DNA of 64,000 nt, taken from the NCBI RefSeq assembly GCF_016859125.1, contig NZ_CP069338.1:3126501-3190500 (forward strand), in the 5' to 3' direction. Below, piece after piece: positions 1 through 64,000 of the stretch. A program made the position numbers and the translations under genes. Source of the stretch: Archangium violaceum. GTDB taxonomy: Bacteria > Myxococcota > Myxococcia > Myxococcales > Myxococcaceae. Below the pieces are notes generated by a model. The model saw only the letters and a program-made list of their open reading frames with translations. It made no database searches and was not told where the DNA came from. Position 1 is the stretch's first letter; every line of letters starts with the position of its first letter.

Positions 1-198
1 GGTGACGACCTGACACGTGTCCAGGAATCGGTGCTCCCGGGCAACACTCTGTCGGAAACCGGTCGCCACGGACCCCTCGGGGACGGCCTCCTCCGTTCAC
101 CACCGCGAGCCACCACTCCGGGCCCCCTTCCGCCGCCGGGGAGGCCGTCCCAGGTTGCGCCTTCGTGGACCACTCGAAGGCCGGGTGGAGGGTGGGGC

Positions 199-2403
199 AT
201 GGGCGGGCGGTGGAGTGGGCTCGGGTGGGCGGCCCTCGTCGTGGTGTCGGTGGCATGTGGAGGGACGGTGACTCCGGATCCGCTCGCGGATGGCGGGGCG
301 CTCTCCCGGTGCCAGCCCCAATCATGCGAGGCGCAGGGGTTGAACTGCGGGACGGCTCTCGACGGGTGCGGCGGCGTGCTGCGCTGCGGGACCTGTCCCG
401 AGGGCGAGGTGTGCGGCGGCGGTGGCGAGCCCAACGTCTGTGGCCCGACGCCGTGCACCCCGGGCACCTGTGAGTCCCTGGGCAGGAATTGCGGCACCGT
501 CTCCAACGGCTGCGGGGGGACACTCGACTGTGGCGTCTGCCAGGCGCCCGACACATGCGGGGGCGGTGGCCTCCCCAACGTCTGCGGCCGGGCGCCCTGC
601 ACCCCCACCACGTGCGAAGCGCTGGGCAAGAACTGCGGCACCGTCTCCGACGGCTGTGGGGGGACACTCGACTGCGGCGCCTGCCCCGAGGGCGAGACGT
701 GCGGGGGCGGCGGCGCTCCCAACATCTGCGGCCGGGCCCCCTGTACTCCCACCACGTGCGAAGCGCTGGGCAAGAACTGCGGCACCGTCTCCAATGGCTG
801 TGGGGAGACACTCGACTGCGGCGCCTGCCCCTGCGGGACGACGTGCGGCGGCGGCGGAGTCCCCAACGTCTGCGGCAGCCCGCCCTGCGTGCCCGCCACC
901 TGCGAGGGGCTGGGGAAGAACTGCGGCCTCGTGCCGGACGGGTGCGGAGGGACGCTCGACTGCGGCACCTGCCCCGAGGGCGAGACGTGCGGCGGCGGCG
1001 GCGCGCCCGACGTGTGCGGCCCGGCCTCGTGCATTCCCACCACGTGCGCGGCGCAGGGAAAGAATTGCGGCACCCTCTCCAACGGCTGCGGGGGGACGCT
1101 CGACTGCGGCCAGTGCTTCGGGGGCGAGTCCTGTGGAGGCGGCGGAGTCCCCAACGTCTGCGGCAGCGCGCGCTGCGCACCGGCCACCTGCGCGGAGCTG
1201 GGAAAGAATTGCGGCCTCGTGCCGGAAGCGGGCGGGGTGCTCGACTGTGGCGCCTGCCCCGAGGGCCAGACGTGCGGGGGCGGCGGCGTGCCCAACGTCT
1301 GCGCCGAGCCGGCCTGCCAGCGCGCCACGTGCGCCCTGCTGGGCAAGGACTGCGGCACGGTGGAGGACGGGTGCGGAGGGACGCTGGAGTGCGGCACCTG
1401 CGCGGAGGGGGAGCTGTGTGGTGGCGCGGGCGTGGCCAACGTGTGCTACCGCGCCTCGCCCGTGTGCGTGGACCAGGACCTGGGCAGCACGCTGCCGGTG
1501 CGGGTGAAGGGCAACACGACCTGGGCCAACGATGACCACCGCGCCTCGTGCGGCGGCGCGGGCCCGCCGGATCGCGGCTTCATGTGGACGGCGCCCAGGA
1601 GTGGCACCTTCACCTTCGACACGACGCGCTCGGCCATGGACACGCTGCTGAGCCTGCGGCGGGACGGCTGCGCAGGCGAGGAGCTCGCGTGCGCCACGGA
1701 TGGCATCAGCTACGGCGGAGGCGCGCGGGTGTCGGCGACGCTGGCGGCGGGCCAGCGGGTGCTGGTGGTGGTGGACGGAGCCACCGGGGGGAGCTTCGGC
1801 GCGGGGGACTTCGAGCTGCACATCCACGAGCAGGCGGCCACCGAGGCGGGGCGCTGCTTCGACGGCGCGGACAACGACGGGGACCGGTGGGTGGACTGCG
1901 CGGACACGGACTGCCAGGGCGAGCCCCTGTGCGACGGGCGCGGGTGCATGGACACGGACCTGGGCAGCGCGCTGCCGGTGACGTACCACGGGGACACGGC
2001 GCGAGCAGGAGACGACTTCCAGGGCACATGCGGAGCGCTGCTGATGCAGGACCGGGCGCACCTGTGGACGGCGCCCCTGAGCGGCACCTTCGTCTTCGAC
2101 ACGGTGGGCGGCGGCCAGGGCAACGCGCTGTACGTGCTGACGGGGTGCCGGGGCCGGGAGCTGGCGTGCTCGGCGAGCCGGACGGCGGGGAAGAAGGGCG
2201 CGCCGGTGGTGAAGCTGTCCCTGGAGAAGGGGCAGACGGTGCTGGTGGTGGTGGACGGCATGGACAGCGAGACCTCGGCCACGCCCATCCGCTACACGCT
2301 GCACATCAACGAGTACGTGCCCGGCGAGTCCGGCCACTGCTCCAACGGCGCCGACGACGACGCCGACGGCCGGGCGGACGAGAAGGATCCGGACTGCCAG
2401 TGA
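199..2403 (+). CDS. Cysteine-rich repeat lipoprotein with two PPC-like domains
   Basis: Probable surface lipoprotein of 734 residues. The reading frame is open from base 31, but the ATG at 199 has a purine-rich ribosome site just upstream and begins a lipoprotein signal ending in a VSVAC lipobox. About eight tandem repeats of roughly 45 residues follow, each with the pattern TCxxxGxNCG, GCGGxLdCGxC and CGGGGxPNVCG, six or more cysteines per repeat. The C-terminal half holds two copies of a beta-rich domain opening with DLGS-LPV and ending in a VLVVVDG strand, resembling bacterial pre-peptidase C-terminal (PPC-like) modules. Each is followed by a short acidic DxDxDG-like calcium-binding segment (GADNDGDRWVD, GADDDADGRADE). 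The cysteine repeat is common in myxobacterial surface proteins. Function is unknown; adhesion or matrix structure is an inference. Confidence 0.8.
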   Translation: MGGRWSGLGWAALVVVSVACGGTVTPDPLADGGALSRCQPQSCEAQGLNCGTALDGCGGVLRCGTCPEGEVCGGGGEPNVCGPTPCTPGTCESLGRNCGTVSNGCGGTLDCGVCQAPDTCGGGGLPNVCGRAPCTPTTCEALGKNCGTVSDGCGGTLDCGACPEGETCGGGGAPNICGRAPCTPTTCEALGKNCGTVSNGCGETLDCGACPCGTTCGGGGVPNVCGSPPCVPATCEGLGKNCGLVPDGCGGTLDCGTCPEGETCGGGGAPDVCGPASCIPTTCAAQGKNCGTLSNGCGGTLDCGQCFGGESCGGGGVPNVCGSARCAPATCAELGKNCGLVPEAGGVLDCGACPEGQTCGGGGVPNVCAEPACQRATCALLGKDCGTVEDGCGGTLECGTCAEGELCGGAGVANVCYRASPVCVDQDLGSTLPVRVKGNTTWANDDHRASCGGAGPPDRGFMWTAPRSGTFTFDTTRSAMDTLLSLRRDGCAGEELACATDGISYGGGARVSATLAAGQRVLVVVDGATGGSFGAGDFELHIHEQAATEAGRCFDGADNDGDRWVDCADTDCQGEPLCDGRGCMDTDLGSALPVTYHGDTARAGDDFQGTCGALLMQDRAHLWTAPLSGTFVFDTVGGGQGNALYVLTGCRGRELACSASRTAGKKGAPVVKLSLEKGQTVLVVVDGMDSETSATPIRYTLHINEYVPGESGHCSNGADDDADGRADEKDPDCQ

Positions 2404-2410
2404 CAGACCC

Positions 2411-3574
2411 TCAGCCGTGGTCGCGGTCGAGCTTGTCCAGGAGCGTCCGGGCCTCGGCGTCCTCCTGCTGGTGGGCTTGGACCTCGGCCACCTCGCGCCA
2501 GCGGATCCACCCCTGGCTGGCGGCATGGCGGGCCGCCGTCACGGTGTCGTCCACGGCCAACATCTGACTGCCGGCGGCGCGGATCTCCGCGGCGATGAAG
2601 GCCAGCTCGCGCTCGCGGCCCGGGCGGTGCCACACGTTGCGGATGTAGACGCAGCGGATGCGGCCGGGGAACTCCCGGACGATGGTGCGGTAGTGCTCGG
2701 CGTCCTCCTGCCCGCTGTCACCAATGAGGATGAAGGGCAGGGACTCCAGGGTGCTCAGCAGCCCGCGGATCTTCTCCAGCTTGTGCCCGTGCCCACCACC
2801 GGGAGCGAAGCCGGTGCGGCTCAACCCCCAGTCGCGCAGGAGCAGCGGGCCGGCGGGAATCCGGTGCAGCCCGAGGAACTCATCGAGGTGCTCGTACAGG
2901 TTCCACGGGCTGGAGGAGACGTAGAAGATGGGATTGCCCGCCGAGCCGGTGCTGCCCTGGTGGAGGGCGTCGTAGAAGGCGTCCACGCCCTCGAAGGGCA
3001 GACGCGTGCGGTGCTCGGTGAGGAAGAGCGCCCAGGCGCGCTTGAGGAAGTTGGTGACGTTGGTGACGATGACGGTGTCGTCGATGTCGCTGATGACGCC
3101 GAACTCGGCCTCGGGGCCGGCCACCAGCACGGGGGAGCGCACCCGGGCCACGCCCTTGGGAGCGGGCGACAGCAGCTCCAGCTCCACGTCGTGCCAGCCG
3201 GCCTTCACCCCGGCGGGAGGCTCCACCCACAGCTCGAGGAAGCCCTCCTCGTCGGTGGTGCCCTCCCAGCGCCGATCCCCCCAGCACACCTTCACCCGGG
3301 CGTGGGGAATCTCCACCGTCATGTAGCGCTTCCACGAGGCGACGGCGCTGCCCAGCAGCGTGTGCCGCTTCCAGGGCGGACGCACGTGACGGTTCTCCAG
3401 CACGCGCGCCTTGATGACGGACCGGCGGGGAGTCCCGTAGCCCCGGTAGGGGAGGATGCGCGGGGGACGGCCCAGCCCCACCTTGCGCCGCAGGCGCCAG
3501 CTCCACGATTCGACATGGTGCTCGACGTGGAAGGCGAGCCGGACGAGGGGATTGGGCGACTTCTGGGGGGCCAT
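2411..3574 (-). CDS. App1-type phosphatidate phosphatase (DUF2183)
   Basis: 387-residue protein of the App1 / DUF2183 family, HAD-like phosphatases that in yeast dephosphorylate phosphatidate. The catalytic DxDxT motif appears as ISDIDDTVIV near residue 163, preceded by a beta-sandwich-like N-terminal half. Later HAD motifs follow: YVSSSPWNLYEHL, and FILIGDSGQEDAEHY carrying the C-terminal acidic residues. The gene ends 8 bases from the end of the convergent upstream lipoprotein gene and lies 12 bases downstream of the DUF218 gene on the same strand, so the two are probably co-transcribed. No signal peptide or membrane segment is seen, so a cytoplasmic location is likely. The family assignment is firm; the natural substrate here is inferred. 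Confidence 0.88.
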   Translation of the reverse strand: MAPQKSPNPLVRLAFHVEHHVESWSWRLRRKVGLGRPPRILPYRGYGTPRRSVIKARVLENRHVRPPWKRHTLLGSAVASWKRYMTVEIPHARVKVCWGDRRWEGTTDEEGFLELWVEPPAGVKAGWHDVELELLSPAPKGVARVRSPVLVAGPEAEFGVISDIDDTVIVTNVTNFLKRAWALFLTEHRTRLPFEGVDAFYDALHQGSTGSAGNPIFYVSSSPWNLYEHLDEFLGLHRIPAGPLLLRDWGLSRTGFAPGGGHGHKLEKIRGLLSTLESLPFILIGDSGQEDAEHYRTIVREFPGRIRCVYIRNVWHRPGRERELAFIAAEIRAAGSQMLAVDDTVTAARHAASQGWIRWREVAEVQAHQQEDAEARTLLDKLDRDHG

Positions 3575-3586
3575 GGCCGAGGCAGT

Positions 3587-4219
3587 CTAACGGCCCGGCT
3601 CGCGAGCGAACAACACGCGAGGGTGAAGCAGCAGCGCGGCGGCCTCGCGCACCGTCCAATAGCAACGGTCCACGAAGCGCATGTTGCGCTCGGTGAGGAA
3701 GGCGGGGCTGGTGGCCACCTCGAAGCCGTGGAGCCGGAAGTACTGGCGGGCGCGCAGGAGGTGGTACGGGTCGGAGACCACCACCACGCGCCGGACGCCG
3801 AGCGAGCGCAGCACCACCGAGGAGAAGCGCGCGTTCTGCTCGGTGGAGTGGCTCTGCTCCTCCAGGAGACAGGCCTCCTCGGGGACACCGAGCCGTACCG
3901 CGAGGTCACGCATGACGCGGGCCTCGGAGGGAGGGTTGATGCCCACGCCACCGGAGAAGAGGAGCCGGGGCGCCAGGCCCCGGTGGTAGAGCTCCACCGC
4001 CTTCTCGATGCGGGCGCGTAGCGCGGGAGAGGGCTGGCCCCCCGGTAGCACGCGCGCCCCGAGCACCACGACGATGTCCGAGGGGACGGCCCGCTCGCGC
4101 TGGCCGAAACGGTCCACCACGAAGGCCATGCCGTAGAGCCCGAAGGTGGCGACCCCCAGGCCGACGAAGAGCCAGCGCCGGAGGGGACCGGGCCCCTTCT
4201 TGAGAGCGAGCGGAGGCAT
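3587..4219 (-). CDS. DUF218 (YdcF/SanA-like) membrane protein
   Basis: 210 residues with one N-terminal membrane segment (about residues 15-36) followed by a DUF218 domain. The landmarks are DIVVVLGARVLPGG, LLFSGG, SHSTEQNARFSS and VVVVSDPYHLLRARQYF, which match the YdcF/SanA/ElyC fold. Members act in envelope maintenance or S-adenosylmethionine binding, but a precise role is not fixed for most. The length is typical of SanA-like members. It lies in a same-strand run with the glycolipid-binding-like gene upstream and the App1 gene downstream, with only 12-14 bases between neighbours, which suggests an envelope- or lipid-related operon. Confidence 0.85.
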   Translation of the reverse strand: MPPLALKKGPGPLRRWLFVGLGVATFGLYGMAFVVDRFGQRERAVPSDIVVVLGARVLPGGQPSPALRARIEKAVELYHRGLAPRLLFSGGVGINPPSEARVMRDLAVRLGVPEEACLLEEQSHSTEQNARFSSVVLRSLGVRRVVVVSDPYHLLRARQYFRLHGFEVATSPAFLTERNMRFVDRCYWTVREAAALLLHPRVLFAREPGR

Positions 4220-4233
4220 GGAGTGGCCCGGAG

Positions 4234-4794
4234 TCAGCGCGAGGGGAGGCGGCGGAAGAGCCCCGGGTAGTCGAGCACGAGGCCCTGGGAGTCGACGGGC
4301 AGCTCGGCGCGGAAGCCGGACTCGAGACTCTCGAAGAGGTAGCGCTCGGGGCCGAGACAGGTGTAGCGCTGGCGGCAGCGACGGACGGAGAGCTCGGGGA
4401 CGGAGAAGTAGACGACGATGATGTCGTCGGACGAGTCGGGAGAGAGCCCCAGGCGGCGGATGGGGAGGGTGTTGGTGAAGGGGCTGGCGGAGATGTCCAC
4501 GTCGATGCAGCCGTCGAGCTCGGGCAGGGAGCGGCCCTTCTCATCGGTCCAGCGGCCGGCACCATCGGAGCGAAGGGCGAGCCGGGCGTCACCGCCGAGC
4601 AGGGCCAGCTCCACCTCACGGACGCGGCAGGCGGAGTCGGTGCGAAGGAAGTAGCGAAGGGAGAAGGGACGACCCTCGTCGGTCATGCCCTCGACGGAGC
4701 TGTGGGCGGTGAGGGCGCTGGAGACCTCGCGCAGCACCAGATGCTCGTGACCGGGACCGGACCAGGGGGCCCAGGCGACATGTTGCTCGTTCAT
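4234..4794 (-). CDS. Putative glycolipid-binding protein (DUF1089-like)
   Basis: 186 residues from the ATG at 4794; a start five codons further upstream is also possible. The sequence fits the putative glycolipid-binding family PF06475: short beta strands such as HLVL, FSLRYFLRTD, DGCIDVDISASPFTNTLPIRR, and a C-terminal VDSQGLVLDYPGLFRRL. The aspartate-rich segment 'GCIDVDIS-SPFTNTLPIRRL' is the most diagnostic part. No signal peptide. It heads the DUF218/App1 gene run. Its first bases and 5' flank, including the start codon, are repeated 5.6 kb away at 10381-10438, so this end of the gene has been used as a recombination edge of the neighbouring toxin island. Confidence 0.75.
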   Translation of the reverse strand: MNEQHVAWAPWSGPGHEHLVLREVSSALTAHSSVEGMTDEGRPFSLRYFLRTDSACRVREVELALLGGDARLALRSDGAGRWTDEKGRSLPELDGCIDVDISASPFTNTLPIRRLGLSPDSSDDIIVVYFSVPELSVRRCRQRYTCLGPERYLFESLESGFRAELPVDSQGLVLDYPGLFRRLPSR

Positions 4795-4846
4795 GCTCGG
4801 GCGCAGCATACGGGAGCCCCGGCCCGGAACCAGGACAACCTGCGCG
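4789..4846. repeat. Direct repeat copy 1 (5' edge of glycolipid-binding gene)
   Basis: About 58 bases covering the start codon and upstream flank of the gene at 4234-4794. They recur at 10381-10438 in the same orientation with two single-base indels. The two copies bracket the toxin/immunity region 4.85-10.38 kb. Confidence 0.85.
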
Positions 4847-4916
4847 CCGCACTCCACGAAGCGACGACACCGCCCATCCTCTTGTAAAATCAACATCCAG
4901 CCAGAGGAAGGTCGAC

Positions 4917-5534
4917 GTGCGAACACGCTACGCAACGCTGCTGTGCCTTGCCCTTTGGGGATGCGGCACGACGGGCTCGGCCATTCATCCACCCAAGGCG
5001 AGGAAATGGGAGGGACCCTGGCTGGAATCGCAAAACGGCCGCATTCGAAAGACCCTCTACTATGGCCCCTGGCAGTGCCGCCAAGAATGGCTTGACGAAT
5101 GCACCTCCAAATGCAGAGCAAAGAAACTCATGTCCATGGGTTGCATTTGGGTGGCCGACATAAAGACTGAAGTCCAGATGCCCGTTGGAATTACCCCCGT
5201 ATTAATGGGTGGCCGGTTGGCCGTAACGCACTGCTGCTGCAACTACCCCAAAGCAAAAGATCTAGAGGGACGCCGCGGCCAGTGGAAGGCGGGACGAGAA
5301 AAGTACCGTCGCGCATGGAGCGAGGAATACGGCGGTTGGCCCCAGAACACAGAGGGGACGAACTGGCCCGGTCACCATGTACATGATCTCGCACATGGTG
5401 GAGAGCCCACTTCAGGGGAAATCCTTCCTGTGCCTCCGGATACACATAGTGAACTCAATACGGAGTATCCGCGTTGCTACGATGGAACGGGCAGGTGGAA
5501 CGTCGCAGGCCCATACTGGCCATACTCGGAGTAG
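4917..5534 (+). CDS. Secreted lipoprotein toxin, small HNH-like (candidate)
   Basis: 205 residues from a GTG with a strong AGAGGAAGG ribosome site. The N-terminus is a lipoprotein signal ending in LALWGC. The middle is cysteine-rich (CRQEWLDECTSKCRAKK, THCCCNYP). The C-terminus carries a compact histidine motif, NWPGHHVHDLAHGG, followed by VPPDTHSELNTEYPRCY, which looks like a degenerate HNH/treble-clef nuclease centre of polymorphic toxins. That reading is inference; no exact family is recognised. The SUKH-type immunity gene starts 4 bases after the stop, the classic order for a toxin-immunity pair. Lower GC than its neighbours also suggests horizontal gain. Confidence 0.65.
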   Translation: MRTRYATLLCLALWGCGTTGSAIHPPKARKWEGPWLESQNGRIRKTLYYGPWQCRQEWLDECTSKCRAKKLMSMGCIWVADIKTEVQMPVGITPVLMGGRLAVTHCCCNYPKAKDLEGRRGQWKAGREKYRRAWSEEYGGWPQNTEGTNWPGHHVHDLAHGGEPTSGEILPVPPDTHSELNTEYPRCYDGTGRWNVAGPYWPYSE

Positions 5535-5538
5535 ACCC

Positions 5539-6030
5539 ATGAACATGGACGTACTGCTCGAAGAGGTTTCGCGGCAACACTTCCCGAACCCACCTGCCAC
5601 ACTGCATCAAATCGAGGATTTCGAGCGTCGAGCAGGCTGGCGCCTGGATCCGGATCTGCGTGCATTCTATTCGCATTGCGACGGTGCGCGCCTTTTCAAA
5701 CGAGATGACGAAATCTATCAAATCCTTCCCCTCTCGAAGATCATTCGAGCCAGGGTGGCCATTCTTGGGCGGGACTTGGACGAATATGGACCCTCATCCT
5801 GGTACGCCATCTGCGACACGGGGGACACGGATTACGTCGCGGTTGATACGAGCAAGACCGCGAACGGGCGATATCCGCTGCTCGATTGCTTCCACGAGAC
5901 ATTCACGGAACCAGGCAGTAACAAGCTCATTGCCCTCTCATTTTCCGACTTCCTCGAGCAAGCCCTACGTAGCGATGGTCACCTGTACTGGTTGAAGGAA
6001 GGCTGGACACCACTGGCACCGCGCGTTTGA
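5539..6030 (+). CDS. SMI1/KNR4 (SUKH) family immunity protein
   Basis: 163 residues; the start at ATG 5539 is chosen because a GGAG ribosome site precedes it and the toxin stops 4 bases upstream. The pattern fits the SUKH superfamily: an N-terminal helix IEDFERRAGWRLDPDLRAFYSHCDGARLF, then the strand segment EIYQILPLSKI, WYAICDTGDTDYVAVD, and a C-terminal helix SFSDFLEQALRSDG. SUKH proteins neutralise nuclease toxins of the polymorphic toxin systems by binding them. The pairing with the lipoprotein upstream is inferred from order and spacing. Cytoplasmic, no signal. Confidence 0.82.
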   Translation: MNMDVLLEEVSRQHFPNPPATLHQIEDFERRAGWRLDPDLRAFYSHCDGARLFKRDDEIYQILPLSKIIRARVAILGRDLDEYGPSSWYAICDTGDTDYVAVDTSKTANGRYPLLDCFHETFTEPGSNKLIALSFSDFLEQALRSDGHLYWLKEGWTPLAPRV

Positions 6031-6133
6031 CGGAAACATCCGTAGCGCGGCAACACCGCACACGAGAGCAGGAGAGCAGGAGTCACGGGTGCCTGGCTCT
6101 TCGATGGAATGGTATTCTACAGGCACGTTCAAC

Positions 6134-6706
6134 TCAGGGCACGCTCGCTGGCTGGCTTGTGAAAAGTGCATGAAAAAGAGTGGTGTTCGGCGGTTTCTGC
6201 GGCTCCACGAAGAGCGATACAGGAGTTTCGGCGATCTCTCGCGGAAGCACCCTGGCTCCGAAGGTGACCTCGATCCTCCTGGCGAGGACGTCCGCGGGGA
6301 CGCGCATCTCGACCGGAAGCGGCTCGAAGAACACCTCATTCCTGATTCGTTTCCCACCGCTGTATTCGTACTGCACACCATAGACTGAATGGACGGGAGC
6401 CAGGATGCTGACGCAACCGACGACCACCCAGCGAAACGGGGAGGATTCGCTGGGTGTTTCGGGATAGGCGGCACAACGAAAGCACGCATCAACTGGAGCG
6501 GTGACGTTGCCAACGGTGAACCCGGGCAGCTCTCCGTTGAGTTCGCGGACGAACGCACCCCATTGGCCCATCTTCCCGAGTTCCTGCCTCCACAACGCCT
6601 GGAACCTCGCGACCTCCAGGCTCCTCTCCGGACGGAGATAGGACTCCATGTCCGAGGGCCAGTAGTTCCGCGCGATGGAGAGCAACTGCTCGGCCGAGAG
6701 GGTCAT
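6134..6706 (-). CDS. Immunity-like protein, paralogue of the gene at 10450-11022
   Basis: 190 residues with no domain I can name. It is nearly the same as the 190-residue protein at 10450-11022 and distantly similar to the C-terminal half of the 382-residue neighbour upstream (shared patterns: ADACFRC or ADACSRC, GCVSILAP or GAVCILAP, YVYGV). The 9-base gap to that neighbour suggests one transcript. The repeated occurrence right after truncated toxin tips is what one expects of immunity genes, but the function is inferred from context only. The CxxC-like pair in the centre is conserved across the three copies. Confidence 0.65.
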   Translation of the reverse strand: MTLSAEQLLSIARNYWPSDMESYLRPERSLEVARFQALWRQELGKMGQWGAFVRELNGELPGFTVGNVTAPVDACFRCAAYPETPSESSPFRWVVVGCVSILAPVHSVYGVQYEYSGGKRIRNEVFFEPLPVEMRVPADVLARRIEVTFGARVLPREIAETPVSLFVEPQKPPNTTLFHALFTSQPASVP

Positions 6707-6715
6707 GGGCTCAGC

Positions 6716-7864
6716 TCAGGGTAGGTTCTCCAACGTGCCCCGAGCCGCGAAGAGAGCGCCGAGGAGCGTGGGTGGCTCGTCCAGGGATCCGACTCGGAGC
6801 TCTGGCAGGGGGACATCGGCCAATTCCAAGGGGAAGGGGCGGTAACCGAACACCTGCTCGATGTAGCGGGCCAGCGTGTCCGCGAAGGGCTTCACGTCAC
6901 CGGTCGGCACGAAGGTGAGCAGCGGACGGGTGGAAGTCTTGTCGGGCCGCACCGTGACCGTCGTCGCGTAGACGAGGTACAGCGGCGCGAGGATGCACAC
7001 GGCCCCTACTACCCGGGTGACGACCCGCCCCCCGTCCGGTAGGGACTCACGCAGGTAGACGCAACAACGGGAACAGGCATCCGCCGAGGGATACGTCACA
7101 TCCCGCACGTCGTGCCCGGAAAACGCGGCACGCACGCGCCCCAGGAAATCCTTCCACTCCGACCAATCGTCCCAGGTCTTCTGCCGGCTCGCACTCCACC
7201 GCTGGTATTCGGGTGTGAGTTGATGGGCCGGCACGGGCGCCTCATCGTCATCCTCCCAGACGGGGTAGCCCGCCGGGTAGTAGTGCCGGGCGACGCGGAT
7301 GAGCTCCGCGGCCCTCGGATCGTTCATCGCATGAGGGCTCGGGTGGAGTCTGGACGTTTCCTGGCGCCCCTCCTCCTCCGACGGAAAACGCAATTCGAAG
7401 CTCCACGCCACCGCCTCGGCTCCGTGCGGCGTCAGCTCCACGGAGACCTGCATCGTACGCGCCTCGCGGTGCAGGGTGACGTTGAAGACATGGATGGCAT
7501 CGAGGTACTTGCCGAAGGTTCCCGGGACTTCTTCACGCACCACACGACGGATGATCTCGGCGTGCTGCTGTTCGTCCTCTACCTCGAGGAGCAAGTGGAG
7601 GGAGGTGCCCAGGTCCGGAGCCACGGGCTCGCTGCCGCGCCGCTTCTGGAGGAAGGACGGGAAATGCAGCTCGAACGCCTCCAGCCCACGCGCGAGCGGT
7701 ACCTTCTTGAACCCACCCACCTTCGGGAAGTCGTGAATGGGCCGCTTCTTGCCGTCAGGGCCGACGGTGTCGATGGGGAACGGCTGCGTGAGGCCTTTGT
7801 AGGTCTGGCTCATCTGCTTCATTCGGGAACAGACCGGGGCGGGCTGCCCCTGCTCTTTCGTCAT
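6716..7864 (-). CDS. Two-domain immunity-like protein
   Basis: 382 residues. The start codon overlaps the stop of a preceding toxin-tip fragment as ATGA, so it was translated with that toxin. Residues about 16-185 form one domain (IHDFPKVGGFKKVPLARG, then beta strands). From an internal MNDPRAAELIRVARHYYP to the end it matches the paralogous family at 6134-6706 and 10450-11022. It is therefore either a natural fusion of two immunity domains or two genes joined by loss of a stop. No signal peptide. I do not recognise the N-terminal domain. Confidence 0.65.
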   Translation of the reverse strand: MTKEQGQPAPVCSRMKQMSQTYKGLTQPFPIDTVGPDGKKRPIHDFPKVGGFKKVPLARGLEAFELHFPSFLQKRRGSEPVAPDLGTSLHLLLEVEDEQQHAEIIRRVVREEVPGTFGKYLDAIHVFNVTLHREARTMQVSVELTPHGAEAVAWSFELRFPSEEEGRQETSRLHPSPHAMNDPRAAELIRVARHYYPAGYPVWEDDDEAPVPAHQLTPEYQRWSASRQKTWDDWSEWKDFLGRVRAAFSGHDVRDVTYPSADACSRCCVYLRESLPDGGRVVTRVVGAVCILAPLYLVYATTVTVRPDKTSTRPLLTFVPTGDVKPFADTLARYIEQVFGYRPFPLELADVPLPELRVGSLDEPPTLLGALFAARGTLENLP

Positions 7865-8127
7865 TCGCAGTGATAGGGCTCTTTGTAATGAACTGTCTTG
7901 ACGCCCTTGGTTCCGCAGCCACTCACCTTGGCACCGTAGATCTTCTGGGTCTTCGGTACGTCGAGTGGGCAGGGTCGAGGAACCGAGGCCGTGCGCACGG
8001 GGAGGACTTGGGGTTCAAGGGTGTGCGGAGCCGCGCGATGGCCATGGGACGCAAGTCCCCGCGAGAGTTCGAGGCATGAATGAGACAGGGGCACGACCTG
8101 GGGTGCCAGAAAGCCGCGGCTGTGCAT
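7861..8127 (-). pseudogene. Toxin C-terminal tip fragment
   Basis: Only the last 35 or so codons look genuine (PKTQKIYGAKVSGCGTKGV, ending HYKEPYHCE). Their stop overlaps the start of the next gene as ATGA, the usual toxin-to-immunity join. Upstream the frame runs into sequence of different character next to the ISL3 transposase, with no signal peptide or start of its own. I read it as the surviving end of a lipoprotein toxin whose body was removed by the IS insertion or related deletion. Confidence 0.5.
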
Positions 8128-8227
8128 GACAGGGCGCCTGGCTCCGCTGCCCTGCTGGCCGGGTTGCAGTCGAATCTGTCGGCGCTCCGGAGCTCGGTCC
8201 CCAGCTGCCTGCTTCTACTGCGAGGGG

Positions 8228-9544
8228 CTACGCCGCTACTGGCAGGGGCGGAGTCAACTCCAGGCCTCCGCAGCACAGCAGTATCATCGCCCTGAATGCC
8301 TTGGGATTGCGGAAGCCATAGGCGCGACGGATGAGGGCTCGAATCTTGTTGTTGATTCCCTCCACCACTCCGTTGCTCAGCCCCGTCTCGACATAGGCGA
8401 GAATGCCGTCCTTGTGCCGCTGGACTGTCTTCGCCAGCTTCGCGAAGGGGGCGAGCCTGGAGTGGCTGGCCCACTGACACCACTTGTCCAGGTGCTCCGA
8501 GGCCCGCTTGGGCTGCACGTAGTCCATGCCCCGTGCCAGGCTCTCCTTGAGCAGATAGGCCCGGTAGAGCGTCTGGTTCGTCTTCTTCAACTCGCTGAGC
8601 TTCTCTCCCTGGCCCACCGTCAGGTTCCACGGATTCTTCAGCAGCGCCCAGCGGCTGTGCTTGAGCGCCTTGCCCTCCTGGCTCCCCGCCTGCTCCCGCA
8701 CCTGCTGCCGGCGCACCGTGTCCAGCGCTTCGTTCGCCAGCTTCTGCACGTGGAAGCGGTCGAACACCTTGCGCACGTGTGGGGCCCGGTTGCCCACCGC
8801 CTTGCTGAAGGCCGCCGACAGGTCCATCGTCGCGTGCGTCAACTGCTTCGTCCTCTCCTCTCCCAGCTCGTCGAAGAAGCCGTTGAGCGTCTCTTCGTTC
8901 TTCCCCTCCGCCACCCAGACGACTCGCGAGCGCAGGTGGTCCACCACCAGACTCACGTACTGGTGCCCGGCGCGCCAGCCCAGCTCGTCCACCCCAATGA
9001 CTTGCAGCCCCTCCAGGCGCCCAGGCGACAGGCGCTCCTCCACCAGCCGCTCGATGATGGTGCCCACCGTGCGCCAGTTGATGCCCAGCAACCGGCAGAT
9101 GGACGACTTGTCCAGGCGTTGCGCCTGCCAGGCCACCAACTCCTCGAAGCCGTGCGTGAAGCTCGAGCCGTGCGCCGCCCAGGGCACCCGCTCCACCCTC
9201 ACTCCATGCTCCCGGCAGCGCACCCGGCGCGGGGCGTACCGCAGCCAGAAGATGGTTTCTCCCAGCGCCAGGTGCCGCCACAGTCGCCCAGGTTTCGTGT
9301 CGTAGCCTGGGGCGGGCCGGCCGCACACTCCACAGCGCGGCTTGCGCTGGCGGGGGCGCACCTGCACCACCAGTCCCCCGGGCCCCATCTGTACCCCGCG
9401 CACGCTCATCCCCTGGATGCGCAGCACGCGCCCCATCACCTCCCCCACACTCGGCCCCGCCACTCCCCGCCTCCCCGCCAGCACTCGCAGGGGCGGCACG
9501 CACTGCAACTCCGCGACCAGGGCTCTTGCGAGAGTGACAGCCAC
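8228..9544 (-). CDS. ISL3-family transposase
   Basis: 438 residues matching the ISL3 family. The N-terminal zinc ribbon is CGVCGRPAPGYD followed by RRVRCREHGVRVERVPWA, with an HTH region LDKSSICRLLGINWRTVG. The DDE catalytic core has IGVDELGWRAGHQY, MDLSAAFSKAV and, near the end, GLSNGVVEGINNKIRALIRRAYG with the final glutamate. The frame is intact and could be active. The start is uncertain; an internal ATG at about 9436 would also give a plausible enzyme. I could not find convincing terminal inverted repeats. The upstream edge probably lies near 9600, since the last codons of the neighbouring lipoprotein seem to be IS-derived. Confidence 0.88.
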   Translation of the reverse strand: MAVTLARALVAELQCVPPLRVLAGRRGVAGPSVGEVMGRVLRIQGMSVRGVQMGPGGLVVQVRPRQRKPRCGVCGRPAPGYDTKPGRLWRHLALGETIFWLRYAPRRVRCREHGVRVERVPWAAHGSSFTHGFEELVAWQAQRLDKSSICRLLGINWRTVGTIIERLVEERLSPGRLEGLQVIGVDELGWRAGHQYVSLVVDHLRSRVVWVAEGKNEETLNGFFDELGEERTKQLTHATMDLSAAFSKAVGNRAPHVRKVFDRFHVQKLANEALDTVRRQQVREQAGSQEGKALKHSRWALLKNPWNLTVGQGEKLSELKKTNQTLYRAYLLKESLARGMDYVQPKRASEHLDKWCQWASHSRLAPFAKLAKTVQRHKDGILAYVETGLSNGVVEGINNKIRALIRRAYGFRNPKAFRAMILLCCGGLELTPPLPVAA

Positions 9545-9571
9545 CTCTCCGCACTGCCCCTCTCCTGTCTC

Positions 9572-10069
9572 TCACCGGAGACCCTCCGTCCATCCTGTCG
9601 CGCCCACCTCAGCTACAGAAGATCCGATCTTCTCCTTGAGCATCAAATTATAGAGTGCCTTGAAGTTGTTGCAATGGATGACGTGCATCACTGTCGGATC
9701 AGCCTCCGACAAGATCTTGAACATAGCCCGATTGGCCATGGCCGCCGCCGCTTCCTGGGCATCCCGCAAGGAGATTTCTCCTTCGGACTCGTTACGTACA
9801 GGCATACCGACCTCGAACTTGCAGATGGAGGTGGCTCCTGAATCGCCCATGGTGATTCGGGCGTGGATGCAGACCGCCCACCATCCGCCCGGCTCATTCT
9901 CCGGTCCCGACTTCTCCACGACCTTGGTGAACTCGAAGTGCGCCGGGGAGATCTGCCCAGTTACGGTATTGCGGCCAGCGGTGCAGCCAGCCAGCCCCCC
10001 AATCCCCAACAACATAACCCTCGCGAGCATGACCCAATGCGGATATCGTTGGCCTAGCGAATCCACCAT
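9572..10069 (-). CDS. Small lipoprotein, toxin-module associated
   Basis: 165 residues from ATG 10069, chosen because GGAGG lies 8 bases upstream. A clear lipoprotein signal ends at LAGC (residue about 29). The mature part has ARITMGDSGATSICKFEVG, RDAQEAAAAMANRA and HVIHCNNFKALYNLMLKEK. The same ending recurs in the broken gene at 11063-11420, so this is a small lipoprotein family repeated in the island. The last dozen residues differ in character and may come from the adjacent ISL3 element, making it slightly altered at the C-terminus. Function unknown. Confidence 0.65.
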   Translation of the reverse strand: MVDSLGQRYPHWVMLARVMLLGIGGLAGCTAGRNTVTGQISPAHFEFTKVVEKSGPENEPGGWWAVCIHARITMGDSGATSICKFEVGMPVRNESEGEISLRDAQEAAAAMANRAMFKILSEADPTVMHVIHCNNFKALYNLMLKEKIGSSVAEVGATGWTEGLR

Positions 10070-10183
10070 TGGGCATCCTCCAAACGCAAGGATGAACAAG
10101 TCTGGATGGTAAATCAAAGGTGCCAAAGCTCCAATATCCGGCGGCAAACAGACACTCGCCATGTGGCTCATTGAACATCTCAA

Positions 10184-10380
10184 TCAGACGCGGCGCTCCT
10201 CCGCCAAAGGGTCCGTCCCGGCGAGCTCGCGCCGGATGTCTCTCGGAATGGGCCGGTCCAGCTCCAACGTGACGGTCATGGGCGCGTCCCCTTCGACTCC
10301 AACGACCCTCACCTCGCCCATGTAGAGGGAAGGCACGTGTGAACGCCCCTGCACGAACAGGTGCAACGTCGAGCCACGCC
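10184..10380 (-). pseudogene. DUF3427 C-terminal fragment
   Basis: About 62 codons encode LHLFVQGRS, YMGEVRVVGVEGDAPMTV and LDRPIPRDIRREL, which match the end of DUF3427 domains found at the C-terminus of helicase/nuclease proteins in defence and mobile islands. The upstream body is missing: the frame runs straight into the 58-base repeat copied from the 5' edge of the glycolipid-binding gene. This is a remnant, not a gene. Confidence 0.6.
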
Positions 10381-10438
10381 GTTCATGCTCGGGCGCAGCA
10401 TACGGGAGCCCGGCCCGGAACCAGGACACCTGCGCGCC
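10381..10438. repeat. Direct repeat copy 2 (of 4789-4846)
   Basis: Second copy of the 58-base segment from the start of the glycolipid-binding gene, same orientation, two single-base indels. It sits exactly between the DUF3427 remnant and the end of the second immunity paralogue, so it is a recombination junction. Confidence 0.85.
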
Positions 10439-10449
10439 CGGCCCCCGAC

Positions 10450-11022
10450 TCAGGGAACGCTCGCGGGCTGGCTGATGAACAGCGCGTGAAAAAGAGTGGT
10501 CTTCGGCGGCGTCTGAGGATCCACGAAGAGCGGAACAGGAGTCTCGGCGACCTCTCGCGGAAGCACCCTGACTCCGAACGTGGCCTCGAGCATCCTGGCG
10601 ATGATGCCCGCAGGGGCTCGCATTTCAACCGGAAGCGGCTCGAAGAACACCTCATCCCTGATTCGTTGCCCTCCGCTGTATTCGTATTGCACGCCGTAGA
10701 CGGTATAGACGGGAGCCAGGATGCTGACGCAACCGACGACCACCCAGCGAAACGGGGAGGATTCGCTGGGTGTTTCGGGATAGGCGGCACAACGAAAGCA
10801 CGCATCAACTGGAGCGGTGACGTTGCCAACGGTGAACCCGGGCAGCTCTCCGCCGAACTCTCGGACGAACGCTCCCCATTGGCCCATCTTCCCGAGTTCC
10901 TGCCTCCACAACGCCTGGAACCTCGCCACCTCCGGGCTCCTCTCGGGACTGAGATAGGACTCCATATCCGAGGGCCAATAGTTCCGCGCGATGGAGAGCA
11001 ACTGCTCGGCCGTAAAGGTCAT
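10450..11022 (-). CDS. Immunity-like protein, paralogue of the gene at 6134-6706
   Basis: 190 residues from ATG 11022 (start set by alignment with its paralogue; the frame is open 26 codons further). It differs from the 6134-6706 protein at only about 25 positions, and DNA similarity runs through the whole gene, stopping just past the stop codon. The shared core includes SIARNYWPSDMESYL, ADACFRC-like cysteines and GCVSILAP. Such recent duplication with substitutions scattered through the protein is typical of immunity genes that diversify with their toxins. No signal peptide; function inferred. Confidence 0.65.
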   Translation of the reverse strand: MTFTAEQLLSIARNYWPSDMESYLSPERSPEVARFQALWRQELGKMGQWGAFVREFGGELPGFTVGNVTAPVDACFRCAAYPETPSESSPFRWVVVGCVSILAPVYTVYGVQYEYSGGQRIRDEVFFEPLPVEMRAPAGIIARMLEATFGVRVLPREVAETPVPLFVDPQTPPKTTLFHALFISQPASVP

Positions 11023-11062
11023 GGGTTCAGAATCTGACTCGCGTGGGAGCAATGCCCTTCCG

Positions 11063-11420
11063 TCATCCCAGATTGACGCGCGAACCACGAACCTTCTCAC
11101 TCAAGAGCTGGTGGAATGCATCCTTGAAATTCATGCACACGAGAGCAGAAAATACATCGGGAGGGGCAGGCCGGATGACGGAATCAGAGGCCCTGTTGAT
11201 GCAGTCCGTGGCGATGTCCGACGCAGCCCACGACGCAATGTAGCCGTTCTCTCTTGTTTCCACCGGCATCCCAATACCGACTGCACATAGATGGGAATCT
11301 CGGGACGAGATTCGGCGGGCGATCCGCCTCTCACCAGCATGCCAGCACGTGGTGGGATCCAGGAGCAAGGCATAGGGCCGAGACCGCGCAGCAGTGTGCG
11401 AATGAGAACAGCGACTTCAT
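11063..11420 (-). pseudogene. Frameshifted paralogue of the small lipoprotein
   Basis: Two overlapping frames together resemble the lipoprotein at 9572-10069. One frame opens at ATG 11420 with a signal-like start (MKSLFSFAHCCAVSALCLA) and stops after about 29 codons. A second frame carries GIGMPVETRENG, ASWAASDIATDCINRAS and ALVCMNFKDAFHQLLSEK to the stop at 11063. The centre found in the intact copy is missing. It is therefore a shortened, frameshifted relic, 40 bases upstream of the second immunity paralogue, repeating the gene order of the first copy. Confidence 0.5.
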
Positions 11421-11465
11421 CAGCCGGCCTGACAGACAGTGGCGAGGGACTGGCTCAACGCCCTC

Positions 11466-12197
11466 TCACTCCTCCACGAGCCGCTGAACCCGCGCGTACA
11501 GCCGCCTGCGGAGCCTTTCGGCGTCAGCCCCATGATGCAACCAGCGATGGCAAGTGGGACAAAGCGCCACCGTGTTCTCGGGACGATCGCTTCCACCGAG
11601 CGCGAGCCTCCGGACGTGATGGACTTCGAGGTAGGGCTCTCCCTCCTCCGTTTCGAAGGGAGCGACCTTCTCGCAGAGCTCACACTTGCCGTCCGCCTGT
11701 TGCAGGACGTAGGCCCGGACGGCTGGATCCCTCTCGAATGCCGTCTGCTGTCTGACTTTGACGCGCGGAGGTTTCAAGTTCCCCTTGGGCGGAGCAAGAG
11801 GCCCTCCTCGGAGACGAAGACGTCTCGTCTTGCGTTGGAGCTCCTCGGGGTCCGCCGTGGGCATCAGATCGTCCGCAAGAGCCCGCTCGATGTGAGGCCA
11901 CAATGTCTCTTGCACATGCGCGAGCGGAGCATAGCCCTTCACCCAGGGGAGCCCGTGCTCCGCCAAGAGAGCACTAATGTTCTGGAACTTCATCTCGATC
12001 GCCGACCGAGAGCGCCGTGGAAGTGGTCCAGTTCCACTCCTGAGAGCACGAATGAACTGCGCTTTGCTCAATTTCTGGCCAGCCTCTTCAGCACGCAACA
12101 ACTGGAAGTAGGCATCGACCGCCGCAGCATTCTCTTTGTCGCTCCATGGGAGCTTCTTGCCTTGGTTCGTCCCTCTGGATTTCAAGGACTCATCCAA
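11466..12197 (-). CDS. HNH endonuclease (second gene of pair)
   Basis: 243 residues. The C-terminal third is an HNH/McrA-type nuclease: CELCEKVAPF, then LEVHHVRRLALGGSDRPEN and ALCPTCHRWLHHG, giving two CxxC zinc pairs and the HH...N...H catalytic pattern. The N-terminal half is charged and helical (KENAAAVDAYFQLLRAEE, SAIEMKFQNISALLAEHG), typical of McrA-like restriction proteins that read modified DNA. The start overlaps the end of the upstream HNH gene by 8 bases, so the two are translated together. Probable role: DNA restriction or defence. Intact. Confidence 0.82.
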   Translation of the reverse strand: MDESLKSRGTNQGKKLPWSDKENAAAVDAYFQLLRAEEAGQKLSKAQFIRALRSGTGPLPRRSRSAIEMKFQNISALLAEHGLPWVKGYAPLAHVQETLWPHIERALADDLMPTADPEELQRKTRRLRLRGGPLAPPKGNLKPPRVKVRQQTAFERDPAVRAYVLQQADGKCELCEKVAPFETEEGEPYLEVHHVRRLALGGSDRPENTVALCPTCHRWLHHGADAERLRRRLYARVQRLVEE

Positions 12198-13131
12198 CCT
12201 GGCGGAAGCGCGCGTACCGCTGCTCCAGGAAATGCCGTCCCGGCTGGTCTTCGCGACGCCGAGGCATGTGGAGGTGCTGACCCTGGAAGACCTTCACCGC
12301 GTGCTCCAACGTCGGACCGTCCTGGGTAGCCAGTACTGCTTTGGATAGCTCAATGACGCCATCGGGCCGAATGCCCATCAGGTCCGCGTCGAACACGCCG
12401 TGATGCAGCCTGCACAGCGCCAGCCCGTTCGGCACCACGGGCTCCCCTGTCTCCTCCCGGTCCGCCACGATGTGCGCCGCATCCAGCAACTCCGGCATCG
12501 GAAGCAGGCATACCGCGCACCGCTGCTCGTAGGCCCTCAGCACCTCCAGACGGAAGCGCGCCTGATGCAGCCTCCGCTTCGCCTGCACGGTGACGTACTG
12601 GCGGCGGATCTCGACGGCCCTCGCATCCGCCACCATGGGGACGCCGAGCTCCCTCATCGTCAGCGCGGCATCATCGACGGAGAGCGTGCACTCCAGCCGC
12701 GCCCTGTCGATTCCTCGAATGAAGATGGGCCATACCGGCTGGTAGACACCTGGCTCGACCGCGCAGAAGTAGATCAGCGGAACCGATCGCTCCCAGGCCC
12801 AACGAAGCAATTGGTTGTCGCGGTTGTCCGGATCGTCTCCCTGCAACTTGTAGACGAAGACCCCCTCACCCCGTTGGGAATCATCGTAGCGCGCGACGCG
12901 GCCACCTCGAGGAATGATGGTCTTGATGGAGAGCGCACCGCCGTGCATCTCCTTCGGCCGAAAAATGCCTCGTGCCTTGGTGGCGAAGTACAGGTGCTGG
13001 CCCTCGAACTCGAAGCCCCGCTGGATGATGTCCCACTCCAGCGTCGGCCCATGGCGCGCCACCAGCGCTTCCAGGGCCTGGAAAGCCACGGCGCGGATCC
13101 GCCAGTCTGGGTCGAGGGTCTGCGGCACCAT
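12190..13131 (-). CDS. HNH endonuclease with N-terminal recognition domain
   Basis: 313 residues. The first 150 or so form an unrecognised domain (IIQRGFEFEGQHLYFATKARG, then GVFVYKLQGDDPDNRDNQ, PLIYFCAVEPGVYQPVWP) that could bind DNA. The C-terminus is an HNH nuclease: CAVCLLPMPELLDAAHIVAD, EPVVPNGLALCRLHHGVFDADLMGI, with CxxC, AH, N and H conserved. The arrangement matches putative restriction HNH proteins. Translationally coupled to the second HNH gene by an 8-base overlap. The first 70 codons are duplicated 1.7 kb away at 14593-14802. Two coupled HNH nucleases suggest a small restriction or anti-phage unit. Confidence 0.8.
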   Translation of the reverse strand: MVPQTLDPDWRIRAVAFQALEALVARHGPTLEWDIIQRGFEFEGQHLYFATKARGIFRPKEMHGGALSIKTIIPRGGRVARYDDSQRGEGVFVYKLQGDDPDNRDNQLLRWAWERSVPLIYFCAVEPGVYQPVWPIFIRGIDRARLECTLSVDDAALTMRELGVPMVADARAVEIRRQYVTVQAKRRLHQARFRLEVLRAYEQRCAVCLLPMPELLDAAHIVADREETGEPVVPNGLALCRLHHGVFDADLMGIRPDGVIELSKAVLATQDGPTLEHAVKVFQGQHLHMPRRREDQPGRHFLEQRYARFRQVG

Positions 13132-13670
13132 CGGGGCCCGGCCAGATTAGCGAGCCCCTCCCCACCGCACAACCCACTGAATCCCGAGTAGGTCAGAAGA
13201 CCTGCCTGGGAGTCCTCACTCACGCTCTGGGTATGATTTCTCGACGGTCACTTCGGGAAGTGGCGGTCGGGGAGCTGGACGTACGCGAACACCAGGGGCG
13301 CGTTGAGGACGGCGAAGTCCCGGCCACGAACCACCTTGGCTGGATCGACCTCGGCCCCCCTGTCCGGACTCGCCGCGTGTGTCAGCACCCCGAACTTCGT
13401 CCGGTCGCGATCGCTCACGACCACGGCGCAAATGGGAGACGGTACGCGGCCGGGAGTCTCGGGGTAGAGCCCATCGAGGTAGATCCGGTCGAACCGTGCA
13501 TAGACCCGATCCGGGAACACCTTCGCCTCGCCGGTCACCCGCCGGATGCTCCCATCGGGCAGCAGCATCCAGGCCTCCATGGGTCCGCTCCTGACATTGA
13601 CCAGGCCCGTCTTCTCCTTGCCGGCATCCGTCACGGTCGCCAGCTCGACATCCGTGAAGGGTCCCCCTTC
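12923..13670. repeat. 0.75 kb direct duplication, copy 1
   Basis: Covers the 5' part of the HNH gene, the intergenic gap and a decayed kinase 3' end. The same block recurs at 14593-15337. The HNH part is almost identical (about 3 differences in 250 bases), while the kinase-tail part has patches of many substitutions. Confidence 0.9.
13248..13670 (-). pseudogene. Duplicated C-terminal fragment of the Ser/Thr kinase
   Basis: About 130 codons equal to the last part of the kinase at 14919-16670: SGPMEAWMLLPDGSIRRVTG, FDRIYLDGLYPETPGRVPSP, and the same terminal PDRHFPK. The kinase domain and membrane segment are absent. Homology stops at about 13670, where unrelated sequence begins; the 230 bases from there to 13900 hold nothing I can identify. 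It is a relic of the duplication that brackets the toxin-tip/immunity pair. Confidence 0.8.
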
Positions 13671-13917
13671 GCTCCAGTGCGCCTACAAGCAAGGTCCCCA
13701 TCCGTCTCTCCCATGTCCTTGGAGTGCTTGGCTGCGCTATCCACCCCGGGAGTTGCTACTCCAACCTTAGCAACCCGCTCAACTCGCCCATGGATGGATT
13801 CTCCCGCGTGCTCGGCAATGCATAGGCAACACATCACTCCTGCTTTCCTTCATGTCAACATCATCCCTTGAATGTTAATATCCAGCGAATAGTTTCCATC
13901 CACATTCAGGAACAGAG

Positions 13918-14079
13918 GTTTTCATTACGAAGAAGCCCTTTGGAGTGAAGGGTAGCGGTAAAACTGGAGACTCCAAACACATGATCTTCCTGAAGTACAC
14001 CGATGGAAATGGTACGGCATACTACTATTACGAGACGCTCAAGGGCAGATTTGTCAGCTCCGGACTGAACAGACCCTGA
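13918..14079 (+). pseudogene. Orphan toxin tip
   Basis: A 53-codon stretch without its own start: VFITKKPFGVKGSGKTGDSK, then HMIFLKYTDGNGTAYYYYE and GRFVSSGLNRP, stopping one base before the GTG of the immunity-like gene. The frame is open slightly further upstream, but the sequence there is not protein-like. The arrangement (body-less toxin C-terminus directly followed by a gene) is that of orphan toxin-immunity cassettes in polymorphic toxin systems. The GC content is clearly lower than the surroundings. Toxin type not recognised. Confidence 0.55.
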
Positions 14080-14583
14080 GTGCACGTGGTTCTTGAATGG
14101 AGGCATTCCTTGTTGACGGATATCTACATCCTCGCGGCCGAGAGGTCGTTCGAGGCCGCCAGTCGATTCATGGATGAATGGACCCAAGGGTTCGAACCCG
14201 CAGCATCGGAGTATGAGTTTCCACAGCACGCGGACAAACCTGCTTTTGTCTACTCGTCAGCTGTTGATCTGATAAAGACCTTGGTCAAGACGCCCGCGGA
14301 GCCTCATGGTCTCTACTGGAACAACCCCGCTCGTGGCAATGTGCGCACGGCCATGTTATTCTTCACGACGGACGGAGCCATGATCGCAGGGCTCTCCGTC
14401 GAGGGCGACCAGCCACCCTTCCTGGAAGAAACTCTAAGGAGATTGGCGCTCACCGTCAGTGGTCGTGAAGGATACTGTGCTTTTGAGACCCCTCCTCCAG
14501 ACACACTCAGAGAATTCGTCGACAACGCCCGGCAAGCCCCACCACCCAAACTCATCAATAGCGTGCTCGTACGAGCACCATGA
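14080..14583 (+). CDS. Immunity-like protein of the orphan toxin tip
   Basis: 167 residues from GTG 14080, which directly follows the TGA of the toxin tip; a second GTG two codons later is possible. Soluble, no signal peptide, acidic and aromatic (YEFPQHADKPAFVYSSAVDL, MLFFTTDGAMIAGLSVEG). I do not recognise the family. Placement right after a toxin tip and lower GC argue for an acquired immunity gene. It ends 10 bases before copy 2 of the 0.75 kb duplication, so the whole cassette lies between the repeats. Confidence 0.6.
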   Translation: MHVVLEWRHSLLTDIYILAAERSFEAASRFMDEWTQGFEPAASEYEFPQHADKPAFVYSSAVDLIKTLVKTPAEPHGLYWNNPARGNVRTAMLFFTTDGAMIAGLSVEGDQPPFLEETLRRLALTVSGREGYCAFETPPPDTLREFVDNARQAPPPKLINSVLVRAP

Positions 14584-14592
14584 GCTCCACCA

Positions 14593-15337
14593 TTTGATGG
14601 AGAGCGCACCGCCGTGCATCTCCTTCGGCCGAAAAATGCCTCGTGCCTTGGTGGCGAAGTACAGGTGCTGGCCCTCGAACTCGAAGCCCCGCTGGATGAT
14701 GTCCCACTCCAGCGTCGGCCCATGGCGCGCCACCAGCGCTTCCAGGGCCTGGAAGGCCACGGCGCGGATCCGCCAGTCTGGGTCGAGGGTCTGCGGCACC
14801 ATCGGGGCCCGGCCAGGTTAGCGAGCCCCTCCCCATCGCACAACCCACTGAATCCCGAGTAGGTCAGAAGACCTGCCTGGGAGTCCTCACTCACGCTCTG
14901 GGTATGACCTCTCGACGGTCACTTCGGGAAGTGGCGGTCGGGGAGTTGGACGTACGCGAACACCAGGGGCGCGTTGATGACGGCGAAGTCCCGGCCACGA
15001 ACCACCTTGGCTGGATCGACCTCGGCCCCCCTGTACGGAAGGGCCGCGTGCGTCAAGATTCCGAGCTCCGTCCGGTCGTACTCGCTCACGATCACGCTAC
15101 AAATCGGAGACGGAACGCGGCCGGGAGTCTCGGGGTAGAGCCCATCGAGGTAGATCCGGTCGAACTGCGCATAGACCCGATCCGGGAGCACCTTCGCCTC
15201 GCCGGTCACCCGCCGGATGCTCCCATCGGGCAAACGCATCCAGGCCTCCATGGGTCCGCTCCTGACATTGCGCAGGCCCGTCTTCCCTTTGCCGGCATCC
15301 GTCACGGTCGCCAGCTCGATCTCCGCGAAAGGGTCCT
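14593..15337. repeat. 0.75 kb direct duplication, copy 2
   Basis: Second copy of 12923-13670. It holds a promoter-proximal HNH fragment (codons 1-70, from ATG 14802) that is open but truncated by the junction at 14593, plus the genuine 3' end of the kinase gene. Confidence 0.9.
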
Positions 15338-16670
15338 CCTCGAACCCCAACTGGACGGCCGTCAGTCGAGCCTCGGGAGGACAGCGTTCCAGGAAGCCCA
15401 GGACGTCAGGGCGCACGGGCGCGCTCGCGCAGGCAAGGAAGTGGGTGGATGCGGCACAGAGCAGTGTAAGTGTTTCGCCAAGAGACCTGGGGGTGGAGAA
15501 GCGCAAGGGATCGCATCCTTCTTCGGAAAGAGAGGGGAGGGTCAGACAGACGACCCCCCACCCTATCCCGAGCAGGAGCGGAATGAGGGCGAGCACGGCG
15601 AGTGCCCTCCTCCAGCCCCTGCGATGCCACCCTGTTTCCCTCCTGGCACTGCCCGCCCCGGCCGACCCCGAGGACTCTGGAGTCTTCCTCTCGGATGACG
15701 GAGGCGAATCATCCCGTGGGCTCACTTTGTCGCGCGTCGTGGGGAAGGCATACGGCGCCATCCAGGCCTCCGTCCCCCCTTCCCCCTCCAGCATCCGCAC
15801 CAACTCCTCGTGCACGACCCTGGCGCTCGGAGGCCGCTGCTCCGGCGCCTTCGCCAACAACCGCATCACCAACGCGTTCAGACCTGGAGGCACACGCGGG
15901 TTCAATCGGACCGGCTCCACCGGCGGAAGGAACTCGATGGCGAGCAGGAGCGTCTCCGCTGGCAGGCGGGGATTGAAGGGATGGCAATCCGTGAGGGCCT
16001 CGTAGAGCAGGGCACCGAACGCGTAGAGATCCACCGCGGGATGCGCGGGGAAGTTCACTCCCTGTTCCCATTCGCCCCCTCGCAGGAAGGCGGCGACCTC
16101 GGGAGGCATGTTGTGGAACGTCACCGGAGGCAGTCCCCGCGTCAGCCTGTACGCCCCTGGAAGGAACACCGCGCCGAAGTCGATGAGGAAGGGTTTGTCG
16201 TCCTCGTCACGCACCAGGACGTTGTCGGCCTTGATGTCGCGGTGGCACATGCCGCGCTCGTGCAGCTCCGCCATCACGAGGGCCAGCTCGCTCGCGACCC
16301 CCACCAGCCGGCGCAGCGGAGCCTGTGTCCGCCAGCGCCATGCGTTGAAGGTGGAGCCTGGGACGTAGTCGGTCACGAAGAAGAAGTGGCCTCCCTCCAG
16401 CTCGGGCCAACGGCCCAGTTCGCGAACCGTGAGCAGGTTGGGATGGCGGAAGTGGCCCAGGGAGACCGCCTCGCGAAAAGCCCGCTCATCCTCGCGGGCC
16501 TCATCGTCATCGCCCGGCGGGCGCGCCGCGATCTTGAGCGTATAGGGCCGGCCCTCGTCCTCCACCAGGAAGACGGACGCGAAGCCGCCGCTCCCCAGGC
16601 GGCGCACCACCCGGTAGTGCCGCACCATGTCCCCAGCGTGGAGCAGATCCGGATGGAAGGGCTTTGTCAT
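14919..16670 (-). CDS. Membrane Ser/Thr protein kinase with unique C-terminal domain
   Basis: 583 residues. The N-terminal eukaryote-like kinase domain (about 18-290) has a glycine loop RLGSGGFASV, the lysine in YTLKIAAR, the catalytic MCHRDIKADNVL near residue 141 and LIDFGAV. A proline/serine-rich linker leads to one transmembrane helix (about 352-372) and an extracytoplasmic C-terminal domain of about 190 residues (SGPMEAWMRLPDGS, YLDGLYPETPGRVPSP) that I cannot assign. The gene overlaps the upstream DUF2381 gene by ATGA, a pairing common in myxobacteria. The outer domain may sense a ligand together with that secreted partner; this is inference. Confidence 0.9.
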   Translation of the reverse strand: MTKPFHPDLLHAGDMVRHYRVVRRLGSGGFASVFLVEDEGRPYTLKIAARPPGDDDEAREDERAFREAVSLGHFRHPNLLTVRELGRWPELEGGHFFFVTDYVPGSTFNAWRWRTQAPLRRLVGVASELALVMAELHERGMCHRDIKADNVLVRDEDDKPFLIDFGAVFLPGAYRLTRGLPPVTFHNMPPEVAAFLRGGEWEQGVNFPAHPAVDLYAFGALLYEALTDCHPFNPRLPAETLLLAIEFLPPVEPVRLNPRVPPGLNALVMRLLAKAPEQRPPSARVVHEELVRMLEGEGGTEAWMAPYAFPTTRDKVSPRDDSPPSSERKTPESSGSAGAGSARRETGWHRRGWRRALAVLALIPLLLGIGWGVVCLTLPSLSEEGCDPLRFSTPRSLGETLTLLCAASTHFLACASAPVRPDVLGFLERCPPEARLTAVQLGFEEDPFAEIELATVTDAGKGKTGLRNVRSGPMEAWMRLPDGSIRRVTGEAKVLPDRVYAQFDRIYLDGLYPETPGRVPSPICSVIVSEYDRTELGILTHAALPYRGAEVDPAKVVRGRDFAVINAPLVFAYVQLPDRHFPK

Positions 16671-17536
16671 GGCGGAAGCCTCACACGCTCAAAACGGATC
16701 ACCCGGGGACCGTCCTCTTCCAGCGTCAATGTCACGCATCCGGTCCCTTCCGGAATCAGGGCGGAAAAGGTGTAGAGATGCAGTGACTTTCCAGATGCAG
16801 CCATGGTGACGAGAACGGGGAGAGGAGGACCCGCGTTCGCCCGCGATGGCTCGCATCCAGGTTCCATCCGGACCCGAGCGAGCCTCCAGGGCCTGGCGGT
16901 AAACAGCATGGGCCCGACGGACACACTCACGAAGAAGCGCCGGTCGAGCCGAAGAATCGAATCGACGTGGGCCCGGATATCGTCGGAATACTCGAAGGAG
17001 AGCGGCTCCTCCGGCGTGACGAGCGCCACCCTGGGACGCGCCCCCGGCTCATGACTCGCGAGGAGCATCCTCGCCACCGCGGCCACTTCGCCCTCCGTAT
17101 CCCTCCGCGGGGGCTCCCGTGGTGCGAAGTACACACGGGCCTGCTGGTCCACCTCGTCCCTCCGGGTGACGAGCGCCAGCGTCAGCGTGCGGCTCTCACC
17201 GGCCCCCGTCCGGCCCGTCACCCGCACCAGGAGGCGCTCGCCTTCCGCCAGGTCGCGCAGCGGGAGGAGCGCCAGGGAGCGGGGCCCCACCGGAACCACG
17301 CCGAGCCGCTCGAGCAGCTCGGGTGTCAGCAGCGCACGCGGCTCGAGCAGCTCCTCGAAGTCCACCAGCGTGGAGAACCGGGCGGCCACGTACAACACGG
17401 GGGGAGCCCCACCCGGCGGCTCCGCGACGAGGACGGTGCCCTGTCTCACCTCCCGTCCGGTGGCTCGTGCCTGAGCGGCGGCCAGCAGGGAGACGAGGAG
17501 GACCCAGAGCGGAACGGGCCAGGGACGAGGGTGCAC
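16667..17536 (-). CDS. DUF2381 (TIGR02268) secreted protein
   Basis: 289 residues from GTG 17536, with a signal peptide cut near AAAQARA. It belongs to the Myxococcus paralogous family TIGR02268 / DUF2381: a beta-rich N-terminal half (GTVLVAEPPGGAPPVLYVAA, TLVDFEEL), the QARVYFAP and VAAVARMLL segments, and a C-terminal LHLYTFSALIPEGTGCVTLT strand set. Members are secreted and usually sit next to Ser/Thr kinase genes, as here, where the stop overlaps the kinase start by 4 bases. The molecular role is not known; a ligand-binding partner of the kinase outer domain is a reasonable guess. Confidence 0.85.
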   Translation of the reverse strand: MHPRPWPVPLWVLLVSLLAAAQARATGREVRQGTVLVAEPPGGAPPVLYVAARFSTLVDFEELLEPRALLTPELLERLGVVPVGPRSLALLPLRDLAEGERLLVRVTGRTGAGESRTLTLALVTRRDEVDQQARVYFAPREPPRRDTEGEVAAVARMLLASHEPGARPRVALVTPEEPLSFEYSDDIRAHVDSILRLDRRFFVSVSVGPMLFTARPWRLARVRMEPGCEPSRANAGPPLPVLVTMAASGKSLHLYTFSALIPEGTGCVTLTLEEDGPRVIRFERVRLPP

Positions 17537-17696
17537 GCAGCCTCCGTGAGGAGGGCGGCACGGTAGAGGAGCCCGCTCGTCCGGGCAAGGACTGCTCGAC
17601 CTTGGCGGTCATCCAGGTGCGAGTGACTCGCCGAATCACGTCCTCGCATGCCCCGCGACCTTCACGGGCGACGGCGAGTGGGGAAGCACGGGGGCC

Positions 17697-19028
17697 TCAG
17701 CCCAGGGCTCGGACGGCCTCCAGTGCCCGCTCGATTTCCTCCGGTGTGTTGAAGAGGCCCGGGGAGAACCGGACGAGCGAGGGCCGGTAGGGCGTCCGGC
17801 TGGCGATGATGCCGCGATCCAGGAGCCGCGCCACCGCCTGGCGCGGGCGCATCCCGGCCACGTCGAAGCAGACGATGGCCGCCGAGAGGTTCTCGTCCAT
17901 GGGCGTGTGCAGCCGCACGTGGGACATCGCGGCGAGCCCCTCCTTGAGCTGACGGCCGAGGGCGTGGAGCCGCTGGGTGACGCGGGCCTTTCCGATGCGC
18001 TGGTGGAGCTCGAAGGCCTGGGCCAGGGCCCAGCGGTGCTCGAAGGAGTGGAAGCCACCGGGCGTCATGTTTCCGCCCCAACCGGCGCCCCGGACGAAGG
18101 TGAAGGTGGGGATGGTGGGCTCCACCGCCGCATGGGCGCGGGGGTGCCCCCAGATGATGCCCGTGCCCCGGGGCCCGAAGAGCCACTTGTGCGTGCCGGC
18201 GATGAGGAAGTCACACCCGAGCCCTTCCACCTCGAAGTCCTCCACCCCGAGCGCGTGCACCCCATCCACGCACAACAGCACCCGGTCCTCCTCGCTCCGC
18301 CGGGCGTTGATCCGGGCGAGGCCCTCGGAGATCCGCCGGATGGGCAGCTTGAGCCCGGTGCTCGAGTGCACCCACGTGAGCGCCAGCACCCGGGTCTGGC
18401 GGCGGACCGCGTCGAGCACGGCCTCCACCAGTCCGTCCTCGGTGACGGAGTCGAGGTTCTCGAAGAGGGTGAGCTTGCGGAGCGAGGCCCCGGAGCGCGC
18501 GGCCTTGTACCGCAGCGACATGCGCGTGGAGTAGTAGTCGTGCTGGGTGGTGAGTATCTCCTGATCCGAGCGAATCCTCACGCCGTTGTAGACGAGCCCC
18601 AGCCCCATGGTGGTGCTGTCGGTGAGGGCGATCTCCTGGGGCCGTGCGCCCAGGTAGTCGGCCGCGGCGCGCCGGACCTCGTCCTCCAGGCGGCGGTTGT
18701 TGCGCAGCAGATAGAGGGTGGGGTTGTCGTCCAGGCCGCGCCGGTGCGCCTCGAGGGCCTCACGGACCGGGCGCGGGTGCGAGGCGAGCAGCATCCCGGC
18801 GAAGTGGGCGTACTCCGGTGAGAGCGGGAAGAGCGCGCGCACGCCCTCCCAGCTCGAGAGGTCGGTTGCTGTCTCGGGGCCGCCCCCACCGGTGGCCGGC
18901 TCCTGGCTGTTCGAGAAGTGGGCCAGGCCTCCCACCAGGCCGAGCCCGGTCAAGGCCAACATCTCACGCCGCCGCATCCGCATCGTCCCGCTCTTCATCC
19001 CGGAAAGAATGGGGATGGGTTGCTCCAT
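17697..19028 (-). CDS. Class V aminotransferase (PLP), Tat-exported
   Basis: 443 residues. A twin-arginine-like signal (MRMRRREMLALTGLGLVGG) precedes a complete class V aminotransferase / isopenicillin-N-epimerase-like domain: TTMGLGLVYNGVR, TTQHDYYSTRMSLR, LTWVHSSTGLKLPIRRI, LLCVDGVHALGVEDF and the PLP-lysine motif AGTHKWLFGPRGTG near residue 279. Export of such an enzyme is unusual and hints at processing of an extracytoplasmic amino compound. It lies 185 bases downstream of the ATP-grasp/MFS operon on the same strand and may belong to that pathway. The start could also be a later ATG at the MKSGT or MRMRR position. Confidence 0.85.
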   Translation of the reverse strand: MEQPIPILSGMKSGTMRMRRREMLALTGLGLVGGLAHFSNSQEPATGGGGPETATDLSSWEGVRALFPLSPEYAHFAGMLLASHPRPVREALEAHRRGLDDNPTLYLLRNNRRLEDEVRRAAADYLGARPQEIALTDSTTMGLGLVYNGVRIRSDQEILTTQHDYYSTRMSLRYKAARSGASLRKLTLFENLDSVTEDGLVEAVLDAVRRQTRVLALTWVHSSTGLKLPIRRISEGLARINARRSEEDRVLLCVDGVHALGVEDFEVEGLGCDFLIAGTHKWLFGPRGTGIIWGHPRAHAAVEPTIPTFTFVRGAGWGGNMTPGGFHSFEHRWALAQAFELHQRIGKARVTQRLHALGRQLKEGLAAMSHVRLHTPMDENLSAAIVCFDVAGMRPRQAVARLLDRGIIASRTPYRPSLVRFSPGLFNTPEEIERALEAVRALG

Positions 19029-19213
19029 TCGGAAGGTTCACCCGGCCAGTCCAAACCCCGAGTGGTGCTGTCGACGGATGGCCCTCCCCCTGGGGAGGAG
19101 CGGGCAGGAAGGGCGGGTCCAGGTGACGTCGGTAGACGACAGCCGATCCGAAGCGCGCTTGTCGGGCATGGCATCAGATCATTCGCTGGCCATTTACACT
19201 TGCTCACTCCTTC

Positions 19214-20455
19214 TCAAGATGGCGAATAGCGAGGGCTTTCTGTCCTACGGTAGGCGCTCAGGCCCGCTCCCATGAGCAGAAGCATGAGTGCAATCGCCGC
19301 ATACAGTGTGCCGATCCCAGTCAGCTTCGAGACATTGGGAGTGAGCCAGAGCCGGAAGATGGACGCTCCTGAGAGCTGGAGGCATCCCAGCATCGCCGCC
19401 ACGAAACCGCCCTCGGAAGGCAGCGCACCAAAGGCAATGCTGTAGGCACAGGGAAAAATGAGCGCCGCGGAGCAAGCCATCCCCATGAAGGGAAGCAAGG
19501 CGCGTGTGACGGAGAGGGTCGGCCAGAGCCAGAAGGAGCACAGGCAGAACCCCGAGAGCATCAGGCCACAGGCCCCCAGCATGAGCACAGGCAGGGGCTC
19601 CAGACGCCTCGAGAGTCGCGCGCCCAGGAATCCTCCGAGCGCCGTGGCCGCGGCGGGAAGCATCATGAGTTGTCCGTATTGGGACGCGGACAAATGCAGC
19701 TCCCTCTGGAACAACACGGGAGAGAACGAAAGGAAGACCAGGTTGGCCGCGTAGGTCAGCAGGACGACTCCCCCCGCGAACACGAACTCCACGCGCCTGA
19801 AGAGATTCACGTAGGACCTCACGAAAGCCCCAGGTGAGCCCGCCCCCCTGGCATTGGAGCGCTCCTGCCAGCGCGTATCGTAGAACCCGAGGACGAGCGC
19901 TCCGGCCAAAGCGGCCCATGCCCCGACGGACAGGAAATTCGCCCGCCAACCCCATGCCGAGCAGATCAGCCCCCCCAGGAATGGCGCGACCGCCGGCGTA
20001 ATGCTCGAGGCCGCCTCCAACACCGAAAACGCCCGGGTCAGCTCTCCCTCTTTATAGGAGTCCCGGAGGATCAGCTTCACCAGGACGGACAACATTCCGC
20101 CACCCAGCCCCTGAACCGCGCGAAGCACATAGATGGATGGGTAGTGTCGCGCCAGGGACATGAGCAGCGCGCAGAGGGTGAAGATGCCCAGCCCCACGAG
20201 AAGCATGGGCCGTCTCCCCGTTCGATCCGAGATGGGACCCGCCAGCAGCTGTGCCATCCCGTAGAACAAAAGGTACACAGCGACCGTGCTGACGATTCTC
20301 TCCGGTGACTCGCCTATATCCGCAGCGTAGAGAGGAAACGCGGGGAGATAGAAGGTAATCCCCAGCTGCGCGATGGTCAGACACAGGATGGAGACGTAAA
20401 GGGGCCTGGAGCGACCCCCTTGCGAAACCGCGCTCTCGGACGTGGAGGTGCTCAA
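19214..20455 (-). CDS. MFS efflux transporter (Bcr/CflA-like)
   Basis: 413 residues with about 12 membrane segments. The MFS signature between helices 2 and 3 is GPISDRTGRRPMLLVGLGIF, and helix 4 has LRAVQGLGGGMLSVLVKLILRD, close to the Bcr/CflA drug-resistance subfamily (motif D/R-D in helix 5). The start overlaps the end of the ATP-grasp gene by 4 bases (ATGA), so the pump is co-translated with a biosynthetic ligase. The likely job is export of the product, as for the bacilysin exporter. No frameshift or truncation seen. Confidence 0.88.
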   Translation of the reverse strand: MSTSTSESAVSQGGRSRPLYVSILCLTIAQLGITFYLPAFPLYAADIGESPERIVSTVAVYLLFYGMAQLLAGPISDRTGRRPMLLVGLGIFTLCALLMSLARHYPSIYVLRAVQGLGGGMLSVLVKLILRDSYKEGELTRAFSVLEAASSITPAVAPFLGGLICSAWGWRANFLSVGAWAALAGALVLGFYDTRWQERSNARGAGSPGAFVRSYVNLFRRVEFVFAGGVVLLTYAANLVFLSFSPVLFQRELHLSASQYGQLMMLPAAATALGGFLGARLSRRLEPLPVLMLGACGLMLSGFCLCSFWLWPTLSVTRALLPFMGMACSAALIFPCAYSIAFGALPSEGGFVAAMLGCLQLSGASIFRLWLTPNVSKLTGIGTLYAAIALMLLLMGAGLSAYRRTESPRYSPS

Positions 20456-21702
20456 GACGGATGACCCACCTGGATGGGATCAAAGCTCCGCAGCTGCTCG
20501 AATTCCTGGTGGATCTGCCTCGATGCACCGTGAGCGACCATCAACCCCGCGTACTCGACGTTGGTCGTCGTTCGCGTCGTGCACTCACCCACCTTGACCT
20601 TCCACTCCAGCGTGTACGGGCTCTCCATGGGCGGAGTGCGCAGCTCCGTGATGAGCCCCTGCTTTCGCGGGAAGAGCATGAAGAAGCAACTCTCGGCGCG
20701 CTCCTTGATGTTGGATTCGAAGTGGATGCCCGTCTGCACCCGGAATTCGAGGTCGAGCATGTTCACCCCATGTTTCATGGCATAGAGCGGCACGGACACG
20801 ATACCAGGAACCCGGGCCGCGACTTCAAGGAACACGGGGGTACCGTCCGGGCGGAGGAATATCTCCATATGGAAGGCCGAGTCCGGCAGATCGAACCTGG
20901 ATAGCACCCGACGGGAGAACTCCTTCAGCTTGAGCGACTCCGGGCTGTCCGCATCCAGGACGAGGCTCCCGAGATTCCTGCCGAACTGGAACTCGAGGTT
21001 GGGGCAACTGTACCGGCTGCACTCCGAGAAGATGATGTTGCCACGCTCGGCCACCGAGTCACAGTGGTAGAGCGTGCCCTGGATGTACTCATCCGCCTCG
21101 TAGGTCGATGCGAAATCCAGCTCGTTCTTCAGGAACGACTCGAACTCCTCCCTCGTGTTGACGAGGTAGACGCCTCGACTCCCCACGGAGCTCTTGGGCT
21201 TGAAGAGCACGGTCGGCCCGAGCTGCGCCCGCAGCGATTCATAGGCGGAACGTGGATTCGACAGCAGCTCCTCCTGGAGCGTCGCCATGTCGATGTAGCG
21301 AGGCAGATGTTCCCTCAGCTCACCCAGGCGGCTCTTCATGAGCACCTTGTTTCGGAATGGCTCGGTCTGGCCAGGCTTGGGCCCGGGAATACCGAGCTCC
21401 TCACGCAACTCGGAGGCCAACAAGAGGTTGGCCTCCTGGTTGCACACGACGCGGAAGTCCTCTCCCTCCCGGACACGCTGCCGGATGGCGTGCAAGGCAT
21501 CTGCCCTATCGAACGTGAACACGCGCGAGGCCCGGTCCAGCACCTCCTTGACCTCGATGACTTCCTGGAAACACTGCCGTAGCTCTCCACGCAATTCCCG
21601 GGCCTGCGCCGGGGTTGCAATCAGGAAGAGCTGGCACTGATGCGCGATATTCTCCAGCGAGTAGAAATCGACATTCCTGGCGGAGATGATGAAGATTTTC
21701 AT
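20452..21702 (-). CDS. ATP-grasp carboxylate-amine ligase
   Basis: 416 residues from ATG 21702 (overlapping the upstream stop as ATGA; an ATG three codons earlier is the alternative). The fold is ATP-grasp: an N-terminal pre-ATP domain (KIFIISARNVDF), the central GPTVLFKPKSSVGSRGVYLV phosphate-binding loop, YEADEYIQGTLYHCDSV, and the metal-binding end FLRPDGTPVFLEVAARVPG. This resembles the BacD-type amino-acid ligases that join two amino acids or an acid to an amino acid. Substrates cannot be read from the sequence. Between an FAD enzyme and an exporter it is the most likely bond-forming step of the operon. Confidence 0.85.
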   Translation of the reverse strand: MKIFIISARNVDFYSLENIAHQCQLFLIATPAQARELRGELRQCFQEVIEVKEVLDRASRVFTFDRADALHAIRQRVREGEDFRVVCNQEANLLLASELREELGIPGPKPGQTEPFRNKVLMKSRLGELREHLPRYIDMATLQEELLSNPRSAYESLRAQLGPTVLFKPKSSVGSRGVYLVNTREEFESFLKNELDFASTYEADEYIQGTLYHCDSVAERGNIIFSECSRYSCPNLEFQFGRNLGSLVLDADSPESLKLKEFSRRVLSRFDLPDSAFHMEIFLRPDGTPVFLEVAARVPGIVSVPLYAMKHGVNMLDLEFRVQTGIHFESNIKERAESCFFMLFPRKQGLITELRTPPMESPYTLEWKVKVGECTTRTTTNVEYAGLMVAHGASRQIHQEFEQLRSFDPIQVGHPS

Positions 21703-23189
21703 GAGGCCCATCGGGACAGGAGGGGTGAGGAGTCATCCGAGGACAGATGACGAAGGATGCTTCCAGCAGCGGTACGAGCCTGCGCCGCACAGGTTTCCAT
21801 CGAATTGGTGATGAGGAAGTCGCCGTAGGAGAGAAGGCCGAGACAGTAGCATGTAGGGTCTGGCCGCTCCAGACCATCCAGTACCCGCATGCTCCGTACG
21901 TCTACCTTGACGCCCCCCAGCAGGTTGGGCCGGATGAAGCCGAGACCGCTGAGCAGCGGGCTCTGGTGGAGCATGTAGCGCAACCCGGTCGCATTGACGA
22001 TGAACCTGCTCTCCAGCCGTGCATCGCTGGATGTCACGACGAAACGCTCGCTTCGGGCATCTCTCTGAACATCTTGAACCCCCCCCATCACACGAACCCG
22101 CTTGTCGTTGATCAATCGGGAGAGCTTTTCCGCATTCCGCAGCGGGATGGCGCTGCGAAGGCGCCGCAGGGAGGGAAAGAACGTGCTCACGAACTTCAGT
22201 TTTTCCTCCGCGCTGAAGTTCTCATAGATGGGCTGCAGGTGAGGTGTGAGGTTCTTCATCACCGCTTGCCAGCCCAGGCGGAAGGTGTGGGCCTCCTGGA
22301 AACCCTCCTCGAAGGGTTTCGAGCTGATGGAGGCGAGCACGGATGAGGTCGAAGGGCGCCGGGGAGGTTCAGAGGGGTACGCCTCCGCGAGCAGGAGCTC
22401 CTCCTCCAGCAGCCCCATGAACTGCTGGAGACTCAGCCGCTCATGGACGGGACGCACGCGCTGATTGGTGTAGGCCTTGGGAGTTCCCTTGATCAGTGGA
22501 AGTCCACCGCCCCGGGAGGCAAGCGTGATGCGGGCGCTCGTGGTTCGCGACAGGAAGAGCGCGGCATCGATGGCGCTCTGGCTCGAGCCCAGGACCACGA
22601 TCTCCGCTTCAGCTCCCAATGCTGGCGAGGCGTCTTCCAGGTCATCCAGCGTCAAACATTGCTCAGAGCCACGCAGACACTCATAAGGCACGCCATGGCC
22701 CCCTCCCACCGCGAGGACCAGGATGTCCGCCTGGAGGAGCCCCTGGGAGTCCGTCAGGAGGGCATAACCCTCCGAGTGCCGTTTGATCCCTCGTACCTCG
22801 GCCCGCACCAGTTCGACACGAACCCCGATCCTGGACATGCCGACGATCGATTGTTCCAATTTCTCGTTCAAATACCGGGCGAATAATCTTCGAGGAACTG
22901 GGTCTACCGCATGACCCCTGACCAGCAGCCACTCCTTGAATTCATCCTTGCTTCGGATGCCCATCGTGTCGGGGTCGGTATTGAGGATCATCTCCTCGGA
23001 GAGATGTCGATAAGCACGACCAGGACCGACACGTGGTGCTGTCTCGATGATTCGAAGGGTATAGCTCCCGGGCTTACCGAATGCCGAAGCGTTTGACGGC
23101 ATCTCCGCCAGATTCGATAGCAGAGCAATCGCGGAGGCCCCACCACCAACAATGGTAATATTCTTCATACTTCGGTTTTGATCACTCAT
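21699..23189 (-). CDS. FAD/NAD(P)-binding oxidoreductase
   Basis: 496 residues from ATG 23189 (the frame is open 95 codons further with no protein-like start there; ATG 23168 is also possible). The N-terminal dinucleotide fold is ITIVGGGASAIALLSNLAE, followed by RAYRHLSEEMILNTDPDTMG. A second nucleotide site is AEIVVLGSSQSAIDAALFLSR. The C-terminal ATGLRY motif (IVNATGLRYML) is typical of FAD-dependent monooxygenases of the PF13454 type. First gene of a three-gene overlapping operon with ATP-grasp and MFS. Probable role: oxidation or N-hydroxylation of an amino-acid building block, inferred from context. Confidence 0.82.
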   Translation of the reverse strand: MSDQNRSMKNITIVGGGASAIALLSNLAEMPSNASAFGKPGSYTLRIIETAPRVGPGRAYRHLSEEMILNTDPDTMGIRSKDEFKEWLLVRGHAVDPVPRRLFARYLNEKLEQSIVGMSRIGVRVELVRAEVRGIKRHSEGYALLTDSQGLLQADILVLAVGGGHGVPYECLRGSEQCLTLDDLEDASPALGAEAEIVVLGSSQSAIDAALFLSRTTSARITLASRGGGLPLIKGTPKAYTNQRVRPVHERLSLQQFMGLLEEELLLAEAYPSEPPRRPSTSSVLASISSKPFEEGFQEAHTFRLGWQAVMKNLTPHLQPIYENFSAEEKLKFVSTFFPSLRRLRSAIPLRNAEKLSRLINDKRVRVMGGVQDVQRDARSERFVVTSSDARLESRFIVNATGLRYMLHQSPLLSGLGFIRPNLLGGVKVDVRSMRVLDGLERPDPTCYCLGLLSYGDFLITNSMETCAAQARTAAGSILRHLSSDDSSPLLSRWAS

Positions 23190-23323
23190 TGTGAGGGTGA
23201 GGCGGGAGGAAGCCGTCGGGAGCTGTGGTTGGATTGAACTCGTGGAACCGAGATCGCGGGCCAGGGTCCAAGGGATTGGTGCCGCGTTGATACGCCTTTC
23301 TCCTGTTAAGTATCGCAACATTC

Positions 23324-23342
23324 CTGTTCTTAAAAGGAACAG
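23324..23342. promoter_or_regulatory. Inverted repeat upstream of the biosynthesis operon
   Basis: CTGTTC-N7-GAACAG, flanked by further near-symmetric bases, 135 bases upstream of the FAD-enzyme start and in an AT-richer stretch. It is a candidate operator; no regulator is adjacent. The rest of 23190-23516 shows nothing else clear. Confidence 0.4.
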
Positions 23343-23516
23343 AAACCTTACCGTAAACATGAAACTCCATGACTTCGGAACAAAGCCGCGCAACCAGGAA
23401 CACTCCGGGCAGAGGCCGAGCATGCCGCGCCGCGGACCCGCGGTCGTGGGTTGGGGGACCGGCCAAGCGGCCACGAGTGGCCGCGCGTGACGGTGGAGGT
23501 CATATTCTCCTCACCT

Positions 23517-25286
23517 ATGTCTGGAGTCGACCTGTCCCCTCCCTCCGGGGAGAAGCTGCCCCTCAAGGTGTTCCGCGAGGCCGTCGAGGCCCGGCTGGAG
23601 TCCTGCTCCGAGGAGGAGCTGCGCGCCATCCTCCGCGCCCTCGCCAGCCGCGTGCGTCCCTCGGAGCGGTTCGCCTTCCTGCAATCCCTCCACGCCTCCC
23701 CGGACGCCGGTGCCCGGGAGCTCCGCCAGCACGAGCTGCTCGATGACATCGCCGAGCTGGCCCACGCACTCCCCGAGAAGGCGAAGGACTGGGAGGACGT
23801 CTGGCCCGAAGCGGACATGCCCGGCCCCTACGCGGAGCTCCTCGAGCCCCTCACCGCCCTCTTCGCTCGCGCCCAGGAGGCCTCCGAGCGTGGCCAATAC
23901 CCTCTCGCCCGCGAGGCCTATCACGCCCTGTTCTCCCTCCTCGAATACGAGGACCCTCTCGGCCAGGGCCTCCGCGCCGAGCACCTCTCCCAGGTGGACT
24001 TCCCCGAGGCCCGCGCCCGCTACCTCCGCGCCGTCTACGTCACCACGCCTCCCGAGCAGCGCGCTCCCGTGCTCCTCGAGCAGATGCGCCGGCTGCGCGA
24101 GCTCCTTCCCAGTGGGCCCCGGCCCCTCATGCAGGAGTGGCTCGACATCTCCTCCGAGCCCCTCCCCGACTCCGACGTCTTCCTCCGCGACTGGGTCTCC
24201 CTCCTCCGCCAGCGGGACGATTCCGACGCCGATGCCTGGTTGCGCGAGGCCATCCGCCTCTCCCAGGGCACCCGTGGGCTGCGCGAGCTCGCCTTCTCCG
24301 AGCCCACCCGCCACCCTCGCGCCTTCCTCGATCTGCTCGCCGCGCTCGAGCGCGAGGGCTCTCCGCGCCAGGTCCTCTCCACCGCCCGCGAGGCCCTCGA
24401 GGTGCTCCCCTCCGGCCTCCCCCTGCGCGCCGCCATCGCCGGCTTCCTCGCCTCGGCCGCCGAGCGTCTCGGTCAACCCGACACCGTGCGCGCCGCGCGA
24501 TGGGAGGCCTTCGTCTCCCAACCCACCCTCCCGCGTCTGTTGGAGCTGCGCGACTCTCACGCCTCCGAGCCCAAGCGCGCCCAGGTCATGCGTCGGGCCG
24601 CCCGTCACCTCGAGGACGTCCTGCGCCAACCCCGCGCTCCCTCGGGCTCCATGGCCGCCCTGCCCCTCGACGAGGACCGTCTCGAGGTCCACGCCCACGC
24701 GGACCGGCGGCTGCTCGCCCACGCCTGGTTGCTCGCGCATGACTGGGAGGCCGCCCACGCGCTCGCCGCGAAGGAGAGCGCGCTCGGCTGGACGTATGGT
24801 GACAACCCCCAGGGCACCGTGGTGCCCGCCTTCCTCGTGCTCCTGTCCCGGCAGCCCCTCGGGGCGCTGCCCCGCAACGTGGACAGGCTCTGGCGGCAGG
24901 CGCTCGAGTCGGGCGCCCAGGCCGGGCACTGGTACTCGGGCGGCGCGCGTCACGACGAGGTCCTCCGCGAGCGGCTGGCGCGCGCCCATGCCGAGGCCCT
25001 CTCCTCCTTCTCGCTGGAGCCCTCGGAGCGGGAGCGCATGCTGGAGGGGTGTCTGGAGATCGCCCGCAAGCGCGTCAGCTCCATCGTCAGCCGCCAGCAC
25101 CGGCGCAGCTACGGCAAGGCGGCCGTGCTGCTCGCCGCCTGTGCCGAGATCCTCTGGCTGCTGGGCGAGCAGGCGCGTGGCAACCTGCTACTCGCGGGTT
25201 TCCGGGAGAGCTTCCGCCGTCACCGCGCCTTCCAGGCCGAGCTGGACGAGGCCGTGGGCCCGCCCGCTCGCGCGACCAGACGGTGA
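23517..25286 (+). CDS. Helical repeat protein of unknown function
   Basis: 589 residues from ATG 23517; no strong ribosome site, and an upstream GTG is possible. Almost entirely alpha-helical and rich in Leu, Arg and Glu, with helix pairs such as SEEELRAILRALASR, RAQEASERGQYPLAREAYH and DRRLLAHAWLLAHDWEAAHA that look like TPR/HEAT-type solenoid repeats. No signal peptide, membrane helix or catalytic motif. It lies 44 bases upstream of the adenylate cyclase gene, same strand, possibly co-transcribed. I do not recognise the family; a scaffold role is only a guess. Confidence 0.7.
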   Translation: MSGVDLSPPSGEKLPLKVFREAVEARLESCSEEELRAILRALASRVRPSERFAFLQSLHASPDAGARELRQHELLDDIAELAHALPEKAKDWEDVWPEADMPGPYAELLEPLTALFARAQEASERGQYPLAREAYHALFSLLEYEDPLGQGLRAEHLSQVDFPEARARYLRAVYVTTPPEQRAPVLLEQMRRLRELLPSGPRPLMQEWLDISSEPLPDSDVFLRDWVSLLRQRDDSDADAWLREAIRLSQGTRGLRELAFSEPTRHPRAFLDLLAALEREGSPRQVLSTAREALEVLPSGLPLRAAIAGFLASAAERLGQPDTVRAARWEAFVSQPTLPRLLELRDSHASEPKRAQVMRRAARHLEDVLRQPRAPSGSMAALPLDEDRLEVHAHADRRLLAHAWLLAHDWEAAHALAAKESALGWTYGDNPQGTVVPAFLVLLSRQPLGALPRNVDRLWRQALESGAQAGHWYSGGARHDEVLRERLARAHAEALSSFSLEPSERERMLEGCLEIARKRVSSIVSRQHRRSYGKAAVLLAACAEILWLLGEQARGNLLLAGFRESFRRHRAFQAELDEAVGPPARATRR

Positions 25287-25330
25287 CGAGGTGCACGCCG
25301 CTCGCGTCCTGGCGCTATTCTCGACTCCGC

Positions 25331-26620
25331 ATGCGCGCACCTCCCCGCTCCCGTCCCGTTCCCAGCGGGTTCGACTCCCTCTACGCCGAGACCGTGTTGC
25401 ACATGGAGTCGCGCGTCGCGCAGGTCGCCACCTCCGCGGGCGTCATCGCCACCGCGCTGGTGCTCGCCGGCATCGCCTCGGGCTCGGCCATTCCCCGCAT
25501 CATCCTCGCCGCCACCCTGGGGTTCCTCGCCTGGTACTCCTGTGTCGTGCTGCTGATGCGCACCGGGCGCTTCCGCCCGTGGATGCGCTACGCCTCCTCG
25601 CTCATGGACGTGTCCATGGGCAGCGTCGTCGCCCTGTTGGATCTGCACGTCAACGGCCCCGCCTTCGCCCTGTCCGCCGGAGGCCCCGCCCTCTATGCCG
25701 TGGGCATCGCCATGGCCACCCCCCGGCTCCAGCCCCGTCTGTGTCTCTTCGCCGGCCTCGCCGCCGCGGCCCAGCTCGTCGTCATCATCCATTTCGTCCT
25801 CCGCCCCGCCGCCACGCCGCAAATCCTCGCCTCCGGCGCCTACGACTTCTACCTGACGCTTGCCAAGGCCATCTTCCTCGTCACCACCGGCGTGCTCGGC
25901 ATGGTGGCCAGCCGCTCCATGCGCAAGCTGCTCCTGCGTCTCACCGAGAGCGCCGTCGAGCGCGAGCGCGTGCGGGGGCTGCTGGGCATGCACGTGAGCG
26001 AGCAGGTCATGGAGCACCTGCTCTCCGGCCGCATGCCCGAGGGCGGTGAGCGCCGCGCCGTCACCATCTGCTTCACCGACGTGCGCGACTTCACCCGCCT
26101 CTCCGAGTCCCAGTCCCCCGAGGAGACGCTGCGTCTGCTCAACCTCTACTTCGGGCGCATGTGCGAAATCGTCGCGGCCCACGGGGGACTGGTGAACAAG
26201 TTCCTCGGGGACGGGATGCTCATCGTCTTCGGCGCGCCCACGCACCAGCCGGACGACGCGCGCCGTGCCCTCGCCGCCGCGCGCGAGATGCTCGTCGAGG
26301 CCGCGCGCATGCGTGAGAGCGGTGAGTTCCCCGGCCTGCGCATCGGCGTGGGGCTGCACCGGGGCGAGGCCATCGTGGGGAACGTGGGGGGCGCCCAGCG
26401 GCAGGAGTACACCGTCATCGGTGACACGGTGAACACCGCCGCGCGCGTTCAGGATCTCACCAAGGTGCTCGGCCGGGAGCTGCTCCTCACGCGCGAGTGC
26501 CGCGAGGCACTGGGTGGTGACGACACCTCGCTCGAGCCGCTCGGCGCCCACGCCGTGAAGGGACGTCAGCGGCAGCTCGAGCTCTTCGGCGTGCCCGAGC
26601 ACGACTCGCTGGCCGCCTGA
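25331..26620 (+). CDS. Membrane class III adenylate cyclase
   Basis: 429 residues. The first 210 or so contain about six membrane helices (VATSAGVIATALVLAGIASG, IILAATLGFLAWYSCVVLLM, YAVGIAMATPRL, FLVTTGVLGMVAS). The cyclase domain follows with both metal aspartates: CFTDVRDFTRLSE (Asp about 250) and NKFLGDGMLIVFGAP (Asp about 294). The adenine-specific residues are Lys in VNKF and Thr in EYTVIGD, and the transition-state Asn/Arg lie in DTVNTAARVQDLT, so ATP is the likely substrate. The start at ATG 25331 avoids overlap with the upstream gene. Membrane cyclases of this type are numerous in myxobacteria and signal in development and osmotic response. Confidence 0.88.
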   Translation: MRAPPRSRPVPSGFDSLYAETVLHMESRVAQVATSAGVIATALVLAGIASGSAIPRIILAATLGFLAWYSCVVLLMRTGRFRPWMRYASSLMDVSMGSVVALLDLHVNGPAFALSAGGPALYAVGIAMATPRLQPRLCLFAGLAAAAQLVVIIHFVLRPAATPQILASGAYDFYLTLAKAIFLVTTGVLGMVASRSMRKLLLRLTESAVERERVRGLLGMHVSEQVMEHLLSGRMPEGGERRAVTICFTDVRDFTRLSESQSPEETLRLLNLYFGRMCEIVAAHGGLVNKFLGDGMLIVFGAPTHQPDDARRALAAAREMLVEAARMRESGEFPGLRIGVGLHRGEAIVGNVGGAQRQEYTVIGDTVNTAARVQDLTKVLGRELLLTRECREALGGDDTSLEPLGAHAVKGRQRQLELFGVPEHDSLAA

Positions 26621-26776
26621 GCGCGTGTGTCCTCGAGCGCACGGAAGCCGGACGACTGACGGACAGCGGACGGCGGCACCGCACCGCGGTCCCCTGTCCT
26701 CCCCTGGCCCTTCCGGAGCATGACTCGCGCCCGGCGGTGCGCGGGATGGACCCGGCGCCGCCGGGGGGAGACGCAC

Positions 26777-27613
26777 ATGGCCGAGACGCGCGTGGGTGGG
26801 GCTCGCATCCGTTATGACGACGTGGGGCAGGGAGGGCCCACGCTGCTCTTCATCCCCGGCTGGTGTACCAGCCGCTCGGTGTTCCGAAAGCTGGCCCCCT
26901 GGTGCTCCACGCTCCACCGGACGCTCGTGGTGGATCTCCCCGGCCACGGCGAGTCCAGCCTGCCCGGCATGGACTTCGACAGCGCCAGCGTGGTGGACAT
27001 CCTGCGCTCCGTCATCGACGCCAGCGGTGCGCGCCAGGTGGTGCCCGTGGCCCTGTCCCACGCGGGCTGGTGGGCCCTCGAGCTGCGGCGCCAGCTCGGC
27101 CGGCGCGTGCCCGCGCTCGTGCTGCTGGACTGGCTCGTGCTGGAGCCACCTCCGGCCTTCCTCCAGGCGGTGCGGGCCCTGCAGACGCCCCAGTGGCGGC
27201 AGGCCCGTGACGGGCTCTTCTCCCTGTGGCTGCAAGGGGTGGGCGCGCCGGACGTCATCCGCTTCGTCCACGAGGACATGGGCTCCTTCGGCGAGGACAT
27301 GTGGAAGCGCGCCGGGCGCGAGGTGTCCCGCGCGTACGCGCAATACGGCAGCCCGCTACGGGCGCTCTCCGCCCTCTCGCCCACCCTCCCCACCCTCCAC
27401 CTCTATGCCCAACCGGAGGACAGCGCCTGGCTGGAGGCCCAGCGCTCGTTCGCCTCCTCGAATCCCTGGTTCCAGGTGCAGAAGCTCCCCGCGCGCAGCC
27501 ACTTCCCCCTGCTGGAGCTCCCCGAGGAAATGGCCGCCCGCATCGGCCGGTTCATCGACTCCCTCGTGGAGGTAGGCAACCCACTTGACAGGTTGGCTCC
27601 CTCCCCCTCTTGA
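26777..27613 (+). CDS. HOD/AqdC-like cofactor-independent 2,4-dioxygenase homologue
   Basis: 278 residues from ATG 26777, with GGGGGGAG ideally placed upstream. The fold is alpha/beta hydrolase, but the motifs align over the full length with HOD (1H-3-hydroxy-4-oxoquinaldine 2,4-dioxygenase): IPGWC, PVALSHAGWW, LLDWL, GLFSLWLQG, EDMGSFGEDMWKRAGREV, AQYGSPLRAL, NPWFQVQKL and SHFPLLELP. The HOD catalytic His251/Asp126 dyad and Ser101 correspond to H242, D118 and S94; HOD His100 and His38 are replaced by Leu and Thr. HOD-type enzymes, and AqdC, cleave alkyl-hydroxyquinolones including the Pseudomonas quinolone signal. Whether this one does is unproven; a plain esterase remains possible. A TetR gene follows. 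Confidence 0.7.
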   Translation: MAETRVGGARIRYDDVGQGGPTLLFIPGWCTSRSVFRKLAPWCSTLHRTLVVDLPGHGESSLPGMDFDSASVVDILRSVIDASGARQVVPVALSHAGWWALELRRQLGRRVPALVLLDWLVLEPPPAFLQAVRALQTPQWRQARDGLFSLWLQGVGAPDVIRFVHEDMGSFGEDMWKRAGREVSRAYAQYGSPLRALSALSPTLPTLHLYAQPEDSAWLEAQRSFASSNPWFQVQKLPARSHFPLLELPEEMAARIGRFIDSLVEVGNPLDRLAPSPS

Positions 27614-27633
27614 TTCCAACCCCCTCGCGCGGT

Positions 27634-27653
27634 TAGTTAGTTATCGATAGCTA
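27634..27653. promoter_or_regulatory. Palindromic TetR-type operator
   Basis: GTTAGTTATCGATAGCTAAC, a 20-base near-perfect palindrome (18 of 20 symmetric), 20 bases upstream of the TetR start. The position suggests autorepression by the TetR protein. Confidence 0.7.
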
Positions 27654-27673
27654 ACCAATCAGCGAGTGGAGTC

Positions 27674-28294
27674 ATGGGGAGACCCCGACAGGTCCTGGAC
27701 GAAGACATTCTCGAGGCGGCACGAGCCTGTTTCATCGAGCACGGAGCCTCGGTGAGTACGGAGACGATCGCCGCGCGTCTGGGGGTGTCGGGGCCGGCGT
27801 TGCTCAAGCGCTTCGGCAGCAAGCGGGAGCTGCTCAAGGCGGCGTTCGGGGTGGCGAAGACGCCGCCGTGGCTCGGGCTCATGGAGCAGGGTCCGGACGA
27901 GAGGGATTTGCGGGAGCAGATGCGCGAGGTGGCCGGGGCCATCGACGCCTTCTTCCGGAAGATGGTGCCGGCCTTAGCGGTGTTGCGCGAGGCGGGCATC
28001 ACCCCCGAGGACATGCGGGGGAAGGACGGGGAGCTGCCCCCTCCGGCGCGCACCTACGAGACGGTGGCGGGCTGGTTCCGCAGGGCCCAGGAGCAGGGCC
28101 GCCTGCGTGGGGGGGACCCCGGCGTCATGGGCGGCATGTTCCTGGCGGGCCTGCAGTACCGCCACTTCCTCGCCCACATCACCAACCAGACGGTGCCTCC
28201 GGAAGAGGGGGACCCGTGGGTGGATCGCATGGTGGACGTCTTCTGGCATGGCGTGGCGCCGGAGCAGAAGGGTGATGAGAAGGAGCGGGGCTGA
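27674..28294 (+). CDS. TetR-family transcriptional repressor
   Basis: 206 residues, ATG preceded by GTGGAGTC. The N-terminal TetR DNA-binding domain is complete: DILEAARACFIEHGASVSTE, TIAARLGVSGPALLKRFGSKRELLKAAF. The C-terminal half (helices around EMREVAGAIDAFFRKMVPAL, TYETVAGWFRRAQEQGRL) would form the ligand and dimer domain. It begins 60 bases after the dioxygenase-like gene, with a palindromic site in the gap, and ends one base from the convergent CHAT-WD40 gene. It probably controls itself and perhaps the neighbouring gene; the ligand is unknown. Confidence 0.9.
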   Translation: MGRPRQVLDEDILEAARACFIEHGASVSTETIAARLGVSGPALLKRFGSKRELLKAAFGVAKTPPWLGLMEQGPDERDLREQMREVAGAIDAFFRKMVPALAVLREAGITPEDMRGKDGELPPPARTYETVAGWFRRAQEQGRLRGGDPGVMGGMFLAGLQYRHFLAHITNQTVPPEEGDPWVDRMVDVFWHGVAPEQKGDEKERG

Positions 28295-28295
28295 T

Positions 28296-31200
28296 TCATC
28301 CGGGACCCCCTGGCCTGCTGGAGGTGAGGCTCGAGCGCTCGCGCACGCACCGCTCGAAGCCGATGCGGGACTCCTCGGGCGTCTCGAGGAGGTAGCGCTG
28401 CCGCTGCTCCGGTGACAGGCAGCCCGTGGTCGCCTCGCGCAGCAGCGTCTGGAGCCGGCCCGTCCCCACGCTCCACAGGCAGAGGGTCCGCTCCGTGCTC
28501 AAGAGGATGCGCGAGCCCTCCGGATCGAACTCCGCGGCGCCCACCTCGCCCTGGTGGAACAGGCTCACCACGGGCTCGCCCGAGCCCTCCTCCGTGCACC
28601 ACACCCGCGCCACCCCGTCCTCGGACACGGCGAGCACCCGCCGCCCGTCCGCGCTGAAGGAGAAGCGCGCCCTGACGCCGTAGGCGCGAAGCACGAGCGG
28701 CGAGCCGGCGCCATCCGCCCGCCACACCCGCGCCGTCCCGTCGTCCGACGCGGTGAGCACCCGCTGCCCGTCCGGACTGAAGGCCGCGCGCTCCACCCGT
28801 CCCTCGTGGCCCGTGAGCACCACGGGCTCCCCGGTGCCATCCGCCCGCCACACCCGCACCGTCCCCTCGCGCGAGCACGTCAACACCCGCTGTCCCTCCG
28901 GGCTGAAGGCCGCGCGCTCCACCTCTTCCTCGGGGCCGGCGATGAGCACGGGCTCGCCCTCGCCATCCGCCCGCCACACCCGCGTCGTCCCGTCCTCCGC
29001 GACGGTGACCACCTGCAGCCCGTCCGGGCTGAACTCGGAGGAGCGCACCCCGCCCACGTGGCCCGCGAGCACCACGGGTGGCCCCCCTCCATCCGCCCGC
29101 CATACCCGCGCCGTGCCGTCCTCCGACATGGAGAGCACCCGCTGCCCGTCCGGGCTGAACTCCGCGGACCACACCTCTTCCTCATGGCCCCGGAGCAACA
29201 CGGGCTCCCCGGTGCCGTCCGAGCGCCACACCCGCACCGTCCCCTCCCTCGAGCGGATGAGCACCCGCTGCCCGTCCGGGCTGAGCTCCGCGGGCCACAG
29301 CACCGCCAGGTAGCCCAGGAGCACCACGGGCACGCCGCTGCCGTCCGCCTGCCACACCCGCACGGTGCCTTCCCGCGAGGCGGTGACCACCCGCTGCCCG
29401 TCCGGGCTGAAGGCCCTGGAGCCCACCTCTCCCTCGCGGCCCGCGAGCACCACGGGCCTGCCCGTGCCGTCCGCCCGCCACACCCGCACCACCCCGTCTC
29501 CCGAGGCGGTGAGCACCCGCTTGCCGTCCGCGCTGAACTCGGCGGACCACACGCCGCCCTCGTGCCCCGCGAGCACCACGGGCCTGCCCGAGCCATCCGC
29601 CCGCCACACCCGCGCCGTCCCATCCTCCGACGCGGTGAGCACCCGCTTGCCGTCCGCGCTGAACTCGGCGAACCACACGCCGCCCTCGTGGCCCGCGAGC
29701 ACCACGGGCTCCTCGGAGCCGTCCCGCTTCCACACCCGCGCCGTCCCATCGCCCGACGCGGTGAGCACCCGCTTGCCGTCCGCGCTGAACGCCACGGACC
29801 ACACGCCGCCCGCGTGGCCCGCGAGCATGACGGGCGCTCCCTTCCCGTCCGCCCGCCACACCCGCGCCGTCCCGTCCTCCGACGCGGTGACCACCCGCCG
29901 CCCGTCCGGGCTGAACGCCGCCGCCGCGACACCGCCCGCATGGCCCCGGAGCACCACGGGCTTGCCCGAGCCATCCGCCCGCCACACCCGCGCCGTCCCG
30001 TCCTCCGACGCGGTGAGCACCCGCTGCCCGTCCGGACTGAACTCGGCCGAGCGCACGCCCCGCTCGTGGCCCCGGAGCACCACGGGCCTGCTCCCCCCAT
30101 CCGCGCTCCACACCCGCGCCGTCCCGTCCTCGGACGCGGTGAGCACCCGCTTGCCGTCCGCGCTGAACGTCGCCGTCCTCACGCCGCCCTCGTGGCCCCG
30201 GAGCATGACGGGCTCCTCGGTGCCATCCACCTGCGCCACCCGCACCGTCCCGTCCTCCGACACGATGAGCACCCGCTGCCCGTCCGGACTGAACTCCGTG
30301 GGCCACACCCGCTCCTCGTGGCCCGCGAGCACGAGCGGCTCCGCGGTGCCATCCGCCCGCCACATCCGCACCCGCCCCTCGCGCGACGTGGTGAGCACCC
30401 ACTGCCCGTCCGCGCTGAACTCGGCGGACCACACGCCACCCTCATGGCCCGCGAGCACCACGGGCGTCCCGGTGCCATCCGCCCGCCACACCCGCGCCGT
30501 CCCGTCCTCCGAGCCGGAGAGCACCCACTGCCCGTCCGCGCTGAAGCCGGCGAGCTCCACCTTCCCCTCATGGCCCTGGAACACCACGGGCTCCCCGCCG
30601 CCCCGCTGCAGCACCTCGAGCGCCGTCTGGTGCCACTCCGGCGTCCGCTCCGGCGCCGACACCTCGCGCAGCACGAGCGCCGCCATCGCCGGCTCCACCT
30701 CCATCAGCCGCCGGGCCTGGAGCACGCGCGACACCTCCAGCGCGTGCCGCAACCGCTCCTCCTCCGCGCGCCGGGCGTGCTCCTCCGCCTCCCGGGCCCA
30801 CTCCTCCGCCTCGCGCCCCCGCGACTCCTGCCCCCACCGCCCCAGCCGCTCCCACCGGCGGATCAACGCCTCGTGGGCGATCCTCAGCCACGTCTCCCCC
30901 GGCTGCCCACCGGTGCCGCCATCCGCGTCCCTCACCACCAGCCGGCGCCGCACCAGCTTCTCCACCACCGCGTCGAACGCGGCGGCGAGCTCCTCCTGCT
31001 CCGGACGCAATGACTTCAACGCCTCGCCCCGGAGATCCACCAGGCGCACGAGCAACTGACGCGCCTGGTGCCGCTCAGCCTCGGACAGCTCCGCGTAGAG
31101 CTGATCTCCCGTGCGGGCCAGCGCGCCCCCCACCCCGCCGAGCTCCTCGTAGGCGGCCTGTGTCAGCAGGCGCCCCACCCGCCGCTCCCATAACCGGTCC

Positions 31201-33149
31201 AGCACGTGCGAGAGCAACGGCAGCGAGCCCGGCTCCTGCTCCACGTCCCGCCTCAGCAGCTCCAGCAGGCCCGGCTCCAGCTCCAGCCCCACCGCCCGCG
31301 CGGGCCCCTCGATGCTCCGCGCGAGCAGCTCGCCCCGGAGCGGGCCGACGAAGAGCCGGTGCTCCCCCGAGTACACCACCTCGTCCAGGCGAGGGCCCTG
31401 GGCGTCCACCCGCACCTGCGCGCAGCGCTCGAGCGACTCCACCCGCAGCGTGCTCACCACCACCACGCCCGAGGCCTGGGAGTGCGCCAGCTTCCACAGC
31501 GCGCGCACGAAGGCCTCGCGCTCCTTCGGCGTGGAGGCCTCGTTGAGGAGCTCCTCGAGCGCGTCCACCACCAGCAGCAGCCACCGCCCCGGCCGGGCCT
31601 CGCGCAGGAGCCTCGCCTCCTGGAGGACCTCCGCGACCGTGGCGGGCCGCGTCGGGGGAGCGCCGTCGGGAAGATGGAGTCCGGCCAGCAACGCCCGCAG
31701 CCGTCCGAGGGAGCCGAACCGGCCCGGGCCCTCCGACGCGAGCGTCCGAAGCGTGCCCACCCCGCCCGAGCGCATCACCGCCACGTCCCATGGCTCTCGC
31801 GCGTCCTCGCGCAACCTGGGTATCAGCCCCGCGAGCACCAGCGAGGACTTGCCGCTGCCCGAGGCGCCCGCCACCACCTGGAAGCGCGAGCCCCAGCCCA
31901 CCCTCGCCGCGCGCACGCGCAGCACCAGCTCCCGCTCCAGCTCGCCCCGGCCGAAGAAGAAGCGCCGGTGCTCGGGCTCGAAGGGCAGCAGGCCGCGGTA
32001 GGGGCGCGGGGACAGGGGGCGGATGCCACAGCCGGCCTCGGCCCGGGCGTAGAGCTGCAACGAGGCCCATTCCATGAGCCCCGACTCCCGCAGACGCGCG
32101 CGCGCCGCGCCCAACGCGGCCTCCAGGGAGCCGGGCGCTTCCAGCGGCGCCTCGGGCGAGCCCGGGACACCGAGCAGCGTGCCGTAGAGCGTCTCGGTCA
32201 GCGCGAGGTAGCCCTCGTTGGACAGCCGCAGCCGCGAGGCCACCACGGCGGGAATCCCCATGCGGTGGAGCCCCTGGGCCACGCCGCCCAACTGGCTGCC
32301 CAGCCGCTCGTGGCCGCCCTGGCAGACGCACAACACCACCATCCGCAGCGTTCCGGCATGAGGCCCCAGCACCTCGCCCAGCCGGTGGGCGTCGACGAAG
32401 CTCTTGGTGTGCCCCGGGCTGTCTCCACCCTCCAGGAGGAGCCCGTCCACATTCCCCCTCTGTCCGCCGTGGCAGAGCAGGTGCAGCACACTCACCGGCT
32501 CGCGAGCGGCCCGGGAGCGCTCCAGCTCCCGGGACAGGGAGGAGAGCGACACATGGGCGAGCACGTCCCGCGCCTCGTCGAAGGGGTAGCCCCCCCTGAG
32601 GCAGACCTCGCGCAGCACCCGGAGGTGGGCCGGGGCGGGCACGTCGCCTCCGGCCGAGGACCAGGCGAAGAGGATGCGGCCCTCCGAGAAGGACGTTTCC
32701 ACCCGAGGCGGCTCGCCCGCTCCGGTCCACTCGTAGTGAAGGGTGCAGCCCTTCTGCTGGCTGAAGTGCTGCCCCGAGTCGCGCAGGGTCAGCAGCTCCC
32801 ACGGCAGCGCGTACAGCTCGGCGGCGGCCGAGCGCACGGTGAGGAGGACGTCCCGCTCCTGGCTCAGCGCCTCGTTCAGCTCCGCCTCGTCGCGGCCCCA
32901 GTCCAGCTCCTCGAGGAAGCGGCGCAGCTCGTGGCCCAGACGCTGGATGAGGGCGAGGTCCAGGTCCTTGCGCTCGAGGCGGGACAGGTCATCGAGGAGC
33001 CCCTGGCTCCAGGGGAAGAGGGCGCCGCGGACGGACCCGTCCGCCCGCTTCCGCAGGTACTCCTGCTTCTGGAAGTGGAAGGCGAAGGGATCGGCCGTGC
33101 TGTCCTTGCGAGACAGCTCCAGCGTCAGCACGAGGGGCTGGTTCTGCAC
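28296..33149 (-). CDS. CHAT protease - ATPase - WD40 repeat protein
   Basis: 1617 residues in one intact frame. Residues about 1-400 form a CHAT (caspase-fold) domain with the His in VLHLLCHGGQRG (about 225) and the Cys in MVVLCVCQGGHER (about 273). A STAND-like ATPase follows: P-loop VAGASGSGKSSLVLAGL at about 428 and a Walker B-like WLLLVVDALEELLNEA. A helical linker (about 790-850, REAEEWAREAEEHARRAEEE) leads to about 17 WD40 repeats of 42 residues (GHEGGVWSAEFSADGKRV, TASEDGTARVWRADG) to about residue 1565. This is an APAF1-like layout. Such proteins act as sensors that trigger proteolysis in conflict or programmed cell death. No partner gene of clear fit is adjacent. Confidence 0.92.
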   Translation of the reverse strand: MQNQPLVLTLELSRKDSTADPFAFHFQKQEYLRKRADGSVRGALFPWSQGLLDDLSRLERKDLDLALIQRLGHELRRFLEELDWGRDEAELNEALSQERDVLLTVRSAAAELYALPWELLTLRDSGQHFSQQKGCTLHYEWTGAGEPPRVETSFSEGRILFAWSSAGGDVPAPAHLRVLREVCLRGGYPFDEARDVLAHVSLSSLSRELERSRAAREPVSVLHLLCHGGQRGNVDGLLLEGGDSPGHTKSFVDAHRLGEVLGPHAGTLRMVVLCVCQGGHERLGSQLGGVAQGLHRMGIPAVVASRLRLSNEGYLALTETLYGTLLGVPGSPEAPLEAPGSLEAALGAARARLRESGLMEWASLQLYARAEAGCGIRPLSPRPYRGLLPFEPEHRRFFFGRGELERELVLRVRAARVGWGSRFQVVAGASGSGKSSLVLAGLIPRLREDAREPWDVAVMRSGGVGTLRTLASEGPGRFGSLGRLRALLAGLHLPDGAPPTRPATVAEVLQEARLLREARPGRWLLLVVDALEELLNEASTPKEREAFVRALWKLAHSQASGVVVVSTLRVESLERCAQVRVDAQGPRLDEVVYSGEHRLFVGPLRGELLARSIEGPARAVGLELEPGLLELLRRDVEQEPGSLPLLSHVLDRLWERRVGRLLTQAAYEELGGVGGALARTGDQLYAELSEAERHQARQLLVRLVDLRGEALKSLRPEQEELAAAFDAVVEKLVRRRLVVRDADGGTGGQPGETWLRIAHEALIRRWERLGRWGQESRGREAEEWAREAEEHARRAEEERLRHALEVSRVLQARRLMEVEPAMAALVLREVSAPERTPEWHQTALEVLQRGGGEPVVFQGHEGKVELAGFSADGQWVLSGSEDGTARVWRADGTGTPVVLAGHEGGVWSAEFSADGQWVLTTSREGRVRMWRADGTAEPLVLAGHEERVWPTEFSPDGQRVLIVSEDGTVRVAQVDGTEEPVMLRGHEGGVRTATFSADGKRVLTASEDGTARVWSADGGSRPVVLRGHERGVRSAEFSPDGQRVLTASEDGTARVWRADGSGKPVVLRGHAGGVAAAAFSPDGRRVVTASEDGTARVWRADGKGAPVMLAGHAGGVWSVAFSADGKRVLTASGDGTARVWKRDGSEEPVVLAGHEGGVWFAEFSADGKRVLTASEDGTARVWRADGSGRPVVLAGHEGGVWSAEFSADGKRVLTASGDGVVRVWRADGTGRPVVLAGREGEVGSRAFSPDGQRVVTASREGTVRVWQADGSGVPVVLLGYLAVLWPAELSPDGQRVLIRSREGTVRVWRSDGTGEPVLLRGHEEEVWSAEFSPDGQRVLSMSEDGTARVWRADGGGPPVVLAGHVGGVRSSEFSPDGLQVVTVAEDGTTRVWRADGEGEPVLIAGPEEEVERAAFSPEGQRVLTCSREGTVRVWRADGTGEPVVLTGHEGRVERAAFSPDGQRVLTASDDGTARVWRADGAGSPLVLRAYGVRARFSFSADGRRVLAVSEDGVARVWCTEEGSGEPVVSLFHQGEVGAAEFDPEGSRILLSTERTLCLWSVGTGRLQTLLREATTGCLSPEQRQRYLLETPEESRIGFERCVRERSSLTSSRPGGPG

Positions 33150-33294
33150 GGCGCCACCTTATCAGCCGGAAGCCCCGGGCAGGACCCGGCCCGTGCGAGA
33201 ACGCGCACTCCCGAGCGGGGTGAAGCGCTCCTCGAGGGCCCCCGGGAGAGGCAAGTCCCTCAGGCCGTTGGGGGACCAAACGGGCGTCCCGCCT

Positions 33295-33699
33295 TCACTG
33301 GGAGCGAGACCTCTTCCGACCACGGGAGTTGGTGGACGGAGTGGGCTCCGCGGGATCCAGGGCCCAGGTACCGTTCTCCCAATTCTTCAATACGATCGAA
33401 GCTTCAAAGGGGACCAGTCCCTCGCCTTTCGCCGCTTCTTCCAATACCGCGCGGGCCTCCGCCGTCCGGTATCGGAGCAGGTACGCGGCTGCTGACACCC
33501 GAACGTCCATCCGCGAGTGCGTCAACAGCACGGCGAGCGCCTCGCGCCCGGCATCACCCTGAGCACGTAACGCGTCGAATGCGGCAATGTAACGCCTGGC
33601 GTGCTTGTTCCCGGTCTTCGCATCGCCCCTCCAGATCGAGTCAGTCTGGGCGGCCACGTTCTGGGCGAATTCTCTCACCAACGCCTCAAGCTCCTTCAC
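33295..33699 (-). CDS. DUF2019 immunity-type protein
   Basis: 134 residues from GTG 33699, whose GTGA overlaps the toxin stop; the TTG one codon earlier is an alternative. A small helical HEAT-like protein (YIAAFDALRAQGDAGREALA, VRVSAAAYLLRYRTAEARAV) ending in VPFEASIVLKNWENGTWALD, the hallmark of DUF2019. DUF2019 proteins recur directly behind nuclease-type lipoprotein toxins in myxobacteria, and here the coupling is by overlapping codons. The inferred role is to bind and block the WHH-type toxin encoded upstream. The tail is basic (RGRKRSRSQ). Confidence 0.8.
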   Translation of the reverse strand: MKELEALVREFAQNVAAQTDSIWRGDAKTGNKHARRYIAAFDALRAQGDAGREALAVLLTHSRMDVRVSAAAYLLRYRTAEARAVLEEAAKGEGLVPFEASIVLKNWENGTWALDPAEPTPSTNSRGRKRSRSQ

Positions 33700-34546
33700 C
33701 AACTCCCCCGATTGATGTTCTTGATGGCTAGCAAACCGAACTCACGCTGTGCCTCATAAGACTGGGTGCTGAGCCATTTTCGTATCGTCAAAATATTTGA
33801 ATTTGTGATCTTCGGTTGAATTGACGAATAGAACGCGCTGACGCGAGTGTGGAGCGCCTTGTCCATCGCGACGACATTCTCCGTGTTGTGCAGGGCCTCG
33901 CCCCCGAACCGCTTCACGTTGCCCGGGGTCTGCTCGACGATGTGGTGCCACTCCTTGCCCTGTCCCGCCATGCCCATGGCCCGCTTGAAGCCGCTATAGG
34001 AGCCCCATGCCCTGTGTCCGTTGGCGAGGAGCTTGCCACTCCGAGCGGCCATGGCCACGACGTGAGGCGCCAGCACGACGCGGATCGTCCCCTCGGGCAC
34101 GGAGACGATGACGCGCTCGGCGCCGGTTGCCGCCTCCACCATGCGCGAGGCCTGCCCGAAGCCCGGCAGCTTCGGAGCCCTGGACCTGAGCCGGCGTCGC
34201 CACCCAACGGCACGGACGCCAGCGCCAGCGGACGGCCGACATACAGCGGAGCACGGCGAGCAGCCACCCGCAGCGGTAGCTCGAGTACCAGCGACGAGAG
34301 GACGGCCGTGAACTCCGAATCCCCTACCCGCACCGGCGCGAGGTCCATGGGCAGGGAGACCAGGACCGCGTCTCCCGTGCCCGGGGACTCTCGCGGTGAA
34401 GGTGAACGGTCCGCCCTCAGACGTCCACCCGGGGAAGCCCCCGTGGCGCACGCGGTCAGCAGCATCAGCGCCGCCAGGGCCAGCGCGCCCACGCGCGAGC
34501 ACCACCGCTCACCCACGGGGCGCGACTCGACAACAGGGATGGACAC
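33696..34546 (-). pseudogene. SitA-like lipoprotein toxin with WHH nuclease tip, frameshifted
   Basis: The N-terminal frame starts at GTG 34546 behind GGAGAGG and encodes a lipoprotein signal ending LMLLTAC, then GDAVLVSLPMDLAPVRVGD and PLALASVPLGGDA. Near 34170-34185 the frame must shift by one base (apparent loss of a base) to continue as APKLPGFGQASRMVEAATGA and GTIRVVLAPHVVAMAARSG. The tip has GKEWHHIVEQTPGNVKRFGG and LHNTENVVAMDKALHTRVSA, an HNH/endonuclease VII-like (WHH/GHH) nuclease. The gene is otherwise full length and its stop overlaps the DUF2019 start. The layout fits the TraA/B-transferred SitA toxins. Either a true frameshift or a sequencing error. Confidence 0.75.
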
Positions 34547-34632
34547 GCCGCACCTCTCCGGGCGAACCGCCGGGCGGGAGACCACGGCCCAGCGATTACA
34601 CGGAGCAGCCTCCCCTCACGTCAACCCGCGCC

Positions 34633-36483
34633 TCAATCCCGGTGGCCCAGGGCCTTGTCCAGGTTGTACGCCGCGCTGATGAGCGACAGGTGCGTGAGCG
34701 CCTGCGGGAAGTTGCCCAACGCCTCACCCGAGGGCCCGACCTGCTCCGCGAACAGGCCCACGTGGTTCGCGTAGCCCAGCATCCGCTCGAACGTCAGCCG
34801 GGCCTCGTCCAGCAGATCCGGCCGCGTCACCCTCGCCCGCGTCATCGCCTCCACCAGCCAGAAGGTGCACAGGTTGAACGTTCCCTCGCGCCCCGAAACC
34901 CCGTCCGGCGTCGCCTCCACGTCGTAGCGGAACACCAGCCCGTCCGACGTGAGTCCTCCCTGTGCCGGTGGTTTGCGGAGCACATCCAGCGTCGACAGCA
35001 TCCGCGGATCCACCGGTGACAGGAAGAACACCAGCGGCATCAGCAGGTTCGCCGCGTCCAGCGCCATCGACTCGTACGACTGGATGAACGCGCCCCGCTT
35101 CGAGCACCAGCCCTCGCGCATGATCTCCTCGAAGACGGTGTCGCGCGTGTGGAGCCACCGCGCACGGTCCGCCGGGAAGCTGCGCTTGTCCGCGAGCCGG
35201 ACGGCCCGGTCGAACGCCACCCAGCACATCATCTTCGAGTACACGAAGTGCTGCTTGCCCGCGCGCACCTCCCAGATGCTCTCGTCGCGCTCGCGCCAGT
35301 GATCGCACAGCCAGTTCATCAGCCGCCGCAGGTAGCTCCAGAAGTCATACGAGATGGGCGCCCCATACTTGTTGTACAGGTACACCGAGTCCATCAGCTC
35401 GCCGTAGATGTCGAGTTGCAGCTGGTGCGCCGCCCCGTTCCCCACGCGCACCGGCCTCGAGCCACCGTACCCCGCCAGGTGCCACAGCTCCTGCTCCTTC
35501 GGCACCTCGCCCCCGTCCAGCGCGTACATGAGGGGCAGGGACTCGCCTTCGGGCAGCTCCTCGATGCGCTTCTCCAGCCAGCGCATGAACGCCCCCGCCT
35601 CCTCGTGGAAGCCGATGCGCATCAGCGCGTACACCGTGAAGGCCGCGTCGCGAATCCACACGTAGCGGTAGTCCCAGTTGCGGGTGCCTCCCGGGAACTC
35701 CGGCAGGCTGCACGTGGGCGCCGCCACGATGGCTCCCGAGGGCTCGAACGTCATCAGCTTCAGCACCAGCGCCGAGCGCTGCACCGTCTCGCGCCACCGC
35801 CCCGTGTAGCTGCACTTCGCCAGCCAGTGCCGCCAGTAGTCCACCGTGGAGCGGAACAGCACCTCCGAGGCCTCGTGCCCCATCACCCGCTCGTGGCACG
35901 ACTCCGGCGCGCCCTCGCGCAGCGAGAACACCACCGACTGGCCCTCGTGCAGCGAGAAGCGCGCGGTGACCCGCTGCCCATCCGTCTCCAGCTTCATGGA
36001 CGTGGCCAGCGACAGGCTCAGCGTCTCCGACAGGAAGCTCGCCCCGCCGCGGATGAGCCGCACCGCGTGCGCGTCCCGCGCGTAGTTGAAGGCGGGCAGG
36101 CACTCCATCTGGAAGGACATCTGCCCGCGTACCACGCGGATGCGGCGCACCACCTCGCGCAGGGCGTCCTTCCTGCCCACGGGCATGAAGTCCACCAGCT
36201 CGCCCACGCCATCCCGCGAGTAGAAGCGCGTCACCAGGACGTTGGTGTCCGGCCAGTAGAACTGCTTGCGCACCACCCCGTCCTGCTCCAGCTCGGGGCT
36301 GATGCGGAAGTGGCCGCCCTTCTCCCGGTCCAGCAGCGCCCCGAAGACGCTCGGGCTGTCGAAATACGGGAAGCACAGCCAGTCCATCGTGCCGTCCGTC
36401 GCCACCAGGGCCACGGTCCGCATGTCCCCGATGACGCCGTGGTCCTCGATGGTTGGAGGCCGCGATGTCCATTCCCCGTTCAT
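34633..36483 (-). CDS. Glycoside hydrolase family 15 protein (trehalase/glucoamylase-like)
   Basis: 616 residues, ATG preceded by GGGAGG. The N-terminal trehalase-like beta domain opens with [20 protein letters not shown] and [20 protein letters not shown]. The (alpha/alpha)6 GH15 barrel has [20 protein letters not shown], with the general-acid glutamate region around [20 protein letters not shown] and the second acidic site near [20 protein letters not shown]. Length and motifs match bacterial GH15 family members acting on trehalose or alpha-glucans. Cytoplasmic, no signal. It is the last gene of a run with a cyclase-family gene and a glucose dehydrogenase, so trehalose-to-glucose-to-gluconolactone is a plausible flow. 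Confidence 0.9.
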
Positions 36484-36586
36484 ACGCTCCCTCCCGCCTC
36501 GGGAGCCCCGGACGCACTGGCCCGGCTCCCGCGAGTCATTCAGGGTATGTATGGACTTGGGGAACGACCCCCGCCCGCCAGCCCGG

Positions 36587-37228
36587 CTACTCCACGGCCG
36601 GACTGCGCAGCGCGCGCACCAGCGCCCGCGCCGGCGAGCCCCACTCCGCCTTCACCTTCAGCGGCAGGCACACCAGCTCGTGCACCCCCACCTTCACGTC
36701 GCTCAAATCCAACCCCTCGATGAGCCACACGCCCGTCTCGCGCAGCTTCTGGTGCACGCCCATCGCCTCCGCGTGGAAGCCCACGCGCGACACGTAGTCC
36801 ACCCCCACGCACGCCACCTGCCGCTCCACCAGCAGCCGCGCCGCCGCCTCCGACAGCATCACGAAGTCCTCCGCGTGCGGCCGCTTCCACCACTCGCGCA
36901 GCGAGTTGCGCGTGCGTAGCAGCAACCGCTCCCCGGGCTTCGGTTCATATTCCGCCAGCGAGTCCGCCCGGATGCAGTCCACGTCGTCCAGGTGCAGCAC
37001 CCGCGCCTTGCCCACCGTCGCGCTCAGCGGCAACCGCTCCGTGTCCTCCAGGTCCAGCTCCAGGCTCGGCGGCGCCGTCACGTACGTCCCCATCCACGCC
37101 GTCCGCTTGAGCCAGCCGGCCTGCTCCGCCGCCGTCTCCGGGAGCCCACCCCCCGACTGCGTCCCCTCCGCTTGTGCCAATGGCTCCTCACCGAACGGCA
37201 CCGAGATGTCCAGCCAGGCTCCCTCCAT
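36587..37228 (-). CDS. Cyclase-family (kynurenine formamidase-like) protein, degenerate metal site
   Basis: 213 residues, start with GGAGGAACACC upstream. The overall pattern is of the putative cyclase family PF04199 ([72 protein letters not shown]). The family metal motif (HxGTHxDxPxH) is replaced by [14 protein letters not shown], so the usual zinc/manganese histidines are missing and classic hydrolase activity is doubtful. Lies between the glucose dehydrogenase and GH15 genes with gaps of about 104 bases each, same strand. A lactone- or sugar-related role is possible, since gluconolactone would form next door. Confidence 0.75.
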
Positions 37229-37276
37229 GGTGTTCCTCCTTTTCGGGACGCGGATTGTCCTCTGGATTGGTCAATA

Positions 37277-37312
37277 CCCTCACCCTAACCCTCTCCCAGG
37301 GGGAGAGGGGAT
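37277..37312. repeat. Dispersed palindromic repeat (CCCTCTCCC hairpin)
   Basis: A copy of the widespread proteobacterial repeat of the type 'ccctcaccctaaccctctcc', ending in a 9-bp stem CCCTCTCCC / GGGAGAGGG with a 3-base loop. It fills the gap between the glucose dehydrogenase and cyclase genes and may act as an mRNA-stabilising or attenuating hairpin. Confidence 0.8.
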
Positions 37313-37333
37313 AGACACAGTGTCATCTGTTTC

Positions 37334-38428
37334 TCACTCCGGGGTGAAGATGAGGACATCCTTGATGTCGCTGCGTTTCTCCCCCGTGACCACCTCGGCG
37401 TAGTCCTCCGGCCGGTGCCTCGCGGTGAGCAGCCGCTCCACCTTCCCGGGCCACTTCGCCCGGAAGCGCCCGAGGTCCTCCAGCGCGGACTCGAAATCCA
37501 CCGCCGCCGCGTTCACCGTGCCGATCAGCACCTGGTTGTTCATCACCACCTGCTTCATCAGCCCACCCTCGTCCAGCCGCTCCTCCTCGCTTTCTGAAAC
37601 ACCGGTGAAGATGAACACGCCATTGGGTGCCAGGGCCGAGAGCAGCTCGAAGGCGGCGCTCGCCACACCCGCGGCCTCGTACACCACGTCCGCCCTGCCC
37701 CGCTGCTTCACCAGCGCGTCCACCGGGTTCTCCTTCGAGGACACGTACGGCGCGCCCAGCGACTCGGACAGCTCCGCCTTGGCGTTGGGCTTGGGCGAGC
37801 GAGAGTACACCGTCGTCTGGAAGCCCGCGCGCATGAGCGCCATGGCCCCCAGGAGGCCCACCGGCCCGGCGCCCAGCACCACCGCCCTGCCCGGCAATTG
37901 CCGCTGCCACGGCATCCGCGTCTGGACATGCGCCACCTCGCGCAGGGCCTTCTCGGCGATGGTGAGTGGCTCCGTCAGCACCGCCACCCCGCGCAGCTCG
38001 CGCGGCACCTTGTGCAGGTATTGCGAGTCCTCCACGAAGGACTCCGCCGCGAAGCCATGCGCCCCCTGAATCCCGCGCTCGGTGTACTCGCCCGTCACGC
38101 AGAAGTCCGTGGCCCCCGTGCGGCACGGCAGGCAGTCCGGGCTCGGGCACGGCCTGCGCACCCGCGGCACCACCAGGTCTCCCGGCGCGAGGTCCTTCAC
38201 CTGCTCGCCCACCTCCACCACCTCGCCCAGGCACTCGTGCCCGACGATGAGGTGGTCCTCCCCCTCGGGCGGCTTGCCGTGCTTGAACTGCACCACCTCC
38301 TTGTCCGTGCCGCACACGCCCACCTCCAACGTGCGCACCCGCACGTCCGTGGGCGAGCGCAACCGCGGCTCCGGCACGTCGATGACCTTCACTTCGCGGC
38401 CCTTCGGGAAAACCGCCACCGCCTTCAT
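37334..38428 (-). CDS. Zinc-dependent glucose 1-dehydrogenase (MDR superfamily)
   Basis: 364 residues, ATG preceded by GAGGAGG. The medium-chain dehydrogenase pattern is complete: catalytic zinc ligands CGTDKE and GHECLGEV, the four-cysteine structural zinc loop PCPSPDCLPCRTGATDFC, GEYTERGIQGAHGFAAE and the nucleotide fold AVVLGAGPVGLLGAMALMRA. The TGEYTERGI-GAHGF segment is characteristic of the glucose dehydrogenase group (archaeal-type Gdh) oxidising D-glucose to gluconolactone with NAD(P). First gene of an apparent three-gene operon with the cyclase-like and GH15 genes. Intact. Confidence 0.88.
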   Translation of the reverse strand: MKAVAVFPKGREVKVIDVPEPRLRSPTDVRVRTLEVGVCGTDKEVVQFKHGKPPEGEDHLIVGHECLGEVVEVGEQVKDLAPGDLVVPRVRRPCPSPDCLPCRTGATDFCVTGEYTERGIQGAHGFAAESFVEDSQYLHKVPRELRGVAVLTEPLTIAEKALREVAHVQTRMPWQRQLPGRAVVLGAGPVGLLGAMALMRAGFQTTVYSRSPKPNAKAELSESLGAPYVSSKENPVDALVKQRGRADVVYEAAGVASAAFELLSALAPNGVFIFTGVSESEEERLDEGGLMKQVVMNNQVLIGTVNAAAVDFESALEDLGRFRAKWPGKVERLLTARHRPEDYAEVVTGEKRSDIKDVLIFTPE

Positions 38429-38604
38429 GGAGCTGCCTCCTCTGTGCGCTCCCGTCGATAAGCCCTGGATTCACCGCGCGTGCACCCCCGGAGGTGGCCG
38501 GAGCCCGGTGGTGGACACTCGCGGCGCCCGGATGCGCACCGGTCAACGAAGCCCCCGTGAGTTCGCGCGTGCCCCCAACCGTCCGTCCGGGCTATGACGG
38601 GCCC

Positions 38605-39168
38605 GTGAGCGACACCGCGCCCTCCGTCACCCCCTCGCGCTCCCTGTTCATCGGCGCCATTGGCGTCCTGGTGCTCTCCGTCCCGTTCTTCATCTTCGGG
38701 CTGGTCTTCCTCAACGTGAAGGCTCGCGTCGAGTTCGCGTGCAAGACCGGCGGACCGTGCACCCTCACCCGCATCGGCTGGCTCACCCGGGACGAGCCCC
38801 TCACCTTCACGCTGGAGGAGATGAAGGAGGCCCGCGTCGAGCGCGATCGCAGCTCCCGGGGCGAGCAGCAGAACATCTACCGCCCGGAGCTCGTCACCAC
38901 GCGCGGCGAGTTCCCCCTGTCCTACCACTGGATGGGTGACGAGCGTCAGGCCAGCAAAGTCGCCAACGCCGTCAACCGCTTCCTGCAGAACCCCCTGTCG
39001 CCCGGCTTCGCCATGTGGCACGACGACCGGCCGCGCGCCAGCCGTCTGGGCGCCCTGTTCACCGGGGCCGCCGTGCTGGTGCTGCTCTTCGGGCTGTGGC
39101 TCACCTGGCGCGCCGTGAGGCGGCTCCGCCAGGAGCGCGCACGCGGGACGGCTCCGGCGGGGCCGTAG
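38605..39168 (+). CDS. Two-helix membrane protein of unknown function
   Basis: 187 residues if started at GTG 38605; the frame is open to 38494 and the start is uncertain because no clear ribosome site is present. Two membrane helices, one near the N-terminus (FIGAIGVLVLSVPFFIFGLV) and one near the C-terminus (GALFTGAAVLVLLFGLWLTW), flank a soluble domain of about 120 residues with two cysteines (EFACKTGGPCTLTRIGWLTR) and SYHWMGDERQASKVANAVNR. No family recognised. The 3' end overlaps the convergent HxlR gene by 68 bases. Confidence 0.6.
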   Translation: MSDTAPSVTPSRSLFIGAIGVLVLSVPFFIFGLVFLNVKARVEFACKTGGPCTLTRIGWLTRDEPLTFTLEEMKEARVERDRSSRGEQQNIYRPELVTTRGEFPLSYHWMGDERQASKVANAVNRFLQNPLSPGFAMWHDDRPRASRLGALFTGAAVLVLLFGLWLTWRAVRRLRQERARGTAPAGP

Positions 39169-39517
39169 CGCCCGGGGAGTTGCGCGGGGAGGGCTGCACG
39201 TCCACCCACCGCTCGGCCCACTTTCCAATCTCGTCCACGACCTTCCAGAGCGCCTGGCCCTTGTTGGTCAACCGGTACTCGACGCGGACGGGGGGGCCCG
39301 GCTCGACGCGCCGCTCGACGACGCCTTCGCCCTCGAGCTCCTTGAGCCGCTCCGACAGGATGCGCTCGCTGATGGCGCTCAGCTCGCCGCTGAGCCCGGA
39401 GAAGCGACGAGGCCCCTCCAGCAGGAGGCGCAGGATGTGACCCGTCCAGCGCTTGCCCAGCAGGTCGACCGCCTTCCCGTATTTCTCACATCTTGGACTG
39501 GAACGGCCATTCTCCAT
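39101..39517 (-). CDS. HxlR-family transcriptional regulator
   Basis: 138 residues from ATG 39517, with GGAGG 5 bases upstream (a GTG six codons earlier is the alternative). Winged-helix HxlR pattern: KAVDLLGKRWTGHILRLLLE, RRFSGLSGELSAISERILSE, RLKELEGEGVVERRV, VEYRLTNKGQALWKVVDEIG. A single cysteine near the start (SPRCEKYGKA) occupies the position of redox-sensing cysteines in YodB-like members. It is divergent from the nitroreductase-like gene, with a perfect inverted repeat in the gap, the classic layout for HxlR control of a neighbouring oxidoreductase, probably in response to quinones or aldehydes. Confidence 0.88.
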   Translation of the reverse strand: MENGRSSPRCEKYGKAVDLLGKRWTGHILRLLLEGPRRFSGLSGELSAISERILSERLKELEGEGVVERRVEPGPPVRVEYRLTNKGQALWKVVDEIGKWAERWVDVQPSPRNSPGATAPPEPSRVRAPGGAASRRAR

Positions 39518-39555
39518 CGCGCCTCCCGCTCCCACTATAACCGCGAACCACCTAC

Positions 39556-39572
39556 TTACTTTTCTAAAGTAA
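39556..39572. promoter_or_regulatory. HxlR-type operator
   Basis: TTACTTTTCTAAAGTAA: perfect 7-base arms TTACTTT / AAAGTAA around TCT, in the gap between divergent hxlR-like and nitroreductase-like genes, within an AT-rich stretch suited to overlapping promoters. Confidence 0.75.
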
Positions 39573-39650
39573 CTTGCAAAGAGGAAGACTGTTCATTACG
39601 CAGGGCGAGCACGGTCGCTCCCCATGACCGCGCTTCACGAGAGGAAATCC

Positions 39651-40253
39651 ATGGCGGTTCAAAATCCTGTTCTCGACAGGGCGGCGCTGGATGCGCTGTT
39701 CCGGGAGGCGCGTACCCACAACGTCTGGCTCGACAAGCCGGTGGAGGACGCGGTCCTTCGTCAGCTCTACGAGCTCGCGAAGATGGCACCGACGGCGATG
39801 AACTCGCAGCCCGTGCGCCTGGTCTTCGTGAAGAGCCGCGAGGCCAAGGAGCGGCTCAAGCCCTGCCTGTCGCCCGGCAACGTGGACAAGACGATGGGCG
39901 CGCCGGCGACGGTCATCGTCGCCTGGGACACCGAGTTCCACGAGAAGATGCCCAAGCTCTTCCCGGCGCGGGACGTGAAGACGCAGCTCGCGGGGCAGCC
40001 GGCCGAGGTCCGCCACAAGATGGCCCTCATGAACGCCACGCTGCAGGGCGGCTACCTCATCCTCGCGGCGCGGGCGCTGGGGCTCGACTGCGGGCCGATG
40101 GCGGGCTTCGACAACGCCAAGGTCGACGCCGCCTTCTTCCCGGACGGCAAGTGGAAGTCCAACTTCCTGCTCAACCTCGGCTACGGCGACCCGTCCAAGC
40201 TGTTCCCCCGCAATCCGCGCCTGGACTTCGACGAGGCCTGCCGGATCGACTGA
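39651..40253 (+). CDS. RutE/HadB-like nitroreductase (malonic semialdehyde reductase type)
   Basis: 200 residues from ATG 39651 with GAGAGGAA upstream. The nitroreductase fold of the RutE/HadB group is clear: [40 protein letters not shown] (FMN-binding AMNSQP), [59 protein letters not shown] and the terminal [11 protein letters not shown]. RutE reduces malonic semialdehyde in pyrimidine breakdown; relatives reduce quinones or nitro compounds. No other rut genes are nearby. Control by the divergent HxlR regulator suggests a stress or detoxification role rather than pyrimidine use. Confidence 0.85.
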
Positions 40254-40323
40254 AGCGGCCCGGGGTGACTTCTCCAGGAGGGAGGGGCTACCCCATGTCG
40301 GAGGTAGGGCCTGGACTGCTCGC

Positions 40324-40779
40324 ATGGACAGCACATCGAGCAGTGCCCCCTGGACTCTCCTTGAAGAGGCCCGCCCGGCTGCCCATGCTCCGGGCATGGG
40401 CGGTCGGAAACGCAGGGCAACCTACGAGGCTCTCGAGGCAGTGCCTCCACACGTGCTGGTGCCGGACATCGCGGGCTGGCGGCGCGAGCGGATGCCCAGG
40501 ACCCCACGCACGGCGGCCCTCACGCTCGCGCCCGACTGGGTATGCGAGGTGCTCTCTCCCTCCACGCGGACGCTGGACAGGACGGCGAAGCTGCCGGTGT
40601 ATGCCCGCGAGGGCGTGCGCTTCGTGTGGCTGGTGGACCCGGACGCACGCATGCTGGAAGTGTTCCGGCTGGAGGGCTCCCACTATCTGTTGCTGGCCAC
40701 CCATGCCGAGCAGGCCCGGCTTCGCGCCGAGCCCTTCGGGGCGCTCGAGTGGGAGCTGGCCCTCCTCTGGGCGGAGTGA
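40324..40779 (+). pseudogene. Uma2-family nuclease with internal deletion
   Basis: 151 residues. The C-terminal two thirds match Uma2 (DUF820) PD-(D/E)XK proteins: VPDIAGWRRERMPR, DWVCEVLSPSTRTLDRTAKL, YAREGVRFVWLVDPDARMLE, FRLEGSHY. The N-terminal part jumps from RATYEALEAVPPH straight to VLVPD, skipping the usual segment of about 70 residues that includes the DGEL strand and core helix. With about 190 residues expected, the protein is probably inactive. The first 20 codons are also not family-like. An in-frame internal deletion is the simplest explanation. Confidence 0.65.
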
Positions 40780-40787
40780 ACCGGAGG

Positions 40788-41186
40788 CTACTGCTCCGGC
40801 GGGGGCTGCCCGGAGCCTCCGAGGCCCTGCTGCTGTTCCTGCAGCATCGCCGCCCACTGCGCGCGCAGCGCGGCCTTCTGGATCTCATCGAGCGCCTGCC
40901 ATTCCTTCTGGAACTTCGGCCAGTGGTCCTGAATGTCCGCGAGCTGCTGGCGCTGCTCCGCTGGCAGCGAGGGATAGACCTGGGTGAGCTCCGCGGCCGC
41001 GTCCTTCTCGCAGTCCTTCGGCTTGGGCTGCCCTCCCACCTCGCTCATGAAGAAGCAGACGAACTCGGCGTTGGCCTGGACGAGCGCCTTGGGAGGCGTA
41101 TCCCCCTGCGCCTGGGCCATCACCGTCAGCGATGGGAACAGGAGCAACGTACCGAGGAGCCGGACGGACAAGGACGGGGACTTCAT
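40788..41186 (-). CDS. Small secreted helical protein
   Basis: 132 residues with a cleavable signal peptide (LLGTLLLFPSLTVMAQAQ). The mature part has two cysteines (EFVCFFMSEVG, PKDCEKDAAAE) that could form a disulfide, followed by a charged helical stretch (QRQQLADIQDHWPKFQKEWQ, AALRAQWAAMLQEQQQ). No family recognised. Stand-alone gene between the Uma2 relic and a divergent small peptide gene. Probably periplasmic or secreted; function unknown. Confidence 0.7.
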   Translation of the reverse strand: MKSPSLSVRLLGTLLLFPSLTVMAQAQGDTPPKALVQANAEFVCFFMSEVGGQPKPKDCEKDAAAELTQVYPSLPAEQRQQLADIQDHWPKFQKEWQALDEIQKAALRAQWAAMLQEQQQGLGGSGQPPPEQ

Positions 41187-41389
41187 CGTGCTTCCTCCCT
41201 ACACGGCGCGGAATGCTCCGTGAGACACATGCATCTGCACGGACGCGAGCGTCGGTGAGGGTTGCAGGGCACTCGTGCCTTCGAGCGCTCCGGGCCGCCG
41301 CTCGTGCGGATGACACGCGCGAGCGCGCACCCCGGGCGAATTGTCCCGGGACGGGGGGTCGAGCTAGAAATAGCCGCTCAACCCGTCGT

Positions 41390-41404
41390 TCCCCTGAAAG
41401 GGGA
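41390..41404 (+). promoter_or_regulatory. Hairpin covering the ribosome site of the small peptide gene
   Basis: TCCCCT-GAA-AGGGGA, a perfect 6-bp stem with a 3-base loop whose 3' arm is the ribosome binding sequence AGGGGA, 5 bases before ATG 41410. It may restrain translation of the peptide gene. Confidence 0.5.
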
Positions 41405-41409
41405 TTTCC

Positions 41410-41655
41410 ATGTCCAAGCTCGTCGCGATCATCGCCGCGGTCGTCTCGGCGGCCGGCGTTCTCGTTCCAGTCGCAGCCTATGCCTATGGGATGGAGTACG
41501 GGCCCTGCACGGTCTCCGTGCGGTGCACCGGGGGCTACACCATCGGGTGTGGTGGACAGACGGTGTGCTACTGGAAGGTCGATTCGGTCCGGAGCCCGGG
41601 CTTCGTGGAGTGTGACGATCAGGGCCCCGTCTCCTGCGGCGGCATCATCGAGTAA
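41410..41655 (+). CDS. Small secreted cysteine-rich peptide
   Basis: 81 residues with a clean signal peptide (LVAIIAAVVSAAGVLVPVAA, cut near YAYG). The mature peptide of about 55 residues has six cysteines in three close pairs (GPCTVSVRC, IGCGGQTVC, VECDDQGPVSC), as in disulfide-stabilised secreted peptides. Ribosome site AGGGGA at good spacing but inside a hairpin. No family recognised. It could be a defensive or signalling peptide; that is open. The convergent neighbour starts 10 bases after its stop. Confidence 0.7.
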   Translation: MSKLVAIIAAVVSAAGVLVPVAAYAYGMEYGPCTVSVRCTGGYTIGCGGQTVCYWKVDSVRSPGFVECDDQGPVSCGGIIE

Positions 41656-41665
41656 CGGCCGCGCA

Positions 41666-42229
41666 TCACTCGGGTTCTCCCGGGGCGAGGGAGAAGCGCC
41701 TCGGGCCTCCATGGAAGTGCTCGTCCAGGAGGGCCTCGGTGCGCTCCCTCAGCGCGCGTGTCTCGGGGGAGGGCCCGTCCTCGGACAGGTCCGCGAAGCG
41801 CGCGCGCTCCATCACCGGGGAGGGGCGCGCGTCCGTGTCGGGAGGCAGGCCCTCGTTCAACGCGGACAGCAGGGCATGGGCCCGGTCCACCACCGCGAGC
41901 GCGTCCTCCAGGGACACCCTGCCCGCGGCGGCCTCCTTGAACAGGCGGCACCCGTAGGCACGGCACCCCTCGGGGCGCTCCGCGTAGAGCGTGCACCGGC
42001 GGTGGCTCAGGGCCGTGCAGCACTGCCGGAGCGCGGGCGCGCCACCCACGAGCGCCTCCACGTCGAGCCCATGACGCCGGGCGGAGTCGGCCTCGTCGGG
42101 CCGGAGCGCGACGTGGGAGAAGAGGTTGCCGTCGCAGCACAGGCCGCAGCGCAGGCAGAGGGCGGAGAGGGACACGGCCTCCGAGGCTACTCCAGGTGGG
42201 GCCACACCCGGAGTGGCCGCCGCTGACAC
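41666..42229 (-). CDS. YkgJ-family cysteine cluster protein
   Basis: 187 residues starting at GTG. The N-terminal cysteine cluster is CLRCGLCCDGNLF, then QCCTALSHRRCTLYAERPEG and CRAYGCRLF, matching the YkgJ / zinc- or iron-chelating CxxxCxxCC family PF03692. The C-terminal part is helical and variable. Such proteins bind metal; a wider function is unknown, with suggestions ranging from protein modification to iron-sulfur roles. Stand-alone gene upstream of, and divergent from, the DHA2 pump. Confidence 0.82.
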   Translation of the reverse strand: MSAAATPGVAPPGVASEAVSLSALCLRCGLCCDGNLFSHVALRPDEADSARRHGLDVEALVGGAPALRQCCTALSHRRCTLYAERPEGCRAYGCRLFKEAAAGRVSLEDALAVVDRAHALLSALNEGLPPDTDARPSPVMERARFADLSEDGPSPETRALRERTEALLDEHFHGGPRRFSLAPGEPE

Positions 42230-42326
42230 CGGGCGAGCGGACCCCCGGACAGGGCTCTACTTGACGATGGCGGCCGTGGCGTTCACCCGTTAAGCAGAAC
42301 ACCTCTCCCAGCCCTGAATCCACAGC

Positions 42327-43796
42327 ATGCGAACCACCCACCGCCCCCTGACCACCGTCGCCCTGGCCTTGAGCCTCTTCATGGCGGCCCTGGAGATGAC
42401 CGTCGTCTCCACCGCCATGCCCACGGTGGTCAGCGAGCTGGGCGGACTGGAGAGCTACGCCTGGATCTTCACCGCGTACATGCTGTCCTCCACCATCACC
42501 GTGCCCATCTACGGGAAGCTGGCGGACCTCTATGGACGCAAGCCCGTGCTCCTCTTCGGCATCGGCCTGTTCCTCGTCGGCTCCGTCCTCAGTGGACTGT
42601 CCACCTCGATGAACATGCTGATCGCCTTCCGCACGTTGCAAGGGCTGGGGGCGGGGGCGATGCAGCCCGTCGCGCTCACCATCGTGGGGGACATCTACAC
42701 GCTGGAGCAGCGCGCGAAGGTGCAGGGCGTCTTCAGCGCGGTCTGGGGCATCGCGGGGCTGGTGGGTCCGCTCACCGGTGGCCTCATCGTGAAGTACCTC
42801 TCCTGGCACTGGATCTTCTTCATCAACGTCCCCGTGGGGTTGGGTGCCATGGGCCTGCTGGTGGCCGTCTTCCACGAGCAGGTGCAGCACAAGCCGCAGA
42901 AGCTGGACTTCGCCGGCGCGGCGCTGCTCTCGGCGGGAGTGGTGGCGCTGCTCTTCGGTGTGCAGGGAGTCGGCCGCAACCTGCTCGGGCTGCCGTTGGG
43001 GGCCGTGCTGCTCGCCGCCTTCGTCCTCGTGGAGCGCAAGGTGGCCGATCCCGTCATCCCCATGTCCCTCTTCAAGATTCCCGAGATCGCCATCTCCTCG
43101 GCGGCGGGCGCGCTCTTCTCCGCGGCGATGTTCGGGGCCACCACCTACGTGCCGCTGTACGTGCAGGGCGTGCTGGGCGGCTCGCCCACGCTGGCGGGCG
43201 GGATGATTACGCCGATGATCGTCGGGTGGCCCGTGGCGAGCCTGTTCGCGGGACGGATGTTGCTCAAGACGGGCTACCGCCCGCTCATCGTCGGCGGGTT
43301 CGGGTTGACGGTGATCGGAACGGGGCTGATGGCGTTGCTGCTCAAGCCGGAATCGTCGCTGCTGATTCCGGAGCTGGCGATGGCGCTGTTCGGCATCGGC
43401 CTGGGCTTCTCCTCCACGGCGCTGCTCATCGCGGTGCAGACGAGCGTGGGCTGGGAACTGCGGGGGGTGGCCACCGCCAGCAACATGTTCTTCCGCACCA
43501 TCGGCGGGGCGCTCGGGGTGGGGTTGATGGGCGGAGTGCTGGTGTCGCAGTTGTTGCAGGATCCGCGCGTCCCCATCGCCGCCGCCAACGAGCTGCTCGG
43601 CCCCGAGCACGGCCGCGGCCTGCCACCGGACCTCCTGCGGACGCTGAGCGGCGCGCTCGGCCATGGCCTGACGATCAACTTCTGGATCATCTGCGCCGCC
43701 TCCGTCGCCGCCTTCACCGCCGGGCTGTTCTTCCCCAAGATCAAACGCGGCGAGGGGGTGACGATCTCCACCACCGACGTGGCGGCGCCTCACTGA
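42327..43796 (+). CDS. DHA2-family MFS drug exporter (EmrB/QacA-like)
   Basis: 489 residues with about 14 membrane segments, the size and count of DHA2 pumps. Diagnostic motifs: ALEMTVVSTAMPTVVSELGG in helix 1, GKLADLYGRKPVLLFGIGLF between helices 2-3, FRTLQGLGAGAMQPVALTIV in helix 4 and the antiporter motif VWGIAGLVGPLTGGLIVKYL in helix 5. It exports drugs or hydrophobic compounds by proton antiport. Monocistronic; no linked regulator. Intact. Confidence 0.92.
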   Translation: MRTTHRPLTTVALALSLFMAALEMTVVSTAMPTVVSELGGLESYAWIFTAYMLSSTITVPIYGKLADLYGRKPVLLFGIGLFLVGSVLSGLSTSMNMLIAFRTLQGLGAGAMQPVALTIVGDIYTLEQRAKVQGVFSAVWGIAGLVGPLTGGLIVKYLSWHWIFFINVPVGLGAMGLLVAVFHEQVQHKPQKLDFAGAALLSAGVVALLFGVQGVGRNLLGLPLGAVLLAAFVLVERKVADPVIPMSLFKIPEIAISSAAGALFSAAMFGATTYVPLYVQGVLGGSPTLAGGMITPMIVGWPVASLFAGRMLLKTGYRPLIVGGFGLTVIGTGLMALLLKPESSLLIPELAMALFGIGLGFSSTALLIAVQTSVGWELRGVATASNMFFRTIGGALGVGLMGGVLVSQLLQDPRVPIAAANELLGPEHGRGLPPDLLRTLSGALGHGLTINFWIICAASVAAFTAGLFFPKIKRGEGVTISTTDVAAPH

Positions 43797-43875
43797 AGCG
43801 CGCTCCGAGAGGGCCTCGGTATCGGCCAACGGGTCCAACCGCCGGCCCCCCCCCCGGGCTCGATGATCCGCGACT

Positions 43876-43892
43876 TGTCCGACTGTCGGACA
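43876..43892. promoter_or_regulatory. Inverted repeat between exporter and toxin genes
   Basis: TGTCCGA-CTG-TCGGACA, perfect 7-base arms, 80 bases after the exporter stop and 108 bases before the toxin start. No T-run follows, so a factor-binding site is as likely as a terminator. A run of ten C precedes it (43843-43855 region). Confidence 0.45.
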
Positions 43893-44000
43893 GGCCGGTG
43901 AACAACGTGGCCGGAGGTCAGCGGTGAAGAGGTCGTCGCTTGCTCACAGGATCGAGCTCTGGCGCCGTGGATATCCCTGACATCACGCACGGGACATCTC

Positions 44001-46157
44001 GTGGAGAAGAAGAAGCGCACACTCCCCCATGGGAAGAGCCTCATCGCGAAGGACACCGGTGGCTCGGTCCTCCTGCTCCTGGTGGCGCTGGTGCTGCTGG
44101 GAGGATGCGCCACGAGCCCTCCGCGCGGGAGTCTGCTGAGCGGTTCTGGCACGCACTCGCGGCCCTTCCCTCTCGCTTTGGCGGAAGTGGCGGGAAGCGC
44201 GGGCGGATTCCTCTCCCGAGAGACGGACGCGGGCCAGGGGGCACAGGAGGCGAGTGGCCAGGAAGAAGACGCGCGTCCCGGCCTGTCCTCCGCTCAGGAG
44301 GTGCTCGCCTCATTCCTGGCGTGCACCTCACCCGCGGAATTCATCGAGCTTCAGCGCGGAGTGGACCTGGGCCGGTTGCTCGAGAGGCTGGATGATTGGT
44401 CCGCCGTCCGGCTCGGTGCCCTGGGGCCGCTGCGCTCGGACTCGGGGGCCCACGTCCTCAACCGCAAGCGCGCCTCCTTCCTCGTCACCTCCACCCGGGA
44501 GTACGGCACCGCACGCGCCGAGCTCTTCGCCCTCTTCCTCCTCCACTCGGCCTTCACCAACGACTTGCATGAAGTGCTCTCGCTGCTGGCCCGGGACAAA
44601 CAGCTTGGGGAGACAGTGGGGCCCATGGGCGCTGTCCGCGAGGCCCTGCGCCAACGGGGCCTGAACCTCTCGGACTACGTGGACCGTCCCGAGCGCCTCG
44701 GTGACATGGCCCGGGGCCTGGCCAGCGCCGCCAACGAAGCCCTGTCCACCAGCGAGCTACGCCGCGGGGCCCTGTCCATGAAGTACTCCGCCCAGCGCGG
44801 GCAACTGCCTGCGCCCTACCAGGCCGCCCTCGACGAGGTGGAGCGGGCGGAGATGGCACAGGCCTTCTCACCGGGAAGCGTGGCGCTGGGGAGCTTCGAC
44901 GCGCTCACCTTGGGCGTACCGCTGGGCTTCTACAACCTGGTGGCTGGCACGTGCCATGGCGTGTACTCGCTGTCCCAGGGCCACTACGAGCAGGCCACTC
45001 GTGAGCTGTCGGCCGCCACGGTGCTGGTGTCCTTGTACGCCGGGGGCAAGGGCGTGCGTCGCCTCTCCGAGGCCAGGGGCACCCGGTGGGTCCGAGTGGG
45101 GCGGCTCCAGGTGCCGGAGTTGGGATTCGAGGGACTGGCGCAGGTGGCGGAGCGCCTGTGGGCGCGGCTGGGTGGGGACGGCCTCCGCGAGCTGGCCAGG
45201 TACCTCCAGGCGAACCGGGAAGCGGCCCTCCTCGTCTACGAGCGAGGAGAGGCTGGCGCCATGGCCCTCCACGAGGCTCGAGGTGATGTGGCGAGGGCCC
45301 AGGTGTGGTTGTCGGAAGCGAAGCGGCCCGAGCGCTCAGGCTCCACCCCGACAAGGGCCAGTGCGGGAAAGAGTCTCGGCGGCCTGGCGTCCCTCGTGGA
45401 CGAGGCGGCGGGCTTCTCCAGGGAGGTGGTGGAAGCGAAGCTCGCGCATGCGGAGCTCGACTCCGCGGGCCCCCGCCTGTCCGCGAACGTGGCCGTCCTG
45501 GAGAAGCAGCGCCCCTCCCTCTCCGCTCCACCTCCAGAGGCCCACGCACACCCGCTCTGGAGCGAGTACGTCACATACTGGGCGAATCGCCTCGCGGAGC
45601 TGAAGCAGGGCAGGCCCGTCAAGCCGCCCCTCGCTTGGGCGGGTTACACGCAGATGCGCGGGTTGTTCGCCCGGGGGCTCGCTTTCGAGCGCACCATGGT
45701 GGCCCTGCTGCGTGCCGACGCCGCCCTTCCTCGAGCGCAACGCCGCTTCCTCGAGGACTTCAACCAACCCCGCATCGAGACCTGCGTGGGCGTGTCCAAG
45801 CCGGGCACTCCAGGCATCCGCTTCGCCGATGTGCTCGTCATCGAAGAACAGCCGCGTCCCAGCCAACAACCTCGTGTGGAGACATTCAGCTTCAAGAGCC
45901 GCAATCTGTCTCTGCTGGGTGAAGAAGCGTTGGCGGCACAAATGAAGGCGGACGCGAGTGAAGCCCTGCGGTATTATGGTCAAACGTTGGACATTCGCAG
46001 GCATGCTCTCGAGCTTCGCGATACTCCAGTGAAAGTTCATAGGGTCCGCCTCATCTACGAGAGCGGCGAACTCATCCCCAAGGACCCAGCGAAATTGAGG
46101 GCAGCCATGCAAGAAACCGAAATGGAGGTCAAGGGAGTGGAGGTCCTGTTCCGATGA
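44001..46157 (+). CDS. Lipoprotein toxin with PD-(D/E)XK-like tip
   Basis: 718 residues from GTG 44001. A lipoprotein signal (GGSVLLLLVALVLLGGCATS) is followed by a low-complexity linker, a long helical body (EFIELQRGVDLGRLLERLDD, ELFALFLLHSAFTNDLHEVL) with a hydrophobic central stretch GVPLGFYNLVAGTCHGVYSL, and a C-terminal tip of about 130 residues. The tip has GIRFADVLVIEE, then VETFSFKSRNLSLL, i.e. D...(E)-x-K spacing of a restriction-endonuclease fold (about 610-631), so a DNase is likely. The stop overlaps the next gene by ATGA. Architecture fits outer-membrane-exchange (SitA-like) toxins. Its first 109 codons are duplicated at 47569-47895. Confidence 0.75.
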   Translation: MEKKKRTLPHGKSLIAKDTGGSVLLLLVALVLLGGCATSPPRGSLLSGSGTHSRPFPLALAEVAGSAGGFLSRETDAGQGAQEASGQEEDARPGLSSAQEVLASFLACTSPAEFIELQRGVDLGRLLERLDDWSAVRLGALGPLRSDSGAHVLNRKRASFLVTSTREYGTARAELFALFLLHSAFTNDLHEVLSLLARDKQLGETVGPMGAVREALRQRGLNLSDYVDRPERLGDMARGLASAANEALSTSELRRGALSMKYSAQRGQLPAPYQAALDEVERAEMAQAFSPGSVALGSFDALTLGVPLGFYNLVAGTCHGVYSLSQGHYEQATRELSAATVLVSLYAGGKGVRRLSEARGTRWVRVGRLQVPELGFEGLAQVAERLWARLGGDGLRELARYLQANREAALLVYERGEAGAMALHEARGDVARAQVWLSEAKRPERSGSTPTRASAGKSLGGLASLVDEAAGFSREVVEAKLAHAELDSAGPRLSANVAVLEKQRPSLSAPPPEAHAHPLWSEYVTYWANRLAELKQGRPVKPPLAWAGYTQMRGLFARGLAFERTMVALLRADAALPRAQRRFLEDFNQPRIETCVGVSKPGTPGIRFADVLVIEEQPRPSQQPRVETFSFKSRNLSLLGEEALAAQMKADASEALRYYGQTLDIRRHALELRDTPVKVHRVRLIYESGELIPKDPAKLRAAMQETEMEVKGVEVLFR

Positions 46158-47488
46158 AGTGGCTGAAGATCCTGGATGTGGACGACTACCTCCTTCTCAC
46201 CTTCGACGGAGCTTTCGACCAGCAGGTCGCACTCGAACATGAGCTGGATCCTTTATTCCAAGCACTCGAGGAGTACGCAGGCGAATGGATGCCGGATGTC
46301 GTTGAAGGCAAGCACCGACGCAAATACTCTCGCGCCGCCCTCTGGAAGGCGCTGGAGGAGAAGCGCGGCGAAAAAAGCACATCCGTCGTGCTCGGTCGAA
46401 CGAAGTGGCCCGCGTTGTACATGAGGCTCCATCTCTATCTTCCGCCGCTTCCTCCCGAGCTGAGAATTTCAATCAATGTGCAGCCCCTGTCTTTCTTCAC
46501 GGAGGTGGAGCGCTGCCGCGAGTTCGTGGACATGGTCCGAACCTGGGCCTCCCACCATCCAGTCACCCACGCCCAAGCCAACAGTCTGGCCGAGGTTCAG
46601 TTGTCGGGTGCGCCATGGTTCGGCCGCGACATGCGGACCTCGATTCGAGACGGCTTCGACAAAATCTACGAGCTGTCCTGGCTCAACGTCTTCGGTCCGA
46701 AGCTGGTGGAATCCGTCGGCCGCGAGCGCATGCTGTCCACTCCGGCCCACCGGGTGGAGGCTCTTCCCAACGGCTCCATCCTCCTGGTGACGTGGCCCAC
46801 CGCCTCCGACTTCGCCCGCGACGAAGCCCGTGTCGCCCAGGCCCGCGCTCACGTCCACCTCCGCCCCGACCTCGACTTCGACACCCTGCTTCGCTCCCTG
46901 CGCGAGCGCAGCGCCGCCCTCGCCCCCGTGGCGCCCCTCTTCCACCCAGACGTGGCTCCGCTCCTCTCTCGTGTCGTGGACCGCGTCTCCCTCGCCGAGC
47001 GTCAGCGCAAAATCTCCGAGCTCAACCTCTGGCAGCCTCCCGAGCCCGAGGAGTGGCTCCCCTCCTACTCCGCCCTTCCTCCGGACGTGGAGAATCCAGA
47101 GCGCGTCCGCGACTACTACGGCTACCTCTCCGAGCGCCTCGTGGCGCTCCTTCACTCCCAGGTTCCCTCCGTCTTCAAGCAAACCCCCGAGTCCCTCACC
47201 GACATCGACGCCCACTTCTGGTCGCAGAACTTCCCGGAAGTCTTCGAGCGCCAGAACATCGACGAGCACGCCGTCCCCGCCGTGGGCGCCTACCTGGGCG
47301 AGGTGCTCGTGCGCAACCTCGGCGGCCAATGGCTCCCTCGCAACAAGCTCGCCGAGGCCCAGGTCCTCGTCGGCCAGCGCGTCTGGCTTCCCATGGTCCG
47401 CGCCCACCGCTACCTGCGCTCCCGTCAGTCCCTTCTCGACTTCTCCCTCACTCAGCTCTACCGCGTGGCCGAGCGCCACCGCGGCTGA
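46154..47488 (+). CDS. Large immunity-like protein paired with the lipoprotein toxin
   Basis: 444 residues starting inside the toxin stop (ATGA overlap), so translation is coupled. Soluble, no signal. The N-terminal 130 residues (LLTFDGAFDQQVALEHELDP, TKWPALYMRLHLYLPPLPPE) and the rest (FDKIYELSWLNVFGPKLVES, AVPAVGAYLGEVLVRNLGGQ) do not match a family I know; the second half recalls proteins with ...GAYLGEVLVRNLGGxW motifs seen beside toxins. It is larger than usual for an immunity protein, so it may combine two domains. Assignment rests on position. Confidence 0.65.
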   Translation: MKWLKILDVDDYLLLTFDGAFDQQVALEHELDPLFQALEEYAGEWMPDVVEGKHRRKYSRAALWKALEEKRGEKSTSVVLGRTKWPALYMRLHLYLPPLPPELRISINVQPLSFFTEVERCREFVDMVRTWASHHPVTHAQANSLAEVQLSGAPWFGRDMRTSIRDGFDKIYELSWLNVFGPKLVESVGRERMLSTPAHRVEALPNGSILLVTWPTASDFARDEARVAQARAHVHLRPDLDFDTLLRSLRERSAALAPVAPLFHPDVAPLLSRVVDRVSLAERQRKISELNLWQPPEPEEWLPSYSALPPDVENPERVRDYYGYLSERLVALLHSQVPSVFKQTPESLTDIDAHFWSQNFPEVFERQNIDEHAVPAVGAYLGEVLVRNLGGQWLPRNKLAEAQVLVGQRVWLPMVRAHRYLRSRQSLLDFSLTQLYRVAERHRG

Positions 47489-47568
47489 CCCACTCGCCCC
47501 ACATCTCTCCCCTCTGCGTCGTCGCCTCGCACAGGAACCTGACGGGTGTGCTTCAAGGGGCATTTGCC

Positions 47569-47913
47569 GTGGCGAAGAAAAACCGCACACTCCCCCATGG
47601 GAAGAGCCTCATCGCGAAGGACACCGGTGGCTCGGTCCTCCTGCTCCTGGTGGCGCTGGTGCTGCTGGGAGGATGCGCCACGAGCCCTCCGCGCGGGAGT
47701 CCGCTGAGCGGTTTTGGCGCGCACTCGCGGCCCTTCCCTCTCGCTTTGGCGGAAGTGGCGGGAAGCGCGGGCGGATTCCTCTCCCGAGAGACGGACGCGG
47801 GCCAGGGGGCACAAGAGGCGAGTGGACAGGAAGAAGACGCGCGTCCCGGCCAGTCCTCCGCTCAGGAAATGCTCGCCTCATTCCTGGCGTGCACCTGTTG
47901 CCGCGCAGCGTAG
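47569..47913 (+). pseudogene. Truncated repeat of the toxin N-terminus
   Basis: 114 codons from GTG 47569, almost identical to the first 109 codons of the toxin at 44001 (same KDTGGSVLLLLVALVLLGGC signal and linker; few substitutions). Similarity stops at about 47895, where four foreign codons and a stop follow and IS91-like sequence begins soon after. It still encodes a lipoprotein signal and linker without a toxic tip. The duplication brackets the immunity gene, as if a second toxin module had been joined here and then lost to the IS. Confidence 0.85.
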
Positions 47914-47959
47914 ATGGGGGAAAACGGCCCGGAATCGGACCGACTGGATGATGGGAAGG

Positions 47960-49305
47960 GGGCCTGGTCGTGGGGGCGCCTCAACACCACGCGGCCTGGG
48001 AGGCCCTCTCGCCGGGGCCAGCCTCGCTCCTGCCGTGGGCAGTCCCAGGTGCTTCAGAATCGCTCTCACCCCTCCTGCTCCCTTCGCCTACGCCAGCACC
48101 CGCCGCCTTCCTCCACTCCTCTCGCAGGCGAATACGTCCACCGCGAAGGTCCTCCTCCGCATCTCTGCCTGGTCCACACTCGGCCTCCTCTCCCTCTTCG
48201 CCTCCTTCCTGGCCGCTGCCTGGGGCTCCACCCTCCCCTCCTCCCCTCCTTCTTGGGGGGCCAGAAATGGCCGCGGTCTGGCGCCTGGAGCGAAGACTCC
48301 GTGGAACCTCGTGAGCTTTGCCCGAGGCGGCGGCACCAGGGACGCCTCACGCCGTTACAGTTCCAGCCCGGTGAAGCGCAGGTGCGTCGTTCCGTCCGGC
48401 AGCGGCCGCTTCATGCGCCAGGCGCTGCGGCCATCCTCCATTCGCGACAGGCGCTCCAGCGCCAGCGCGCCACGCGCCCCGTAGCGGCCTGGCCGCTCCA
48501 GCCCCTGCCTGTCTTTGGCGTGAAGGTGCGTGTTGGCGTGCAGGGAGAAGCCCTCCACCAAGGCGCATCGGGGCTGCTTTCGGGGAGGAGGCCGCACTTC
48601 CACCTCCGTCCAGCTCAGCCTCTGCTGCAGGGAGTGCGCCTGGTATGTCTGCAGCGCATCCTCGGGCCCTTGCGCGGGCAGGGCCCCTCTTTTCTCCAGC
48701 AGGCGCAGCACCCGGTGACTCACCCCCCTCAGCAACCGCTCCACCTCTCCTTTCCTGGGCGGCGGCAACGGCTCGATGCGCACGCCGCCCTCCTCCGGCA
48801 CGAAGACGCCGTCCGGCACCAGCGAGTCGCAGTGCGGCCTCACTTGCAAGGCCGACCCAAAGAACTGGATGAACGAGCGCGGCCCCTACCTGCCCACGAC
48901 GGATGCCCTGCCTCCGCGCTCGCCGACGTTGTAGGGCTTGCCCCCGCGCGCAGGAAGACGGTGAGGACATCCGAGAGCAGTCCCTCGTCCTCGAGCAGCA
49001 CCCACCGCACCCGGTGCGGAAAGGACAGCGTCCACTGTCGATAAGGCACGTGCGGCAGCACCCGCTCCACCAGATGCTCCGCCGTTACATGCGCCCGCTT
49101 CGCATTGCAGGACGGGCACACCCCTCGTCCTTTGCACGAGAAGGCGACGAGAAGTTCGTCCTTACAACTCTCGCAGCGCACCCGCGCGAAGCCGTGCGCC
49201 AGCACTCCGCACTCCAGGTACCGGGCGAAGTCCCGCTCTACGTACCGGGGCAGGCCGCGCCCCACCTCGCTCGCCTCCTCCAGCAGCGTGGCCAGGTTGT
49301 CCCTC
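47960..49305 (-). mobile_element. IS91-like transposase relic, copy 1
   Basis: Minus-strand relic of an IS91-family (Y2 HUH, rolling-circle) transposase broken into several frames. The N-terminal zinc domain survives at 48840-49265: GRGLPRYVERDFARYLECGV, VRCESCKDELLVAFSCKGRG, VCPSCNAKRAHVTAEHLVER, WTLSFPHRVRWVLL. The central part is at 48355-48849 ([40 protein letters not shown]) and the C-terminal part at 47900-48340 (RRTFAVDVFACERSGGRRRV, AILKHLGLPTAGARLAPARG). Frameshifts separate the pieces. It abuts the truncated toxin copy on one side and cuts the SH3-like gene on the other. The noncoding-looking stretch 47914-48340 is its 3' end. Confidence 0.88.
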
Positions 49306-49537
49306 AGCGCTCGGAGCGCTCGAGCTCGCGCAGCTCCGTGCCGATGAAGAGCCGGGTCACCTCCTGCCCGTCAGGGCGGGGCGTGGCCCGCACCTTGACG
49401 CCCGACGCCACGGTGATGCGCTGCTTCTCCGTCTTCGGCGGATCGGCCGCGAGGGCAGGGGAGAGCTGACAGAGCAGCACGAGCAGGGTGAACGTGGTGC
49501 GGAGCTGGGACAAGAGAGACTCCTCGGGTATGGACAT
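49304..49537 (-). pseudogene. Periplasmic SH3-like protein cut by the IS91-like element
   Basis: 77 codons from ATG 49537: a signal peptide (TFTLLVLLCQLSPALAAD) and the first half of a bacterial SH3 domain (ITVASGVKVRATPRPDGQEV, TRLFIGTELRELE). The frame ends within a few bases of where IS91-like sequence begins (about 49305-49316), so the C-terminal part is lost. It lies 54 bases downstream of the membrane-anchored protein gene and would be the last gene of that operon. Confidence 0.7.
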
Positions 49538-49591
49538 GGAATGAGGGCGCGGGGTGTAGCACCGTGTCCTCGCTCCGTCACGTCGCGCCCG

Positions 49592-50116
49592 TCAACGGAT
49601 GGTGACGTCGAAGCGCTTGGGAAGCTCGTTCTCATCGAGCACCTGCGCCCTCAGGAACTCGATGGCGATCCGTGCTCCCGGTTGCCAGTAGGGCTCGTCC
49701 TGCTCGTTCGCCCACAGGCAGCCCTGCATCTTCTCGAGCTGGAGGAGCCGGAACTCGAGCTGATCGTAGCCTTTGTCCGAGGTGAGGTTGTCGTCGATCT
49801 CCACGGTGAGCTGGGGCTGATAGGGCCCGAGGTAGACGGTTGTCAGCGTACGGTTGGAGTAGATGGCGAAGAGCGATTCGCCCACCACCATGGGACTCAG
49901 GTTGAACTGAAACTGTACGGAGGAGCGTCCTTTGTCACTCAGGACATACCGATGGAGTTGGTCGAAATGGGTGCGCGCCGCCTCGAGTTGCTTCTGGGTG
50001 AGTTTCTGGCATTGCATCATGTAGGAAGCCTCGAATCCGTACTTGAGCGCGAAGACTCCTGCCGCCGCGAAGATGAATCCAGCGGCCACGAGTGGGTATC
50101 TGGGGCGCTTTGGCAT
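49592..50116 (-). CDS. Membrane-anchored protein of unknown function
   Basis: 174 residues with one N-terminal membrane helix (YPLVAAGFIFAAAGVFALKY) and a soluble domain of about 140 residues (AARTHFDQLHRYVLSDKGRS, VYLGPYQPQLTVEIDDNL, QLEFRLLQLEKMQGCLW). The ATG shares one base with the stop of the clan-CD-like gene upstream (TGATG), so the two are translationally coupled. No family recognised. Being coupled to a putative protease effector, it could be an inhibitor or immunity factor at the membrane; this is inference. Confidence 0.65.
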   Translation of the reverse strand: MPKRPRYPLVAAGFIFAAAGVFALKYGFEASYMMQCQKLTQKQLEAARTHFDQLHRYVLSDKGRSSVQFQFNLSPMVVGESLFAIYSNRTLTTVYLGPYQPQLTVEIDDNLTSDKGYDQLEFRLLQLEKMQGCLWANEQDEPYWQPGARIAIEFLRAQVLDENELPKRFDVTIR

Positions 50117-51087
50117 CAGGAGGGCGATGATCTGGGGGTGAAGACGTGCATGCCGGCACTGAGCCCCTCGGGTGTCTGTCCGGTGCTGGGGAGCTCGATA
50201 CCACCCGCCTTGCGCCAGAGCGAGTATCCGCTCGTGCCTTCCTTGACGGCACCCGAGAAGAGTCCATCGGCGAGGCCGGGATGGGGAAGGGCCTGGTGCT
50301 CGGGTGGAAGCTCGATGACCTGCCCCTCCTGCGTCTTGCGAGCTTCCTTCAACGCCTCGGAGATGGCGAGGGAGGTGCTTTTCTCTCGCAGCACGCTTCC
50401 ATAGAAGCTCCGCCGGAGGAATGCATGAACCTGGACCTTGTAATGGTCGGCCATCTTCTGGGCCAGGCTGTTCTCCATGCCCGCTTCTGAATCACTGGAG
50501 AGGCTGTTCGCGCGAACGGAAACGCCAGTCCGACAGGCGTAGGAGTAGATGCGCCCATCCGGCACGAAGGCATCCTTCCGGGTAGCGGAGAGTTCGGAGG
50601 CCGAGAAGTCGATGGCCGGAGTATCGAAGGGACCCCTGAAGTTGAGTTTGATGGCGCCGGGCACCCCATGGGAGAAGAACGCGACATCTTGAAGGAGGAG
50701 CTTCACCTTCTTGCCGCCTTCCAGGCTCTCGGGTCGTGTGTTGATGTGATTCACGATGTCCCCGGAGCTGGCGAGCTTGACGATATGGAAGCCAGCCTTC
50801 TCCCTGAGGTAGTCGAGCGCCAGCTTCTCGTGTCTCGTATATTCGATGTCCACGTAGGCGAGGGTGTTCTTGTCGGCGCTCCGAAGCCCTCCGCGGGTCA
50901 GGACGTAGGCCGCGGCGATGAACATCATCTTGAGCCAGAAGCTGTCGTAGTCCGACTCCGAGCCAACGAAGAGGACATTCTCCCGGCGGATGAGGACGTC
51001 CTGTGGGCAACCCGTGGCGGTGCCATCGGTTGGAGTCGAATCCGAGGGCTGGGAGTTGGGATGGGTGGGTCTTCCCGGAGTGGTCAT
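50116..51087 (-). CDS. Putative clan-CD (caspase-fold) cysteine protease
   Basis: 323 residues from ATG 51087, overlapping the upstream stop by ATGA. After a Pro/Thr-rich N-terminus come strands (ENVLFVGSESDYDSFWLKMM), then LLLQDVAFFSHGVPGAIKLN with a His-Gly at residue 140, and RIYSYACRTGVSVRAN with Cys 185. The His-Gly / Ala-Cys pair 45 residues apart, each after a hydrophobic strand, is the hallmark of caspase-like (clan CD) peptidases such as CHAT and CPD. After the cysteine come LAQKMADHYKVQVHAFLRRS. I know no named family for it. The operon context (an upstream conserved protein and a coupled membrane protein downstream) suggests a secreted effector or defence protease. Confidence 0.6.
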   Translation of the reverse strand: MTTPGRPTHPNSQPSDSTPTDGTATGCPQDVLIRRENVLFVGSESDYDSFWLKMMFIAAAYVLTRGGLRSADKNTLAYVDIEYTRHEKLALDYLREKAGFHIVKLASSGDIVNHINTRPESLEGGKKVKLLLQDVAFFSHGVPGAIKLNFRGPFDTPAIDFSASELSATRKDAFVPDGRIYSYACRTGVSVRANSLSSDSEAGMENSLAQKMADHYKVQVHAFLRRSFYGSVLREKSTSLAISEALKEARKTQEGQVIELPPEHQALPHPGLADGLFSGAVKEGTSGYSLWRKAGGIELPSTGQTPEGLSAGMHVFTPRSSPS

Positions 51088-51863
51088 GATCGCGCTCCCT
51101 CGGCGTGGTGGGCCAGCAGTTGCTCGAGCCAGGCGAAGGTCCTGGTCTTCAGGAGGCTGGCGCGGTCCTCCGGCTCGCTCGTGGCTGTGTCCCCCAGGGC
51201 CTGGGCAATCCAGGGCTGGAGTGGATCCTCGAGGCAGCCATGGCCGAACACCCACATGAGCATGAAGGTCAAGGCCATTCCTCGGACAGAGGAGAGCTGC
51301 TGGCTCCGCGCGGCCTCCAGGCCTCGACGGATGAGTGCTTCGACCCCCTCGATGCCGACATGGACGAACCTGGGTGAATCCGCCTTCTTGAGCTCCCGCA
51401 GCATGTCGGGAAGGAAGTTCTCATCCGTGAGGGTCGCGAGGGACATCTCGGTGAGGAACCGGATGGCCCTGCGCACGCAGGACGCGTAGTCATCCTGCGG
51501 GCCAACGGCCCTGGCCTGATGCTCCAGCGTCTTCTCGAAGAGCCACTCCGCGCGTTGCTGCTGGGAGACCGGGCCCGGCTCGAGCAGGATGCGAGCCGCC
51601 CAGGGGTACTGGGGATCCGTGTCGAAATGGGCGCCGAACAGCAGCATCAATTCGAGGTACAGACGGACGGGCCCCTGGTGGGTCAGTCCGTAACGGCCGG
51701 CACGGGTGACGCCGAGGTGGATGCTCTTCCTCAGTTGCGCTTCCCCGGCCGCCTTGACGAGCGGAGGTGAGAACCCGGCCAGGTGGTCGAGCATCTTGTC
51801 CTCGAAGCTCCGCCTCGCCACCTCGCCAAATGCTTCCAGCTGAGATTTCCGGATGGTCAACAC
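51084..51863 (-). CDS. Conserved helical protein of toxin/secretion operons
   Basis: 259 residues starting at GTG (TTG next). Helical, opening with LTIRKSQLEAFGEVARRSFE, then RKSIHLGVTRAGRYGLTHQG, LYLELMLLFGAHFDTDPQYP and WAARIL. The pattern (helix, 'YG', 'LMLLFG--FD-DP-YPWA') is one I associate from memory with proteins encoded beside type VI secretion effectors in myxobacteria; treat that as a lead, not a match. It is translationally coupled (ATGA) to the clan-CD-like gene and would be the first gene of the operon, perhaps an adaptor or chaperone. Confidence 0.55.
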   Translation of the reverse strand: MLTIRKSQLEAFGEVARRSFEDKMLDHLAGFSPPLVKAAGEAQLRKSIHLGVTRAGRYGLTHQGPVRLYLELMLLFGAHFDTDPQYPWAARILLEPGPVSQQQRAEWLFEKTLEHQARAVGPQDDYASCVRRAIRFLTEMSLATLTDENFLPDMLRELKKADSPRFVHVGIEGVEALIRRGLEAARSQQLSSVRGMALTFMLMWVFGHGCLEDPLQPWIAQALGDTATSEPEDRASLLKTRTFAWLEQLLAHHAEGARS

Positions 51864-52076
51864 GTCGGACTTCCCATTCCAGCCTGATACGTATGGGAAG
51901 GACGTGCTCGCCTGCGCTCATCTGCTCGCGAACGCCTCCCCCTCCGCCGCGAGCCAGAAAGAAAGCGTAGGTGCTCATCTCCGGGTTGTCCAGCCGTACG
52001 TCAGGTGCTTCCGGGTCGCACCGATCGGGTAGGTCCGATGACCAGGTGCTCGACCTGGCCCGGTGTACGCGGCGCC

Positions 52077-52300
52077 TCAGAACGGGTTCTGCGATACCGC
52101 GAGGCCGGGGCTCGCCTCCCAGGACGTGACGTAGTTGTCCGGGGTTCGCCGCCACCACTGGCCCCACATCACGCCGGACGAGTTCCGGTACGACCACGCG
52201 GTGTTCGCGTTGTGGTTCAGCCAGCTCTTGATCGAGGCGTCGTTGGTCGCGCCGGCCCACTTGCTGGCCCATCGAACGAAGATGCCCTTGAACCCGACGT
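52077..52300 (-). pseudogene. GH76 (alpha-1,6-mannanase) C-terminal fragment
   Basis: About 74 codons: FKGIFVRWASKWAGATNDAS, IKSWLNHNANTAWSYRNSSG, MWGQWWRRTPDNYVTSWEAS, ending SQNPF. FKGIF and the W-rich end are typical of the C-terminus of glycoside hydrolase family 76 enzymes. The upstream part of the gene is gone; the IS110 element begins at about 52300. The 100 bases on the other side (51980-52076) hold nothing recognised. Confidence 0.75.
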
Positions 52301-52401
52301 ATAGCGGTGATGAAGCGGCTGGCCGGCCACATGCGTGGAGGCCCACCGAGCCCTACCTTGCGGCGGTGCGGAGGTGACCGCCAAAGTGGGGGAAGTGGGC
52401 G

Positions 52402-53360
52402 ATGGAATACATCGGCATCGATGTGCACAAGCGGGACAGCCAAGTGTGCATTCTGGGCGAGAGTGGAGAGGTGGTGCTGGAGCAGCGGGTGCGCACGCAA
52501 CGGGAGCGGTTGGGGGAGCTGCTGAGCAAGCGCTCGAAGGCCCGGATGCTGCTGGAGGCTTCCACCGAGAGCGAGTGGGTGGCGCGGTGCCTGGAGGAGA
52601 TGGGCCACGAGGTGGTGGTGGCTGACCCCAACTTCGCGCCCATGTACGCCACGCGCAGCCGCCGGGTAAAGACAGACAAGCGGGACGCCCGCACCCTGGC
52701 GGAGGCGTGCAAGCTGGGGGCGTACCGGCCCGCGCACCGCACCTCGGACGAGCAGCGACACATGAGGGCGCAGCTGGCCGTACGCGAGGCGCTGGTGCGC
52801 ACGCGCACCCGCTCCATTTCTCAGGTGCGCGCCCTGGTGAGGCGTGAGGGCCCGCGGGTAGCGGATGGGGAGGCGGAGTCCTTCGTCAAGCGGGTGGAGG
52901 CCCTGGCGCTGCCGGGCAGGTTGAAGGCGGAGATGGCCCCGCTGCTGAGCCTCCTGCTGCACCTCAACGAGCAGATTGCCTTCCTGGACGGGATGCTCGA
53001 GCGTCTGGCCCGCCGGGACGAGCAGCTCGCGCGACTGTGCACGGTGCCGCACGTGGGCCCGGTGACGGCATGCGCCTTCGCCTCCGCGGTGGATGACCCC
53101 AAGCGATTCAGCGGGCCGCACCAGCTGGAGGCGTACCTGGGGCTGGTGCCCAGCGAGAGAAGCTCGGGGGAGAAACAGCACCGAGGCCGGATAACGAAGA
53201 CGGGAAACAGCCGGGTGCGCTGCTTGCTGATACAGGCGGCCCTCTCGCTGCTGCGGGGGAGCAAGCCCGAAACGGCACACCTGCGGGAGTGGGCCGAAAA
53301 GATTGCCGCCCGGCGCGGCAAGAAGATTGCGGTGGTAGCACTGGCACGCAGGCCAGCCCA
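52402..53360 (+). pseudogene. IS110-family transposase, C-terminally interrupted
   Basis: About 320 codons from ATG 52402 (GGGGGAAG upstream). N-terminal DEDD nuclease domain: YIGIDVHKRDSQVCILGESG, VLEASTESEWVAR-like (MLLEASTESEW), VVVADPNFAPMYATRSRRVK, TDKRDARTLAEACKLG. C-terminal transposase_20 domain: LCTVPHVGPVTACAFASAVD, FSGPHQLEAYLGLVPSERSS, GRITKTGNSRVRCLLIQAAL. After KIAVVALARR (about 53360) the frame continues into unrelated and IS91-like sequence, so the last 30 or so residues of the transposase are replaced. The left part (52300-52401) is the 5' end of the element. Confidence 0.88.
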
Positions 53361-53440
53361 GCCCAGGCCACCGTCCCTGGCGAGGCGCGGCACCGGAGGA
53401 GTACAGCAGTGGTGCTGGGAGCAGCAGCCCCTGCTTTGGC

Positions 53441-53690
53441 TCAGCACCACGCGCTTTGGGGAGGCCCCTGCGCCGGGGCCAGCTTCGCAGGCTGTGTGGG
53501 CAGTCCCAGGTGCTCCAGAATGGAGCGCACCCCGCTGGGCGCTGTCACGTACGCCAACACCCGGCGCCTGCCTCCACACCCGGCACAGGCGAAGACGTCC
53601 AAAACGAACGTCCGGCGCAGCAGCCCGGCCCCATGTGCGTCCAGCGAAGGCTGGCGCGTTCAGCGGGAGTCAGTCCCGCCGGGGTAACCG
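53441..53690 (-). mobile_element. IS91-family C-terminal fragment
   Basis: Minus-strand reading gives PAERASLRWTHMG, then RRTFVLDVFACAGCGGRRRV, LAYVTAPSGVRSILEHLGLP and PPQSAWC with a stop at 53441-53443. This is the C-terminus of a second, diverged IS91-like transposase, inserted in or fused to the end of the IS110 element. Only the last 80 or so codons remain. The 120 bases up to 53814 look like the remaining IS110 end and nothing else. Confidence 0.8.
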
Positions 53691-53814
53691 CCAGGAGCCC
53701 CGTAGCTTGGATAGCAGGGAGGAGAGAAATCGATGACCTGAAGCCTATCGACAAAGCCGTCCTCGGGACGGTGAGCGAGTCGCCGGGCCGCAACGCAAGT
53801 GAACCCGGATGTAA

Positions 53815-55098
53815 GGCTCCGCGCAGGAATAACTTTTCAGTTTGCGGGTACCCGACGTCGTCCCCATAGCACAGGCATGGATTCGGAGAACGTCATCGCG
53901 GTGAAGTACCGGGCATTGGCAGCGGGATTGGACGAGGCCATGCGGCGCAGGTGGGCGGCCACAGAGGCCAAGGCGCTGGGGCGCGGAGGGGCGACGCGTG
54001 TGTCGCATGCAACCGGTATCTCCTTGCCCACTATCAGCAAGGGACTGCGCGAGTTGACGAAGGGCACCAGGCTTCCGCCTGACCGCGTGCGCCGTCGCGG
54101 TGGTGGAAGGAGGCCGCTCTCCAAACAGGACGCCACACTGGTGAGGGACCTGCGCGGGCTGGTTTCGCCTGCCACCCGAGGCAGCCCTACCTCGCCGCTG
54201 CGCTGGACATCTAAATCCACTCACCACATGGCCGAGGCGCTTCGGTGCCAGGGGCATGACGTCAGCCCCCGCACCGTGGCAGGACTGCTGCACGGCATGG
54301 GCTATAGCCTGCAAGCCAATCGAAAAACGACGGAGGGAACGCAGCACCCGGACAGGGACGCGCAGTTTGGGCACATCGCCGCCGAGGTGGAGAGTTTCCA
54401 GGCCAGGGGACAGCCCGTCATTTCCGTGGACACCAAGAAGAAGGAGTTGGTGGGCCACTTCAAGCAAAAGGGCCAGGAAAGGGAGAGGAAGGGACGGCCC
54501 AGGCGGGTGTTGGTGCACGACTTCATTGACGACGGCGAGGGCAAGGCAATCCCCTACGGCGTCTATGATGTGTCCGACAATTCCGGTTGGGTGAGTGTGG
54601 GGGTGGACCATGATACGTCGGCCCTTGCCGTCGCCACCATTCGTGCTTGGTGGCAGCGGATGGGACGTCGCAGCTACCCACAGGCCAAGGAGTTGCTGGT
54701 GACGGCAGACGCAGGTGGTAGCAACGGGGTGCGAGCCCGGCTGTGGAAGGCGGAACTCCAGCGACTCGCCAATGACACCGGCCTGTCCATTACCGTCTGT
54801 CATTTTCCGCCGGGCACGAGCAAGTGGAACAAGATTGAGCATCGCATGTTCTGCCACATTACCGAAAACTGGCGCGGCAGACTTCTCATCAGCCATGAGG
54901 TTGTCGTCAACCTCATTGCAGCAACTACTACCCGACAGGGGCTGCGTGTCAGCGCCGGGCTCGACAATCGCACCTACCCACTCGGCACCAAAATCACCGA
55001 CATGCAGATGGCTGCGCTAAACATTGAGCGTGCCAATTTCCATGGTGATTGGAACTACACCCTTCATCCAAACTGAAAAGTTATTCCTGCGCGGGGCC
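53815..55098. mobile_element. ISAzo13-family insertion sequence, complete
   Basis: 1284-base element bounded by inverted repeats of 30 bases, 53815-53844 and 55069-55098, that match at 29 positions; they begin GGCTCCGCGCAGGAATAACT (left). The single transposase gene fills the interior. No clear target duplication is visible at the edges. The right edge cuts an AraC-type gene. Confidence 0.92.
53878..55076 (+). CDS. ISAzo13-family transposase
   Basis: 399 residues, ATG at 53878, intact, reading into the right inverted repeat. N-terminal HTH (GATRVSHATGISLPTISKGL), then the DDE domain of the ISAzo13 family: QPVISVDTKKKELVGHFKQK, VLVHDFIDDGEGKAIPYGVY, VTADAGGSNGVRARLWKAEL, HFPPGTSKWNKIEHRMFCHI (catalytic Glu) and GLRVSAGLDNRTYPLGTK. 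With intact ends it may still be mobile. Length is close to the family norm. Confidence 0.93.
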
Positions 55099-55099
55099 C

Positions 55100-55171
55100 A
55101 ACCGGGCGTTCCGCCGGCTCATGGGCGTGCCGCCCGGGCTGTACCGGCGGCAGGCACGCTCCCGAGGTTGA
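55100..55171 (+). pseudogene. AraC-family regulator C-terminal remnant
   Basis: 23 codons: NRAFRRLMGVPPGLYRRQ, then ARSRG and a stop. This is the end of the second helix-turn-helix of AraC/XylS regulators ('F-R-FK---G-sP--YR'). The body was removed by the ISAzo13 insertion, whose right repeat ends at 55098; no matching upstream half is present on the other side of the element. Confidence 0.7.
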
Positions 55172-55244
55172 TGCTTCCTGCCAGCCCCGCGCGCCCTCTA
55201 CCGGTTCGTGCCGGTGCCCTGACGGGGCCGTACAGGGGACGGAT

Positions 55245-56186
55245 TCAATCCCCCGACCGAGTCCGCTTCCGTGTCCGGGACGGCCGCTCCGGGGTCGACG
55301 CCAGGCGCAGGGCCTCGATCAGCGCGGCCAGGGCGGGCGGGAGCTGGCGACGGCTCGGGTAGTAGAGATGGCAGCCGGGCCATACCGGGCACCACGCCTC
55401 CAGGACGCGGATCAAATCACCCCGGGCGAGGTGCTCGGCGGCCACATCCTCGAGGACATACGCGAGCCCCTGGCCCATCAGGGCGGCCGTCAGGATCATG
55501 TCGTCGTCATTGAAGACGAGCGCTCCATCGGGCTTCCATTGAAGGGAGTGACCGTCCCGCTCGAAGGTCCAGGGGAACAAGCCGCCCAGGGTCGTCATCC
55601 GGTAGGAGATGCAGCGATGTCCGGCGAGTTGCTTGGGGGTGGTGGGCCGGGGATGCCGGGCGAAGTAGGCCGCGGAGCCCACGACCGCGATCCGCACGTC
55701 CGGGCTCACCCGGATGGCGATCATGTCCTTCTCCAGAGCACCGCCGAATCGGATGCCCGCGTCGTACCGGCTGGCGACGATGTCGGTCAGGCCATCATCG
55801 AGCGTCAGTTCGAAGCGGATGTCCGGATGGGCCTCCAGGAACCGGGGCAGGAGGGGCCATAGCACGCGGGTCGCGGCATAGCGGAACGTGGTGAGGCGCA
55901 CGGTGCCCGCGGGCTTGTCCCGCATCGCGCCCAGCGCCGTCAGCTCCGACTGGATGGACTCGAACGCCGGCCGCAGCGTCAGGAGCAGACGCTCTCCCGC
56001 CTCGGTGGTCGACACACTGCGAGTCGTTCGTGTCAGCAACCGCAAGCCCAGACGGCCCTCCAGGGCCCGCATCGCATGACTCAAGGCCGAGGGGGACATG
56101 CCCAGCGTCGCCGCCGCGCGCGTGAAGCTCTTCTGCTCGGCGACGGCCACGAACGCCGCCAGGTCGTTCATCTCATTGCGCTTCAT
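55245..56186 (-). CDS. LysR-family transcriptional regulator
   Basis: 313 residues from ATG 56186 (MKRNEMNDLAAF; ATG 56198 or 56171 are alternatives). LysR winged-helix domain: MNDLAAFVAVAEQKSFTRAA, TLGMSPSALSHAMRALEGRL, GLRLLTRTTRSVSTTEAG. The effector domain is of the CrgA/DhcR-like group (GTVRLTTFRYAATRVLWPLL, DDGLTDIVASRYDAGIRFGG, LPRF, MGQGLAYVLEDVAAEHLARG). Divergent from the aldo/keto reductase gene with a gap of about 65-75 bases, so it probably controls that gene and the alcohol dehydrogenase after it. Confidence 0.92.
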   Translation of the reverse strand: MKRNEMNDLAAFVAVAEQKSFTRAAATLGMSPSALSHAMRALEGRLGLRLLTRTTRSVSTTEAGERLLLTLRPAFESIQSELTALGAMRDKPAGTVRLTTFRYAATRVLWPLLPRFLEAHPDIRFELTLDDGLTDIVASRYDAGIRFGGALEKDMIAIRVSPDVRIAVVGSAAYFARHPRPTTPKQLAGHRCISYRMTTLGGLFPWTFERDGHSLQWKPDGALVFNDDDMILTAALMGQGLAYVLEDVAAEHLARGDLIRVLEAWCPVWPGCHLYYPSRRQLPPALAALIEALRLASTPERPSRTRKRTRSGD

Positions 56187-56250
56187 TGCTGCATGCACCT
56201 CACAGCCTCATGCCAACCCGGCTATCTACTCGACGGCCCTGGCACGCGCC

Positions 56251-57330
56251 ATGTTGCGCGGCATGAACCCCACCGCCTTCCGGCCTCTCGGCCATTCTGG
56301 ATTGATCGTCGGCCCGCTCTGCCTGGGCACCATGACCTTTGGCACCCCGAGATGGGGCTCGTCCGACGACATCTCCCGCGCCATCTTCGACGACTACGTG
56401 GAGGCGGGGGGCAACTTCATCGACACCGCCGACGTCTACGCGGGAGGACGCAGCGAGGAACTGGTCGGCGCGTACATCGCCGAGCGCTCCCTGCGCGACC
56501 GGCTCGTCCTCGCCACCAAGTTCACCTTCAACTCCAGCGCCGGCAATCCCAACGCCGGAGGCAACGGGCGCAAGAACATCCAGCGCGCGTTGGAAGGCTC
56601 GCTCCGTCGGCTGCGCGTCGACTCCGTGGACCTGTACTGGCTGCACGCGTGGGACACCGTCACGCCGGTGGAGGAGGTGCTCCAGTCGCTCGGCGATCTC
56701 GTGCGCGCCGGGAAGCTGCGCTACTTCGGCTTCTCCAACGTGCCCGCCTGGTACGCCGCGAAGGCCGCCACGCTGGCGCGGGCGCACGCCCTGCCGGGGC
56801 CCATCGCCCTCCAGTTGGAGTATTCGCTCACCGAGCGCTCCATCGAGCGGGAGCATGTGCCCGCCGCGCGTGAATGCGGTCTGGGCATCACCCCGTGGAG
56901 TCCCCTGGCCGCGGGCTTCCTCGCGGGCAAATACCAGCGCGAGCCCCAGGGCGCCTCGGGCGAGGGGCGGCTCACCGGGCCCAGTCCCTTCGGGAGCTCG
57001 AAGTTCACCGAGCACAACTGGCGGGTGCTCGACGTGCTGCGCGGCATGGCCGGCGAGGTCGGACGCCCCATGGCCCAGGTCGCGCTCGCCTGGGCATTGG
57101 CGAAGCCGGGTGTGTCCTCGCTCATCCTCGGCGCGAGCCGGCGCGAGCAATTGCAGGACAACCTCGCCTCATTGAGCCTGCGCCTGTCGGAGGAGCACCT
57201 GCGCGCCCTGGATGAGGTGAGCGCGCTCGCACCCGCCTCTCCCTATCCCATCTTCGAGGCCGCCGTGAAGCGGAGCATCTTCGGCGGGATGACCGTCCAG
57301 GGGGGCGTCCGATGCGTCGCTGGACATTGA
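56251..57330 (+). CDS. Aldo/keto reductase
   Basis: 359 residues from ATG 56251 (ATG 56263 equally possible; neither has a strong ribosome site). Complete AKR barrel: FRPLGHSGLIVGPLCLGTMT, NFIDTADVYAGGRSEELVGA (catalytic Asp and Tyr), LVLATKFTFNSS (Lys), VDLYWLHAWDTVTPVEEVLQ (His), FGFSNVPAWYAAKA, ITPWSPLAAGFLAGKYQ and SSLILGASRREQLQDNL for NADPH binding. The long form resembles the YajO/Tas-type general reductases. The gene overlaps the dehydrogenase gene downstream by 19 bases, so the two are co-expressed under probable LysR control. Confidence 0.92.
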   Translation: MLRGMNPTAFRPLGHSGLIVGPLCLGTMTFGTPRWGSSDDISRAIFDDYVEAGGNFIDTADVYAGGRSEELVGAYIAERSLRDRLVLATKFTFNSSAGNPNAGGNGRKNIQRALEGSLRRLRVDSVDLYWLHAWDTVTPVEEVLQSLGDLVRAGKLRYFGFSNVPAWYAAKAATLARAHALPGPIALQLEYSLTERSIEREHVPAARECGLGITPWSPLAAGFLAGKYQREPQGASGEGRLTGPSPFGSSKFTEHNWRVLDVLRGMAGEVGRPMAQVALAWALAKPGVSSLILGASRREQLQDNLASLSLRLSEEHLRALDEVSALAPASPYPIFEAAVKRSIFGGMTVQGGVRCVAGH

Positions 57331-58319
57331 AGGCGGGCGCCACGACGGTGGAGGGGCTCGTGCTCGAGGACGTGCCGATGCCGGTCCCCGGTCCGGGTGA
57401 GGTCCGCATCCGCGTCCGCGCGGTGTCCCTCAACTACCGGGACCGGCTCGTGCTCCAGGGCTTCCCGGGGATGCGGCTGTTGGAGCGGGACCTCGTCCCC
57501 GTGTCGGATGGAGCCGGTGAGGTCGACGCGGTGGGCCCCGGTGTGGAGACGTGGCGCGTGGGCGACCGGGTGACACCGTACTTCTTCAAGAACTGGCACG
57601 ATGCGCCGCCCACCGAGCTCGACTTCGGTCTGGGCGGACACGACTCGGACGGGATGCTGGCCGAGTGTGTCGTCCTGCCCGCCAGCCGGCTCGCGCGGGC
57701 TCCCGAGAGCCTGGACTTCGCCGAGACGTCCACCCTGCCCTGCGCCGCGGTGACCGCCTGGAACGCCCTCCACGGCGGCAGGCCCCTCGGGCCGGACAGC
57801 CAGGTGCTGGTGCTGGGAAGTGGCGGCGTGTCCCTCTTCGCCCTGCTCCTGGCACGCGCGGCGGGTGCCCGGGTGTTCGCGACCTCCAGTCAGGACGACA
57901 AGCTGCGCCGGATGATCTCCCTGGGAGCCCGCGAGGGCGTCAACTACCGGGACACCCCGGACTGGGGACGGGCCATCTTCGAGCGCACCGGCGGAGTCGA
58001 CAAGGTGATCGACGTGAATGGAACGTCCTCCCTGCATCAGTCCCTGACGGCCATCCGTCCGGGGGGAGAAGTGGCGCTCGTGGGGTTGATGTCCCTGGAA
58101 GACGCTCCGTCCGTCGCGACGCAGGTGCTGTTCAAGAGCGCCACCCTGCGAGGCATCGCCGTGGGCAGCACGAAGATGTACGACGAGCTGTCGCGGGTGA
58201 TTGACCAGCACCGGATCCGGCCGCCCATCGCCCGCACGTTCCGGTTCGAGGACGCTCGGGACGCGTACCGGGCACAAGCCTCGCCCGAGCTCTTCGGCAA
58301 GATCGTGATCGCGCTCTAA
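57312..58319 (+). CDS. MDR-superfamily NAD(P)-dependent alcohol dehydrogenase
   Basis: 335 residues, start overlapping the AKR gene. Zinc-independent-type MDR with no structural cysteine loop: SLNYRDRLVLQGFPGM, VPVSDGAGEVDAVGPGVETW, VGDRVTPYFFKNWHDAPPTE, LPCAAVTAWNALHGGRPLGP, QVLVLGSGGVSLFALLLARA for the nucleotide fold and GGEVALVGLM. The closest group is the quinone-reductase/YogA-like alcohol dehydrogenases. The stop codon TAA is also part of the TAAG target duplication of the IS701 element, so the insertion landed exactly at the gene end without damaging the protein. Confidence 0.9.
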   Translation: MRRWTLKAGATTVEGLVLEDVPMPVPGPGEVRIRVRAVSLNYRDRLVLQGFPGMRLLERDLVPVSDGAGEVDAVGPGVETWRVGDRVTPYFFKNWHDAPPTELDFGLGGHDSDGMLAECVVLPASRLARAPESLDFAETSTLPCAAVTAWNALHGGRPLGPDSQVLVLGSGGVSLFALLLARAAGARVFATSSQDDKLRRMISLGAREGVNYRDTPDWGRAIFERTGGVDKVIDVNGTSSLHQSLTAIRPGGEVALVGLMSLEDAPSVATQVLFKSATLRGIAVGSTKMYDELSRVIDQHRIRPPIARTFRFEDARDAYRAQASPELFGKIVIAL

Positions 58320-58320
58320 G

Positions 58321-59942
58321 TACTACAGTGGGACTTTGAGGTCCGGGTCTCTGCGTCGGTAATGGCAGAGCTTGGCGATGGCCTGATGGCGGCGTCGCCA
58401 GCGGCTCCAGTGTAGGACAAACTCCAGGGCCGGCCGTATCACCCAGACAATGTTCAGCAGCAGCCGCCGGACTTCCTGGATGGAGAAGCGGATGAGGCCA
58501 GGCCCTGGCGCCGACGAAACCGGAGCATCCGGCGAGGGCGACGCATCGGGCCCAGTGCTTTTGGGAGCAGTACGGCTTCCTCCTCGTTGTTGGCCAGTAC
58601 CCGAGAAGCCGCCAGGAACGCATGCGCCACCATGCACAATGTCATATGGCGATACCACCCCGCGTAACTGCGCACTTCGTATTCGTCCAGGCCCACCTCG
58701 CCCTTGGCCGACTCGAAGCATTCCTCCACTGTCCAGCGACTCCCAGCAGCCTTCACCATCGCCTCCAGCGAGGTGTTGGCTGACGCATGGACCAGATAGT
58801 GCGCTACCTCGGTGGCATTCGTCAGGCTCCGGCGAAACAACAGCCACCGCGCCAGGGTTCCCGTGTGCGAATTGACTTGCACACGAGCCCATTCATACAG
58901 ACGGGGACCCTTGGCTCCCTTCCCAGCGGACAGGACTGTCCAGTCCCTCGGCTTCACCTCTCGCAGCACCTCACCGGCCGTTACCTGAGCCATTCCCCGC
59001 CACACGTAGGTATTGGAAGCCACCGCCAATACGTAGCGCTGGTGCCGCTGCTCCAGAAAGTGCCGTAGCGTCCCGTCCCGGCCATACACCTCGTCACCGA
59101 GTACCCAGGAAGGCTTCAGTCCCGCATTGAAAGTGCGCTCGAGCATGACACGGGCCAGCTCCGGCTTGGTAAGAAAGGCCACCGTGTCCTCAATCCCAGC
59201 CTGGCGACATCTGTCCCTGTCTTGCGTCCACTCCTGGGGGAGATACAATTCCCTATCAATCAGGGTATGCCCGCGAGGCGTCACATAGGCCAGGAAGACG
59301 CCCACCTGACAATTCTCAATCCGACCCGCTGTCCCCGAATACTGGCGCGCCACTCCCGCCGACTTGTTCCCCTTCTTGAGAAAACCCGTTTCGTCCAACA
59401 CCAGCTCGCCTCCCTCGCCCAACTGCTGGCGTGCATAGGCCAGCACGTCATCGCGCACTGCGTCCGCATCCCACCGGGCCCCGAGCAGCAGGTGCTGGAA
59501 GGCGTAGGGGTTGTACCTGCCCGCTTCTTCCGCCAAACCCCAGGCATTCTTGCGCTCGGCACGCGAGAGCAGCGCCCGCACGAAAGCCTCGGCGGAGCGC
59601 TGTGTCTCCGGACGACAGAAGTGGCGCTTGAGCCAGGTCAACACCTCCTCCCACGCGGCGGTGAGCTTCTGGATGATGTGGACCTCCCTCTCGTCGTACG
59701 CGGCAGTGGCGAGCATGGCTTCCCCCTTTGGGAATGCTACTTCTCCCATTGGGTTCAACCGTTCCACCTCCGCAGTCACTCCCAACGTCCTGACCCCTGG
59801 CTGCCCTCCGGTCAGGTAGTGTCGTCGGGTTGACCTGGGAAGTTGCGCGCCGAGCTGGCGCCGTTACCCTAACAGAGGAGAGGTCCATGCAGTGCAGTGC
59901 GCGGGTCCTCCCTCATGCCGTTTTAGAAGTCCCACTGTAGTA
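58321..59942. mobile_element. IS701-family insertion sequence
   Basis: 1622-base element with 16-base terminal inverted repeats TACTACAGTGGGACTT (58321-58336) and its complement at 59927-59942, flanked by a 4-base direct repeat TAAG (58317-58320 and 59943-59946). The interior encodes a frameshifted transposase on the minus strand. Confidence 0.9.
58323..59749 (-). pseudogene. IS701 transposase, frameshifted near the C-terminus
   Basis: IS701-family DDE transposase. Main frame 58454-59785: SRAERKNAWGLAEEAGRYNP, GGELVLDETGFLKKGNKSAG (catalytic Asp), WVLGDEVYGRDGTLRHFLEQ (second Asp), SRWTVEECFESAKGEVGLDE (Glu) and SYAGWYRHMTLCMVAHAFL. Near 58555 the frame changes: the proper ending (SPDAPVSSAPGPGLIRFSIQ, EVRRLLLNIVW, KVPL and stop at 58323) lies in another frame. 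One base gained or lost explains this; the catalytic core is unaffected. The start is uncertain among ATGs at 59785, 59749 and 59716. Confidence 0.85.
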
Positions 59943-59945
59943 TAA

Positions 59946-60027
59946 GAGCCTGTTTCGGTAGGGCACATTTCCTGTCAGGTCGCTCCTCGGGCGGAGGAGT
60001 TGTTGAGCCTCCTACCGAAACTGGTTC
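59946..60027. mobile_element. MITE with IS5/IS427-like ends
   Basis: 82 bases bounded by GAGCCTGTTTCGGTAGG and, inverted, GAACCAGTTTCGGTAGG (15 of 17 match), with a 3-base TAA target repeat on both sides (59943-59945, 60028-60030). GAGCC(T)GTTTC ends and TNA duplications are typical of the IS427 group of IS5. No coding capacity. Confidence 0.75.
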
Positions 60028-60030
60028 TAA

Positions 60031-60133
60031 TACTACAGTCGGACTTTGGCCTCTGCTCCCTGGAAGTTGTGGTTACCTACCCAGCAAGGAAGCACAACAT
60101 GCAGGAGAGCGGGACCGAAGTCCCGCTGTAGTA
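60031..60133. mobile_element. MITE derived from the IS701 element
   Basis: 103 bases with ends TACTACAGTCGGACTTTGG and inverted TACTACAGCGGGACTTCGG, close to the IS701 ends at 58321 and 59942, and a 4-base CTAA direct repeat on both sides (60027-60030 and 60134-60137). It has no gene and would depend on an IS701 transposase in trans. Confidence 0.85.
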
Positions 60134-60339
60134 CTAAGCGGAGCATAGGACGGAGTGAAGGCCTGTTGAGAGGTGGAGGACTGGAGCGGAGGGGCCGAGG
60201 AGGGCCGCTGACGGGGGCCGCCCGAGCAGTGCCGCAGGGCGGTGCACAAGCCGCTCAGCCCCTTGGGGACACCCCAAGCCCTGGCCTCCCTCCCATGAGG
60301 TGCGCAGCAGGGGCCTGGCTCTCTTGTCCCGGGCGGCTC

Positions 60340-61335
60340 GCGCCTCAACACCTCGCGGCCTGAGGAGGCCCTTTCGCCGGGGCCTGCCTCTCTCCTGCCG
60401 TGGGCAGTCCCAGGTTCTTCACAATCGCTCTCACCCCTCCTGCTCCCTTCGCCTACGCCAGCACCCGCCGCCTTCCTCCACTCCTCTCGCAGGCGAATAC
60501 GTCCACCGCGAAGGTCCTCCTCCGCATCTCTGCCTGGTCCACACTCGGCCTCCTCTCCCTCTTCGCCTCCTTCCTGGCCGCTGCCTGGGGCTCCACCCTC
60601 CCCTCCTCCCCTCCTTCTTGGGGGAGCAGAAATGGCCGCGGTCTGGCGCCTGGAGCGAAGACTCCTTGGAACCTCGTGAGCTTTGCCCGAGGCGGCGGCA
60701 CCAGGGACGCCACACGCCGTTACAGTTCCAGCCCGGTGAAGCGCAGGTGCGTCGTTCCGTCCGGCAGCGGCCGCTTCATGCGCCAGGCGCTGCGGCCATC
60801 CTCCGCTCGTGACAAACGCTCCAGCGCCAGCGCGCCACGCGCCCCGTAGCGGCCTGGCCGCTCCAGCCCCTTCCTGTCGTTGGCGTGAAGGTGCCTGTTG
60901 GCGTGCAGGGAGAAGCCCTCCACCAAGGCGCATCGGGGCTGCTTTCGGGGAGGAGGCCGCACTCCCACCTCCGTCCAGCTCAGCCGCTGCTTCAGGGAGT
61001 GCGCCTGGTATGTCTGCCGCGCGTCCTCGGGCCCTTGCGCGGGCAGGGCCCCTCTTTTCTCCAGCAGGCGCAGCACCCGGTGACTCACCCCCCTCAGCAA
61101 CCGCTCCACCTCTCCTTTCCTGGGCGGCGGCAACGGCTCGATGCGCACGCCGCCCTCCTCCGGCACGAAGACGCCGTCCGGCACCAGCGAGTCGCAGTGC
61201 GGCCTCACTTGCAAGGCCGACCCAAAGAACTGGATGAACGAGCGCGGCCCCTACCTGCCCACGACGGATGCCCTGCCTCCGCGCTCGCCGACGTTGTAGG
61301 AGCGTGGCCAGGTTGTCCCTCACCGCCGCATACAA
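60340..61335 (-). mobile_element. IS91-like transposase relic, copy 2 (internally deleted)
   Basis: Nearly the same sequence as 47970-48940 of copy 1 (same frames and frameshifts), so the relic was already decayed when it duplicated. At about 61300 it jumps from the sequence at copy-1 position 48937 to that at about 49282, losing some 345 bases that encode the zinc-binding domain. It continues a little further 5' than copy 1 (LYAAVRDNLATLL). 60138-60339 is noncoding IS91 end sequence and a stretch with nothing recognised. Confidence 0.85.
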
Positions 61336-61454
61336 CACTGTCCCCTCAGGCCGCCTCCGCCGGTACGCGCCCCCACCAGATCCTCCCCAGCCACACCTCG
61401 CCAGGGCACACGCTACCGCCAGGCTCCCACAAGACTCCGCCAGGCCCGCTCTGG

Positions 61455-61492
61455 GGAAGCCAGGCGGCGGGTTCGATTCCCGCCGCCTCCAC
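61455..61492 (+). ncRNA. ssrA: 3' end of tmRNA (or tRNA), partial - integration site
   Basis: GCGGG-TTCGATT-CCCGC at 61467-61483 is a perfect T-arm, followed by the acceptor strand CGCCTCC and discriminator A, as at the 3' end of tmRNA. The final CCA is not encoded exactly (ACT follows). The 5' half is absent from the window. A strong terminator lies just downstream, as for a real RNA gene. This is the usual remnant left by elements that integrate into ssrA; tRNA of the serine type is the alternative. Confidence 0.65.
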
Positions 61493-61506
61493 TGGATGTA
61501 GCAAGG

Positions 61507-61543
61507 CCCTGGCCGCCATCAGGCGAGCCGGGGTTTTCTTTTT
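61507..61543 (+). terminator. Rho-independent terminator behind the tmRNA end
   Basis: Stem CCCTGGC-CGCC, loop ATCA, GGCG-(A)-GCCGGGG, followed by TTTTCTTTTT. One G-T-type mismatch. Orientation matches the tmRNA fragment, 15 bases downstream of it. Confidence 0.8.
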
Positions 61544-61551
61544 CCGCTGAC

Positions 61552-61855
61552 GCCGTCAGAGGCAGCCGGGCGAGTTGGCCGCGCTCGTGGCGCTGGACCG
61601 TGAGCTTCGCCACCTCGGCGCAGAGGGCCTCCCACGGGAACGTGATGTAGAGGGTGCTGCCGCTCTTGCGCGGGGCGTGCGTGCGGAGTTCGAGGATGTG
61701 CTTGCGAGCGCCATCCGTGCGCCAGGGGAGTTCACGGTCCGGCGCAGGTCATGGCCTCGCCGATGCCGCAGGCCGAACGCCTCCATGTCCTTCACCAGCC
61801 GCTTGTAGGAGTAATGGTCCATCCGCATTCCGCATTCCGCCGAACTCCATGCCAT
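61552..61855 (-). pseudogene. Tyrosine integrase C-terminal relic
   Basis: Two minus-strand frames joined by a frameshift near 61731: YKRLVKDMEAFGLRHRRGHD, LRRT with the HxxR box of tyrosine recombinases, then TDGARKHILELRTHAPRKSG, STLYITFPWEALCAEVAKL. The N-terminal half is missing. Its position directly next to the tmRNA 3' end, pointing toward it, is the standard arrangement for an integrated phage or island. The element itself has been lost or replaced by IS sequences. Confidence 0.7.
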
Positions 61856-62311
61856 GCCCAGTACGCCTCATTCATTGCGAGTCAACCTGAAGCAGCAGGG
61901 TTGCCCGGTAGCGACAAGCCTGGCTGCTTGAGTCGTTGCGCCGCATGGTGTAGTTTGGCCCCGCCAGGGCGGAAGACCTTACCATCTGGGTTGTCCATTC
62001 AGCGCCCTGTCATCGCGTTTCACAGAGGGGGGAGTTTCCTTGAATGGTTTGTTGTCTTTGCATGCCTCCTCACCCGAGGTCACGAGCCTCTTTGGGAGAG
62101 CCGCCTGGGGTGCATCACCGGAACGGACGGCGAAGGTCGACCCGTGGTGGACTTCAAAGGCAGTCCGGTGGGCTCTCGCATGGCACGCAAGACCGTGCGG
62201 TTGGACGCTGAGGGACTTCAGCCGTGGTCGAGACGCGTCAGCCAGTGGAGTTCCGCTTCGAGGATGGGAGGCAGGCGGCCTCCTCCTGGGAACGCGTGTC
62301 GATTGAGGGGG
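61856..62311. other. Intergenic region without recognised gene
   Basis: 456 bases between the integrase relic and the DUF2169 gene. Open frames run through it, but none looks protein-like and no RNA gene or repeat is evident. It probably holds the promoter of the downstream operon. Confidence 0.5.
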
Positions 62312-62315
62312 ATGC

Positions 62316-63430
62316 ATGCAGTTGAAGATGAACACGACGGGATGGCGGCGGGCGTGTGCGTTGCCACGGACAAGTCCGGCCAGGACAGATGTGTCGTCGT
62401 GGTGAAGGGCACGTTCGCGCTTGAAGGCAGGGGAGACGCGAGGCTGGCCGAAGTGCAGGAACCGTTGGTCTCCGCGGATGTCCATCGGGGCGACCCCGGA
62501 ACGACGAGTCTCCACTTCGAATGTGACTTCGCGCCCTTCAAACCCCGGGCAGACATCCTCGTCGTGGGGCATGCCGTGTCACCTTCTGGCAAACCTGTCA
62601 CCGAGTCGGTGGTGACGCTCGAGTTCGGGGCGCTTCGCAAGGTCATTCGAGTCACGGGAGACCGGCGCTGGGAGCGAGGGCTGCTCGGCTTGCGTGCCTC
62701 CGCGCCCCAGCCCTTCATCCAGATGCCCCTGGTATACGAGCGGGCTTTCGGCGGAACGGACCTCAGCCACTCGGACCCGCGGCACCATGGTGCCGAGCTG
62801 CGCAACCCGGTGGGGGTGGGCTACCGGAAGAACCCGGATGCCCGAGCGGCGGAAGGGACGCTCCTGCCGAACCTGGAGGACCCCCGGCAACCCATCTCCA
62901 ACTGGAAGGACGTCTCGCGGCCCATGGGCTTCGGTCCCATCGGCCGGAACTGGCAGCCCCGCATCTCCCACGCTGGAACCTATGACCAGCGATGGATGGA
63001 CGAGGAGCGCCCCTTCTTGCCGCGTGACTTCGACACGCCATATTTCCTGAGTGCGCCGGAGGACCAGCAGGTGCCGTACCTTCAGGGTGGGGAGAGTCTG
63101 CGCTGCACGGGGATGACCCGGGATGGGGCGCTGGTGGCGCGAGTGCCCAGGCTGCGCTTCCCCGTCACCTTCCGCTTCGACGGCGGGGACCAGAGCCTGG
63201 AGCCGCTGCTGGACACGCTCCTCGTCGATGCGGACTCGCGACGGATGATGCTGACCTGGCGGGCGTCGGTTCCCCTGGGCCGGAAGCCCGCGAGGCTGCG
63301 GGAGGTGCTGGTGGGACACCAGCCTGTCCGGCTGCCTCCGGGGCGAGGTGAGGGCAAGCGCCACTTCAAGTCGCTCGCGGAAGCGGTGGCCGCGCACCGG
63401 GCGCTTCAGCGGAGAGCAGGCAGGTCATGA
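62316..63430 (+). CDS. DUF2169 type VI secretion accessory protein (possible N-terminal frameshift)
   Basis: About 370 residues. The DUF2169 core is intact: DRCVVVVKGTFALE, LVSADVHRGDPGTTSLHFEC, RADILVVGHAVSP, QMPLVYERAFGGTD, NPVGVGYRKNPDA, GFGPIGRNWQPRISHAGTYD, RWMDEERPFLPRDFDTPYFL. The natural start seems to be ATG 62316 (MQLKMNTTG, ribosome site GAGGGGG), but that frame joins the core only if one G is added near 62340; otherwise translation could begin at ATG 62312 or 62342. DUF2169 proteins accompany PAAR/VgrG effectors in type VI systems. Overlaps the ketosynthase-like gene by ATGA. Confidence 0.8.
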
Positions 63431-64000
63431 GTGCCATCCGGATGGACGTGACGGCGACGGGGCTGGTGAGCTCCGTGGGGCTGAGCGCCGCCTCGGCATG
63501 CGCCGCCATGAGGGCGGGGTTGTCTTCCTTCGAGGCGCTTGCGTATCGAGACAATCAGGCGCGCAAGTCCATCACCGGTTCACCCGTGTCCGTGCTGCCG
63601 CGCGACCTGGGGCGCGAGGAGCGGCTGGTGGACCTGCTGGCGATGGCGATTGCGGACGCGCTGGGGGGAGACGCCGGGGCCGGCTGTGAGCAGGTGCCGC
63701 TGGTGGTGGCGGTGTCCGAGCCTGGGCGCCCCGGAGGTGGCGCGGCGCTGGCGGGCACGCTGGTGGCACGTGTGGAGCGTCGACTGGAGCGGAGGTTCCA
63801 CCCGGGGCTCTCGCGCGTGTTGACGGGAGGAAGCGCCGCGGGCTTCCAGGCGCTGGAGGCGGCCCGGAAGGTGCTGGAGGTGCGGCGTGCCGCGGCGTGT
63901 CTCGTCTGTGGGGTGGATTCCTTCCTCAATGCCCGCTCGTTGCTGTGGCTGCAGGAGCATGGCCGGCTGAAGACGCAGGCCAACGCGGACGGAGTCATTC
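63427..64000 (+). CDS. Ketosynthase-like (thiolase-fold) protein, partial at right edge
   Basis: 191 codons up to the window end, start ATG 63427 inside the DUF2169 stop. The sequence has the beta-ketoacyl synthase N-terminal look: VTATGLVSSVGLSAASACAA, MRAGLSSFEALAYRDN, LVVAVSEPGRPGGGAALAG, VLTGGSAAGFQALEAARKVL, AACLVCGVDSFLN. At the active-site position GGSAAG stands where condensing enzymes have a Cys, so it is probably non-catalytic. Such proteins sit between DUF2169 and PAAR-like genes in type VI accessory operons of myxobacteria and relatives. The rest lies outside the window. Confidence 0.8.
   Translation, partial: MSAIRMDVTATGLVSSVGLSAASACAAMRAGLSSFEALAYRDNQARKSITGSPVSVLPRDLGREERLVDLLAMAIADALGGDAGAGCEQVPLVVAVSEPGRPGGGAALAGTLVARVERRLERRFHPGLSRVLTGGSAAGFQALEAARKVLEVRRAAACLVCGVDSFLNARSLLWLQEHGRLKTQANADGVI

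Follow-up and report, generated by a model that had tools for sequence, protein, structure and literature searches.

Dioxygenases of the HOD type break quinolone rings with O2 and do so in the absence of any metal or cofactor; to our knowledge, few cofactor-free dioxygenases have been characterised so far. They include HOD itself (HodC or MeqE, the 1H-3-hydroxy-4-oxoquinaldine 2,4-dioxygenase of Arthrobacter sp. Rue61a; PDB 2WJ3 and others), QDO (the 1H-3-hydroxy-4-oxoquinoline 2,4-dioxygenase of Pseudomonas putida 33/1; PDB 3IBT) as well as the dioxygenases of the Pseudomonas quinolone signal (PQS), AqdC (Mycobacteroides abscessus; PDB 6RA2) and AqdC2 (Rhodococcus erythropolis BG43). A family study that appeared in AEM in 2020 reportedly lists more than 150 predicted members of this family of cofactor-free 3-hydroxy-4(1H)-quinolone 2,4-dioxygenases (HQDs). 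For oxygenation, HOD needs only a His-Asp pair, with O2 contacting Trp36 and His102; the enzyme furthermore retains a serine that is not used in this reaction and that keeps some hydrolase-like reactivity (PMC10548524).

The window analysed here, i. e., a stretch of 64,000 nucleotides from Archangium violaceum (G000:C1:3126501-3190500, within a genome consisting of a single contig of 12,677,854 bp), encodes a homologue of these enzymes next to a gene for a TetR regulator. The earlier note had described both open reading frames and had proposed the first as a HOD/AqdC-like dioxygenase, possibly a quorum quencher; both were confirmed at their positions. The features relevant to the discussion are as follows:

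26677..26725 (+): upstream block of the enzyme gene with a core CGTCCCCTGTCC-type stretch and GGAGCATGAC (alignment)
26777..27613 (+): HOD-family protein with α/β-hydrolase fold, 278 aa (PDB search, alignment, model); key residues Trp29, Ser94, His95, Asp118, Trp151, Trp176, and His242, equivalent to W36, S101, H102, D126, W160, W185, and H251 of HOD
27610..27617 (+): TTGATTCC box, conserved before the TetR operator irrespective of whether the enzyme gene is present (11-sequence alignment)
27636..27655 (strand not applicable): 20-base palindrome GTTAGTTATCGATAGCTAAC, probable autoregulatory operator of the TetR gene (alignment and genome scan)
27674..28294 (+): TetR-family regulator, 206 aa (TetR_N, TetR_C_7; family scan)

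Fold and active site of the HOD-like protein

An in-frame ATG also occurs at 26720, upstream of the assigned start of the enzyme gene. The start at 26777 is preferred, since the purine-rich GGGGGGAG lies just 5′ of it and all seven copies from the genus align from MAET, while the ATG at 26720 is disfavoured because its conserved GGAGCATGAC is found at a varying distance from MAET in these copies. The upstream block is kept in seven of seven genus copies, including one that lacks an adjoining TetR gene, and to judge from the alignment it probably functions as promoter or 5′ leader. Within the genus, the gene is under purifying selection (pairwise dN/dS 0.22–0.52), and we infer a cytoplasmic location for its product.

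In a phmmer search of the PDB, the protein retrieved HOD (E = 4.6e-48), AqdC (8.9e-47), and QDO (2.5e-43), followed by the next family only at 1.8e-9. The similarity extends over the full length (query residues about 4–262), as had been claimed for HOD, at an identity of about 32–35 % (HOD 32–33 %, QDO 32 %, AqdC and AqdC2 about 33–35 %). An AlphaFold2 model built from 34 relatives (pLDDT 93.4, pTM 0.91) superimposed on AqdC, HOD, and QDO with Z scores of 36.7–37.9 and an rmsd of 1.6–1.7 over 260–267 residues; AqdC was the best structural match (Z 37.9, rmsd 1.6), followed by HOD (Z 37.4) and QDO (Z 36.7). The next structural matches were haloalkane dehalogenases and esterases (Z ≤26.4, rmsd about 3), which places the α/β-hydrolase fold of the model, with its HOD-type cap, nearer to HOD, AqdC, and QDO than to the hydrolases. 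Scans against Pfam and NCBIfam returned generic α/β-hydrolase models only and no HOD-specific one; as NCBIfam offers no HOD-specific model even for HOD and AqdC2, these scans cannot decide the family of the enzyme.

The active-site positions were taken from the list available for HOD (PMC10548524). The general-base dyad of the family is present as His242 and Asp118 (H251 and D126 of HOD), and Ser94 corresponds to S101, in agreement with the catalytic His/Asp dyad and serine that had been noticed earlier. The site for O2 and the aromatic ring (Trp36, His102, Phe136, Trp160, and Trp185 of HOD) is likewise preserved at five of five positions. In the alignment underlying the tree described below, His251, His102, Trp36, Phe136, Trp160, and Trp185 (HOD numbering) show no exception across the family (62 of 62 rows), and Asp126 is retained in 60 rows. 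His102 occurs in none of the 29 generic hydrolases, 27 of which carry the serine at the nucleophile elbow. Within the family, this serine is replaced by alanine in 6 of 16 non-myxobacterial rows of the grade to which the window protein belongs, in every enterobacterial row (12 of 12), and in 8 of the 11 rows of the HOD clade, while the 23 myxobacterial rows all combine Ser94 with a full Ser-His-Asp triad. Such a loss of the nucleophile, with the His-Asp pair and His102 retained, fits the mechanism of HOD. The residues of a serine-hydrolase triad are present in the window protein, and hydrolysis would be possible by sequence, but the serine is dispensable in relatives and unused for oxygenation by HOD.

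The first shell of residues that contact the quinolone in HOD differs at three positions, with His38 changed to Thr (Thr31), His100 to Leu (Leu93), and Gly103 to Ala. The replacement of both histidines had been recognised before and had been taken to point to a possibly altered activity. The replacement is real, but it is no argument against activity, since QDO, an established dioxygenase, carries Gln and Thr at these positions and, like the window protein, keeps the serine. AqdC, unlike the window protein, has His at both positions and Ala at the elbow; the enterobacterial HOD-like proteins (Photorhabdus, Serratia, Rahnella, and Pantoea) share Ala103 and the non-His state at 38 and 100 with the window protein, but differ in their elbow Ala. 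The state of positions 38 and 100 thus marks a subgroup rather than inactivity.

Position in the family and distribution

Relatives were gathered from the same phylum, a genome collection, plasmids, and three families represented by a Nocardia, a Propionivibrio, and a Serratia, respectively. The resulting maximum-likelihood tree comprised 91 rows, i. e., 62 HOD-like proteins and 29 generic α/β hydrolases, and included five of the characterised enzymes, namely HOD, QDO, AqdC, AqdC2, and the HQD of N. farcinica; further validated HQDs are known, for example, from S. bingchenggensis. All HOD-like rows including the window protein were separated from the generic hydrolases at 100/100. The homology to cofactor-free dioxygenases proposed in the earlier note thus holds in the PDB search, the structure, and the tree alike, and the protein does not fall among esterases; it does not, however, lie inside the clade formed by the five characterised enzymes (100/94), QDO among them. 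The enterobacterial proteins constitute a clade of their own (100/99), which joins the HOD clade (97/97) away from the branch of the window protein. The latter groups with its own genus (100/99) among Myxococcus, Hyalangium, Citreicoccus, and scattered non-myxobacteria, and its branch also holds Acidobacteria and some Actinobacteria. When this grade was constrained as a clade, the topology was not rejected (p-AU 0.475), so that it may be either a clade or a basal grade. No assayed enzyme was found on this branch, and a literature search under the terms tried yielded no paper naming a myxobacterial HOD homologue.

Homologues occur in 38 of 195 genomes and 5 of 90 genera sampled from the phylum, all within one family. 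The gene is present in all sampled genomes of the genus of the window (6/6) and of a second genus (g19; 27/27) that holds Myxococcus and Pyxidicoccus, with M. xanthus itself among the carriers (L054). In these 27 and 6 genomes, the branch combines an intact catalytic core with a different first shell around the substrate, and it raises the questions of whether predatory myxobacteria destroy the PQS of their prey and how many kinds of substrate the hydrolase fold can attack with O2 in the absence of a metal. Four genomes of a further genus (g6), which we take to be Cystobacter, lack the enzyme gene. No relative of the enzyme was detected in the viral contigs scanned. One record titled Comamonas sp. 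KCTC 72670 (L051; BNCN01000001.1) contains an enzyme that groups within Myxococcus, and the record is probably mislabelled.

Probable reaction and candidate substrates

We consider the protein to be a cofactor-free enzyme of the dioxygenase type that belongs to the HOD/QDO/AqdC superclade, occupies a branch distinct from the quinolone dioxygenases placed in the tree, and is expressed from its own promoter, and we would put the probability of this reading at roughly 60 %. In the mechanism that we propose, the substrate, an aromatic or N-heteroaromatic compound, would be positioned beneath Trp29, Phe128, Trp151, and Trp176 and lose the proton of its enolic OH group to the His242-Asp118 dyad, while O2 would be bound in the old oxyanion hole (Trp29 amide and His95). 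The substrate anion would then pass an electron to O2, and the resulting peroxide would close and break the ring; in the case of a 3-hydroxy-4(1H)-quinolone, CO would be released. Ser94 would tune the occupancy by O2 and water rather than act as nucleophile.

A narrower form of this explanation assumes that an N-heteroaromatic compound other than PQS, either self-made or dietary (such as a natural product of the quinoline type or a metabolite derived from anthranilate), is detoxified or turned over. This is a tentative but possible scenario: the enzyme is found in every sampled genome of both genera, with no tie to a known quinolone pathway, and relatives of the same grade occur in organisms that are not predators as far as is known, such as Nocardioides, Plasticicumulans, and Acidobacteria; on the other hand, no biosynthetic cluster was found beside the enzyme gene. 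Likewise tentative is the proposal that the myxobacterial branch as such comprises functionally distinct cofactor-free oxygenases with a substrate other than 3-hydroxy-4(1H)-quinolones. If true, a new reaction would be added to those that the hydrolase fold carries out with O2 but without metal or cofactor, and this in Myxococcus xanthus itself.

In the earlier note, the enzyme had been suggested as a possible quorum quencher in a predator. Under this reading, PQS acquired from Pseudomonas prey would be cleaved to N-octanoylanthranilate and CO, and the TetR regulator would release its repression upon binding of the signal. The closest solved relatives indeed include the PQS dioxygenase AqdC, the known aqd cluster also contains a TetR regulator (AqdR), and myxobacteria do meet quinolones, with responses that vary by species (PMC9257966). 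However, the enzyme lies outside the clade of the characterised enzymes placed, at 32–34 % identity, and no quinolone pathway gene is linked to its gene. AqdC belongs to aqdRABC together with a carboxylesterase (AqdA) and an FAD monooxygenase (AqdB), and neither aqdA nor aqdB was found near the enzyme gene; at other places of the genome, the top matches reach 40 % identity over part of AqdA and 29 % for AqdB. Since HHQ is not a substrate of HOD-type enzymes, data on this compound do not exclude cleavage of PQS, but they bear on a simple link between the gene and HHQ metabolism. According to published work, HHQ is left unmetabolised by M. xanthus, which carries the homologue, and is oxidised to PQS, HQNO, and PQS-N-oxide by C. 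ferrugineus, where a PqsH-like enzyme is induced 31-fold; in the passages considered, feeding of PQS is reported for C. ferrugineus only (PMC9257966). With the four probable Cystobacter genomes lacking the enzyme gene, the contrast between the species appears opposite to the gene distribution, which renders such a link unlikely. PQS quenching is a possible, though not a probable, function.

It is also improbable that the protein functions as a conventional serine hydrolase (an esterase, lactonase, or amidase) and owes its resemblance to HOD to shared ancestry only. In favour of this are the Ser94-His242-Asp118 triad of all myxobacterial rows, the purely generic names given by Pfam and NCBIfam (by NCBIfam for HOD and AqdC2 likewise), and the residual hydrolase-like reactivity of the HOD serine (PMC10548524). 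Against it stand the repeated exchange of this serine for alanine among relatives of the same grade, the invariance of His102, Trp36, and Trp160, which HOD employs for O2 and the aromatic ring (the first being absent from the 29 generic hydrolases), and the structural comparison, in which over 10 Z units separate the dioxygenases from the next matches.

The adjoining TetR gene and its probable operator

While the HOD gene adjoins genes for an FAD monooxygenase and an α/β hydrolase on plasmid pAL1, the neighbours of the enzyme gene in the window encode a nucleotide cyclase, the TetR regulator, and an nSTAND/WD40 protein. The last of these (28296-33149, −) is 1617 aa long and comprises an NTPase domain of the nSTAND1 type, 12 or more WD40 repeats, and a putative caspase-like LHLLCHG stretch at its N-terminus.

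The palindrome before the TetR gene, which the earlier note had taken to suggest ligand-induced control, is real as a sequence feature: 18 of its 20 positions are symmetric, a degree that was reached 30 times when the 60-bp intergenic region was shuffled 20,000 times. A scan of the 12.68-Mb genome gave a single occurrence of GTTAGTTATCGATAGCTAAC, one more site at 3 mismatches, and zero matches for controls. It is part of a block, TTGATTCC ... TTAGTTAGTTA ... TAGCTAACCAA ... ATG, that precedes tetR in six of six genomes of the genus, and the same TTGATTCC-TTAGTTAGTTA-TAGCTAACCAA arrangement precedes an orthologous tetR (about 70 % identity) in the four enzyme-less g6 genomes, where shared flanking gene families tie the loci of both genera together. 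The TTGATTCC box is possibly the −35 element of the tetR promoter, and the stop codon of the enzyme gene (TGA, 27611-27613) falls inside it, suggesting that the enzyme gene arrived directly upstream of a pre-existing tetR promoter.

Control of the enzyme by this regulator, as also envisaged earlier, does not survive these comparisons and is unlikely, since the tetR-operator unit exists without the enzyme in four genomes, the operator lies 3′ of the enzyme gene, where it precedes tetR, and the enzyme gene has an upstream block of its own. Moreover, a BLAST comparison of the window TetR with AqdR gave no significant similarity; an AqdR homologue with an operator before catabolic genes is thus not found at the enzyme locus, and outside the genus the regulator and the enzyme show no linkage, both of which speak against PQS quenching as well. 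One genome of the genus (G006) has two copies of the enzyme gene (G006:C1:4270653-4271474 and 13029139-13029963), only one of which lies beside tetR; the second has the upstream block but no such neighbour. Autoregulation of tetR is the better reading of the conserved arrangement, and tetR appears to have been at the locus for longer than the enzyme gene, to which it is not specific. In the preferred explanation, the enzyme gene would be transcribed from its own promoter and the downstream TetR, as the older neighbour, would repress itself, making the pair a neighbourhood rather than a regulated operon.

In Myxococcus and Citreicoccus (L157 8827-11613 and equivalent loci), the homologue is located upstream, on the same strand, of genes for a BetI-like TetR, which is unrelated to that of the window, and an AmpG/RhtX-like MFS transporter. 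As about 1 kb sometimes lies between them, this too is a neighbourhood and not an operon. An operon partner conserved across phyla was sought in 20 neighbourhoods and none was found with the script-based gene calls, which may miss small genes.

A putative cyclase of the kynurenine formamidase fold (PF04199) is encoded further downstream in the window (36587-37228, −), with a GH15/trehalase-like gene (34633-36483) on one side and a glucose-dehydrogenase-like gene (37334-38428) on the other; this trio also lies close to the tetR orthologue in the enzyme-less relatives. Finally, a second copy of the promoter, operator, and first codons of tetR (MGRPQQVLDEE; window 27602-27747) begins a gene, at its 5′ end, for a membrane phosphatase of the PAP2 superfamily, at about 2266700-2266870 of G000:C1 (L180 7680-7860), with a local alignment score of 113 as compared to ≤43 for other pieces. 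Judged by the aligned segments, this looks like a promoter capture through which the same TetR would also come to control a gene for a lipid phosphatase.
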